Shown here one piece after another: positions 1 to 39,745 of a DNA stretch of 39,745 nt. Numbering within the stretch: the first letter of the stretch is position 1; every line of letters starts with the position of its first letter. Location of the stretch: the NCBI GenBank assembly GCA_025450135.1, contig JANWHZ010000024.1, positions 1 to 39,745 on the forward strand. Reading direction: 5' to 3'. The stretch comes from Candidatus Saccharimonadales bacterium (GTDB taxonomy: Bacteria > Patescibacteriota > Saccharimonadia > Saccharimonadales > UBA4665). A model generated the notes under the pieces. It was not told the DNA's origin, searched no databases, and saw nothing but the letters and a program-made list of their open reading frames with translations. The position numbers were made by a program, and so were the translations under genes.

Positions 1-287
1 AGAAGGATAATTTTACTATCGGCAATCGCCCAACTCACCCCTTGCGCAACACCCATAAAATACTCTGATGCGTGACTACCAGGATGACTGCCCGGCAATG
101 TTATCCATAGATTCACTATCAGACCGGCAAAAAACTGAAGCATCAATAAACTAACCATTATTTTTGATAGTTTTCTAAAAAGTATGTTTTGCGAAGATAC
201 GATACTTTTGGGCGACTTTTTTATTGACCACACTACTAGATAAGTTATAGCTAGTACGGACACTGAGAATACTATTAACAGAGCCAT
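1..287 (-). CDS. Partial membrane protein (C-terminus beyond left edge)
   Basis: Open minus-strand frame from ATG at 287 to window edge: MALLIVFSVSVLAITYLVVWSIKKSPKS...LLMLQFFAGLIVNLWITLPGS...; hydrophobic segments. Absent from the ORF track because it is truncated. Confidence 0.6.
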   Translation of the reverse strand, partial: MALLIVFSVSVLAITYLVVWSIKKSPKSIVSSQNILFRKLSKIMVSLLMLQFFAGLIVNLWITLPGSHPGSHASEYFMGVAQGVSWAIADSKIIL

Positions 288-333
288 TATACTTATGATA
301 GTAGCAGGAGGGCTCTAATAATCATACGTGTAT

Positions 334-410
334 TGGAGGGCCCAGTGGGACTCGAACCCACGACAAGAAGCTTAAAAGGCTTCTGCTCTAACCAACTGAG
401 CTATGGGCCC
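334..410 (-). tRNA. tRNA-Lys (anticodon TTT), CCA encoded
   Basis: Reverse complement GGGCCCATAGCTCAGTTGGTTAGAGCAGAAGCCTTTTAAGCTTCTTGTCGTGGGTTCGAGTCCCACTGGGCCCTCCA; 7-bp acceptor stem, anticodon loop CTTTTAA, T loop GTTCGAG, genomic CCA. Confidence 0.95.
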
Positions 411-502
411 GGTATGTAATGACACGAATTGGCCGGCTTCTTTTTCCTGGGAGTACGGGAAAAACAGCTTACATTATCTGTTTTTTAAGGGGAAAAGTCA
501 AT

Positions 503-1000
503 CTAGCTCGACTTTTTATCGCTCGGCTCTTTGGCGTGCCTGGTGCGTTGCACCCACAAAAACAACAGGCTCACCAGTGCCCCGCCGCCGACGACGAGGT
601 CCTGTGCTCTCGACAAGCCTTGCCACAATGCAACATGCGTTATTGGTTCACGGGCCATACTTGGCAGCAACGGAACTACTAAAAGAGGGACCAAACCACC
701 GACCGCTGCCGCTGGTAGAATATTCAGCCAGTATCGTACGCCTTTCACTGAACGAACCATGAGCAATGTCGTAAGCAGTGCTGGCGCGAGCACAAGCCCA
801 ACTTTGAATTCATAGGGTGCAAGGTTAGCCTGCGGGAAAAATAGATTCGCAAAGTCCTCTATATCGTGCGCTAAAAATTGCGTCACCACCGCACCTAGAC
901 AAAGACTTAAAAAGACAAGTGTCGCGTTGGCATACAGCACCATAATCATGATGACTGGCACGATAATTAATGCGATCAACGCAATTTGGGGCGAACTCAT
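503..1000 (-). CDS. Multi-pass membrane protein, unknown function
   Basis: 165-aa ORF with several hydrophobic segments. Confidence 0.7.
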   Translation of the reverse strand: MSSPQIALIALIIVPVIMIMVLYANATLVFLSLCLGAVVTQFLAHDIEDFANLFFPQANLAPYEFKVGLVLAPALLTTLLMVRSVKGVRYWLNILPAAAVGGLVPLLVVPLLPSMAREPITHVALWQGLSRAQDLVVGGGALVSLLFLWVQRTRHAKEPSDKKSS

Positions 1001-1045
1001 GAGAGCAGTATAGCATGAGCACGATGTTAAGCAGCCGCGGTAGGA

Positions 1046-1951
1046 TTACGCGCCAACTTTATCTTTCTTATGGCGGGCCTTAGCGTTGTGCTCTATGTAT
1101 TCAATGATCGTTGTAGCCACATCGCGCTTGGTGAGCAGCTCGGGTGTTTTTAAACTTGCTGATGAATTAACTTCAAGTACCAGCGGGCCTTTTTCAGAGC
1201 GCATCATATCAACGCCACAAATAGGCAGGCCCATAGCTTTAGCTGCTTTGAGCGCTGTCTTCTCCTCTTCTTCAGTCAGTTTCACTCGCTTGCCGACGCC
1301 GCCTTGATGAGTGTTGGAACGGAAGTCTTCTGTCAAACTTTGGCGCATAATGCTCGCAACAACACGACCGCCAACTACCAATGCACGTATATCGCTACCG
1401 GCGGATTCTTGTACAAATTCTTGCACCACAAAGCTCACACTCTCAACATAGAATGCCTGCATTACTGCCTTAGCTGCTTTGCGCGTCTCCGCCAATACCA
1501 CGCCGTTACCGTGTGTACCTCGTGCAACCTTAATAATCACCGGCGTGCCGCCGGCAAGCTCAATGACTTCTTCAAAGTCTGCCGTCTCACGAGCAAAAAC
1601 TGTCTTCGGAACGCCCACGCCAGCTTTTGCAAGTAACTGATACGCCCGCAGTTTGTCACGGCTGCGGTTAATGGCAATCGAGCTCGACGTCGTAAAGACG
1701 CCCTGCATCTCAAATTGTCGTACGACTGCTGTACCGTATTTCGTCAGGCTTTGTGCTATACGCGGCACGATCGCATCGACGCCAGTCAGTTTTTCACCTT
1801 TGTAGTATACGACCGGGTTGCCCTTTTCGATGGTCATGTAGCACTTGGCATAGTTAACGACGCGTACTTCATGTCCGCGCACTAAAGCGGCTTCTTTGAG
1901 GCGCTTTGTTGTATAGTTCAAGGCCCCTTTGGATAGAATGACAATATTCAT
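1046..1951 (-). CDS. rimK: RimK-like ATP-grasp ligase (ribosomal protein S6/alpha-L-glutamate ligase family)
   Basis: MNIVILSKGALNYTTKRLKEAA...; ATP-grasp motifs GTPVIIKVARGTHGNGVVLAE, VQEFVQESAGSDIRALVVGGRVVASIMR, VLEVNSSASLKT. Confidence 0.88.
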   Translation of the reverse strand: MNIVILSKGALNYTTKRLKEAALVRGHEVRVVNYAKCYMTIEKGNPVVYYKGEKLTGVDAIVPRIAQSLTKYGTAVVRQFEMQGVFTTSSSIAINRSRDKLRAYQLLAKAGVGVPKTVFARETADFEEVIELAGGTPVIIKVARGTHGNGVVLAETRKAAKAVMQAFYVESVSFVVQEFVQESAGSDIRALVVGGRVVASIMRQSLTEDFRSNTHQGGVGKRVKLTEEEEKTALKAAKAMGLPICGVDMMRSEKGPLVLEVNSSASLKTPELLTKRDVATTIIEYIEHNAKARHKKDKVGA

Positions 1952-1955
1952 AACA

Positions 1956-2459
1956 TTACCTCTCGTTCTCTTGTTCTTGGCTAATATTCTGCATCTCTTC
2001 TGCGAGCCTCTGCATGCGTCTGTATTCTTGCTGTTTTAGTGGCTCGCCGGCTTCAACATCTACTAAAAATTTACCTTTCAGCAGGCGTCTGCCAATGAGA
2101 ATCGGATACAATTTTGAGCTTCGATTTGAAAGGGTAAAAGATGCCTTGATGCGGCGTCCCTTCAGCTCTATACGCAACTTTACCACATAGCGCAGCTCTT
2201 TTTCTCCAAACGAGCTGGCAATACGAGTCATATGATACTGACTCTTAGGAACAGTGACGACGTGAGCGGTATAATAACGGCTTGCTTTGTTAAACAGCGT
2301 AAATGTCAGTCCGGTATCGGTTGCTTGGATGTTGCTTGCCCACAGACTGCTGACGTCCGCACCCGTGTCGATTTTAGCTGGAATTAATATATCACCCAGT
2401 TCAGGAAAGCGAACGAGTTCCGCACGGCCGATGATCGTCTTGTGTCGTATGTTGGACAT
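1956..2459 (-). CDS. Retropepsin-like / putative ATP-dependent zinc protease family (DUF785-type, RimB-like)
   Basis: Retropepsin-like AKIDTGADVSSLW motif and C-terminal FTLSNRSSKLYPILIGRRLLKGKFLVDV. Track ORF begins at a TTG (2504); ATG at 2459 (MSNIRHKTIIGRAELV) is the likelier start. Confidence 0.8.
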   Translation of the reverse strand: MSNIRHKTIIGRAELVRFPELGDILIPAKIDTGADVSSLWASNIQATDTGLTFTLFNKASRYYTAHVVTVPKSQYHMTRIASSFGEKELRYVVKLRIELKGRRIKASFTLSNRSSKLYPILIGRRLLKGKFLVDVEAGEPLKQQEYRRMQRLAEEMQNISQEQENER

Positions 2460-2504
2460 AGCTACGCTGTTTTGATCTTGTTTATTATAAACTATAAGGG
2501 TCAA

Positions 2505-3542
2505 TTAAGCAACAGCGTTTTGAAGAGATACTTCGAGGTAATCTAAATATCTCGATACAACATCCTGTGGGTTGCCTATGGTGGGCTGCTCATGGATAAA
2601 GAGTGCCGGGCATTTATTGATTTCGATGATTTTGGGCTGCAGTGCGGCAGCGGTGCCGCCTTTCGGCCTATCCGAAAGCAAGATGTCGACACCGCAGACG
2701 GGAAGCTCGGCTACTTTTGCTGCGGATTCTGCAAGCAAGCGTAGCCAATCTGGGATATCGTCGGTGACATCTTCCGTTTCTCCACCCGTGCCGACGTTTG
2801 CAGTGCCTACAACCTGAATGTCTACGCCATCAGGTGCAATTGCTGCAAGTTCGGCACCAAGGTACCGTTCCGCTAGCGCAATATCAATGCGGCCTAAAGT
2901 GCTCCTGTAGGCTTGGCCACGGTTCTCCTGCTGGTTCTCACGCTCAACCAGCTCCCGAATGGTATGCTTGCCATCTCCTTTTATGCGTGCTGGGTGACGG
3001 ATAAGAGCAGCTTGATAGGTATAACCGATACAGAGTACACGCACGTCAATCGGGTGCGCAATATATTCTTGCACAATAATACTGTCACTGAATTGTCGTG
3101 CAAATTGGGCGGCATCCCGCGCTTGATTCATTGTGGTGACAGCTACCGTTACACCGTTACCATGCCCAGCATCAAAAGGCTTAATGACAAAAGCGCGTTT
3201 ATGCGCTAAAAACGTCTCGGCGGCGGCGTCGATCTCAGCACCTTCAGTAACAAAATACGTTTCCGGAACTGGCAAGCCATGTGATGCAAACCGTTGATGC
3301 GTGGCATATTTATCATCTGCGCGATGCGCCGCAATATATGAAGTCTGTGGCGGAGTTGCACTGTAAATCTCAATAGCCTTGCCCGGCTCAATCGCGAGCA
3401 GTAAGTGCGAGCTGCCCGGATAATATTGATCGACTTTCCATCCGCGTTTTTTGGCTGCATCAGCAATCAGGCGCGCGGTCTTCATAAGATCGCTAAAGCG
3501 CACAGTTTCATCCTGGGCATCAGTCGACAATGGCATATACAT
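2505..3542 (-). CDS. ATP-grasp ligase, cyanophycin-synthetase/RimK-like
   Basis: FVIKPFDAGHGNGVTVAV, VQEYIAHPIDVRVLCIG, GDGKHTIRELVERENQQENRG (resembles the CphA-type GDGK.TI.EL segment), CGVDILL, IIEINKCPAL. Start overlaps the end of the upstream ATP-grasp gene. Confidence 0.8.
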   Translation of the reverse strand: MYMPLSTDAQDETVRFSDLMKTARLIADAAKKRGWKVDQYYPGSSHLLLAIEPGKAIEIYSATPPQTSYIAAHRADDKYATHQRFASHGLPVPETYFVTEGAEIDAAAETFLAHKRAFVIKPFDAGHGNGVTVAVTTMNQARDAAQFARQFSDSIIVQEYIAHPIDVRVLCIGYTYQAALIRHPARIKGDGKHTIRELVERENQQENRGQAYRSTLGRIDIALAERYLGAELAAIAPDGVDIQVVGTANVGTGGETEDVTDDIPDWLRLLAESAAKVAELPVCGVDILLSDRPKGGTAAALQPKIIEINKCPALFIHEQPTIGNPQDVVSRYLDYLEVSLQNAVA

Positions 3543-4794
3543 TTGATTCTATTTCTTTCACGGCTGCCATGTAGGCAGCAACATCTTCACTTGCGATAGC
3601 GAATTCCGCAAGAGCGTGGCCACCGTGCTTTGCAAATCGGCAGACATCTCCATGTTGGGCAACGATGCTGCTCCACACCAGCAGCGGGCTGGACGTGACA
3701 ATTTCTAGACCGTGAATTTCGCGCAGTTTTCCCTCGCTATGCGGGTAGATGCTATACGTTGCACACTGCCGTACTGCAGCAGTTGGTATACGCGGCTCGC
3801 GGCCGAGATGAATCAATATATCATTGAGCGAATGGTCAATGTCGTACGCCTGACGGTACATAGTATTGCGGAAGCGTCCAAGGCGCGGCCCTAGCTCGAT
3901 AATTTTCCAGCCCGCTCGCGTACGCACCAGCTCCACATGTGCTGACGAATACGTTAGCGCAATTGCAGAAAGGGCTTTACGGACTGTTTCGTTAGCAGCC
4001 GTTATCTCCTCGCTAGGCAGCTCAGTCGGCATAAACCGCTTATACAGAAAAAAGTCGTCAACGCCTAGCTGTTTGGCTGGTATATACGCAACAGGGGGGG
4101 TGTAATAGACGGCGTCAGAGTGCATAACATACGCGTCTACGGAGTAGAAGTCACCTTCTAGGTATTCTTCTACGATTACCTGTGGCTCGTCGATTCGGTG
4201 CTCCTGCTCGTACACTCGCTGGATTTCAGTAAACACAGTCTGAAGTGCATCGACGAGTTCTGCTTTGGTTGAACATTCATGTATCAGCAAGCTGGAGGCA
4301 AGATTGGCAGGTTTTACAATAACAGGATAGGTCATGGCTTGCTCTACTTCACGTATGGCGGCCTCGGCACTACTGCCTACTCGCACAAACTTAGGTGTAA
4401 TTTCCGGATATGCTTTCTGAAATGCTTCGCGCATTAAAAGCTTATTGGTGGCTTTAGTAAGCGCTTCAACTGAAGCAACCCGAACATGAGCCGGCAATAG
4501 CGGCACCACTTTCCGTAAATACTGTATGCGCTTATCGCCGCGGCAAACCACGCCAACGAGTTTCTCAAGGTAAGGTTTCAAGAGGGTGCGCAATGTTTCA
4601 GGGTCCTCAAAACTACACCTAGCCAACTCTACAGGTACTGACGAAGCCGCCACTAGACGCTCGTATCTTTGGGGTTGCCGCGTAAGAACATACAGCCCAC
4701 AGTCAGCAAATCCGGGCAACGCGCGTATTTTCACCATGCTTTGTAGGATGCTTGGCGGCAACGAATCTACCACAAGTATGTATTTCTGCTTCAT
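3520..4794 (-). CDS. ATP-grasp domain protein (carboxylate-amine/amino-acid ligase-like)
   Basis: MKQKYILVVDSLPPSILQ...; YPVIVKPANLASSLLI, VIVEEYLEGDFYSVDAYV, WKIIELGPRLGRFRN. Start moved to ATG 4794, preceded by AAGAAG. Confidence 0.78.
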   Translation of the reverse strand: MKQKYILVVDSLPPSILQSMVKIRALPGFADCGLYVLTRQPQRYERLVAASSVPVELARCSFEDPETLRTLLKPYLEKLVGVVCRGDKRIQYLRKVVPLLPAHVRVASVEALTKATNKLLMREAFQKAYPEITPKFVRVGSSAEAAIREVEQAMTYPVIVKPANLASSLLIHECSTKAELVDALQTVFTEIQRVYEQEHRIDEPQVIVEEYLEGDFYSVDAYVMHSDAVYYTPPVAYIPAKQLGVDDFFLYKRFMPTELPSEEITAANETVRKALSAIALTYSSAHVELVRTRAGWKIIELGPRLGRFRNTMYRQAYDIDHSLNDILIHLGREPRIPTAAVRQCATYSIYPHSEGKLREIHGLEIVTSSPLLVWSSIVAQHGDVCRFAKHGGHALAEFAIASEDVAAYMAAVKEIESNVYAIVD

Positions 4795-4819
4795 AGACTT
4801 CTTGTTACCACTCTGATGG

Positions 4820-4942
4820 TTATGGCTGTACAGCCCGGACACGCAAGAACACAAGCGCAGCAATTGCAATAAAGATGAGGAGCAAGGTGACAATCGCGGT
4901 TACAATGCCGGACTGATGAGCGGGGTGCCTCATACGCGCCAT
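4820..4942 (-). CDS. 40-aa single-TM small protein at head of the ATP-grasp operon
   Basis: Minus-strand ATG at 4942 to TAA at 4820: MARMRHPAHQSGIVTAIVTLLLIFIAIAALVFLRVRAVQP; one hydrophobic helix with basic flanks. Too short for the ORF track. Confidence 0.5.
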   Translation of the reverse strand: MARMRHPAHQSGIVTAIVTLLLIFIAIAALVFLRVRAVQP

Positions 4943-5075
4943 TATCTAGCGCAATGCCTTGTTTTGCAAGGTGTAAACCTGACCGTAGACCTAGGCACTG
5001 TAATAAACTTAATCGTCGCGTGCGTAATACTATCATAAGCTGGTACTAGGTAACTTGGGGAGGAGACAAACGCAT

Positions 5076-5348
5076 ATGACACTATTAGTATCAATCGTTA
5101 TCGGCGCAATCGTCGGGTGGTTGGCATCGCAGATTATGGGGCGTAGCGAGGGCCTGGCAGCCAGCGTTATTATCGGCATCGTGGGCTCATTTATTGGTGG
5201 CTTGTTATCAACCATACTCATGGGCACAAACCAGTCATACCTTGGCTTCAGCTGGGCTGGCATACTATGGTCACTGATCGGATCGATCATACTCGTGGCA
5301 CTGCTCAACGCGTTCAGCGGCTGGCGCACCACGCAGCATCACGCTTAA
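5076..5348 (+). CDS. GlsB/YeaQ/YmgE family (transglycosylase-associated) membrane protein
   Basis: MTLLVSIVIGAIVGWLASQIMGRSEGLAASVIIGIVGSFIGGLL...; SD GGGGAGGAG upstream of ATG 5076. Confidence 0.85.
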   Translation: MTLLVSIVIGAIVGWLASQIMGRSEGLAASVIIGIVGSFIGGLLSTILMGTNQSYLGFSWAGILWSLIGSIILVALLNAFSGWRTTQHHA

Positions 5349-5365
5349 CCATAGATTGCCGGATA

Positions 5366-5398
5366 GTAAACAGCAGCCTAACGCGAGCTGCTGTTTAC
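5366..5398. terminator. Hairpin between convergent genes (possible bidirectional terminator)
   Basis: GTAAACAGCAGC-ctaacgcga-GCTGCTGTTTAC, perfect 12-bp stem; no strong T-tract on either side. Confidence 0.5.
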
Positions 5399-5401
5399 GT
5401 A

Positions 5402-6505
5402 TTAGAATAAGCCACGCTTTTTTTCAGGCTTTTGAAATTCCTGCAGCAGGTCTTGCTGATGTTTGGTGAGTTTTGTTGGCGTATCGACAAGAATGGTAAC
5501 GATGTGCGGGCCACGGGTCTCACCACGTAAGTGTGGCACACCGTGCCCGGAAAGTTTGAAGTCAGAGCCGCTTTGCGTCCCACCCGGAACTTTCATGGTG
5601 ACTTTACCATCGACCGTATCTACGTCGATGGTAGCACCGAGCGCAGCCTCAACCATATCGACGTGTTCTTTACTCAATATTAGATCACCCTCACGTGTGA
5701 ATTTCTTATGCGGCTTGACTCGAATATTGACGTATAAGTCGCCCTTCGGACCATTAGCAATGGCTTCGCCATGTTCGCGTAGCCGGATGGTTGCACCATC
5801 ATCGATGCCGGCTGGAATCTTTAGTTTAATCGTCTGCCTTTTCGCCTGCGTGCCCGTACCGCGACACTTTGTGCAAACTTTTTCCGGTATCTTGCCCGTA
5901 CCGCGACACTTTGGGCACACGCTTGCTTGCTGAATATTGCCGAAAATAGTGCGTGTGACGTTAATAACCTGCCCGGTGCCTTTGCAAATGTCGCAGGCTT
6001 TCAGTTCATACCCCGGCTCCACCGTCGTGCCCTTACAGTGTTCGCAAACGTCTTCCAGGTTTAATACGAGATCGGCTTCGGTGCCGAACACTGCTTGCTC
6101 AAACGTGATCTCGACTTGGGCCTCAACGTCACGGCCACGGGCTTGCCGACGTTGCTGCTGTCCGCCACCGCCAAAGAAACTGCCGAAAATATCGCCCAGC
6201 CCCAGGTCACCAAAATCGAAATGCATTTCCTGACCTTGTTGGCCAAAGCCATTAAATCCACCGTACCCACTACCGGCTCCATTGCCCCCGACTCCGGCAT
6301 GGCCAAACTGATCGTAGCGCTTGCGTTTTTCAGCATCCTTAAGAACTTCGTAGGCTTCGCCAATCTCTTTAAATTTCTCTTCCGACCCGCCTTGTTTGTC
6401 GGGATGATACTGCACTGCCAACCGACGGTACGATTTTTTAATTTCGTCCGCACTGGCGTTTTTGCCGACGCCTAACACTTCGTAATAGTCGCGCTTCGTA
6501 GCCAT
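5402..6505 (-). CDS. dnaJ: Chaperone protein DnaJ
   Basis: J-domain with HPD, G/F region, CxxCxGxG zinc repeats. Confidence 0.97.
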   Translation of the reverse strand: MATKRDYYEVLGVGKNASADEIKKSYRRLAVQYHPDKQGGSEEKFKEIGEAYEVLKDAEKRKRYDQFGHAGVGGNGAGSGYGGFNGFGQQGQEMHFDFGDLGLGDIFGSFFGGGGQQQRRQARGRDVEAQVEITFEQAVFGTEADLVLNLEDVCEHCKGTTVEPGYELKACDICKGTGQVINVTRTIFGNIQQASVCPKCRGTGKIPEKVCTKCRGTGTQAKRQTIKLKIPAGIDDGATIRLREHGEAIANGPKGDLYVNIRVKPHKKFTREGDLILSKEHVDMVEAALGATIDVDTVDGKVTMKVPGGTQSGSDFKLSGHGVPHLRGETRGPHIVTILVDTPTKLTKHQQDLLQEFQKPEKKRGLF

Positions 6506-6608
6506 GAGATTATTTTATCCTACTACACTACCGCTTAGGCACCAGATGGGCAAACCGAGCATCCGTCACGACTGCGACCGAAGACTCAAGTTCTCCCCAG
6601 ATACTCAT

Positions 6609-8510
6609 TTACTCTTTCGAATCGTCGATGACTTCACCTTCGACTGGACCATCTTCCTTGTTGTCAGATGAAGCACCCTCTTCAGGCTTAGCCTCCGCCT
6701 TGGCGCTTTGGTACATTTTGGCGCCGATCGGCATAATTTTGTCGTTCAGCTCTTTGGCAGCCGTCTCAAGCTTGTCTTTGTCATCGCTTTCATCACCTGA
6801 TACTTTCTTGGCAGCGTCGATGGCTTCATTCAGCGACTTCATGTCTTCGTCAGATAGCTTGTCTTTTGCCTCACTTTTCAGCTTCTCAGCTTGGTATATC
6901 GCAGAGTCAAGCAGATTGCGAGCTTCAACGGCTTCCTTCTTTTTCTTGTCTTCGTCTGCATGAGCTTCAGCTTCCTTCGCCATCTTCTCAACATCTTCTT
7001 TGCTCAAGTTACCAGAACCTTGGATGGTGATGCTCTGCTCTTTAGAGGTACCCTTGTCTTTCGCTGTCACATTCAGAATACCGTTCGCATCGATATTAAA
7101 GGTGACTTCAATCTGCGGAACGCCACGTGGGGCCGGAGGAATGCCATCCAAGATAAAGCGGCCGAGGCTCTTGTTGCCGGCTATCATTTCGCGTTCACCC
7201 TGGGCCACGTGAATTTCAACTTGCGGTTGGCTATCAGCGGCAGTTGAAAATACTTCTGATTTGCTCGTCGGAATCGTGGTATTGCGCTCGATGAGCTTAG
7301 TAAAGACGCCGCCCATGGTCTCGATACCCAGGCTCAGTGGGGTAACATCGAGGAGTAGTACGTCTTTTACGTCACCTTGCAATACGCCGCCTTGGATAGC
7401 AGCACCAACCGCGACCACTTCATCCGGGTTTACACCCTTCATCGGGTCTTTACCAAAGATCTGCTTCACTTTTTCTTGCACCGCTGGCATGCGAGTCATG
7501 CCACCAACAAGCACGACTGAGTTAATGTCGCTAGCTTTTAGCCCTGCATCTTTCAACGCCTTCTCACATGGCGCGGTGGTCTTCTCGATCAGGTCGCGGA
7601 CCAGATCCTCCAGCTTAGCCCTGGTCAGTTTGTGCTCAAAATGCTTGGGGCCTTCAGCATCAGCAGTCAAAAAGGGAAGGTTGACGTCAACTTCTTGTGC
7701 AGTTGAGAGTTCAATTTTAGCCTTCTCGGCTTCGTCACGCAGGCGCTGCATGGCTGCTTTGTCGGCCGAGATATCGATGCCGGACTCTTTCTTAAACTCG
7801 TCAACAAAGTAGTTGACGATTACCCGGTCGAAGTCGGCACCGCCTAGGTGTGTGTCGCCATTAGTGGACTTCACCTCAAACACGCCGTCGCCCAGTTCTA
7901 GTATGGAGACGTCGAATGTGCCGCCACCAAGGTCGTAAACAGCAATCTTTTCTTCGCTTTTTTGTTTGTCCAAACCATACGCCAGGGCAGCCGCTGTTGG
8001 CTCATTAATGATGCGGCGGACTTCGAGGCCGGCAATCTTACCAGCATCTTTGGTGGCCTGGCGCTGTGAGTCGTCAAAGTATGCAGGAACGGTAATGACT
8101 GCTTCAGTGACCTTATCGCCAAGGAAGCTTTCAGCATCAGCCTTGAGCTTGGCAAGGATCATAGCACTGATTTCCTCCGGACTGTATTCCTTGTCGCCCA
8201 TTTTCACCTTAACGCTGGTACCGCTCTTCACAATATCGTAGCCGAGCAGCTTGAGGTCGCGCTGGACCTCCGGGTCATCCCACTTGCGACCGATCAGGCG
8301 CTTTACTTCATAGATCGTATTCTTGGAGTTCGTCACCTGCTGCCGACGCGCCACTTGGCCGACAAGTCGCTCGCCACCCTTGTTCACAGCAACGACCGAT
8401 GGTGTCGTACGAGCGCCTTCGCTGTTGGCGATAATCTCCGGCTTACCGGATTGCATAACCGCCATTGCTGAGTTTGTCGTACCTAGGTCAATGCCAATAA
8501 TTTTGCTCAT
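6609..8510 (-). CDS. dnaK: Chaperone protein DnaK (Hsp70)
   Basis: [27 protein letters not shown]..., [21 protein letters not shown], acidic C-terminal tail. Confidence 0.99.
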
Positions 8511-8525
8511 CTATTTACCCTTTCG

Positions 8526-8552
8526 TTAGCAAGTAGCATATTAGAGTGCTAA
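8526..8552 (-). promoter_or_regulatory. Second, degenerate CIRCE-like site downstream of the dnaK -10
   Basis: Minus strand TTAGCACTC-TAATATGCT-ACTTGCTAA: one perfect half-site, exact N9 spacing, 6/9 in the other half. Confidence 0.65.
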
Positions 8553-8572
8553 ACTGCTTCTAGCATATGAAA

Positions 8573-8599
8573 CTAGCACTCAGGTGTCAAGAGTGCCAA
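8573..8599 (-). promoter_or_regulatory. CIRCE operator overlapping the dnaK -35 (putative HrcA site)
   Basis: Minus strand TTGGCACTC-TTGACACCT-GAGTGCTAG against CIRCE consensus TTAGCACTC-N9-GAGTGCTAA. The spacer contains TTGACA, 17 bp from TATGCT. Confidence 0.88.
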
Positions 8600-8614
8600 T
8601 AGGACAGTGGGCCG

Positions 8615-9364
8615 CTACCCCACTGGGTGGGCGTGCGTGCCGAGGTAGCGCACCACGTCATTCAAGAGTTCTTGAGCAATCGCTCGCACGCTGCGTTCCT
8701 TAAACGGGTCATATTGCCCTGTCATAATCAGGCGGTCGATTTCCGCAATCGTGCCTTCGCGCGTATCGTTTAGGATAAAGCGGAAATAGTCGGCTCGGAG
8801 CGCAGTAGAGAGCTCCCGCTCGGCGCTTTCCATACGGCGCTGCAACTCATCAAGTGACATGCCGCCGCGCAAATGTAATCGCTCCATCCAGATATCAAAA
8901 CTGAGGGGCACCATAAAGATGAAAGTGGTGTCCGGCTTCAGCTTATGGATCTCCTGCGCGCCGACAATTTCGATATCGGTCAAGGCAATCTTGCCAGCAC
9001 TCTCGGCAGCCACGAGTTGATCACGGGGGATGCCGGACACTTGTTGATTGTGAATCACCGCCGCGCCGACCAGGTCACCTTTGTTGAGCTCAGTGAGCAT
9101 CTCGTCTTCGCTCAGGAACCAATATTCACGGCCATGCTGTTCTAAAACGCCGTTATTGATACGAGGTTCCCGGGTGGTATCCGTAATAAGCGGGAAATAG
9201 TGACCGGTCTTGACGAGCTCACCGATAATAGTATCGCGGCCAGTGCCGGTTGGAGCAACGAACAGTAACAGCCGCAGCCCGCCCAAGGTCTTGCGGACAT
9301 CGTCCGACGGTCGGTAATGTTCGAGGACTTTGCGGAACTCTTCGGCTTGGATTAGGGAACTCAT
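8615..9364 (-). CDS. Guanylate kinase-like protein with divergent P-loop
   Basis: LLLFVAPTGTGRDTIIGELVKTGHYFPLITDTTREPRINNGVLEQHGREYWFLSEDEM; GMPK-type architecture but GTGRD instead of GxGK. Confidence 0.75.
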   Translation of the reverse strand: MSSLIQAEEFRKVLEHYRPSDDVRKTLGGLRLLLFVAPTGTGRDTIIGELVKTGHYFPLITDTTREPRINNGVLEQHGREYWFLSEDEMLTELNKGDLVGAAVIHNQQVSGIPRDQLVAAESAGKIALTDIEIVGAQEIHKLKPDTTFIFMVPLSFDIWMERLHLRGGMSLDELQRRMESAERELSTALRADYFRFILNDTREGTIAEIDRLIMTGQYDPFKERSVRAIAQELLNDVVRYLGTHAHPVG

Positions 9365-9408
9365 GTACGTACTAAGCTTAGCAAGGAAAACAATAATAGG
9401 GCAAACAC

Positions 9409-10161
9409 CTAGACCCGCGCTGGCTGATGCGCAGCAATACTGAGCTTCAGGCTATAGGCTAGTGCGTTCGCCACTCGGTGCGCTGCTTCCTTCTCGGCGG
9501 TTTCCGGCTGGCCCGATGCAATTCGGCCCACTTCTGCTACGGCGTCCTCGAGTACGTTGTTAATCACAAACGAGAAGTACGGCGTACGTAGTGCATGCTC
9601 AATTTCTTGTAGAGCGGTAGCCATGCGTTTTTCGAAATCTGCTTGATCCATCGCGGCGCCATACCGTTTGGCAAGCCGGCTCTGCCACACCTCATAGTCC
9701 GGCGGTAGAATAAACACGGCTTTGGTGTTATTAGGATCGATCTTCATGTAATCGGCCACGCCTTGCACTTCCAGATCGGTAACCGCAATTTTGTGGGCAT
9801 CGTGCGCCGCCTGTACTTCAGCCGCGCTCGTGCCGTAGACGTTGCTACCATAAATATTTGCTTCAACGTAGGCACCATTGTCAACCATCCGTTCGGATTC
9901 TTCAAGCGTAATGAAGTGGTACTCGACACCATCTTGCTCCATAACCCCGTCGTTTTCGCGCGGGCTACGCGTAGTATGCGACACCAAGGTATAGTACTTT
10001 CCAGTTTTGAGCAGCTCATTGGTAATGCTGTCTTTACCCGCACCTGATATGCCAGCCAGTAGTAAGATTGGCGTCGACCGGACAAGCGTAATCGTTGCAG
10101 CCGAGGGCTGATATTTCTCGAGCTTTTCTTTCAGGCGGGCGTGGACTTCAGAGCCTTCCAT
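9409..10161 (-). CDS. gmk: Guanylate kinase family protein
   Basis: ILLLAGISGAGKDSITNELLKTGKYYTLVSHTTRSPRENDGVMEQDGVEYHFIT. Start moved to ATG 10161; a TATACT box ends 6 nt upstream. Confidence 0.8.
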   Translation of the reverse strand: MEGSEVHARLKEKLEKYQPSAATITLVRSTPILLLAGISGAGKDSITNELLKTGKYYTLVSHTTRSPRENDGVMEQDGVEYHFITLEESERMVDNGAYVEANIYGSNVYGTSAAEVQAAHDAHKIAVTDLEVQGVADYMKIDPNNTKAVFILPPDYEVWQSRLAKRYGAAMDQADFEKRMATALQEIEHALRTPYFSFVINNVLEDAVAEVGRIASGQPETAEKEAAHRVANALAYSLKLSIAAHQPARV

Positions 10162-10202
10162 GAAAGCAGTATACAGAGCGTAAACGGAATGATGCAATGA
10201 GC

Positions 10203-11258
10203 TTAATTGGGCTTCACAAGACCGTGAGCCGTACTTTCAACCTGGCTGCTCGTAGAGACTTGCATGAAGACAGCCTTGTCGTGGAACTCCGCGACGGTGC
10301 GCGCACCGCTGTAGCTCATCGCTGATCGTAACCCCATAGCATACGATTTGACCACCGATTCTAGGCTGCCTACGTACGGTACAAGACCTGCCGCCCCTTC
10401 GACATACTCATCGGCGCCACCTTGATACGTCGGGTCGCTTTTCACGCGATCGAGTTTTGCCGCGCTGGAAGCCTCGCCCATATATAGCTTGAAGCGCTGG
10501 CCGTTGCGAATGATGAGTTCTGACGGGGCTTCATCGGTACCCACAAACATTTTGCCGGCCATGATGGCATGCGCTCCGGCGCCAATCGCCTTAGAAAAAT
10601 CGGCTGGCAATTTGATACCCGCGTCAGCAATCAATGTTACGTGCTTGCTCAAGCCTTGCACGCCGTCGAGTATGGCACTGAATTGCGGCACGCCGACGCC
10701 GGCGCTTATGCGTGTCGTGCACGCCGCTCCGGCGCCAACGCCAAATTTAATGGAGTCTGCGCCGGCTTGTATCAAATCGTGAACGCCTTCTTTTGTAGCC
10801 ACCGTACCGACAATCAAGGGTAGGCGAGGGAATGCCTGCTTTAGCTTCTTTGTTGCTTCAATCGCGTAAATGCTATGGGCGTGTGGCGTATCAATCGACA
10901 GCGCATCTACGCCCGCATCGGCAAGCGCCTTCGCCCGCTCATAGTAATCCTTCGTGGCACCCACTACCCCGATAACCTTAGCTTTCTTCGCTTTAATCGC
11001 CGTCAGCATTTCGACCTCTTTGTCGATGCTCTGAAATTGGTGAATCTGCGCAATACCGCCTAGCTCCCACAGCTTGGCCGCGAGTTCAACGGATATAACA
11101 GTATGCATACTTGAAGCAACTAACGGCACACGCAGCGTAATACCTTCCACGAGTTTGACCGATGTATCAACATCGTTACGTGAGCGGATGTCCGAGTATT
11201 GCGGCCGCAGAATAACATCGTCGTACGTTAGGCCGACTTGATCTAAAACCTTTGCCAT
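10203..11258 (-). CDS. guaB: IMP dehydrogenase/GMP reductase family protein lacking CBS domains
   Basis: MAKVLDQVGLTYDDVILRPQYSD..., GVGAGAACTTRISAGVGVPQ (catalytic Cys loop), IADAGIKLPADFSKAIGAGAHAIMAGKMFVGTDE. SD AAGAAGGGAC before ATG 11258. Confidence 0.87.
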   Translation of the reverse strand: MAKVLDQVGLTYDDVILRPQYSDIRSRNDVDTSVKLVEGITLRVPLVASSMHTVISVELAAKLWELGGIAQIHQFQSIDKEVEMLTAIKAKKAKVIGVVGATKDYYERAKALADAGVDALSIDTPHAHSIYAIEATKKLKQAFPRLPLIVGTVATKEGVHDLIQAGADSIKFGVGAGAACTTRISAGVGVPQFSAILDGVQGLSKHVTLIADAGIKLPADFSKAIGAGAHAIMAGKMFVGTDEAPSELIIRNGQRFKLYMGEASSAAKLDRVKSDPTYQGGADEYVEGAAGLVPYVGSLESVVKSYAMGLRSAMSYSGARTVAEFHDKAVFMQVSTSSQVESTAHGLVKPN

Positions 11259-11570
11259 ATGTCCCTTCTTGGTAAGCAAATAATAACTTTTTGCCCGCGG
11301 CAAGACGAAACGCCCCCTGTTCATCTGCCGTGCTAAATTACCCGTAGCTATGCGGGCAACCCGGCCTTCATGCATCACGCCCTAACTGCTAGCCGATATC
11401 TACCGGCATCTGCCAGGGCACGATGTTGTAAAAGACCCGGAGAGATACTGTACGCCTAAATCGAGGTAGGTCAAGTACTTTCTCTAGGCTATGCGTACAA
11501 GCGCTCGTTACTACTATATTTTTTCTTACCTACACTCGCGATGCATACTGCCCACTAGAACCTCTGCCGT

Positions 11571-11597
11571 CGTGTGATGGAATCACACGCGTATACT
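11571..11597 (+). promoter_or_regulatory. Dyad plus -10 in the bcp promoter
   Basis: CGTGTGAT-GGA-ATCACACG perfect 8-bp inverted repeat (11571-11589), then TATACT (11592-11597) 7 nt before ATG 11605. Confidence 0.5.
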
Positions 11598-11604
11598 AGT
11601 AGCT

Positions 11605-12069
11605 ATGAGACCAGCACCTGATTTTTCACTTTCCGACCAACATGACGTTCGTCACTCGCTGGGCGATTATGCAGGGAAATGGCTCGTGCTGTACTTTTAC
11701 CCAAAAGACGATACGCCCGGCTGCACAACCGAGGCTTGCAACTTTCGCGATGCACGTGATGTCATCGCCCAACTCGGCAATGCTGAAGTTGTTGGCGTGA
11801 GTAAGGACTCCGTCTCGTCGCATAAGAAATTCTTAGACAAGTACCACCTCAATTTCACGCTTTTGAGCGACCCAGAGCACACCGTCATCGAGGCTTACGA
11901 CAGTTGGAAACCAAAGCGATTCATGGGCCATGACTACATCGGCACCCAGCGCAATACGTTTATCATTAGCCCTGAAGGCAAGATCGCCAAAGAGTATATC
12001 GGCGTCGATCCGCAGACGCACGTCATACAGATCATCAACGACCTCAAGGCGTTGCAGCACGCTGCTTAA
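11605..12069 (+). CDS. bcp: Peroxiredoxin, BCP/PrxQ type
   Basis: PAPDFSLSDQHD..., LYFYPKDDTPGCTTEACNFRD catalytic motif. Confidence 0.95.
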   Translation: MRPAPDFSLSDQHDVRHSLGDYAGKWLVLYFYPKDDTPGCTTEACNFRDARDVIAQLGNAEVVGVSKDSVSSHKKFLDKYHLNFTLLSDPEHTVIEAYDSWKPKRFMGHDYIGTQRNTFIISPEGKIAKEYIGVDPQTHVIQIINDLKALQHAA

Positions 12070-13844
12070 TCGCGTTTGAGCATGACCGTAAACGCCTCGG
12101 CAGGGATTTCAACTTTGCCGAACATTTTCATGCGCTTCTTGCCTTTGGCCTGTTTCGCGAGCAGCTTTTTCTTGCGTGACACATCGCCACCGTACAAATA
12201 GCCCGTTACATCCTTGCGAAATGCCGAGATATCTTCACGCGCAATAAATTTGCCGCCAATGGCAGCTTGCAAGCTAACCTGAAAGTTTTGGCGGGGAATG
12301 ACGTCTTTTAGCTTTCCCACCGTCTCACGGCCAATGCGCTGCGCTTCGGAGCGATGTACCATAATACTTAACGCGTTAACTATTTCACCAGCCACATAGA
12401 AATCGAGCCGTACCAAGTCTTCAGCCCGGTAATCGTCGAGTTCATAGTTGAACGATCCGTAGCCGCTGGTGACACTCTTGAGCCGGTCGTAGAAGTCCGT
12501 TAGCAGATTTGCAAGCGGCGCTTCAAACGTTACCACAGCTTGGGTGTCTACGTAACTGACGTTTTTATGGATACCGCGCTCTCCTACTACCAGCTGAATC
12601 ACTTGCCCCACATACAGTTGCGGGACTACGATCTCGCCCTTGATCCAAGGCTCGCGTATTTCCTTAATTTGAGCCGGCTCGGGCAACTCTGCGGCTGACT
12701 TGATATCCATTTCTTCGCCACTAGTCATACTCACTTGATAGTCGGTTGATGGATTAGTGACGACGAGACTCAGATTATATTCCCGTTCCAGCCGTTCACG
12801 GACAATATCCATATGGAGCAAGCCGAGAAACCCGATACGCATACCAAAGCCCAAGACGGGCGAATTTTCAGGAGCGAAGTGCAGGGCAGAGTCACTCAAG
12901 CTTAACTTCTCTACTGCATCCTTGAGTTCTTGATAGTACTCATTACTTTCCGGGAAAAAGCCGGCGTAGACAAACGGCTTCACGTCACGGTAGCCGGCTA
13001 ACGGTTCAGTAGCCGCGTGTTTAGTACGTGTTACCGTATCGCCAACCTTAGCCTCGCGCGTGCTTTTCAGGTTGGTCACAATATAGCCGATCTCGCCGTT
13101 ACGTAGCGTTTGACCGGCAGCCATATTGGGCTTCAGTATCCCCACTTCCAACGCGATGCCATGAGCAGCTGTGGCCAGCATAGTAATTTGATCATTCTTG
13201 GCGAGTTCGCCGTCAAAGACGCGCACGTACAAAATTACCCCGCGGTAGTCATCGTAGTAGCTATCGAAGATGAGTGCCCTTGTTGCTTCGCCAGCAGGGG
13301 AGTTCGGGGCAGGGACGCGTGCTACAATCTGATCCAAAACCAGGTCAACTCCCTGCCCTGTTTTGGCTGAAATGTGCACTATTTCCTCCGGCTGGCAGCC
13401 GAGCAAGCTGACAATCTCCGCTGTTGTCTTAGGAATATCTGCCGCCGGCAAATCGATCTTATTAAGTACGGGGATGATGGCAAGCCCAGCGTCCATAGCT
13501 AGGTACAGGTTTGCAAGTGTCTGTGCTTGCATGCCTTGCGTAGCGTCTACGACGAGCAGCGCACCCTCACAAGCTTGCAAACTGCGTGACACTTCATACG
13601 AAAAGTCGACGTGTCCGGGTGTATCGATCAGGTTTAGCTCGTAGCCCTTGTATTCCATGCGCACCGGAGCGAGCTTGATCGTAATCCCCTTCTCTCGTTC
13701 GAGATCCATTTTGTCGAGGATTTGAGCTCGCATGTCGCGCTTCTCTACCGTACCGGTCAATTCGAGCAACCGGTCGGCCAGCGTCGACTTACCGTGGTCA
13801 ATATGCGCAACAATGCAAAAATTGCGGATGTGTGTTTGATCCAT
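12066..13844 (-). CDS. lepA: Elongation factor 4 (LepA)
   Basis: MDQTHIRNFCIVAHIDHGKSTLADRLLELTG..., LNLIDTPGHVDFSYEVSRSL, C-terminal KRMKMFGKVEIPAEAFTVMLK. Start set at 13844 because the track ATG at 13856 overlaps a TATAAT box. Confidence 0.97.
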   Translation of the reverse strand: MDQTHIRNFCIVAHIDHGKSTLADRLLELTGTVEKRDMRAQILDKMDLEREKGITIKLAPVRMEYKGYELNLIDTPGHVDFSYEVSRSLQACEGALLVVDATQGMQAQTLANLYLAMDAGLAIIPVLNKIDLPAADIPKTTAEIVSLLGCQPEEIVHISAKTGQGVDLVLDQIVARVPAPNSPAGEATRALIFDSYYDDYRGVILYVRVFDGELAKNDQITMLATAAHGIALEVGILKPNMAAGQTLRNGEIGYIVTNLKSTREAKVGDTVTRTKHAATEPLAGYRDVKPFVYAGFFPESNEYYQELKDAVEKLSLSDSALHFAPENSPVLGFGMRIGFLGLLHMDIVRERLEREYNLSLVVTNPSTDYQVSMTSGEEMDIKSAAELPEPAQIKEIREPWIKGEIVVPQLYVGQVIQLVVGERGIHKNVSYVDTQAVVTFEAPLANLLTDFYDRLKSVTSGYGSFNYELDDYRAEDLVRLDFYVAGEIVNALSIMVHRSEAQRIGRETVGKLKDVIPRQNFQVSLQAAIGGKFIAREDISAFRKDVTGYLYGGDVSRKKKLLAKQAKGKKRMKMFGKVEIPAEAFTVMLKRD

Positions 13845-13890
13845 ACGAACAGGCATTATACCGGTTTACGCTTCGGAATAACAGAGGTGG

Positions 13891-14274
13891 TTAGAACTTG
13901 ATAATCTGGAGAAACCGCTGCCTAAGAAATAGGCCGGCGTCAACTGCCGCCGCACAGAGCAGCGCAACTAGCGGCTGCATAGTAGCGCCCAGGGCCAGAC
14001 CAAAGACCAAGAGCCCCACCACCGCTGCCGTATACCATTGGTAGAAGGCGGCACGTCGGCTGCCGGGCGGCGCAACACCCAGCGCCAGTGTTATAACTAT
14101 GTCTGCAACGAGCACGACCGTGGCGCCGACGAGTGCAAGAGCTAGTGCAATGGTGCTCGTACTTAGGCCGAGCACGCCGGCAAAGAATACACCTAGCGCA
14201 GCACTCAAGGTAAACGGAATGAGCGCTACATCGACTACGATATGGCCGATGACTCCAAATGTTTTCACTGACAT
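13891..14274 (-). CDS. Small membrane protein, unknown function
   Basis: 127 aa, about four hydrophobic segments. Confidence 0.65.
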   Translation of the reverse strand: MSVKTFGVIGHIVVDVALIPFTLSAALGVFFAGVLGLSTSTIALALALVGATVVLVADIVITLALGVAPPGSRRAAFYQWYTAAVVGLLVFGLALGATMQPLVALLCAAAVDAGLFLRQRFLQIIKF

Positions 14275-14301
14275 GCTTCTTTTAGCCTAGCATAAGCGTG
14301 G

Positions 14302-15933
14302 CTAGGAGATATCTATATGGACTGGCTTGATCGTAATTCGCTTCAGCCGGTCAAATACCGGGCGGACCTCTTCGAGGCCGAATAGTCGGGAAACGAGAAT
14401 GTGCGTGGTAAGCACGACAAGTGCAATCATCAGCAGTTTGCCTCCGAGCGTGAAGAAGCCTTTATCCGTCAGTTCCAGCGGATAAAGCACCACCATGATA
14501 TAGCCGGCAATCAGGGTGAAGCCGCCTACCGAAATAATGCGTACGCAACCGCCCCAGAACTCAGGGTCAAGCAGCTTATGATCACGCCAGAGCATGATAA
14601 CGACAAGTGCCACTACCTGGGCTGTCATGGCGATCGACTGGGCAAGCGCCAAGCCCGCGATACTATAACTCGATGGCTGCGCGAGCAGGTATACCAGTAC
14701 AATATTGCCGATTATGGCAAACACCGAGACGAGGAGTGGCGTAATGGTATCTTTCTGGGCATAGAACCACCGCGAGACAAATGTATAGAGCGTACCGAAC
14801 AGGATGGTCAACGTCAGGTAGCCGAAGATAATGGCGATCTCTGGCGCATCCTTCGTGAAAATGAGGCGTGCAAGATAGCCGCGCGCGAAGTATGACACCA
14901 CGACGACTGGTAAAATGATCCAGATCATTGCCCGTAAGATGCGCAGGTAATCGCGGCGGAAGAGGTCAGGCCTACCCTGGCTCAATCGGGCGTTCAAGCG
15001 CGGAAATGCCGCAGTCGAAATAGCGGTACCGATGAGCAGGATTGGAGCCGTACTAAGAATATACGCATTGTTATAGTAGCTAATGTTACCTGGCCCTAAG
15101 TTGCGGGCAAAATGCGTCTCAACAATCGACTCCAGCTGGTCGATACCCTGGTCAAGCGACCTTGGGGGCAACTGCCGCAAGATCAGCCGGAAATCACTGC
15201 TCCGCCACTTGACGTGAGGGTGATACACAAAGCTTAGATTGCTCATGCCCAGCACGACGACTACGAGCTGTAGCACAGCGCCGACGAGCGCGCCGACTCC
15301 TAAGCCCACCAAGCCGATGTTATGCCGGAAGAGGTAAATACTCGCGATAATCGACAGGTTGTAAAACAGCGGCGCTACGGCGTAAAAGAAGAACCGGCCC
15401 ATCGTTTGCTGAATGCTCGTTAAAATACCGGAAATAGTGAACAGAAGCGGATTGAAGGCGATGAGCCGCATAATGGTCACGGTAGTATCAAGCTGCTCAG
15501 GAGTCATTTTTGGCGCCAAGATATACTGCACGAGCGGGCGGGCAAACACAAAGATGATAATGCCGACTAGCGCCATAACAATGGCCAGCAAGTTTAACAG
15601 GCTCGAGGAGATTTCCCACATGCTTTTGCGGTCACCGCGGTGCAGATGGTCAGATAAAACGGGCATGAATGCGACACCAAGGGCTCCGGCTGCGACAGTA
15701 AAAAAGAAGAAGTCCGGAATGTTAAACGCTGCAAAGTAGGCGTCGGTGCTATGCGGGCCTGTGGCTATAAAGTTGGCGTTCACGAGCTTTGTGCGCAAGA
15801 ATCCGAGTACTGATGTGCTCAGGCTGGTCGCCATCAGAAATGCAGCGACGCTTCCTAAGGATATACGCCGGGTTTTACGTGACGAAACGGGAGATACGCT
15901 CGGGTTCATTGGTTTTGCTAAATTTTCTGACAT
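14302..15933 (-). CDS. murJ: Lipid II flippase MurJ (MviN family)
   Basis: Polytopic; ATSLSTSVLGFLRTKLVNANF..., DAYFAAFNIPDFFFFTVAAGALGVAFMPVLS. Confidence 0.93.
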   Translation of the reverse strand: MSENLAKPMNPSVSPVSSRKTRRISLGSVAAFLMATSLSTSVLGFLRTKLVNANFIATGPHSTDAYFAAFNIPDFFFFTVAAGALGVAFMPVLSDHLHRGDRKSMWEISSSLLNLLAIVMALVGIIIFVFARPLVQYILAPKMTPEQLDTTVTIMRLIAFNPLLFTISGILTSIQQTMGRFFFYAVAPLFYNLSIIASIYLFRHNIGLVGLGVGALVGAVLQLVVVVLGMSNLSFVYHPHVKWRSSDFRLILRQLPPRSLDQGIDQLESIVETHFARNLGPGNISYYNNAYILSTAPILLIGTAISTAAFPRLNARLSQGRPDLFRRDYLRILRAMIWIILPVVVVSYFARGYLARLIFTKDAPEIAIIFGYLTLTILFGTLYTFVSRWFYAQKDTITPLLVSVFAIIGNIVLVYLLAQPSSYSIAGLALAQSIAMTAQVVALVVIMLWRDHKLLDPEFWGGCVRIISVGGFTLIAGYIMVVLYPLELTDKGFFTLGGKLLMIALVVLTTHILVSRLFGLEEVRPVFDRLKRITIKPVHIDIS

Positions 15934-15996
15934 CCAGCTGTGAGTAAAGTATAGCGGAGGCTACTCCGTTAGAACACCCTTTTCTCACGAGGGGAC

Positions 15997-18492
15997 TTAT
16001 GACTTTTGCAGGTCGATTGTACCTTCAGTTTCTAGCGCGTGAAACCCGGATGGCATAGCTCCTGCTGGCTTGTGTTTGCGGTTTCGTTTGCGCTTGCGCT
16101 TCGACTTTGCGTCCCCGCTCTGCTCGGTCGTTGTTAGCGGCATATCGAGTGCGGGCACCGGTGTTTCTTGCAGCGGCCGAGCGGGTGCCGAATGTGGCGA
16201 CGGCTGCAAGAGGTAGTGCTCATTCACGTAGTGCTCCACGTACTCGCGGCTCGAGGCATACTGCGCCCGCGAGCGTTCGATAATCGTCGCTGTTTGGTCG
16301 GCCGCCAGCGGTGGTAAATTCAAGGTAATTGCCGAGAAGGCCGGCACCTTTTCCCCTTCGATCGTCATGTTGATCACGAAGTGACGATTGTGCATATGCA
16401 CCAAGTCGTATTCGGTGAACTTTGGCTCAAAGTAGCGGGTGAGTACCCGCGCATCATCGGCTGACATACGAAAGGCAATCATCGAGCCAACGTTGCCGAA
16501 TACGGCGTCTTTGACCGCCATCGACATTTGGGCAATATACTGATTAGCAACGGTCAAACTCAGACCATATTTGCGCGCTTCGGAGAGGATCGTGGCAAAA
16601 CTGTCGGTGGCAAAGTTCTGAAACTCGTCAACGTACAGATAAAACGGCTGGCGCTGCTCGGCCGGAATGTCAGCCCGGCTCATAGCCCCCAGCTGGATCT
16701 TAGTTACCAGCAGTGACCCGAGTAACGACGCATTGTCTTCGCCGATCAACCCCCGGCTAAGATTAACAATCAGTATCTTATGCTCGTCCATGATCTGGCG
16801 GATACTAAAACTGCTTTTGGGCTGTCCAATGATGTTGCGCACCAAGGGGTTAGCAGTGAATGCGCCCACCTTATTCAGCACCGGCGCCACAGCCTCCGCT
16901 GCAAACCGGTCGTTCCAGCTCGTAAACTCTATCTGCCAGAAGGCCCGCACTACAGGGTCGCTGACGTGCTTTAGCACTTCAGCTCGGAACCGCTTGTCGG
17001 TCAGCATACGCGTGATATCAAGCATGGTGGCGTTAGGGTAATCAAGCAAAGCGAGCAAACTGTAACGTAAGATGTACTCTAGCCGGGGGCCCCAGCTTTC
17101 AAACATTCGCTTTAGCACCCCGATCAGCTCGCTGGCGGTATGCATCTTCAGCTTCGGGTCAAGCACCTCCATGGGGTTGAAAGCCACCGGGTAATCGGTA
17201 TCTGCCGGGTTGAAGTAAACAACGTCCCCCGCCCGCTCCGGCGGAATCCGTGCCAGGACGTGCTGCGCGTAATCGCCATGGGGATCAACCACTGCAAAGC
17301 CGTAGGGGCTGTAAATATCTGAGATGGTCAGGAGCTCCAGCGTACCCGACTTCCCTGTCCCCGTCTGCCCGATGATATACAAATGACGGCTGCGGTCGAT
17401 CCGCGGCAGGCCGAACATAGTATTATGGCCTCTGAAGTTTGTGTTGGCGACCGGGCTCAGATCCTGGCGGTACACAGCAGTCACGACCGGTAAGCTCGCT
17501 GGCGGCTCGGCTGTTTGGGCACTTGCCCAGAGAATAAATGGCGTCTCAACATTAGTATGCGGCAGGTGGTACAGTGTCGCCATCTCTTCAATATTCAGGA
17601 GCAGTCCCTTCGAGACAAAGCCGCGCGCTTGGTATGCGCCAATCGATGAGAGGTCAGTAGCTATCCGCTTCTGAGTGAAGCCATTTAAGTACGTCGTGTT
17701 GAACTGCTTATAGCTGGCAACGATCGATTGCATCTGCAATTGCGCTTGTGGCAGCGGCACATTACCGCGATAGACGATGCGCACTAACGCTTCAAAAGCC
17801 AGTTTCTGGCTCTTGGCTTCAGCTGCTGAGGCCCGTACTTGGTCATACTCTGCCGGTTTGGGAGCCGCATCTTTTACTTCTGGCGGTGCCCACAGCACCG
17901 ACCAGAGACCGGTCATTTTCGGTCCTCCACCACGCTTAATCCCGGCGATATACCGTTCGCTTCGTTTGTGCCAGTTATCTGGCGCTGGTCGGGTTACTAG
18001 TTGGATCCACGCTTCCTCGTCATCGCCGAATTTAGCCAGCGTTGCGGTAATTGCCGCCAGCGGATCGACTTCAAAGCTCTGAAACGTCTTAATGGGCAAC
18101 ATTTCCGTCCCGGAGAACTTCAGCTCTGTAGACAGCGTGGTCATGTAGTCAACGTCTACTTGTTCGGCATAGTCTGGCACCTCAGATATTTGCACACTTG
18201 GGTACTGCGCGTAGATCTGCTCTTCAACAAAGCTCTTCAGATATTGTGGCACCCAGACGTAAAAACCGATCCGGCGTTTCAGTACTGCTACCTCGAAGCT
18301 GATGCGCTCTCGTTTCACCGGTGAGAGCATCCTGTTGGTCGGGACTGTTAACAGCCCATACAAGCTGGCAAACATTTGTTCCGCAGCCAGTTCTTTCTTT
18401 TCGTTCGTACGCGGTACTTGCAATAACAGCACCACGCCGCTTTCGTCATGCGGGGGATTTGCGTTGGAGTCAGAGGTAACTTGTTCTGCCAT
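15997..18492 (-). CDS. VirD4/TraG/HerA-like P-loop ATPase (type IV secretion coupling protein-like)
   Basis: Walker A IIGQTGTGKSGTLELL, VVDPHGDYAQHVL, Walker B YLYVDEFQNFATDSFATILSEARKYGLSLTVANQY; polybasic C-terminal patch KSKRKRKRNRKHKP. Confidence 0.85.
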   Translation of the reverse strand: MAEQVTSDSNANPPHDESGVVLLLQVPRTNEKKELAAEQMFASLYGLLTVPTNRMLSPVKRERISFEVAVLKRRIGFYVWVPQYLKSFVEEQIYAQYPSVQISEVPDYAEQVDVDYMTTLSTELKFSGTEMLPIKTFQSFEVDPLAAITATLAKFGDDEEAWIQLVTRPAPDNWHKRSERYIAGIKRGGGPKMTGLWSVLWAPPEVKDAAPKPAEYDQVRASAAEAKSQKLAFEALVRIVYRGNVPLPQAQLQMQSIVASYKQFNTTYLNGFTQKRIATDLSSIGAYQARGFVSKGLLLNIEEMATLYHLPHTNVETPFILWASAQTAEPPASLPVVTAVYRQDLSPVANTNFRGHNTMFGLPRIDRSRHLYIIGQTGTGKSGTLELLTISDIYSPYGFAVVDPHGDYAQHVLARIPPERAGDVVYFNPADTDYPVAFNPMEVLDPKLKMHTASELIGVLKRMFESWGPRLEYILRYSLLALLDYPNATMLDITRMLTDKRFRAEVLKHVSDPVVRAFWQIEFTSWNDRFAAEAVAPVLNKVGAFTANPLVRNIIGQPKSSFSIRQIMDEHKILIVNLSRGLIGEDNASLLGSLLVTKIQLGAMSRADIPAEQRQPFYLYVDEFQNFATDSFATILSEARKYGLSLTVANQYIAQMSMAVKDAVFGNVGSMIAFRMSADDARVLTRYFEPKFTEYDLVHMHNRHFVINMTIEGEKVPAFSAITLNLPPLAADQTATIIERSRAQYASSREYVEHYVNEHYLLQPSPHSAPARPLQETPVPALDMPLTTTEQSGDAKSKRKRKRNRKHKPAGAMPSGFHALETEGTIDLQKS

Positions 18493-18704
18493 CTCAATCC
18501 ACTGATATGTGGCTACAGTTTATTTTCGCATTTTTGCAACCGTAAATACAACGAATAGCTCACTCACTATAGCGGACAGCACTTGCATGTGTCCTTTTTT
18601 CAGAGTAATTTATGTGACAAACGGCAAAATAGTAAGAAAAATTACTTACTAGCTGCCCGCTTTCACGCTTAATACAACGGAACGTAATTTCTTGTGAGGC
18701 GCCT

Positions 18705-19643
18705 ATGGATCAGACAGGAGGTGGTGAACTCTCCTTCACGAGTGATATTGCTGCAGCAGACGAACACGGACGAACCGAAGAGTTGCCGGTTGGCGTGGAG
18801 GATCTGCACAGGACAGCCGGCCCTATTGCTGCCCTACTTGGCAGATTATCTATTGGTGGCGAGTGCGTCTCGGGTCTGCTTGCCGCTAGCCAAGCGCACG
18901 CCAAAGAGCTGCTCAATAGAGTCCGCCACGGCTCCATAGATGCTCCGAATGGCACCCCAGCGCTACAAGCGTTGGAGCAAGTAGAGGCCAACGTTTCTCG
19001 GGCCTTCCGTAAGAGTGGAGAGTTAGCCCGTAATGCGCCGCGGGCTATTGTCGACTACGCAGCAATCGGCGCCATGGCCATCCTTGCGCTGATGGGCGCT
19101 ACCGATTGGGACACCCAACGTGATCGGATTGAACGACAAACGCCCTCAGGGCAGCTGCCGTACCAGCGCCCCACATCCCAACATTGGGTCCGTCCACGGT
19201 CGGCATTAACTCTAGACGTTTACCAAGTACGTGGTGGTGGTACACAGCCGCCAGAGTGGGTGGAACGATTATTTTTGCAACAAGAGCCTGCGCAGACTCT
19301 ACCCGCTTCCCGGCGTGTTGTACCCCATGAGAAGGCTGCTGCCGCGGCGCCCATCGTTACGCAACAGCAGGCCGACCTCGCTACTCGATATCTTACAGAA
19401 TTCCTAAGCGCTGGGCCAAGCCCTTGGGATGTACCCGTGCCGAGCTTTGCTGCAATGGCACAACGCACCAATAAAACTGCTAACCTGCCCGCTCCCCAGG
19501 ACCACCGACGTATTCGGGTACGAGTTGGCTCAATGACCATGGCATTTTCCGGCCCGACTCAAGATATCTACGGCCGTATAGGCGCATGGCGAACAATGCA
19601 CCCGGACGCGGAAATCATCAGCGACGAACCATTGTTTGTCTAA
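18705..19643 (+). CDS. Island protein 1 (312 aa), unknown, Lys-poor
   Basis: ORF with GAGG upstream of ATG 18705; 4 Lys, 1 Cys by manual count; possible TM near AIGAMAILALMGA. Confidence 0.75.
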   Translation: MDQTGGGELSFTSDIAAADEHGRTEELPVGVEDLHRTAGPIAALLGRLSIGGECVSGLLAASQAHAKELLNRVRHGSIDAPNGTPALQALEQVEANVSRAFRKSGELARNAPRAIVDYAAIGAMAILALMGATDWDTQRDRIERQTPSGQLPYQRPTSQHWVRPRSALTLDVYQVRGGGTQPPEWVERLFLQQEPAQTLPASRRVVPHEKAAAAAPIVTQQQADLATRYLTEFLSAGPSPWDVPVPSFAAMAQRTNKTANLPAPQDHRRIRVRVGSMTMAFSGPTQDIYGRIGAWRTMHPDAEIISDEPLFV

Positions 19644-19751
19644 GAGAGTAAGCCTCTCGATGTTCTTTGAAAACATAAAAGGAATTGGCGCGCTGTCATA
19701 AGCTGCCTTCCACCTCTGCACCTAATTCCCCGTATTGCCTATGTAATCATA

Positions 19752-19790
19752 TTGACAACTGCGGAAGTTAATGTATAATATTACTACATT
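19752..19790 (+). promoter_or_regulatory. Promoter of island gene 2 (leaderless)
   Basis: TTGACA (19752-19757) N16 TATAAT (19774-19779), 11 nt to ATG 19791. Confidence 0.75.
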
Positions 19791-20297
19791 ATGGCCACAT
19801 TACCCGGCGCATATCTATCTAGCCCCGAGCGGCGGCGGCTGGGCACTAACCCTGACTTGGTCAGGGCGATTGCCGCTATGGGCGATCGCGCTGCGAAGGG
19901 GGGGGCTAGGTATATTCCTGGTCAACTTTCACAGTATCGTCTGGCGCATGGCGAACAAGATGATGGGTTTCAATATCTAAGAGGCGCAGTGGTTGATGCT
20001 GCACGCGAGCATCGTGCTGCAACGGTTCTTGTAATGCCGCAGCATTCGACTTTACGCGAGCGCAGGAGAGCCCAGGACGCTGATCAGCTTAGGCATCAGC
20101 AAGCAGCATTTGCAGCACAAGTAATCCTAGAAGAGCTTCTCCAAGCAAGCGCAGCAGCCACAGCGTCTTTTGGCGCTGATCGTGACGACACTCCGGCAGC
20201 ACATGAAGCAGCTTGGCAAGCTGGTTTTGATGTCTACCAGAGGCATCATCCAGAGAGCCCACGCTACGATTTAGGTGCTACTGACGGCCCGCGATAA
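19791..20297 (+). CDS. Island protein 2 (168 aa), unknown, Lys-poor
   Basis: ORF immediately downstream of a consensus promoter; 1 Lys in 168 aa. Confidence 0.7.
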   Translation: MATLPGAYLSSPERRRLGTNPDLVRAIAAMGDRAAKGGARYIPGQLSQYRLAHGEQDDGFQYLRGAVVDAAREHRAATVLVMPQHSTLRERRRAQDADQLRHQQAAFAAQVILEELLQASAAATASFGADRDDTPAAHEAAWQAGFDVYQRHHPESPRYDLGATDGPR

Positions 20298-20383
20298 TAG
20301 ACACTGTTAACGAAGTGTTAGACCCACATCGTAGCTTGGCGAGATAGTAGTTGGGTCTGACTTATAAACGTATTAAGACGCTT

Positions 20384-21385
20384 GTGTCCAATGTAGCATT
20401 CTCGTAGCCAGGAATACCTTATAGGTATTCCACGGGCGTACGCATGCGGAGCATGCTATGCGGCCGGAAGAAGTTGTAATCCAAGCAGTCCTCAACGAGG
20501 AATGCTTGTAATTCTGCTTTCTGGTAGCTGTTGGTCGTCAGCTTCTTGTAGCTATCCTAGTCGACGCCGTGAGATCGCTCAATCTGACCATTGGGATGCG
20601 GGCTTCGGGGTGATATCCGGCCGTGATGGATATTGTTAGCGGTGAGCCACCGTTGTACGGCGGTCAAAGTGTCTGGCTTGGTTTGTGGCAACTGGTCGTA
20701 GACGAACTTCATGCCGTTGTCGGTCTGGATACAACGGAAGGAGAAAGCTGGGGCAAAGAAACGGATAGCATGCTCCAGGAATCCCACAGTGTAAACGGGG
20801 TTCACTCCCGGATATAGTCGCTTGTATTTAATCCTGGTAGCACAGTCAACAATGTCGTACTGGTACGCAGCATACTTCCAGTGTTTGACGTCCAGTTGGC
20901 CAACTTCATACGGTTGGTACTGGTGCTACTGAGCCGACGCTGGGTGTATGGCCTACGCGTTTTGGCACCGTAAGTTTTGCCCGGCGGAGAACACTACCAA
21001 CTGCATGCCGCGAGACGGCAATGCCGTAATCCCGGGCCAGTACCACGGCCAGCTTCGCTTCACCGTAGCCGAGACCTAGTCGCAACTGGACAATGAGGCT
21101 GGTCGTTTCATCACTCAAATCGGCTCTGTGCGATTTGGCGTTTTCGGCATGTCGTGCAAGCTGGTAAGTTTCTTGTTGTTGGCAAGCCAACGACTGTGCG
21201 AGTAGTAGTATTCACTCCTGGCAATGCTGTAGTGTTTGCAAGCTGCGGTAACACTGTCGAGTTCCTTGGCAGCCCGAAACCCAGCAAAACGGATACGAGC
21301 TCCATATACCTGAAGTTGTTTTCCGGTCATGACTCTTGTCCTCACTTACACTCCTTTCTAATCTGGTAAAAGTGTCCAAGATGTA
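20384..21385. mobile_element. IS remnant bounded by similar end motifs
   Basis: GTGTCCAATGTA (20384-20395) and GTGTCCAAGATGTA (21372-21385) flank the transposase pseudogene, in direct rather than inverted orientation. Boundaries tentative. Confidence 0.45.
20415..21345 (-). pseudogene. Degenerate DDE transposase (IS3/IS481-like, rve integrase core)
   Basis: Fragments in successive frames: MTGKQLQVYGARIRFAGFRAAKELDSV..; LSDETTSLIVQLRLGLGYGEAKLAVVLARDYGIAVSRHAVGSVLRRAKL; IQTDNGMKFVYDQLP...HHGRISPRSPHPNGQIERSHGVD*; after an in-frame stop DSYKKLTT...LVEDCLDYNFFRPHSMLRMRTPVEYL. Confidence 0.88.
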
Positions 21386-21415
21386 CGGGATCGAATAATA
21401 TTCTATGCTAGTAAG

Positions 21416-21444
21416 TTGACTAATAATCTTATTTAGTTTAAAAT
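21416..21444 (+). promoter_or_regulatory. Promoter of island gene 3
   Basis: TTGACT (21416-21421) N17 TAAAAT (21439-21444). Confidence 0.6.
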
Positions 21445-21495
21445 AAAGGTTTTAGTGTTCACTGATACTCAGTAAGCAACGGAGAACAAAGTAAG

Positions 21496-23463
21496 ATGAG
21501 CAGAGGTGAAGGGTTACGTCCTTCTGGTGTAGTAGATGATGCATACTCCTCTTGGGAGTATGCATTGCCGTTGTCTGAAACCCTAGAACGCGGCGTAGGC
21601 TATGATGGTCCACGGACAGACAACGATACATTGGGCGCTAGACGAGCTGGCCGCACGGCCGTCTTGCATTATAAACGTGACGAAGCGGCAGTGCCTCCTG
21701 TCGCCTACATGGATAACCCTGGTGAGTTCGAAGAGGCTGCGCCTGAAAGAAGTGATGAACAAGGCCAAGTTCGGTTAGAAGGGCCTTATGGTACCTGGCA
21801 AGATTTGAGACAACAGCATGATCCCTATGAAGGGCTCACGCCTTGGCAGCGCGGCGCAGAAGATCGACAAAGTGCTTGGGGCGAGGTCCTCCAAGTCGCT
21901 AGCCGTGTTCTCCCTGAACGTATCCGACCTCACATTCGCTCTCGTTGGGACGCTACGCCTGGGATGGCCTGGGAAAGTGCGGTTTTCCTAACAGGAACGT
22001 ACGTAAAACATTTGTTTGATGTGGTTACATTCAGGCAACGTGTACCTCGTGAGGCTGCATGCCAAGAAGCCCCGCAGGCTCGCCGTGATCGTCCGCCAGT
22101 AGAACGTCGGCGCACAAGCGATGTGGTGAGCGCTGTGGTGGGTACGGCTGGTGATGTTGCCGCAGGATTCGCAGGTGTTGCCCTTAGCGCGGCTGACCGA
22201 GCAATCTCGGGCCTTGAATACGTCGTGTACAGCGCCGGACGACACCTTCGTAGAACAGGTAATCATATTGGTGAGACACGCGTCTGGCATGCCGCCGAGC
22301 AGGTCGCTGACACAGCCACCGGATACGCACTTTATGGTGTACTTGTGGGGGGCGCGGCTACGCTGCTCTTCCTCAGTAATCCGTGGTATTATATCGGTCC
22401 TGAAGGCCGTGCAGAGAGGCGCCGTGTACATGCTAGCTTGGATAATCTACGTTTCGGCTCAAGCGTTGCGGCTAGAGGTGAGGAATCTGCCCACGATGCT
22501 GCCCATACTACCTCGCTCCATGAATCTGACCGGCAGCTTGCAGCGCTTATAGATCGCCAACGCCGTCACGTAGAAATAGATAGTTCGTGGAGAAGTGACG
22601 ATTCCGTACCCACGCCTCAATCCTTATTTTCACAGACAGCATGGCCATTAGTCCGTGCCCACCTGGGTCGTATTAACCTTGGCGAAGCAGATAGCCCAGT
22701 ATTGGTCGCTACGCGAGAAACTATCGCGGCAGTTATACGGCAAATCTCAGATGAGCCTCAGGCATTTGCTGCAACTACTCACGTATATGCACTAGACATC
22801 TCCAAGAGCCTAGCTGCAATGTTCCCTGAGACAGAGTCGGGCTGTAAAGCGCGTGGCCTCTCACTGAAAGACGTGGTAGCCACTGTCCTGGAACGCTTAG
22901 GCGTGGGTGATACTGATATAGATCGTAGGCTAGATGTGCTTGCCCTCATGGCAGATCATCTCAGCCAATTTACATTACCTGACATGCCACCAGCCAGTAA
23001 CCCTCCAGTTGCAGGCAGTCCCGCGACTGCTATGGCACCTCGCTCAGCGCCCGAACATACGATAGTCAACGACGATTTCATTGTTCCGTTCATGAGAATT
23101 CTTGCCTATGACCAGCAAAGGCCAGCCAGTGCTAACGATGACTTGTGGCAGGGTGCGCAGCGGCATGCGGCAATCATACGTGAGGATCTTGTGGCAATGG
23201 GCTTCGAAACGATATTGACGGAGCTGGATGAGGTAACCAACGTTAACGACGCTATCGCAACTGCATTAGTTACTGAGGGCCTGGTCAGCAAAAAAGCTGT
23301 CGATGACGGTGACGTTTCAAGCATATTTTATGCAGGGACGTATAACACTGGCACTATTGACACGATAGCCGCGTGCCTACGAGCGTATCATTATTCGCGC
23401 GTATTCCTGAGCCGGTCTGTAAACGGTGGTTCCTCAGCCGAAGCAATTTTGCCTCAGGCCTAG
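21496..23463 (+). CDS. Island protein 3 (655 aa), unknown, Lys-poor, central predicted TM segment
   Basis: ORF with GGAG upstream; 7 Lys in 655 aa; hydrophobic TGYALYGVLVGGAATLLFLSNPWYYIG. Confidence 0.8.
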   Translation: MSRGEGLRPSGVVDDAYSSWEYALPLSETLERGVGYDGPRTDNDTLGARRAGRTAVLHYKRDEAAVPPVAYMDNPGEFEEAAPERSDEQGQVRLEGPYGTWQDLRQQHDPYEGLTPWQRGAEDRQSAWGEVLQVASRVLPERIRPHIRSRWDATPGMAWESAVFLTGTYVKHLFDVVTFRQRVPREAACQEAPQARRDRPPVERRRTSDVVSAVVGTAGDVAAGFAGVALSAADRAISGLEYVVYSAGRHLRRTGNHIGETRVWHAAEQVADTATGYALYGVLVGGAATLLFLSNPWYYIGPEGRAERRRVHASLDNLRFGSSVAARGEESAHDAAHTTSLHESDRQLAALIDRQRRHVEIDSSWRSDDSVPTPQSLFSQTAWPLVRAHLGRINLGEADSPVLVATRETIAAVIRQISDEPQAFAATTHVYALDISKSLAAMFPETESGCKARGLSLKDVVATVLERLGVGDTDIDRRLDVLALMADHLSQFTLPDMPPASNPPVAGSPATAMAPRSAPEHTIVNDDFIVPFMRILAYDQQRPASANDDLWQGAQRHAAIIREDLVAMGFETILTELDEVTNVNDAIATALVTEGLVSKKAVDDGDVSSIFYAGTYNTGTIDTIAACLRAYHYSRVFLSRSVNGGSSAEAILPQA

Positions 23464-23581
23464 CTGTATCTGTAATATAAACATGAGCAGTAACATAATC
23501 ATCTTGACTTTTTGGGCAGTTGCTGCTAGTGTATATGTATTGTCATTATCATAAGCGGAAATTATTAAAGAAGAGAATAAT

Positions 23582-25780
23582 ATGTCACAAGCAGCTCCTA
23601 ATCCACGTGATTTTCCTCAAGACGCTCGACAACAAACGAGAGAATGGGATGCGATTGCTGGCTTTGACGCGGAATTGGTTGATGCTGATCGTATTCCTGA
23701 CGCTGATACGTTTCCGCTATTGCAAGCTTACCGTGGAACTGCTGACCATGTAGGTCAACCTGGCCACAACGGACAACGTGATGGATTTGAACGTCGTGGT
23801 TCTGCAGATGGGCCAACCGGTCCACAACTTGCAGGCGGCGCTAGAAATGCTGATGGGGGCCAGCGTGCACCACATCCTAGACACCCATTTGCACAAAGAA
23901 CACCTCTGGGTGACCGCATTGGTCATAGAGCAGATGTCCGCGGTGACGATGAAGCTCCTGACCATGAGACCCCAGCCGTGCGTCCACAACACGGGCAACA
24001 TAGGGGCCAGGGCTCTGAACCACGGAGAGTGGGAACCGACACAAGCGAATACCCTGCCTTGCCAAGGCCTCCTCGACCCGCGCGTCGTCCAACTAGTAGA
24101 GGCAGTGATGGTGGTCGTGTCACCCCAGCCCAAGCTGAAACAGGACAACGAGCCCAACAAGTTAGAACAGGTGGCGAACAAAGTCCACCATGGGAAGATG
24201 ATGAAGAAGATCAAAGAATTGATCAACGTCCTACAGCCCCGCTACCTATAGCGCGCGCGCCACAACCTCGTGTAGACAGATTGATTAGACTAAGGCATGG
24301 TGCAGGTGCAAACCTAGCAAGAGTTGGCGTTGGGTTAGCACATGGACCAGAGGCTGGTAGGCAGGCACATGATCAGGTTTTGGCGCGCGGTGAAGCTGCA
24401 CGTCGGGAGGCTGATGCCCACGTGGGTGAACACTGGGCTAACATTAGGCGCTCTGCGGCTGCACGTTGGGCTGGAATGATGGCGCTAGCAGGCGGATGGA
24501 ATACTGGGAGCGGAAGATACAGGACTGAACGCCAAAGGCATGCTCATCTGAACCATATAGATATGGTCAACCGGATGGGTGGGAACTATGCTTATCCTTT
24601 CCCGGATACCCGCCCCGGCGGTGAACATGATCCTCATAGGCAATCTGATCAAGCTACAGACCCTAGGGATCCGATTATACTTAGCAGCCCCGTGTCTCTA
24701 CCTCATGAACACAGGGATAGAATACGCGCGGGACTTGCCAATGGAACTATCTTGCATAGGATCGGCGGTGATGGCGGTCATGAGTTCTACCAACGTATGC
24801 GATTAGGTGAAGCAGATGAACCGCACCCTCAGCAAGGGCGCAGCGAGGGCGCTGAAGGTGGACGTCCTGAAGGTCAACCTGATGACACTGCGCAGCGTCT
24901 CCTAGCTGCACCATCGGCCCGCGCTCAGAGTGAAGCTGCTGCACGGGATGACCGTCCTGAATGGATGCCCCAAGATGGAGGGAGACAATTCTACCTAGGT
25001 CGAGCCAGGTTAGAACTTAATGATCTCGTCAGACAATTGGGCCAGCCCACACGTGCTCAAGCCGAACAATGGATGGAGCAGCGAGCACGACAAATGTATG
25101 ATAATGATCGTGCAAGCGGTTATCCACGTTTGCGAGAACAGTACGAAAGAATGTTGGAAGCCCAGCGACAAGATCCTGCGTATCAACGTCGGCTGGCAGT
25201 CGAACGTAATGCAGCTCAGCGACATGAAGCAGCTCAGCGTGAAGCAGCATTAGCGAGCAGCACAGACCCTGATGTGATTGAGGCTAGGCGATTGTTTGCA
25301 CGAGATAAGCATCTCATCCCTGATGATCAGCAGCCTGGATGGGTTGAACGAACAAGAGCTTCCCTAGCATCACAACGTGAACTCGATCGTGAAGCTGCTG
25401 AAAGAGCACGACGAGCTCGCGAGGAGCAACAAGCTAGAGATTTAGCATATGAACGTGCCTACGTGCTGCGGCGGGCTAATGGCATTGCCGATATGTTTGG
25501 TGCACAGATGGGCGCAAAACGTGCTACATTCCCTCCTGAAACCGAACGTGAGACTATGCTAGCTGCACTGGATGCCGCTGAAGAATTTGTCGCAGATGCG
25601 GAAGCTAATAACAGGCGCTTGTGGCAAGCACGTCACTTAGATCAGCTTAGGCAGCAAATAGTACGCGCAGCAGCTACTACGATAGTTCGGGAAGGTATTA
25701 CCCCAACTGAAAGTAGATTGCTAGCGGGAGCCTTTGCTCGCGAACTATTCGGTATGCAACTGGATATAGGCACTCGATAA
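23582..25780 (+). CDS. Island protein 4 (732 aa), unknown, extremely Arg-rich and nearly Lys-free
   Basis: Long ORF preceded by AAAGAAGAG; 2 Lys, about 105 Arg, no Cys seen; low-complexity N-terminal half, helical charged C-terminal half. Confidence 0.8.
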   Translation: MSQAAPNPRDFPQDARQQTREWDAIAGFDAELVDADRIPDADTFPLLQAYRGTADHVGQPGHNGQRDGFERRGSADGPTGPQLAGGARNADGGQRAPHPRHPFAQRTPLGDRIGHRADVRGDDEAPDHETPAVRPQHGQHRGQGSEPRRVGTDTSEYPALPRPPRPARRPTSRGSDGGRVTPAQAETGQRAQQVRTGGEQSPPWEDDEEDQRIDQRPTAPLPIARAPQPRVDRLIRLRHGAGANLARVGVGLAHGPEAGRQAHDQVLARGEAARREADAHVGEHWANIRRSAAARWAGMMALAGGWNTGSGRYRTERQRHAHLNHIDMVNRMGGNYAYPFPDTRPGGEHDPHRQSDQATDPRDPIILSSPVSLPHEHRDRIRAGLANGTILHRIGGDGGHEFYQRMRLGEADEPHPQQGRSEGAEGGRPEGQPDDTAQRLLAAPSARAQSEAAARDDRPEWMPQDGGRQFYLGRARLELNDLVRQLGQPTRAQAEQWMEQRARQMYDNDRASGYPRLREQYERMLEAQRQDPAYQRRLAVERNAAQRHEAAQREAALASSTDPDVIEARRLFARDKHLIPDDQQPGWVERTRASLASQRELDREAAERARRAREEQQARDLAYERAYVLRRANGIADMFGAQMGAKRATFPPETERETMLAALDAAEEFVADAEANNRRLWQARHLDQLRQQIVRAAATTIVREGITPTESRLLAGAFARELFGMQLDIGTR

Positions 25781-25794
25781 TATATTTAATAATC

Positions 25795-25831
25795 AAGTAG
25801 AGCACCATAAAAAATGGTGCTCTACTTTTTT
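25795..25831 (+). terminator. Rho-independent terminator after island gene 4
   Basis: AAGTAGAGCACCAT-aaaaa-ATGGTGCTCTACTT perfect 14-bp stem followed by T-tract. Confidence 0.93.
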
Positions 25832-25906
25832 GTGATGCAGAAAAATATGTGCACACGTATTTTTTTCGGTTCACCGTAGGTTGCAAAAGATTACAATGCA
25901 ACCACA

Positions 25907-25944
25907 TTGACTATCAGGCTTATTAGTAGTATAATATTGTCATT
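25907..25944 (+). promoter_or_regulatory. Promoter of island gene 5 (leaderless)
   Basis: TTGACT (25907-25912) N17 TATAAT (25930-25935), 9 nt to ATG 25945. Confidence 0.78.
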
Positions 25945-28035
25945 ATGGCTGCAGTGCAAGAACAAGTACTCGATGATTTACCAGAATTTCACGTCACAGA
26001 TGCTGGGCTACAAAGCCTTAGCCAAGCATTGGAACGAGTACATGCGACGGCTCAGCTCCGCCTTATGCCAGACACAGATCGAGCCGGCGCACAAGCAAGC
26101 GACGATCGTGGAGCCGCTGATGATCCCCTACCACATGATGAACATGAGGCACCAGCTGAACGTCGCACATTGGCAGCGCGTGGTTTAGGTGCAGCTGCAG
26201 CCAGTGACGTAGCACCACAAGCAAGTCGCACCCCAAGGCAACGTGAACATACCCTCGCGGATGCAGCTGATCCAAGTAGACGCAGGCGAACCCGTCGCGC
26301 TAGTACAAGCGGCGCTGATGAACATCGCGATCGCGATGTTTCTGATGGATCTGGCGCCAGCGCAGTCGCCGCTCTGCCTCGTACCACTAGAGGCTTTGCT
26401 GCGGTATCTCCTACAGCACCTGCTCACGCGAGTGGCGACATAGCCGAAGCACGTAGCTCAGATACACCTACGCTGCCACCAAGCGCTGGGTTATCACCTG
26501 CACACTTTGCACATATGGGAGACTTGTTCCTCACAGATGAAGAAGCTCGAGCCGTAGCTGATAGCCATAATAGAGCACACGGAATCTCACATAACGCTGA
26601 CAACCCCAGCGCCCCCCATTTCGCCCAGTTAATTGAAGCGGGAGCCAAGATTACTCTTGATACAGACCCCGAAATTCTTCACCAAGCATTGACATTGGTT
26701 GCGCTTAATCATCGTGACCCTGCAAGAGCATTACCCAACATTATTCGAGCTGACTTGCCAGACGATCAAGTAGCACACTTGATCGGCATAGCTTGCACAG
26801 AAGCAGCGAGTTTGCGCTCTAATGCTGTATTTGCGCTGCAAGGTGACCTCACGTCGATATCTCAATCAATCCAGCCCATAAGCCCAGACGAGTTGGGGCG
26901 AGCTCATGCTATGATCGGCCGCATCTCTGATAGAATCGTACTTGATCAACGCGCCCTTGCAGATTTCAGGTCGCGCATGCCAGGTGAACTTTACGAACGT
27001 ATTGCAATCGCAACGCGTATTGATCCTACAATAGCAGCAGCAAGGGCGCTTGAGTCGGCTACAACCGAATATCTCATGTGGCAGTGGCAACGAATTCAGG
27101 CTTCTCAACAAGCACCCAGCATTGCTACAGCTTCTTTAGTTGAATCACAAGCTACAGACAGACCCCAAGCAAGGAGACCTTTCCCAGCGCAATTGGGCGA
27201 GCGAAAGAGATTAGATCAAGAACAGCGGCATGCTCAAGAATTGGTAAGAACTCTTATACTTAGGCTACAGCGGTCACAGCATGAAGTAAGGGATGCTGAC
27301 GTTCCCCGACGTCAAAGACAAGCAGCATTGCGGGGTGCGGCACTTCAGCAACTCCGCCTGAATGATGCAGAGTGGGGTGATATTTCAGGCAGCGAAGAAA
27401 TGTGGCTCATTCACCGAACATTAGTTAACAGATTTGGAACTACTGAAGGTTACGATTATGAGGCGGTAGACAGTGCAGCGCAGGCACGTCTCGGCGTTAG
27501 TGTAGATGAATTAATTGCTGCGAGTATTAAAAGGACTCTCGGTTTACACGGTGACGTAGGCGCCATTATGACTGTTCTTAATGATTTCACCTTAAACGGC
27601 CTAGGTTACACTCCCGCCACGGCACATCCAAGGGATACTGGTATGAGACACCAGGCACGTATGTTGGCAGGTGGTGCGAGACGCAGGATGTTTGAGATGA
27701 TGCCGAGAAGCGAAGCCGTACGCCTTGAACAAGCTCGCCTTCAGCCACGTAGGCTTGGTGCACAACCACCTGCAGTGAATTTGGTAAGTCTGCACCAACG
27801 CACACTGCAGCAAGCTCAACAACGACGGTCTGAAGTACTAGGCGGCGCCAGCGAAACACCTCGTCGAGTAGCAGTGGCGGCAAGGCGTGTTAGACCTAGC
27901 TTAGGTAGCAACCCGGGTGACACAGGAGGCGTAAATGGTGGACGGCCTGCAAGTAGGAGCGCTGCCGCGTCTGAGACCCGCACAGCAAACGAGGCACTAG
28001 GACAAGATGATGATCCAGACGGGTGGATAAAGTAG
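25945..28035 (+). CDS. Island protein 5 (696 aa), unknown, Lys-poor
   Basis: ORF immediately downstream of a consensus promoter; 4 Lys and 1 Cys in 696 aa. Confidence 0.8.
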   Translation: MAAVQEQVLDDLPEFHVTDAGLQSLSQALERVHATAQLRLMPDTDRAGAQASDDRGAADDPLPHDEHEAPAERRTLAARGLGAAAASDVAPQASRTPRQREHTLADAADPSRRRRTRRASTSGADEHRDRDVSDGSGASAVAALPRTTRGFAAVSPTAPAHASGDIAEARSSDTPTLPPSAGLSPAHFAHMGDLFLTDEEARAVADSHNRAHGISHNADNPSAPHFAQLIEAGAKITLDTDPEILHQALTLVALNHRDPARALPNIIRADLPDDQVAHLIGIACTEAASLRSNAVFALQGDLTSISQSIQPISPDELGRAHAMIGRISDRIVLDQRALADFRSRMPGELYERIAIATRIDPTIAAARALESATTEYLMWQWQRIQASQQAPSIATASLVESQATDRPQARRPFPAQLGERKRLDQEQRHAQELVRTLILRLQRSQHEVRDADVPRRQRQAALRGAALQQLRLNDAEWGDISGSEEMWLIHRTLVNRFGTTEGYDYEAVDSAAQARLGVSVDELIAASIKRTLGLHGDVGAIMTVLNDFTLNGLGYTPATAHPRDTGMRHQARMLAGGARRRMFEMMPRSEAVRLEQARLQPRRLGAQPPAVNLVSLHQRTLQQAQQRRSEVLGGASETPRRVAVAARRVRPSLGSNPGDTGGVNGGRPASRSAAASETRTANEALGQDDDPDGWIK

Positions 28036-28068
28036 CTGCTACGGTCTTAGCGACAGCATTACTTTGTA

Positions 28069-28096
28069 TTGACTTTTCTGGTTTTTGTATTACAAT
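28069..28096 (+). promoter_or_regulatory. Promoter of island gene 6
   Basis: TTGACT (28069-28074) N16 TACAAT (28091-28096). Confidence 0.65.
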
Positions 28097-28132
28097 TTAG
28101 CGACACGTTTTAACCTGTCAGTGGGAAGAGAT

Positions 28133-29506
28133 ATGACGAGAGATTTAGGCGCAGGACGGTCTGGCCCAGCATCCCCAGAACTTACAGTTGAGCCCACTCA
28201 TGCTGATTTTGATACGGCCGAAGTAGATGACCTTACAGCCGAAATAAGCTTGACGAATATCGAAGGAGCGGCGGTTGTTCACGCGCTGGTAAATGGTGCA
28301 CTTGAACGACTGGAACAAGAGGCCGCTAAACCTGATGACATACCAGTTACCGGCAGAATGACCACCGCACAGGCTAAGCATCTTCTAAAAACATTACGGA
28401 GCCAATTTCCTTCAAGAGCCGAGCGAGAAGAAGTAGTTCTAGATGATCAGCAGTTAGATGGTATACCGAGTTTACCAGGTTTTAGACCGTTTGCGCGGGT
28501 CATACAAACCGAGACTATTGTGGCACTTGACGGGCGTTACGGTGAAGGATTCACGCGACAACAACTTGCTGAGCTTGTTAGACGCCGCGACCAGCGAGCT
28601 ATAACAGCCGGAACCGCGGGCCCATCTATAGTTGCGGCTACTCTAGAGGCTCCCGGAGCGATGTGTGTCGGCGATGAACAGGACCAATGGGCAGACACGC
28701 CTGATAATGAGTTTGGCTATAGGTGGCGAGACTTCCAACTGTATGTTGGTGACATCCCGTTTAATATCTGGTATAGCTTACTACATGGAGCAGCAGCTCG
28801 GTTCTTGCAGCAGCTCCGGAGCCAAGGTCAAACCGACCTGCCAGACGTGGCGCCTATCCACCCAAATGATCTTAGAGATCATTTGGCAGCAGCCAAAGCT
28901 GAAGGCAGGCCTCTTGTCATGAGGACTAGTACTAGGCTTCCAATCCTTACGAGCTGGGATACTGATCTGGACGTACGTGCGATAAATCGTACATTTCACC
29001 AGTTAGGCTACCCTGGAGACCGAAACTTTTTATACGATGCCTTGTACCCGGCACTTGAAGCAGCACCGCTTCGGCGTGGCAGGCTATGTGAACGAAGACC
29101 TATTCCAGCGCCTCATGTACCGGAGGGACGAGACCTCTGGGTTAGTATGGCTCAGGATACTTCTACTGTACTACGGAGGCATGAAGGGCATTTGGTGCTG
29201 TCTGAGAATGGTCCTACCGACACTACTGGCCTGGCTCGTTCTACAACAGGAGGTGCACCAGCCACAGCCAGTCGAGTTCCTCTAGAACCGGAATATGATG
29301 ACTATGACGAACCGGGGGGTGAAGAAGCTGAAGCTGAACCAATACTAAAACCAAGCGGTTATACGCTCGCCCGTATACATGCAATGAACGTTGCAATGGA
29401 CGAGACAGAGGGGCTACACGGCATGTGGGAATGGACAGGAATGTATTTTGTACAGCGCCCTTTGCTTGCAGGACTCTTCGTACTTCAGCGGGTCGTCAGG
29501 CGATAA
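28133..29506 (+). CDS. Island protein 6 (457 aa), unknown, Lys-poor
   Basis: SD GGGAAGAG before ATG 28133 (MTRDLGAGRSGPASPE); the track start at 28085 overlaps the promoter. 5 Lys. Confidence 0.78.
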   Translation: MTRDLGAGRSGPASPELTVEPTHADFDTAEVDDLTAEISLTNIEGAAVVHALVNGALERLEQEAAKPDDIPVTGRMTTAQAKHLLKTLRSQFPSRAEREEVVLDDQQLDGIPSLPGFRPFARVIQTETIVALDGRYGEGFTRQQLAELVRRRDQRAITAGTAGPSIVAATLEAPGAMCVGDEQDQWADTPDNEFGYRWRDFQLYVGDIPFNIWYSLLHGAAARFLQQLRSQGQTDLPDVAPIHPNDLRDHLAAAKAEGRPLVMRTSTRLPILTSWDTDLDVRAINRTFHQLGYPGDRNFLYDALYPALEAAPLRRGRLCERRPIPAPHVPEGRDLWVSMAQDTSTVLRRHEGHLVLSENGPTDTTGLARSTTGGAPATASRVPLEPEYDDYDEPGGEEAEAEPILKPSGYTLARIHAMNVAMDETEGLHGMWEWTGMYFVQRPLLAGLFVLQRVVRR

Positions 29507-29544
29507 AGCCTATTTGCCAGTAGGCCTTTCGGGCTTAGGCGACT

Positions 29545-31413
29545 CTAGTACAGAGCGGCAGCTTTAGGCATGGTCGCGCCTTTGAACAGTAACTCTACTT
29601 CTTCGCCTTCGACGGTCTCTTTTTCGAGCAAGACTTCCTTGAGTGCTTTTAGGTGCGACATATTGGCTTTGATAACCGCACGAGCACGATTCGCGGCTTC
29701 AGTAATGAGCGCCTCGACTTCATCATCAATAACCTTGGCTGTTTCGTCGGAGTATTCCCGCTCATGCACCATACGCTCCAGCATCATCCCTTCGTCGACA
29801 TGAAACACCTGGTCGCGAAGCTTCTTACCCATACCTTGGTTGACCACCATATCTCGCGCAATCTCAGCCGCCTTCTGGAGGTCATTACCACCACCAGTAG
29901 TGATGCGATCAGCACCGTATACTAACTCTTCGGCAACACGGCCGCCGAGAGCGCGGGCCAACACGTCTTTGTATTCAACGAGCGACGTATAGACACGGTC
30001 TTCGGGCGGAAGGAACCAGGTCACACCGCCAGTGCCACCGCGTGGAATGATGGTAACTTTATGTACTGGATCGCTGTCAGGCAGCACGTGGCCGACAATC
30101 GCATGGCCGGCTTCGTGAAAGGCAGTCAGTTCTTTTTCCTTCTCATTCATAACGCGGCTCTTACGCTCCGGGCCAATAGCGACGCGCTCGAACGCATCTG
30201 TCACGTCGCTCTGACTGATCTGGCTATGGCCATTTCTGGCGGCAATGATCGCTGACTCATTAGCGATATTAGCCAGGTCCGCACCTGAGCTGCCGGCTGT
30301 TTTGGCAGCTAACGAGTCAAGGTCGACAGTCTTAGCCAGTGGCTTCTTCACAAAGTGTACTTTGAGGATTGCTTCACGGTCCTTGCGTTCCGGCAAGCCG
30401 ATGTCGACACGACGGTCGAAGCGGCCGGGTCGCAAGAGTGCCGGGTCGAGTACGTCGGCGCGGTTCGTCGCAGCCAGCACGATAACATTCTGCCCCTGCT
30501 CGAAGCCATCCATCTCTACCAGAATCTGGTTCAGCGTCTGCTCACGCTCATCATGCCCGCCCCCCATACCGGAACCGCGGCGGCGCCCAACAGCGTCTAT
30601 TTCATCAATAAAGATAATACACGGCGAGTTCTTCTTGGCTTTCGCAAACAGGTCACGAACGCGTGAGGCACCGACACCGACAAACATTTCGACGAACTCT
30701 GAACCGGAAATGCTGAAAAACGGGACATTGGCTTCGCCAGCCACGGCGCGGGCAAGCAGTGTCTTGCCAGTACCAGGAGGGCCGACTAGCAGCACTCCTT
30801 TCGGAATGCGAGCCCCCATCGCGGCAAACTTCTTGGGGTACTTTAGAAATTCAACGACTTCCTGCAGGTCCTGCTTGGCTTCGCCTGAGCCGGCAATGTC
30901 GCTGAAGGTCGCCTTCTTGTGCTCGTTGCCATACAGCCGGGCTCGGCTCTTGCCGAAGCTGAGCGCTTGGTTGCCCTGCCCTTGGGCGCTTCTGAGCATG
31001 ATGTACATCAAGCCGACAAAGAGCACCGGTATCACAATGTAGCTGCCGATCGTCAGCCAGGTGTCATAGCCCGATGACGTCGACTTGGCTTGAATCGCTA
31101 CTTTTGAGTAATTGAAGCCTTCGTCTTTTAGTGTGGCATTCGGCTCTGTAAATGTCTTCAGCGTGGCCGTTGGCTCACCTTTCTTGGTAATGTCGAGCTG
31201 ATTGCCGTCGACCACGATCTTGCTGTAATCTCCGGCGTTGGCCTCTTGCACTGCCTGGGTCAGCGGAATTTCTTTCAGGCTGGTCGATTGGTTGGTGACG
31301 CCGAGTAGGACAAGTCCGATCAGCGCCACGAGGGTGATAAAGACGATGTTCTTGAGCATGCGCGACCGGTTGCTGCCAGGACCGCTACGCTTAACGGGAA
31401 ATTTATTATCCAT
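29545..31413 (-). CDS. ftsH: ATP-dependent zinc metalloprotease FtsH
   Basis: [26 protein letters not shown] region, [10 protein letters not shown] zinc site. Confidence 0.98.
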
Positions 31414-31450
31414 AGGTACCTTCCATTATATAGTGTCAATTCCGAGATGG

Positions 31451-32335
31451 CTAGCGCTCACTGTGTTCGAGTGCCAGCGTATATTTGGCGACGCGTAAAC
31501 GAGCACCACCAATAAGATCAATTATAGCGCCTGGCGCCTGAGTTTTTACTGCGACTGTCACCCGTTCGAGCAAGGGCGTATCAAATTGCGTGATATCGTG
31601 CGTGCGCAGCCAGCTGGCGAGAAGCTCCCTGCTTGCAGCATGAGGCAGCTGGATAAACACGTGCCGGTCAAGGTGCCCGTCGGCCATAGGTAGCAGGAGG
31701 TCGCTTAGCACGGCATCCAGCGCTGTGTTATTTTTGCGTGTATGATCGGCGATCTCGAGTAGCGTTGCCTTAGCGTCAGGGCTCAGCCGCGGCACGAGGT
31801 GATGCCTAATATAGTTGCGGGTATAGCGGTCGTCTGCATTGGTGCTATCTTCGCGCCACTCTAGCTGATGGTTCTGGGCGTACTCAAGCAGCTCTTGTTT
31901 GGAGACAGCGAGCAACGGTCGCAGCACTGTCGGCCGATCGGTTAGCCCGGCCAGCCCCTTACGACCAGTACCACGCAGTACATTTAAAATGACTGTTTCT
32001 ATAAGATCGTCTTGATGGTGGGCGGTGATGATGGCACGCGCCCCTGTTTGCGCGCGCACGTGCTCCAGAAAATTGTAGCGAGCTTCCCTGGCGTGGGCTT
32101 CGCTCGTCTCAGGTCCCAGCTTGCCTTCCCTGTAGTAGAATGGCAGCTGATACGAGGCGGCTGTGGCTGCAACAAGCTTGCGATCCTCCTCCGCATCCGC
32201 CCTAATGCCGTGGTCGAAGTGTGCCACAATGAGTTCTACGTCTGGCCAGTGCCGTAGCAGCGCAAGCAGCGCCATTGAATCGACGCCGCCACTAACCGCC
32301 ACTACGTACCTGCCTGGCTGTACACTGAGCTCCAT
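31451..32335 (-). CDS. tilS: tRNA(Ile)-lysidine synthase
   Basis: VVAVSGGVDSMALLALL PP-loop, HFDHGIRADAEED, ITAHHQDDLIETVILNVLRGTGRKGL. Start set at MELSVQPG (32335). Confidence 0.93.
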   Translation of the reverse strand: MELSVQPGRYVVAVSGGVDSMALLALLRHWPDVELIVAHFDHGIRADAEEDRKLVAATAASYQLPFYYREGKLGPETSEAHAREARYNFLEHVRAQTGARAIITAHHQDDLIETVILNVLRGTGRKGLAGLTDRPTVLRPLLAVSKQELLEYAQNHQLEWREDSTNADDRYTRNYIRHHLVPRLSPDAKATLLEIADHTRKNNTALDAVLSDLLLPMADGHLDRHVFIQLPHAASRELLASWLRTHDITQFDTPLLERVTVAVKTQAPGAIIDLIGGARLRVAKYTLALEHSER

Positions 32336-32381
32336 ATCTGTAATAATTGTATCAATCTGCTGCGATTTGCGAGCACTGTTT

Positions 32382-32897
32382 ATGAAACATTTGTATTTTG
32401 TTCGACATGGTCTAACCGAAATGGGCAAATCTGGCCTGCGCGCTGGCGCGGGCAGTGAGACCCTATTGGCTCCGGAGGGTCACGAGCAGGCTCGGTATGC
32501 AGGGCGCCATGCCAAAACACTCAATATCGACCACATTATCAGTTCACCGCAGAAGCGGGCTCATCACACGGCTCAAATAATTGCCCACGAGATCGGTTTC
32601 CCCGAGAAAGATATTGTTGTGAACAGCTTATTCATTGAACGGCACTTCGGCGAACTAGAGGGTCTAAAGTGGAAACCAGATATGAACATCGATGGCTTTG
32701 CCGACGTCGAAATGACTGACACCCTATTGCATCGTATGCATCTGGCCTATGAGTTCTTACGCTCGCTGCCCTTCGATAACGTACTTGTCGTCAGCCACGG
32801 CTCTACCGGACGAGCATTGCGCCATACCATTCATCCCGACATCCCCTTCCATGGCTCTGAACCATTTCAGAACGGCCAGATCGTCCAGCTGCTCTAA
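32382..32897 (+). CDS. Histidine phosphatase (phosphoglycerate mutase-like) family protein
   Basis: MKHLYFVRHGLTEMGKSG... RHG motif, VVSHGSTGRAL. Start trimmed from the track start at 32163. Confidence 0.87.
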   Translation: MKHLYFVRHGLTEMGKSGLRAGAGSETLLAPEGHEQARYAGRHAKTLNIDHIISSPQKRAHHTAQIIAHEIGFPEKDIVVNSLFIERHFGELEGLKWKPDMNIDGFADVEMTDTLLHRMHLAYEFLRSLPFDNVLVVSHGSTGRALRHTIHPDIPFHGSEPFQNGQIVQLL

Positions 32898-32979
32898 ACT
32901 AGCCAACAGAGGCAAAACCTGCTACAATCTCCCTGTAATTCTTTACCCTGCGACCACGGATCGGGGGGAAAGAGACCGC

Positions 32980-33056
32980 GGCAGGGTAGCTCAGTTGGTC
33001 AGAGCACAGGACTCATAAGCCTGGGGTCGCGAGTTCGAGCCTCGCCCCTGCTACCA
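32980..33056 (+). tRNA. tRNA-Met (anticodon CAT), CCA encoded
   Basis: GGCAGGGTAGCTCAGTTGGTCAGAGCACAGGACTCATAAGCCTGGGGTCGCGAGTTCGAGCCTCGCCCCTGCTACCA; anticodon loop CTCATAA. Confidence 0.92.
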
Positions 33057-33070
33057 TCAAACACCAATAC

Positions 33071-33097
33071 ACTTCCCGCGTTGTCGGGGAGTTTTTT
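33071..33097 (+). terminator. Rho-independent terminator after tRNA-Met
   Basis: ACTTCCCG-cgttgt-CGGGGAGT then TTTTTT. Confidence 0.8.
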
Positions 33098-33394
33098 ATG
33101 CCACACACTCACAGCCACGAAGATGGCCACCACCATAATCATAGCCACGATATACACACTCGTTCGGCTATAGCCGCGCTTGCGCTGCGCGCCGCACTAC
33201 TCATCTATCAGTTCAGCCCGGTTGGTTGCCCGGGCGACGATATCTGGGCTGCTCTCGCCGCCACCATCCCACAAGTGCCAGGGGGCACACATATCGTAGA
33301 TGTACGTGAGGCAGTGTTGCCTACGACGACGGGTATCGTTACGGAGATTGACGGTGTACAGGTTCCCTTTGAGCCCGAGCCCGAGGGGGAATAG
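33098..33394 (+). CDS. Small protein with His-rich N-terminus (possible metal binding)
   Basis: MPHTHSHEDGHHHNHSHDIHTRSAIAALALRAALLIYQFSPVG...; no SD, ATG abuts the terminator T-tract. Confidence 0.5.
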   Translation: MPHTHSHEDGHHHNHSHDIHTRSAIAALALRAALLIYQFSPVGCPGDDIWAALAATIPQVPGGTHIVDVREAVLPTTTGIVTEIDGVQVPFEPEPEGE

Positions 33395-33402
33395 ATGGCT
33401 CT

Positions 33403-33792
33403 TTAGTTGCTGCTCAGTAACCGCTCGATGACGAGCAGCACGTCTTGCAGCGAGACGTCACTCTTTAGCATCACCTCGGCCGCGCCGCAATTGCGCGCCT
33501 CAGCGGTGTCAGCGTCCTGACTCAGACTGGTGAGGACAATGACTGGAATGGCTGACACGGCCGGGTCCGCTTTCACTGTTTTCAGTACTGAAAAGCCATC
33601 TTGTTTCGGCAGGATAAGTTCTAGCAATACGACATCTGGGTGCAGCGCCAGTATCTGCCGGACTGCCTCATCGCCGTCTTCAGCAACAGCAACGATATAT
33701 CCGGCTTCTTCGAGGCCAGATTTATAGGCATGGATAATAAACGGCTCGTTGTCGGCCAGCACGATAGTTTTGTTTGACGGTGTGTTATCGAT
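33403..33792 (-). CDS. Stand-alone response-regulator receiver domain
   Basis: TIVLADNEPFIIHAYKSGLEEAGYIVAVAEDGDEAVRQILALHPDVVLLELILPKQDGFSVL...IPVIVLTSLS. Start uncertain: GTG 33762 or a non-canonical ATC after GGAGG. Confidence 0.82.
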   Translation of the reverse strand: MDNTPSNKTIVLADNEPFIIHAYKSGLEEAGYIVAVAEDGDEAVRQILALHPDVVLLELILPKQDGFSVLKTVKADPAVSAIPVIVLTSLSQDADTAEARNCGAAEVMLKSDVSLQDVLLVIERLLSSN

Positions 33793-33918
33793 AGTGATGG
33801 TCCTCCAAGAGATAGGTCGATGCGTGTAAGACGAGGCAATTATAGCATAACTCCTTGGGAGCGGTTCATGTTAGAATAGGCTTAAGCTTATAACAGAGAG
33901 TAACCGAGTGGGATTACG

Positions 33919-35616
33919 ATGGTATTGACCGACACGGAGCTAGCGCAGATCCTCAGTGACCTGAAGTACTTGAGCAGTGAAAAATTGCAGGCTGCCGAGA
34001 ATCAGGCTGCCGCTGGCAAGCAAACGCTATACGATACGCTTGTAGAGCACGACTACCTCGGTGAAGAAGAGCTGAGCAAGGTTATTGCGTACCACTACCA
34101 ACTACCATACGTGGCGCTGCGCAGTACGAACATCCCCGAGGACTTATTGCATCTTATCCCCAAGTCGGTTGCCGAAAAATACTTAACCCTCCCTTTTGAC
34201 CTTGACGAGCACGGCCTGCATATTGCCACAGCCAGGCCGGACTCGGCTGACCTGTATGCGATGCTCGCCAAGAAAGCCGGCGTCAAGCAGTACCAACTGT
34301 CGTATAGCCCCGAACCAGAACTGACCGCCGCGCTGCACCTCTATAAGCCGCAGCTGGCAAGTGTGTTAACTGGTTTGCTTGCACAGGCGTCAGGCGGCGT
34401 TCCTCCGATTAACGAATTAATCAACAAGCTCTTCGAGTATGCCTACGAGGCCCAGGCTTCAGATGTCCACATCGAACCGCAACTCGAACACACGGTCATT
34501 CGCTTCCGCATTGACGGTGTGTTGCATGACCAAGTAGCACTGCCGAAACACTTGCATGAGCAGCTGGTTGCACGGTTGAAAGTCATGGCCCGCCTCCGTA
34601 CTGACGAGCATTTAAGCGCCCAGGATGGCCGGCTGCATATCACCGACAAAGCCGATAACGACGAACTCACGGTACGCATCTCCGTGGTGCCTGTCATTAC
34701 CGGCGAGAAGGTGGTAATGCGCTTACTCGCCAAGCATGCCCGTCAGTACGGCCTCACTGAACTTGGCATGAGTGACGCTGACCTTCTAAAGCTCCGGCAT
34801 GGGTACAACCGGCCATTCGGCATGATCCTCTCTACCGGGCCGACCGGCTCAGGCAAAACCACGACCATTTATGCCGTGCTAAAGATGCTCAACACGCGTA
34901 ACCGCAACATTGCGACGATTGAAGACCCAGTTGAATACGTCATCGATGGGGTCAACCAAATCCAAGCCAACGTCAAAACCAATCTCACCTTCTCTGATGG
35001 CTTACGCTCGCTGCTCCGCCAAGATCCGGACATCTTGTTCGTCGGCGAAATCCGCGACCAAGAGACTGCCGATATTGCCGTCAACGCGGCAATGACCGGC
35101 CACTTGGTTCTTTCCACTATGCACACCAATGACGCTGTTACTACCCTACCGCGTCTTATTGATATGGGTATCGAACCGTTCTTGGCGGCATCGACAGTTA
35201 ATATCATCATTGGACAGCGTTTGGTACGCCAGATCTGCAGTCACTGCAAAACCAGCGTTGCACTGACCCAGACACCGCTCGGCTGGGCTGGCGACAGTGA
35301 GCAGGCCGCCCTGCTTACCAGCCTGGACCCGAAGCTCATCGTCAAATATTTCGGTAAGAAGACAAGCGTGCGCGTCTACTACGGTACTGGGTGCAGCGCC
35401 TGCCACAGCACCGGCTACCAGGGCCGCTTCGGCATCTTTGAAGTACTCGAACTCACGCCGAAAATGAGCGAGCTGATTAACGCCAAGGCCGATAGCCAAG
35501 TGCTTGCCGCACAAGCCGCCAAGGACGGTATGGTCACCATGCTCGAGGATGGCCTCGGAAAGGTGATTGCCGGCCGGACAACGCTCGCAGAAATCTTACG
35601 GGTGACCAGAGGCTAG
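33919..35616 (+). CDS. pilB: Type IV pilus assembly ATPase PilB/GspE
   Basis: GMILSTGPTGSGKTTTIYAVL Walker A, IEDPVEYVIDGVNQIQ, CSHCK...CSACHSTGYQGR zinc motif. Confidence 0.95.
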   Translation: MVLTDTELAQILSDLKYLSSEKLQAAENQAAAGKQTLYDTLVEHDYLGEEELSKVIAYHYQLPYVALRSTNIPEDLLHLIPKSVAEKYLTLPFDLDEHGLHIATARPDSADLYAMLAKKAGVKQYQLSYSPEPELTAALHLYKPQLASVLTGLLAQASGGVPPINELINKLFEYAYEAQASDVHIEPQLEHTVIRFRIDGVLHDQVALPKHLHEQLVARLKVMARLRTDEHLSAQDGRLHITDKADNDELTVRISVVPVITGEKVVMRLLAKHARQYGLTELGMSDADLLKLRHGYNRPFGMILSTGPTGSGKTTTIYAVLKMLNTRNRNIATIEDPVEYVIDGVNQIQANVKTNLTFSDGLRSLLRQDPDILFVGEIRDQETADIAVNAAMTGHLVLSTMHTNDAVTTLPRLIDMGIEPFLAASTVNIIIGQRLVRQICSHCKTSVALTQTPLGWAGDSEQAALLTSLDPKLIVKYFGKKTSVRVYYGTGCSACHSTGYQGRFGIFEVLELTPKMSELINAKADSQVLAAQAAKDGMVTMLEDGLGKVIAGRTTLAEILRVTRG

Positions 35617-35617
35617 T

Positions 35618-36673
35618 ATGAAGACGTCACATGTACAATTAAGCGGCAAGGATAAGTTGGCGCTTTTTACCGATATGTCGACGATGCTGACAGCCGGCAT
35701 CCCGATCCTCGACATTATTGAATCGCTCCGCCATGACGCCCGCGGCGATACCAAAGTGATCGTGGCGGCACTCCACCGATCGCTCGTGAATGGCGAGCCG
35801 TTGTCGCACGGCATGGCTGCCTTTCCTCGTACCTTTGACCCGGTGACATTAAATACCATGCGCGCGGCAGAGATAGGCGGTACACTTGAGGAAACGTTGC
35901 AAGACATCGTCCGGACGCTCAAGAAAGAGCTGGCCTTCAGCGATACCATCCATACTGCAATGATCTACCCGGCGTTTATCGGTGTCGTTTTCCTGGCCAT
36001 CATACTGTTGATGCTGACGTTCGTCATTCCCCGCATCAGCGAGGTATTTTCATCGCTGCGTGTCACGATGCCGCCCGTTACCCGGCTGATGATCGCCATG
36101 TCTAACTTTTTCGTTGCCAACTGGATACCGGTTATTGTTGTTACCTTACTTATCGCAGCAGGTATGACCGCATTCGTCAGAGCCAACAGCCGAGCAATTA
36201 TCCGCCTCATACTTATGCTGCCCGGTTTGAGGCGGCTCGGTACTAACATCGATCTGGCGCGCATGACCCGCAGCTTTGCCTTGCTTATTCGCACTGGCAT
36301 TCCGCTTGACGAAGCACTGGTGCTTTCTAAACGCGTAGTCCGTAAGCCCGAGATCTTGCGCGCGATTGAGCATATGCAGCGCAATATCGATGCCGGCCGG
36401 TCGCTCGGCAGTGACTTACGCGCCACGCAACCGGTGATCCCGCCGATTATGGCGCGGTCGATTGAAACCGCTGAGTCATCGGGCACACTCGAGCAAACAT
36501 TGCAGAACTTGGCCGAGTATTTTGATGAGCAGGTTGCAGACAGCGTAAAAGCTGCCAGTGCACTGCTTGAACCCGTTATTATTGTCGTCATCGGCGTTAT
36601 GGTCGGCGCGCTGATGGTGACCATCATTGCCCCGATTTACAACATGATTTCGCAGATCAGTTCCACGAAATAA
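35618..36673 (+). CDS. pilC: Type IV pilus inner-membrane protein PilC/GspF
   Basis: FTDMSTMLTAGIPILDIIESL, MARSIETAESSGTLEQTLQNLAEYFDEQV. Confidence 0.93.
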   Translation: MKTSHVQLSGKDKLALFTDMSTMLTAGIPILDIIESLRHDARGDTKVIVAALHRSLVNGEPLSHGMAAFPRTFDPVTLNTMRAAEIGGTLEETLQDIVRTLKKELAFSDTIHTAMIYPAFIGVVFLAIILLMLTFVIPRISEVFSSLRVTMPPVTRLMIAMSNFFVANWIPVIVVTLLIAAGMTAFVRANSRAIIRLILMLPGLRRLGTNIDLARMTRSFALLIRTGIPLDEALVLSKRVVRKPEILRAIEHMQRNIDAGRSLGSDLRATQPVIPPIMARSIETAESSGTLEQTLQNLAEYFDEQVADSVKAASALLEPVIIVVIGVMVGALMVTIIAPIYNMISQISSTK

Positions 36674-37167
36674 TGAAACGGCAACCGGTTCCCGACCAGC
36701 AAAACATCGCGGGCTTCACGCTTATTGAGCTGCTTGTCGTATTAGCCATTCTTGCGGTGTTGTTTGGCTTGATCGGCATTAACCTCGGCCACCCGCAAAC
36801 CGTGGCCAGCGCTACCACGAGTGTAGATACATTGCTCGCTGATCTCAGAAGCCAGCAGCTGCTCGCCATGGTTGGCGGCACAAATAGCAGTGGATCGGTC
36901 CAACCCCATGGGATATATTTTCAGGCTACGGACTATACCTTGTTCGCTGATAGCAGCTATAACGCAGGCGATACCGACAATTTTGTTGTACAGCTAACGC
37001 CAGGGGCTCAGCTCACTACTACGCTACCCAGCGCCCAGGTCGTATTTACAGAAGGCACGGGAGAAGTTGCAGGCTTCGTGAGCGGTAGCAATACAATTAC
37101 GCTTACTAGCGGCGACATCAGCCGGACGATAACAATTAATCGCTTTGGAGCACCGACGGTCAATTAA
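36673..37167 (+). CDS. Prepilin (GspH/FimT-like)
   Basis: Class III signal GFTLIELLVVLAILAVLFGLIGI. Confidence 0.87.
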   Translation: MKRQPVPDQQNIAGFTLIELLVVLAILAVLFGLIGINLGHPQTVASATTSVDTLLADLRSQQLLAMVGGTNSSGSVQPHGIYFQATDYTLFADSSYNAGDTDNFVVQLTPGAQLTTTLPSAQVVFTEGTGEVAGFVSGSNTITLTSGDISRTITINRFGAPTVN

Positions 37168-37169
37168 CT

Positions 37170-38057
37170 ATGAAGCATGTAACTGCAAAGCAACGTGGGG
37201 CCAGCTTGGTTGAAGTACTCGTCGCCATTGCCCTTAGCAGTATTATGCTGCCGGCGTTTGCCGAGGCCGCGCTGACGGCACGGGCTGCCCAACCAGCCGC
37301 CGCACAGCACACGCAGGCGCTGAGCCTAGAACGCGAGGCCATGGAAGCCGTCCGCAGTGTCCGCGAACAAAGTTGGAGTACCGTGGCCAGCGATGGTACG
37401 TATCATCCGGTAATTAGCACCGACCATTGGACGCTTGCGGCAGGTTCAGAAGCGATTGGCAATCTGACTCGGCAGATTGTCATTAGCGATGTTAACCGCG
37501 ACAGCTCAGGAGCTATCGTGGCCAGCGGGGGTACGGCCGATCCGGCAACCAAGCTGGTGACGGTGACCGTCTCCTGGTCAACGCCAATCGCGAGTTCAAT
37601 TTCTACTGACACGTATCTGACCCACTGGACGGGTAACGCGTCGTGGGTGCAGACCACGCAAGCGGACTTTAACGCCGGTATCCTAGTAAGTGTCATTACG
37701 ACGAATACGAGCGGTGGCGAAGTTGAACTTGATAATGCCGGCAACCTGAATGCCAGTGGCACATATGAGTCACCGACATTTGACGCCGGTGCAGCTGCTG
37801 ACTTTAACGCCTTGACTTTTACCGCTGCGCAGCCGACAGGCACATCCGTTACTTTCCAAATTGCGACGAATAATGATAATGCTACGTGGAACTACGTCGG
37901 CCCTGATGGCACTGCCAGTAGTAGCTATTCGAGTCCTGGTGCTATTCCCCTCAGCGCGGCAGATGGTCGCTACTTCCGGTATAAGGCAACGCTCACAGCA
38001 ACGGGAACCATGAGCGTACCAGTTATTGATGACGTAACGATAGATTACTCATTATGA
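37170..38057 (+). CDS. PilV-like minor pilin with beta-rich C-terminal domain
   Basis: GASLVEVLVAIALSSIMLPAF N-terminus; C-terminal TYESPTFDAG...RYFRYKATLTATGTMSVPVIDDVTIDYSL. Confidence 0.77.
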   Translation: MKHVTAKQRGASLVEVLVAIALSSIMLPAFAEAALTARAAQPAAAQHTQALSLEREAMEAVRSVREQSWSTVASDGTYHPVISTDHWTLAAGSEAIGNLTRQIVISDVNRDSSGAIVASGGTADPATKLVTVTVSWSTPIASSISTDTYLTHWTGNASWVQTTQADFNAGILVSVITTNTSGGEVELDNAGNLNASGTYESPTFDAGAAADFNALTFTAAQPTGTSVTFQIATNNDNATWNYVGPDGTASSSYSSPGAIPLSAADGRYFRYKATLTATGTMSVPVIDDVTIDYSL

Positions 38058-38560
38058 GATACGTTTTAACACCTACTGCCCGGAGTCGAGGGTTCACGCT
38101 GGTGGAAGCCTTGATTGTGATGGCCTTACTGGCGGGTTTCCTGCTCATCCTCACCACCTTGTTGACGTCCGCGATCGACATCCAAGGCAGCTCCGAGGGC
38201 TATTCAGCCGTAATGACCGACGGTAGATTCCTTATGGCTCGGCTCAGTTACGACATCGCCCGCGCCTCGGCAGTGACTACTCCCGGTTCGCTTGGTGCGA
38301 GCGACTCCAGTCTGACACTGACCATAAGCGGCACGTCGTATACCTATGCGCTGAGCGGCGATAGCCTTCAGCTGACCGACGGCAGCGGCAGCGACAATCT
38401 CAATAGTAACGGCACCACGGTATCCAACCTTAGTTTCCAAGCCTTAGGTACCAGTGGCGGCAAAGAGACTATCCGCTATAGCTTTACACTCACGAGCACT
38501 GTGACACATACCAGCGGCAGTGACACCCAGACGTATACCAGTACTGAGGGACTTAGATGA
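38054..38560 (+). CDS. PilW/GspJ-like minor pilin
   Basis: GFTLVEALIVMALLAGFLLILTTLLTSA; ATGA overlap with upstream gene. Confidence 0.8.
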   Translation: MRYVLTPTARSRGFTLVEALIVMALLAGFLLILTTLLTSAIDIQGSSEGYSAVMTDGRFLMARLSYDIARASAVTTPGSLGASDSSLTLTISGTSYTYALSGDSLQLTDGSGSDNLNSNGTTVSNLSFQALGTSGGKETIRYSFTLTSTVTHTSGSDTQTYTSTEGLR

Positions 38561-38940
38561 ACCGCCCAGCCCGTAGTGCCGGCCAGACCGTCGTCGCCCT
38601 GCTGATCTTCATGATGCTAGCGATGACCCTTACCCTTACCGCAACGATCGTGGTCATTGTAAATACCCAGAGCGATACGACCTACCAGCAGGGCGAACAA
38701 GCACTCCAGAACGCCCAAGCTGGGGTCGAAAACGCACTGCTACGCCTAGAACGAGACAATACCTATCCGGGCGAGACGATGTCACTCAGTAACGGTACTG
38801 CTACAATAACCATAAGCGGTACGAATCCGGTAACGATCACGTCCGCTGGTCGTGCGGGCAGTACGGTCCGAACGATTACTGCGGACGCGACCACAACAGG
38901 CGGCGTTATAACCTTGACGAGCTGGGACGAGACCCCCTAA
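38557..38940 (+). CDS. PilX/GspK-like minor pilin component
   Basis: AGQTVVALLIFMMLAMTLTLTATIVVIVNTQSDTTYQQGEQALQNAQAGVENALLRL. Confidence 0.7.
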   Translation: MNRPARSAGQTVVALLIFMMLAMTLTLTATIVVIVNTQSDTTYQQGEQALQNAQAGVENALLRLERDNTYPGETMSLSNGTATITISGTNPVTITSAGRAGSTVRTITADATTTGGVITLTSWDETP

Positions 38941-39491
38941 TGATATTCAAGCCAAACATCATCGTTTTTATGCAGCGCAATGGCATCTTAGTTGCCGGAC
39001 GGCGAATCAAGCCGGCTAAATTTGCTCTGACCGACGACCTGACTCATAATCTCGAAGTCCAAAACCGCACCAAGCTGGTAGATACCTGCCAGCAGTTCTT
39101 TACGGCTAACGGGCTGCATGGCAAGCGAGTGCTGCTGGTACTCGATTACAGTGTGGTATTTGAGAAGGCCATCAAGCTCGACCAGAGCGGGCAGCCGGAT
39201 AAGCTACTTGATGGCTTTTTGCAGGCGATGCCGTTCGCGGCTGGCCAGCGGGCGTGTGTTGGTATCGAGACGGGATCAGAGCTTCGCCTCTTTGCTACCA
39301 ATGCGGCGCTCTATGAAGCGGTGGCTGACGCACTCCGCGCCACCGGCGTCAGCAGCATCAGTGCCATTACGCCCATTGCCGCCTATAACCTTGCCGATAC
39401 CGAACGGACATTAAGTGCTGCCGCTGAGCGTATCCTGCGGGACGGGGCAACTGAAAAGCAAGCCAACTTCCAAGACGTGGTGCCGGCGTAA
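38940..39491 (+). CDS. Hypothetical protein in type IV pilus operon
   Basis: 183 aa, TAATG coupling with preceding gene; no family confidently recognised (PilM/PilN-like not excluded). Confidence 0.65.
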   Translation: MIFKPNIIVFMQRNGILVAGRRIKPAKFALTDDLTHNLEVQNRTKLVDTCQQFFTANGLHGKRVLLVLDYSVVFEKAIKLDQSGQPDKLLDGFLQAMPFAAGQRACVGIETGSELRLFATNAALYEAVADALRATGVSSISAITPIAAYNLADTERTLSAAAERILRDGATEKQANFQDVVPA

Positions 39492-39588
39492 CTCGCCCAA
39501 GGGCGCACCCAAGGCTTTCGTTGTTGACAATACCGCTTATGTTTAGGATGATACAAGCATACATAATTTAAAAGGGTGCGGAAACACA

Positions 39589-39745
39589 ATGAAACTACAG
39601 GCTAGAAAGATGTCGTCCCAGCGCGGCTTCACGCTTATTGAGGTACTTGTCGTTATTGGTATCTTGGCAATCTTGCTCGCGATTACCCTGATCGCGATTA
39701 ACCCGAATAAGCATTTCCAAGATGCTCGGAACTCGCAGCGCTCAT
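39589..39745 (+). CDS. Type IV pilin, partial (runs off right edge)
   Basis: MKLQARKMSSQRGFTLIEVLVVIGILAILLAITLIAINPNKHFQDARNSQRS; AGGG upstream. Confidence 0.88.
   Translation, partial: MKLQARKMSSQRGFTLIEVLVVIGILAILLAITLIAINPNKHFQDARNSQRS

Follow-up and report, generated by a model that had tools for sequence, protein, structure and literature searches.

Why should six adjacent genes of a bacterium encode proteins that are nearly devoid of lysine? Cultured Saccharibacteria live attached to other bacteria, their hosts are Actinobacteria, and in Actinobacteria the ligation of Pup to lysine residues directs proteins to the proteasome. The original prediction for this locus had assumed a saccharibacterial origin and proposed that a low lysine content helps proteins delivered into the host to escape pupylation. 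The window, a stretch of 39,745 nucleotides, is a whole contig (C24) of a genome of 829 kb in 58 contigs (87% complete, 0.12% contaminated). The assumed lineage was borne out. The VirD4-like gene of the window shares 66-80% identity with orthologues in many other genomes of the family, and the named matches in this range were mostly Candidatus Saccharibacteria.

Gene organization of the island

All six ORFs run on the + strand, opposite to the flanking ftsH and virD4 genes between which they are inserted (Table 1), and none was assigned to a family. Eight relatives have ftsH next to virD4, spaced by 35-260 bp, whereas 11,053 bp separate them here. We found no convincing direct or inverted repeats at the island boundaries. 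The only phage or mobility genes within the island were remnants of a decayed IS481-type transposase, which lie in the gap at 20.4-21.4 kb (ORFs 20557-20805 and 20906-21190), and no PHROGs family was detected. In genome G028 (L106, 2553-5537) the same virD4-ftsH gap holds a different gene, which encodes an Arg-poor (0.6%) protein of 994 aa. The site thus tolerates insertions, and the virD4-ftsH gap may be an insertion hotspot. Elsewhere in the window, tandem guanylate-kinase-domain genes (8615-9364 and 9409-10197) adjoin an IMP dehydrogenase gene.

Table 1. Features of the island, its borders and the shared promoter box (positions refer to the window unless another locus is named)
Feature	Position	Strand	Description
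Left border, VirD4/TraG-like coupling ATPase	15997..18492	-	Normal Lys; orthologues with up to 80% identity in many relatives
ORF1	18705..19643	+	312 aa, 4 Lys, one hydrophobic segment, no family
ORF2 promoter (predicted)	19752..19779	+	Perfect sigma-70-type, TTGACA-16-TATAAT, then ATT; 11 nt before ATG
ORF2	19791..20297	+	168 aa, 1 Lys, no family
Decayed IS481-type transposase fragments	20420..21330 (outer limits approximate)	-	In the ORF2-ORF3 gap
ORF3	21496..23463	+	655 aa, 7 Lys, glycine-rich hydrophobic stretches
ORF4	23582..25780	+	732 aa, 2 Lys, 105 Arg, GC3 0.34, no family
Terminator-like hairpin after ORF4	25795..25827	+	14 bp, then T run
ORF5 promoter-like site	25907..25935	+	TTGACT-17-TATAAT, then ATT; 9 nt before ATG
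ORF5	25945..28035	+	696 aa, 4 Lys, 78 Arg
ORF6	28133..29506	+	457 aa from ATG 28133, 5 Lys
Right border, FtsH	29545..31413	-	Adjacent to virD4 in eight relatives
Box sites, TATAATAT	Upstream of L015:8868, L039:3948, L053:1627, L059:6754, window:19791, window:25945		8-34 nt before start codon

The near-perfect promoters of ORF2 and ORF5 and the hairpin following ORF4 suggest that at least some of the genes are separately transcribed. The ORF2 promoter is so close to the ATG that the leader would be very short or absent. For ORF6 an alternative start (TTG 28085) would give a protein of 473 aa, and the ATG was favoured because of a -10-like TACAAT at 28091-28096.

We consider it highly improbable that the ORFs are spurious or decayed, or that the locus is an assembly artefact. 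The island proteins have no homologues, two AlphaFold models calculated without alignment were of very low confidence (pLDDT 35 and 38) and the ORF caller was simple. Nevertheless, six consecutive frames remain open, the longest over 732 codons, and the gaps contain predicted promoters and a predicted terminator, while core genes of the same lineage on both sides and the low contamination of the bin argue against an artefact of assembly.

Lysine content and base composition

Recounting confirmed the lysine numbers of the original prediction exactly for all six proteins (23 of 3,020 residues, 0.76%) and also those of its normal-lysine controls (PilB 29/565, VirD4-like ATPase 39/831). Arginine is abundant as stated (8.7-14.3%, about 10.9% overall) and cysteine is nearly absent (0-3 per ORF). 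The proteins had also been called giant, but their actual sizes are 168-732 aa. The longest lysine-free runs of ORF1 to ORF6 comprise 106, 132, 265, 575, 234 and 168 aa, and the run in ORF4 is the longest in the genome. When the published definitions of a lysine desert (PMC10665810) were applied, ORF3, ORF4, ORF5 and ORF6 reached a lysine-free run of at least 150 aa, while ORF1 and ORF2 fell short. A run of at least 50% of the protein length was found in ORF2 and ORF4 (79% each), with only 34-40% in ORF1, ORF3, ORF5 and ORF6.

Among all residues, lysine is the most strongly shifted one (log2 -2.84), followed by cysteine (-1.52), whereas the shifts of N, I, Y, F and V are -0.9 or weaker. The K/(K+R) ratio of the island is 0.065. 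An Arg-rich protein that binds nucleic acids or other polyanions had been named as an alternative. The arginine content and disorder-like stretches in ORF4 and ORF5 are in line with it, but Asp+Glu (13.5%) equals or exceeds Arg+Lys (11.7%), so that the chains are not polycations, and binding of nucleic acids needs no absence of lysine. The balanced charge weakened this alternative, and we regard it as very unlikely.

The lack of lysine had been claimed not to result from base composition, and the codon counts support this. In the island there were 23 AAR, 101 AGR and 61 AAY codons, compared with 9,822 AAR and 1,755 AGR codons in the remaining proteome. This corresponds to AAR/AGR ratios of 0.23 and 5.6, which means that AAR is 24-fold rarer relative to its one-transition neighbours AGR than in the rest of the genome. 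Against asparagine codons AAR is 3-fold low (AAR/AAY 0.38 vs 1.11 elsewhere), and its observed/expected ratio is 0.29 vs 1.23 elsewhere. Third positions of the island are AT-rich (GC3 0.34-0.53) and the intergenic GC is 0.37; both should favour AAA. Taken together, these data exclude base composition as the cause.

A related scenario is that the genes came from a high-GC source, such as an actinobacterial host, its phages or its plasmids, and that the amino acids keep the trace of this origin while synonymous sites have adapted to an AT-leaning genome. Several properties fit. Ala, Arg and Pro are high and Ile, Asn, Phe and Tyr are low, with F, Y, M, I, N and K together making up about 12% in the island vs 23% in the proteome. 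GC1 and GC2 are high at low GC3, the locus is an orphan one of the insertion type with IS debris, and Actinobacteria as well as mycobacteriophages are rich in lysine deserts (PMC10665810). However, lysine is reduced by a further factor of about four compared with N, I, F or Y. Synonymous sites have relaxed (AGR makes up 30% of the Arg codons in the island, 14% elsewhere), and yet the simplest step, from AGR to AAR, has rarely been taken. Moreover, no phage, plasmid or viral-contig match was obtained among the ORFs searched in each collection, and two low-lysine proteins of the same genome, described below, have relatives in the same family or order that carry more lysine. We thus consider a high-GC origin doubtful.

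A genome-wide class of low-lysine proteins

To place the island in its genome, all 655 ORFs of at least 150 aa, as called by a simple longest-ORF procedure, were ranked by lysine content (median 4.2%, 5th percentile 1.0%). The six island ORFs were within about the lowest 50. Most other ORFs at this end of the list encode Arg-poor surface, pilin or membrane proteins, and less than 1.5% lysine together with more than 6% arginine was found in only 25 of the 655. Lysine contents below 1% are not common in this genome, as they were seen in 16 of 400 soluble ORFs with a length of 150 aa or more, and the island accounts for three of the 16 (soluble and membrane proteins were split by a hydropathy threshold). 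In the relative G014, which has the same GC (50.2%), 0 of 366 soluble proteins had less than 1% lysine (Fisher p=3e-5), and a sample of about 434 kb from further relatives contained 1 such protein in 147, so that this proteome comparison rests mainly on one relative (G014, 800 kb). A homologue in G014 was present for 8 of 44 low-lysine (<2%) soluble proteins and for 204 of 356 others (p=7e-7); a few core genes count as lacking a homologue because the 800 kb of G014 did not include them.

Within a class that spans the genome, the six island ORFs form the densest group, but the property is not confined to them, since about 25-30 further soluble ORFs with low lysine and normal to high arginine are located elsewhere. 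The class comprises about 30 proteins, which are signal-less and mostly orphan. A second cluster on contig C41 (L042:1268-6323) encodes orphan proteins of 131, 426, 96 and 508 aa with 0, 7, 0 and 2 lysines. A single paralogous family as the source was ruled out, the members not forming one family, and HrcA was taken out of the class, being lysine-poor in other Saccharibacteria as well. Members with a recognisable fold are ThiF/E1-like, Ser/Thr-kinase-like, aminotransferase, GNAT and CofD-like proteins. The ThiF/E1 protein contains 1.2-2.6% lysine here vs 3.8-7.6% in relatives, one of which has 53-54% GC, and the aminotransferase contains 1.0% vs 2.5% and 5.0%; it retains few lysines, among them the one that aligns with the PLP lysine. 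These differences suggest that lysine was lost within this lineage. Members of the CofD-like, kinase-like and aminotransferase types may simply be ordinary enzymes of the cytosol.

Some details of these members may be added. The N-terminal half of the ThiF/E1-like protein (L028:767-2962) is a separate gene in two relatives, and it is low in lysine only here; the copies L143 and L144 of two relatives have in-frame stops. The eukaryote-like Ser/Thr kinase at L020:4038-5354 (1.6% lysine) resembles PD-T4-6 defence kinases and is unique in the family.

Lysine-to-arginine drift in the proteome

For 285 orthologue pairs we counted 668 positions with arginine in this genome and lysine in G014 and 329 positions of the reverse type (z 10.7), whereas other A-to-G second-position exchanges were near balance. 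When the changes were polarised in 34 genes with outgroups, 38 K-to-R replacements fell on this lineage vs 8 on G014. This drift is directional and lysine-specific, and it proceeds in core orthologues at a GC equal to that of G014.

The drift is what would be expected from a lysine economy of the whole proteome, in which a lineage short of lysine or Lys-tRNA replaces lysine wherever it is unconstrained, most completely in orphans. However, mismatched or indel positions of ordinary soluble proteins, where constraint is weak, still hold about 4-6% lysine, with K/(K+R) of 0.40-0.52; at the mismatched positions of conserved soluble proteins taken by themselves the values are 5.0-6.0% and 0.44-0.52. 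N-anchored or predicted secreted proteins have a K/(K+R) of 0.50 and show no specific lysine depletion relative to arginine. The drift is also far too small to produce proteins with 0.3-1% lysine. From the ratios of about 0.45 at free sites, 0.50 in secreted proteins and 0.065 in the island it follows that the class needs a cause of its own beyond drift, and we therefore rate a general lysine economy as unlikely. Weakly constrained sites do not approach zero lysine, and genome-wide drift alone was judged insufficient; alkaline or protease pressure on surface proteins was considered and judged insufficient as well. In summary, the depletion is lysine-specific, does not stem from base composition and is not explained by the mild drift.

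Possible place of action of the low-lysine proteins

From this we infer that the proteins act, or stay for a critical period, where lysine side chains are a liability. Our preferred reading is that the six genes form an accessory island in a saccharibacterial chromosome, that they belong to the class of about 30 low-lysine proteins and that they are kept lysine-poor because they act on a host; we put its probability at slightly below 40%. By analogy, the place of action would most plausibly be the cytoplasm of a pupylating actinobacterial host. The low-lysine proteins would be made from strong promoters of their own, an export apparatus, possibly including the neighbouring VirD4-type ATPase, could pass them to the host (this route is our guess), and there they might act on host processes, with arginine in place of lysine maintaining charge and solubility. 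The narrower idea, that lysine depletion marks a host-directed effector repertoire of about 30 accessory proteins delivered into a pupylating actinobacterium, appears possible but rather doubtful.

Lysine deserts are most common in Actinobacteria with proteasomes, they are 4- to 22-fold commoner in mycobacteriophages than in Escherichia or Bacillus phages, and escape from pupylation has been proposed as the reason (iScience 2023, PMC10665810). The term GC content is absent from the main text of that paper, so that a confounding effect of the high actinobacterial GC may have gone uncontrolled in that analysis. The island proteins share with the published examples long lysine-free stretches, several of them falling within the published definitions. 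In contrast, they occur in a Saccharibacterium with AT-leaning codon use, in whose genome (87% complete) Pup_ligase (PF03136) was not detected, and they are concentrated in orphan accessory genes, whereas the published deserts are spread over a high-GC proteome. The mycobacteriophage parallel (PMC10665810) makes the predicted escape from pupylation reasonable, but the drift and the high-GC-like composition complicate this idea, and both delivery and a Pup-positive host are presumed.

A chains of AB toxins are lysine-poor according to the review PMC6471375 and to Hazes and Read 1997, as cited in PMC10665810. The parallel would be one of working principle, in that proteins surviving in a foreign cytoplasm lose lysines. 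Unlike these toxins, the island proteins have no B subunit or signal peptide, their proposed target is bacterial and not eukaryotic, and no catalytic toxin domain was found in Pfam, NCBIfam, PHROGs or PADLOC, so that they do not belong to this group.

In agreement with the statement that no domain family is recognisable in them, none of the six ORFs matched a family in these four libraries, and no known cytoplasmic family was recognised either. No relative was found for ORF3 in 93 further family genomes, for ORF5 in 98 other genomes, phages or viral contigs, or for ORF6, which alone was searched against GTDB contigs, in these or in phages. ORF4 had no phage match. Altogether, viral contigs (ORF3, ORF5), phages (ORF4-6) and plasmids (ORF3) gave no match; ORF1 and ORF2 were searched against the family libraries and the sequences of this analysis. 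This absence of relatives counts against the host-directed reading, as do the Lys-to-Arg drift in core proteins that should never leave the cell and the overall composition, which fits a high-GC origin.

In Patescibacteria, VirD4-type genes are usually unlinked from the secretion locus, and according to a published survey epibiotic growth of one species did not require a distant virD4-type gene (PMC12102498). As in these systems, a VirD4-type coupling ATPase is present and borders the island, and further copies are located elsewhere in the genome. The island genes differ in that they match no known component family and no substrate signal was recognised. By eye, the island C-termini had no type IV effector signal in common, and no signal, translocation motif or host was identified for the island proteins. 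A search with a VirB4 model gave no clear VirB4 in the 87%-complete genome; this and the nonessential virD4-type gene count against the host-directed reading.

Because the candidates are orphans, homology offers no handle on the proteins that Patescibacteria deliver into their hosts. A specific and strong signal in composition, limited to one lineage, would provide a testable candidate list. If the host-directed reading is true, composition alone could serve to find the effectors of epibiotic bacteria, and the lysine-desert idea would be carried over from phages to a cellular organism that parasitises bacteria. If instead the rival reading holds, what the data show is an unusual substitution of arginine for lysine across the whole proteome of one lineage, with GC unchanged.

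A promoter box shared by part of the class

The sequence TATAATAT was located close upstream of 6 of 33 low-lysine genes vs 3 of 287 others (p=5e-5, a post hoc value for a pattern noticed before testing). Judged from these sites (Table 1), part of the low-lysine class may be under a common TTGAC...TATAATAT promoter, and several genes with the box could be leaderless. The second cluster, L042, adjoins a tsaD-like gene, and one of its members has a TATAATATT promoter 14 nt before the ATG.

What the first reader, a model, noticed from the sequence alone, without database searches (positions are those of the whole stretch)
23582..25780. 732-aa protein with about 105 Arg, 2 Lys and no Cys
The most extreme island member: Arg is about 14% of residues, with an R:K ratio near 50:1. 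The first ~230 residues look disordered (G/P/H/R/Q/D-rich). The C-terminal ~300 residues look like long charged helices (AERARRAREEQQARDLAYERAYVLRR). Both surviving lysines lie in the C-terminal third (ARDKHLIP, GAKRATF). There is no Sec signal. This suggests strong selection on Lys-to-Arg replacement rather than drift.
Basis: seen in the sequence. Interest (0 to 1): 0.7.

Follow-up and report, generated by a model that had tools for sequence, protein, structure and literature searches.

The report
Lysine-stripped orphan proteins in inserted island
A tiny, probably parasitic bacterium carries an inserted block of six genes, unlike any found in the databases searched, from whose proteins lysine has been almost entirely removed by natural selection, possibly to survive a lysine-targeting disposal system inside its host bacterium.

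Summary
In detail: window 23582-25780 encodes 732 aa with 105 Arg, 2 Lys (K576, K646) and no Cys. The lysine loss acts on the protein and is not a base-composition effect. AAA/AAG triplets are depleted only in the reading frame (2 seen, 19.6 expected) and near normal in the other two (40 vs 41.5; 17 vs 23.4). Third-position GC is only 0.34, which should favour lysine. The frame-specific loss also shows the ORF is translated. The gene is one of six Lys-poor, Arg-rich genes (18705-29506) inserted between a VirD4/DUF87-like ATPase gene and ftsH, which lie 38-263 bp apart in eight relatives; the island also holds transposase remnants. No homologue of this protein turned up in 393 same-order genomes, GTDB, IMG/VR, phages, plasmids, PDB or family libraries. 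About 15 more Lys-depleted soluble proteins lie elsewhere in the genome; the relatives sampled show very few. A kinase and an aminotransferase among them keep their catalytic lysines. The protein is charge-neutral (net -2), so nucleic-acid binding is not favoured. Best guess: exported effectors avoiding lysine-directed modification (Pup) in an actinobacterial host. Selection against Lys is well supported; export, host and Pup are inferred.

The parts
23582..25780 (+). The 732-aa Arg-rich, Lys-stripped orphan (P0001): disordered polyampholyte 1-227, helix 228-307, disordered 308-464, helical region 465-723
   Evidence: no homologue
18705..19643 (+). Island gene 1, 312 aa, K 4, R 27, one hydrophobic segment, orphan
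19791..20297 (+). Island gene 2, 168 aa, K 1, R 19, orphan
20557..21345 (-). Decayed transposase fragments (rve-like piece 20557-20805; HTH_21-like piece 20906-21190)
   Evidence: ORFs; Pfam rve E=3.3e-4 and HTH_21 E=0.011, both below gathering cut-offs
21496..23463 (+). Island gene 3, 655 aa, K 7, R 59, orphan
25795..25827 (+). Strong intrinsic-terminator-like hairpin 15 bp after P0001 (14 pairs, T tail)
25907..25935 (+). Sigma-70-like promoter TTGACT-17-TATAAT just upstream of island gene 5
   Evidence: 11 of 12 matches
25945..28035 (+). Island gene 5, 696 aa, K 4, R 78, disordered N-terminal third, orphan
28085..29506 (+). Island gene 6, up to 473 aa, K 5, R 43, orphan; true start may be the ATG at 28133
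19752..19779 (+). Perfect sigma-70-like promoter TTGACA-16-TATAAT before island gene 2
   Evidence: 12 of 12; 21 promoter-like sites in the region against 9.9 +/- 2.7 expected
15997..18492 (-). Left flank: 831-aa DUF87/VirD4-like (T4SS coupling protein-like) ATPase, conserved in relatives
29545..31413 (-). Right flank: FtsH; in eight relatives directly next to the left-flank gene

Best explanation
P0001 is a real, translated, lineage-specific protein in an 11-kb insertion of six orphan genes. SHOWN: lysine is removed by selection at the protein level. The island split a conserved ftsH / VirD4-like gene pair, and the same Lys depletion marks about 15 other soluble, mostly orphan proteins of this genome. 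INFERRED: these are proteins the epibiont delivers into, or onto, a host cell, and lysines were replaced, often through AAR-to-AGR codon changes, so that they are poor substrates for lysine-directed tagging, most plausibly pupylation by the Pup-proteasome system of an actinobacterial host. P0001 itself would be a large, mostly disordered and helical charge-balanced effector or scaffold whose long life depends on having no tag sites.
For: AAR triplets depleted only in frame 0 for P0001 (2 vs 19.6), the island (o/e 0.29 vs 0.96 and 0.80) and 15 other genes (0.35 vs 0.93 and 0.96), background 1.26 (the 15 were chosen for low Lys, so their frame-0 value is expected, but their normal frames 1 and 2 are informative). 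Relative to background, Lys o/e is 0.08 in P0001 while Arg is 1.52. AGA/AGG share of Arg 0.31 (island) and 0.28 (other set) vs 0.14, still higher against low-GC3 genes (p=2e-7, 6e-6), while Leu TTR and Ser AGY shares stay near background in the other set. Enzymes of the class keep catalytic-site Lys: kinase K113 and K246 (HDLKPEN), aminotransferase K266 (SASKIMG). Lys-depleted proteins are mostly orphans: 18 of 20 vs 222 of 459 (p=3e-4). Genome has no detected 20S proteasome, Pup or Pup ligase, so self-pupylation is not the obvious cause. Precedents: lysine deserts concentrate in Actinobacteria with Pup and in mycobacteriophages (PMC10665810); ER-translocating toxins avoid ubiquitin by lacking Lys (PMC4030972); Saccharimonadales carry T4SS and effector genes and correlate with Actinobacteriota (PMC12592800).
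Against: Export was not shown: no secretion signal is known for this system, and the paper on patescibacterial T4SS notes that the coupling protein may be exapted (PMC12102498). The host is unknown and so is its Pup system. Sampled relatives, probably with similar hosts, show very few such proteins (6 of 997 vs 13 of 479), so the pressure is not general. The class boundary is partly circular because members were chosen for low Lys. The assignment to Saccharimonadia is my inference from genome size and gene content; no tool named the organism.
Confidence: 0.4

Rival explanations
1. Structural or biophysical need: the proteins are disordered Arg/Asp/Glu polyampholytes (condensate or surface-matrix formers) in which Arg cannot be replaced by Lys; nothing to do with tagging.
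For: P0001 is charge-balanced, Q/G/P/H/R rich and low-confidence over most of its length.
Against: Depletion also occurs in folded enzymes (kinase, class I/II aminotransferase, ThiF-like) and in the helical part of P0001 (465-646 has 32 R, 2 K). It removes Lys in all contexts rather than adding Arg motifs.
Confidence: 0.2
2. The island is a fragment of a phage or mobile element whose own proteins are Lys-poor.
For: Insertion at a site empty in eight relatives; transposase remnants inside; orphan genes in one direction.
Against: No match to PHROGs, 50,697 phage records (P0001 and gene 5), plasmids (P0001) or IMG/VR (P0001 and gene 3); no integrase, portal, terminase or replication gene; each gene tends to have its own promoter; similar Lys-poor genes are scattered over many contigs. 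Origin on a mobile element would not by itself explain the Lys loss.
Confidence: 0.15
3. Base composition or foreign high-GC DNA: Arg-for-Lys is a by-product of GC pressure in a donor.
For: GC1 0.73 and GC2 0.54 resemble high-GC organisms.
Against: GC3 is 0.34, below the genome's 0.51, and Arg codons are shifted to AGA/AGG, the opposite of a high-GC donor; Lys is depleted far below what the gene's own position-specific composition predicts, in one frame only.
Confidence: 0.06
4. Avoidance of a lysine-directed modification in the bacterium's own cell (own Pup-like tagging, acetylation).
For: Three same-order relatives encode Pup plus a Pup-ligase-family protein with no 20S proteasome, so pupylation exists in the order; the MAG is only 86.9% complete.
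Against: Neither Pup nor its ligase was found in this genome; housekeeping proteins (DnaK K 66, FtsH K 44) have ordinary Lys; the sampled parts of G094, which has Pup, show no strong class.
Confidence: 0.12
5. Nucleic-acid-binding protein that prefers Arg.
For: 14.3% Arg.
Against: Net charge -2 overall and between -6 and +5 in every segment; no nucleic-acid-binding domain.
Confidence: 0.05

Closest known systems
Lysine deserts of Pup-bearing Actinobacteria and mycobacteriophages (Szulc 2023, PMC10665810)
   Same: Long Lys-free stretches, read there as avoidance of pupylation; phages of Pup-bearing hosts carry more of them.
   Different: Here the genome is about 52% GC with ordinary average Lys (4.2%), the trait is confined to a subset of mostly orphan genes, and the owner is a probable epibiont rather than a phage or a Pup-bearing cell.
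Lys-poor A chains of ER-translocating AB toxins (reviewed in PMC4030972)
   Same: Arg far exceeds Lys, Lys kept mainly where activity needs it, explained as escape from host ubiquitin tagging.
   Different: Eukaryotic host and ubiquitin there; here a presumed bacterial host and Pup. No toxin activity or homology was found here.
Candidate effector clusters and T4SS of Saccharimonadales (PMC12592800, PMC12102498)
   Same: Same probable order; putative exported effectors; a coupling-protein-like gene is next door.
   Different: None of the six island proteins matches any known family; secretion is untested; the neighbouring ATPase gene is conserved without the island.

Membership tests
Lysine-desert protein (PMC10665810: at least 150 aa, or at least 50% of the length, without Lys) | Lys-free stretch of the stated length | tested here: met
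   575 of 732 residues in one Lys-free run
Lysine-desert protein (PMC10665810: at least 150 aa, or at least 50% of the length, without Lys) | Conservation of the desert in orthologues | not testable with these tools
   No orthologue found in 149 relatives, 393 same-order genomes, GTDB, IMG/VR, phages or plasmids
Pup-evading effector | Lys removed by selection on the protein | tested here: met
   Frame-specific AAR depletion and AGR enrichment
Pup-evading effector | Transfer into a Pup-bearing host | not testable with these tools
   Host and secretion signal unknown
Patescibacterial T4SS effector | Recognised by the T4SS or coupling protein, or homologous to a known effector | tested here: inconclusive
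   Adjacent VirD4/DUF87-like gene, but that gene is present in relatives without the island; no homologue of any island protein in the family libraries
Phage structural or mobile-element protein | Match to phage families or records | tested here: not met
   No PHROGs family for P0001 and no phage record or IMG/VR relative
Nucleic-acid-binding basic protein | Net positive charge or a binding domain | tested here: not met
   Net charge -2; no Pfam domain
Recent transfer from a high-GC genome | Raised GC3 and GC-rich Arg codons | tested here: not met
   GC3 0.34; AGA/AGG 34% of Arg codons vs 14% in the genome

The most novel reading that the evidence does not exclude
An epibiotic bacterium has a whole class of effectors, including an inserted island and a kinase, stripped of every dispensable lysine to escape the Pup tagging system of its bacterial host: the bacterium-on-bacterium counterpart of ubiquitin-evading toxins.
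Probability: 0.25. Interest if true: 0.85.

Novelty: new variant of a known kind. Interest (0 to 1): 0.6.

Why it matters
If the reading holds, Lys depletion becomes a sequence signature for finding effectors of uncultured epibionts, which have almost no recognisable homologues, and it would point to the Pup system as a host defence against bacterial parasites. Even without Pup, the frame-specific lysine loss is a clean case of whole-protein selection against one amino acid in a bacterium, and it proves translation of orphan genes that have no homologues to compare.

Tried and rejected
Orthologue alignment of P0001: impossible, no homologue. Homologues of island genes 3, 5 and 6 in 60 relatives each: none; gene 6 in GTDB: none. 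Base-composition explanation: rejected by the frame test and GC3. Nucleic-acid binding: not favoured, neutral charge. Structure: AlphaFold2 without an alignment gave mean pLDDT 51 (P0001) and 41 (gene 5), too low for a fold search, which I did not run. Anti-phage defence: no PADLOC match. A Dop/PafA 'depupylase effector' in relatives looked attractive, but three of the eight carriers found also encode Pup, so an own pupylation system is at least as likely there. Acidic N-termini of Lys-poor proteins (+3.4 vs -1.0) may simply follow from the missing Lys and are not claimed as a signal.

Full report
OBSERVATION. The ORF at 23582-25780 (+) is exactly as described: 732 aa, 105 Arg, 2 Lys, 0 Cys. 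The window is one whole contig (C24) of an 829-kb, 58-contig, 86.9%-complete genome. I read about 750 kb of it in fetched stretches and called genes by longest non-overlapping ORF. The genome average is ordinary: Lys 4.2%, Arg 5.5% over 575 proteins of at least 150 aa.

IS IT COMPOSITION? No. In P0001 the first, second and third codon positions are 73%, 54% and 34% GC (genome 58, 42, 52). Third-position pressure in this gene is AT-rich and would favour Lys. Counting AAA and AAG in all three frames against the gene's own position-specific base frequencies gives 2 vs 19.6 in frame 0, 40 vs 41.5 in frame 1 and 17 vs 23.4 in frame 2. For the six island genes together the ratios are 0.29, 0.96 and 0.80; for ordinary genes 1.26, 1.17 and 0.90. 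The DNA word is tolerated; the amino acid is not. This also shows that frame 0 is translated and selected, which synonymous codon usage alone did not show. Corrected for composition and relative to background genes, Lys is at 0.08 in P0001 and 0.23 in the island, by far the strongest depletion of any residue that is common here (Cys, rare in this genome, is 0 in P0001 and 0.34 in the island), while Arg is at 1.52 and 1.44.

LYS-TO-ARG. AGA/AGG, one transition away from AAA/AAG, make up 31% of island Arg codons and 28% in the other Lys-poor genes, against 14% in background genes; in the other Lys-poor genes the analogous shares for Leu and Ser do not move. The excess remains against low-GC3 genes (p = 2e-7 and 6e-6). 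For P0001 alone it is not decisive: at its GC3 background genes already reach 28%.

THE ISLAND. Six + strand ORFs (18705-29506) carry 0.3-1.3% Lys and 8.7-14.3% Arg. They lie between an 831-aa DUF87/VirD4-like ATPase gene and ftsH, both on the - strand. In eight relatives these two genes are neighbours, 38-263 bp apart, with tilS following. A ninth relative (L101) has a different gene, 994 aa, at the same place. The island is therefore an insertion, perhaps at a hot spot. Between genes 2 and 3, fragments of a decayed transposase lie on the - strand (weak Pfam matches below the gathering cut-offs plus the visible TDNG...HPNGQIERSHG motif). Genes 2 and 5 have near-perfect sigma-70-like promoters close to the start codon, promoter-like sites are twice as many as expected, and P0001 ends in a strong terminator-like hairpin. 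The genes look individually expressed.

RELATIVES. P0001 has no relative in 149 relatives, 393 same-order genomes, GTDB contigs, IMG/VR, phages, plasmids, the PDB, Pfam, PHROGs, NCBIfam or PADLOC. Genes 3, 5 and 6 have none in 60 relatives each; the other searches covered only some of them. The pattern-based scans find close relatives only.

A GENOME-WIDE CLASS. Thirteen of 479 soluble proteins are significantly Lys-depleted (p < 0.01), against 6 of 997 sampled from related genomes (p = 0.002; 0.014 without the window). With a stricter cut (at least 200 aa, at least 15 Arg, Lys share below 0.1) there are 9 here and 2 in the relatives, both of which look like spurious ORFs (GC1 of 0.84 in one; 17 Cys in 235 aa in the other). 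Members are mostly orphans (18 of 20 vs 222 of 459 without a homologue in the relatives' DNA; p = 3e-4); the comparison DNA was incomplete, and island genes are not independent. Two members are recognisable enzymes: a protein kinase (Pfam E = 4e-10) whose seven Lys include those of the ALK and HDLKPEN motifs, and a class I/II aminotransferase (E = 2e-28) whose four Lys include the one in the SASKIMG motif, the PLP lysine by family knowledge. Lys is kept where catalysis needs it.

MECHANISM. Shown: protein-level selection against Lys, in a class of mostly lineage-specific proteins, some on an inserted island. Inferred: the shared pressure is something that acts on lysines of these proteins and not on housekeeping proteins (DnaK has 66 Lys, FtsH 44). 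A different cellular location is the simplest reason. This looks like a small-genome Patescibacterium, most likely Saccharimonadia (my inference from genome size and gene content; no tool named it); cultured members are epibionts of Actinobacteria (general knowledge; PMC12592800 supports the link for activated sludge). Many Actinobacteria tag lysines with Pup. Lys deserts have been linked to Pup in Actinobacteria and mycobacteriophages (PMC10665810), and Lys-poor toxin chains escape ubiquitin in eukaryotes (PMC4030972). Escape from Pup in the host is therefore my leading mechanism, at about 25% for the full statement and 40% for export plus escape from some lysine-directed process. Against it: no export evidence, unknown host, and relatives without the trait.

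SIDE FINDING. Some Saccharimonadales relatives carry a Pup-ligase-family gene (G004, G007, G094, G095, G102, G105, G200), and G094, G095 and G200 also match the Pup family, in G094 with a 65-aa protein ending GGQ. None of these has a 20S proteasome match. A library search for Patescibacteria with pupylation found no paper. The window's genome has neither gene.

VERDICT. Selection on Lys is well supported; nucleic-acid binding is not. The kind is known (lysine deserts); an inserted island of orphan, Lys-stripped proteins in a probable epibiont is a new variant.

Noticed in passing
L164:1489-1683; L155, L156, L157, L158, L159, L161, L162: Same-order relatives encode Pup-ligase-family (PafA/Dop) proteins, and three (G094, G095, G200) also match Pup, with no 20S proteasome: pupylation seems to exist in Saccharimonadales. 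No paper found.
   Followed up: partly
window 20557-21345 (-): Decayed transposase remnants (rve and HTH pieces) between island genes 2 and 3.
   Followed up: partly
L101:2636-5617: In relative G028 a different 994-aa gene (30 Lys, 6 Arg) sits between the same two flanking genes, so the site may be an insertion hot spot.
   Followed up: no
L020:4038-5351 and L049:7020-8279 (same genome): A Lys-poor protein kinase and a Lys-poor aminotransferase that keep their motif lysines.
   Followed up: partly
L042:2999-6323, L015:8080-10020, L029:5999-6970, L031:14776-15828: Further strongly Lys-poor orphan proteins outside the window, some in pairs.
   Followed up: partly
window 8615-10197 (-): Two adjacent paralogue-like proteins that look like guanylate kinases (visible P-loop; not run against families).
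   Followed up: no
window 15997-18492 (-): The VirD4/DUF87-like protein ends in a strongly basic Lys/Arg tail (KSKRKRKRNRKHK), in contrast to its Lys-poor neighbours.
   Followed up: no
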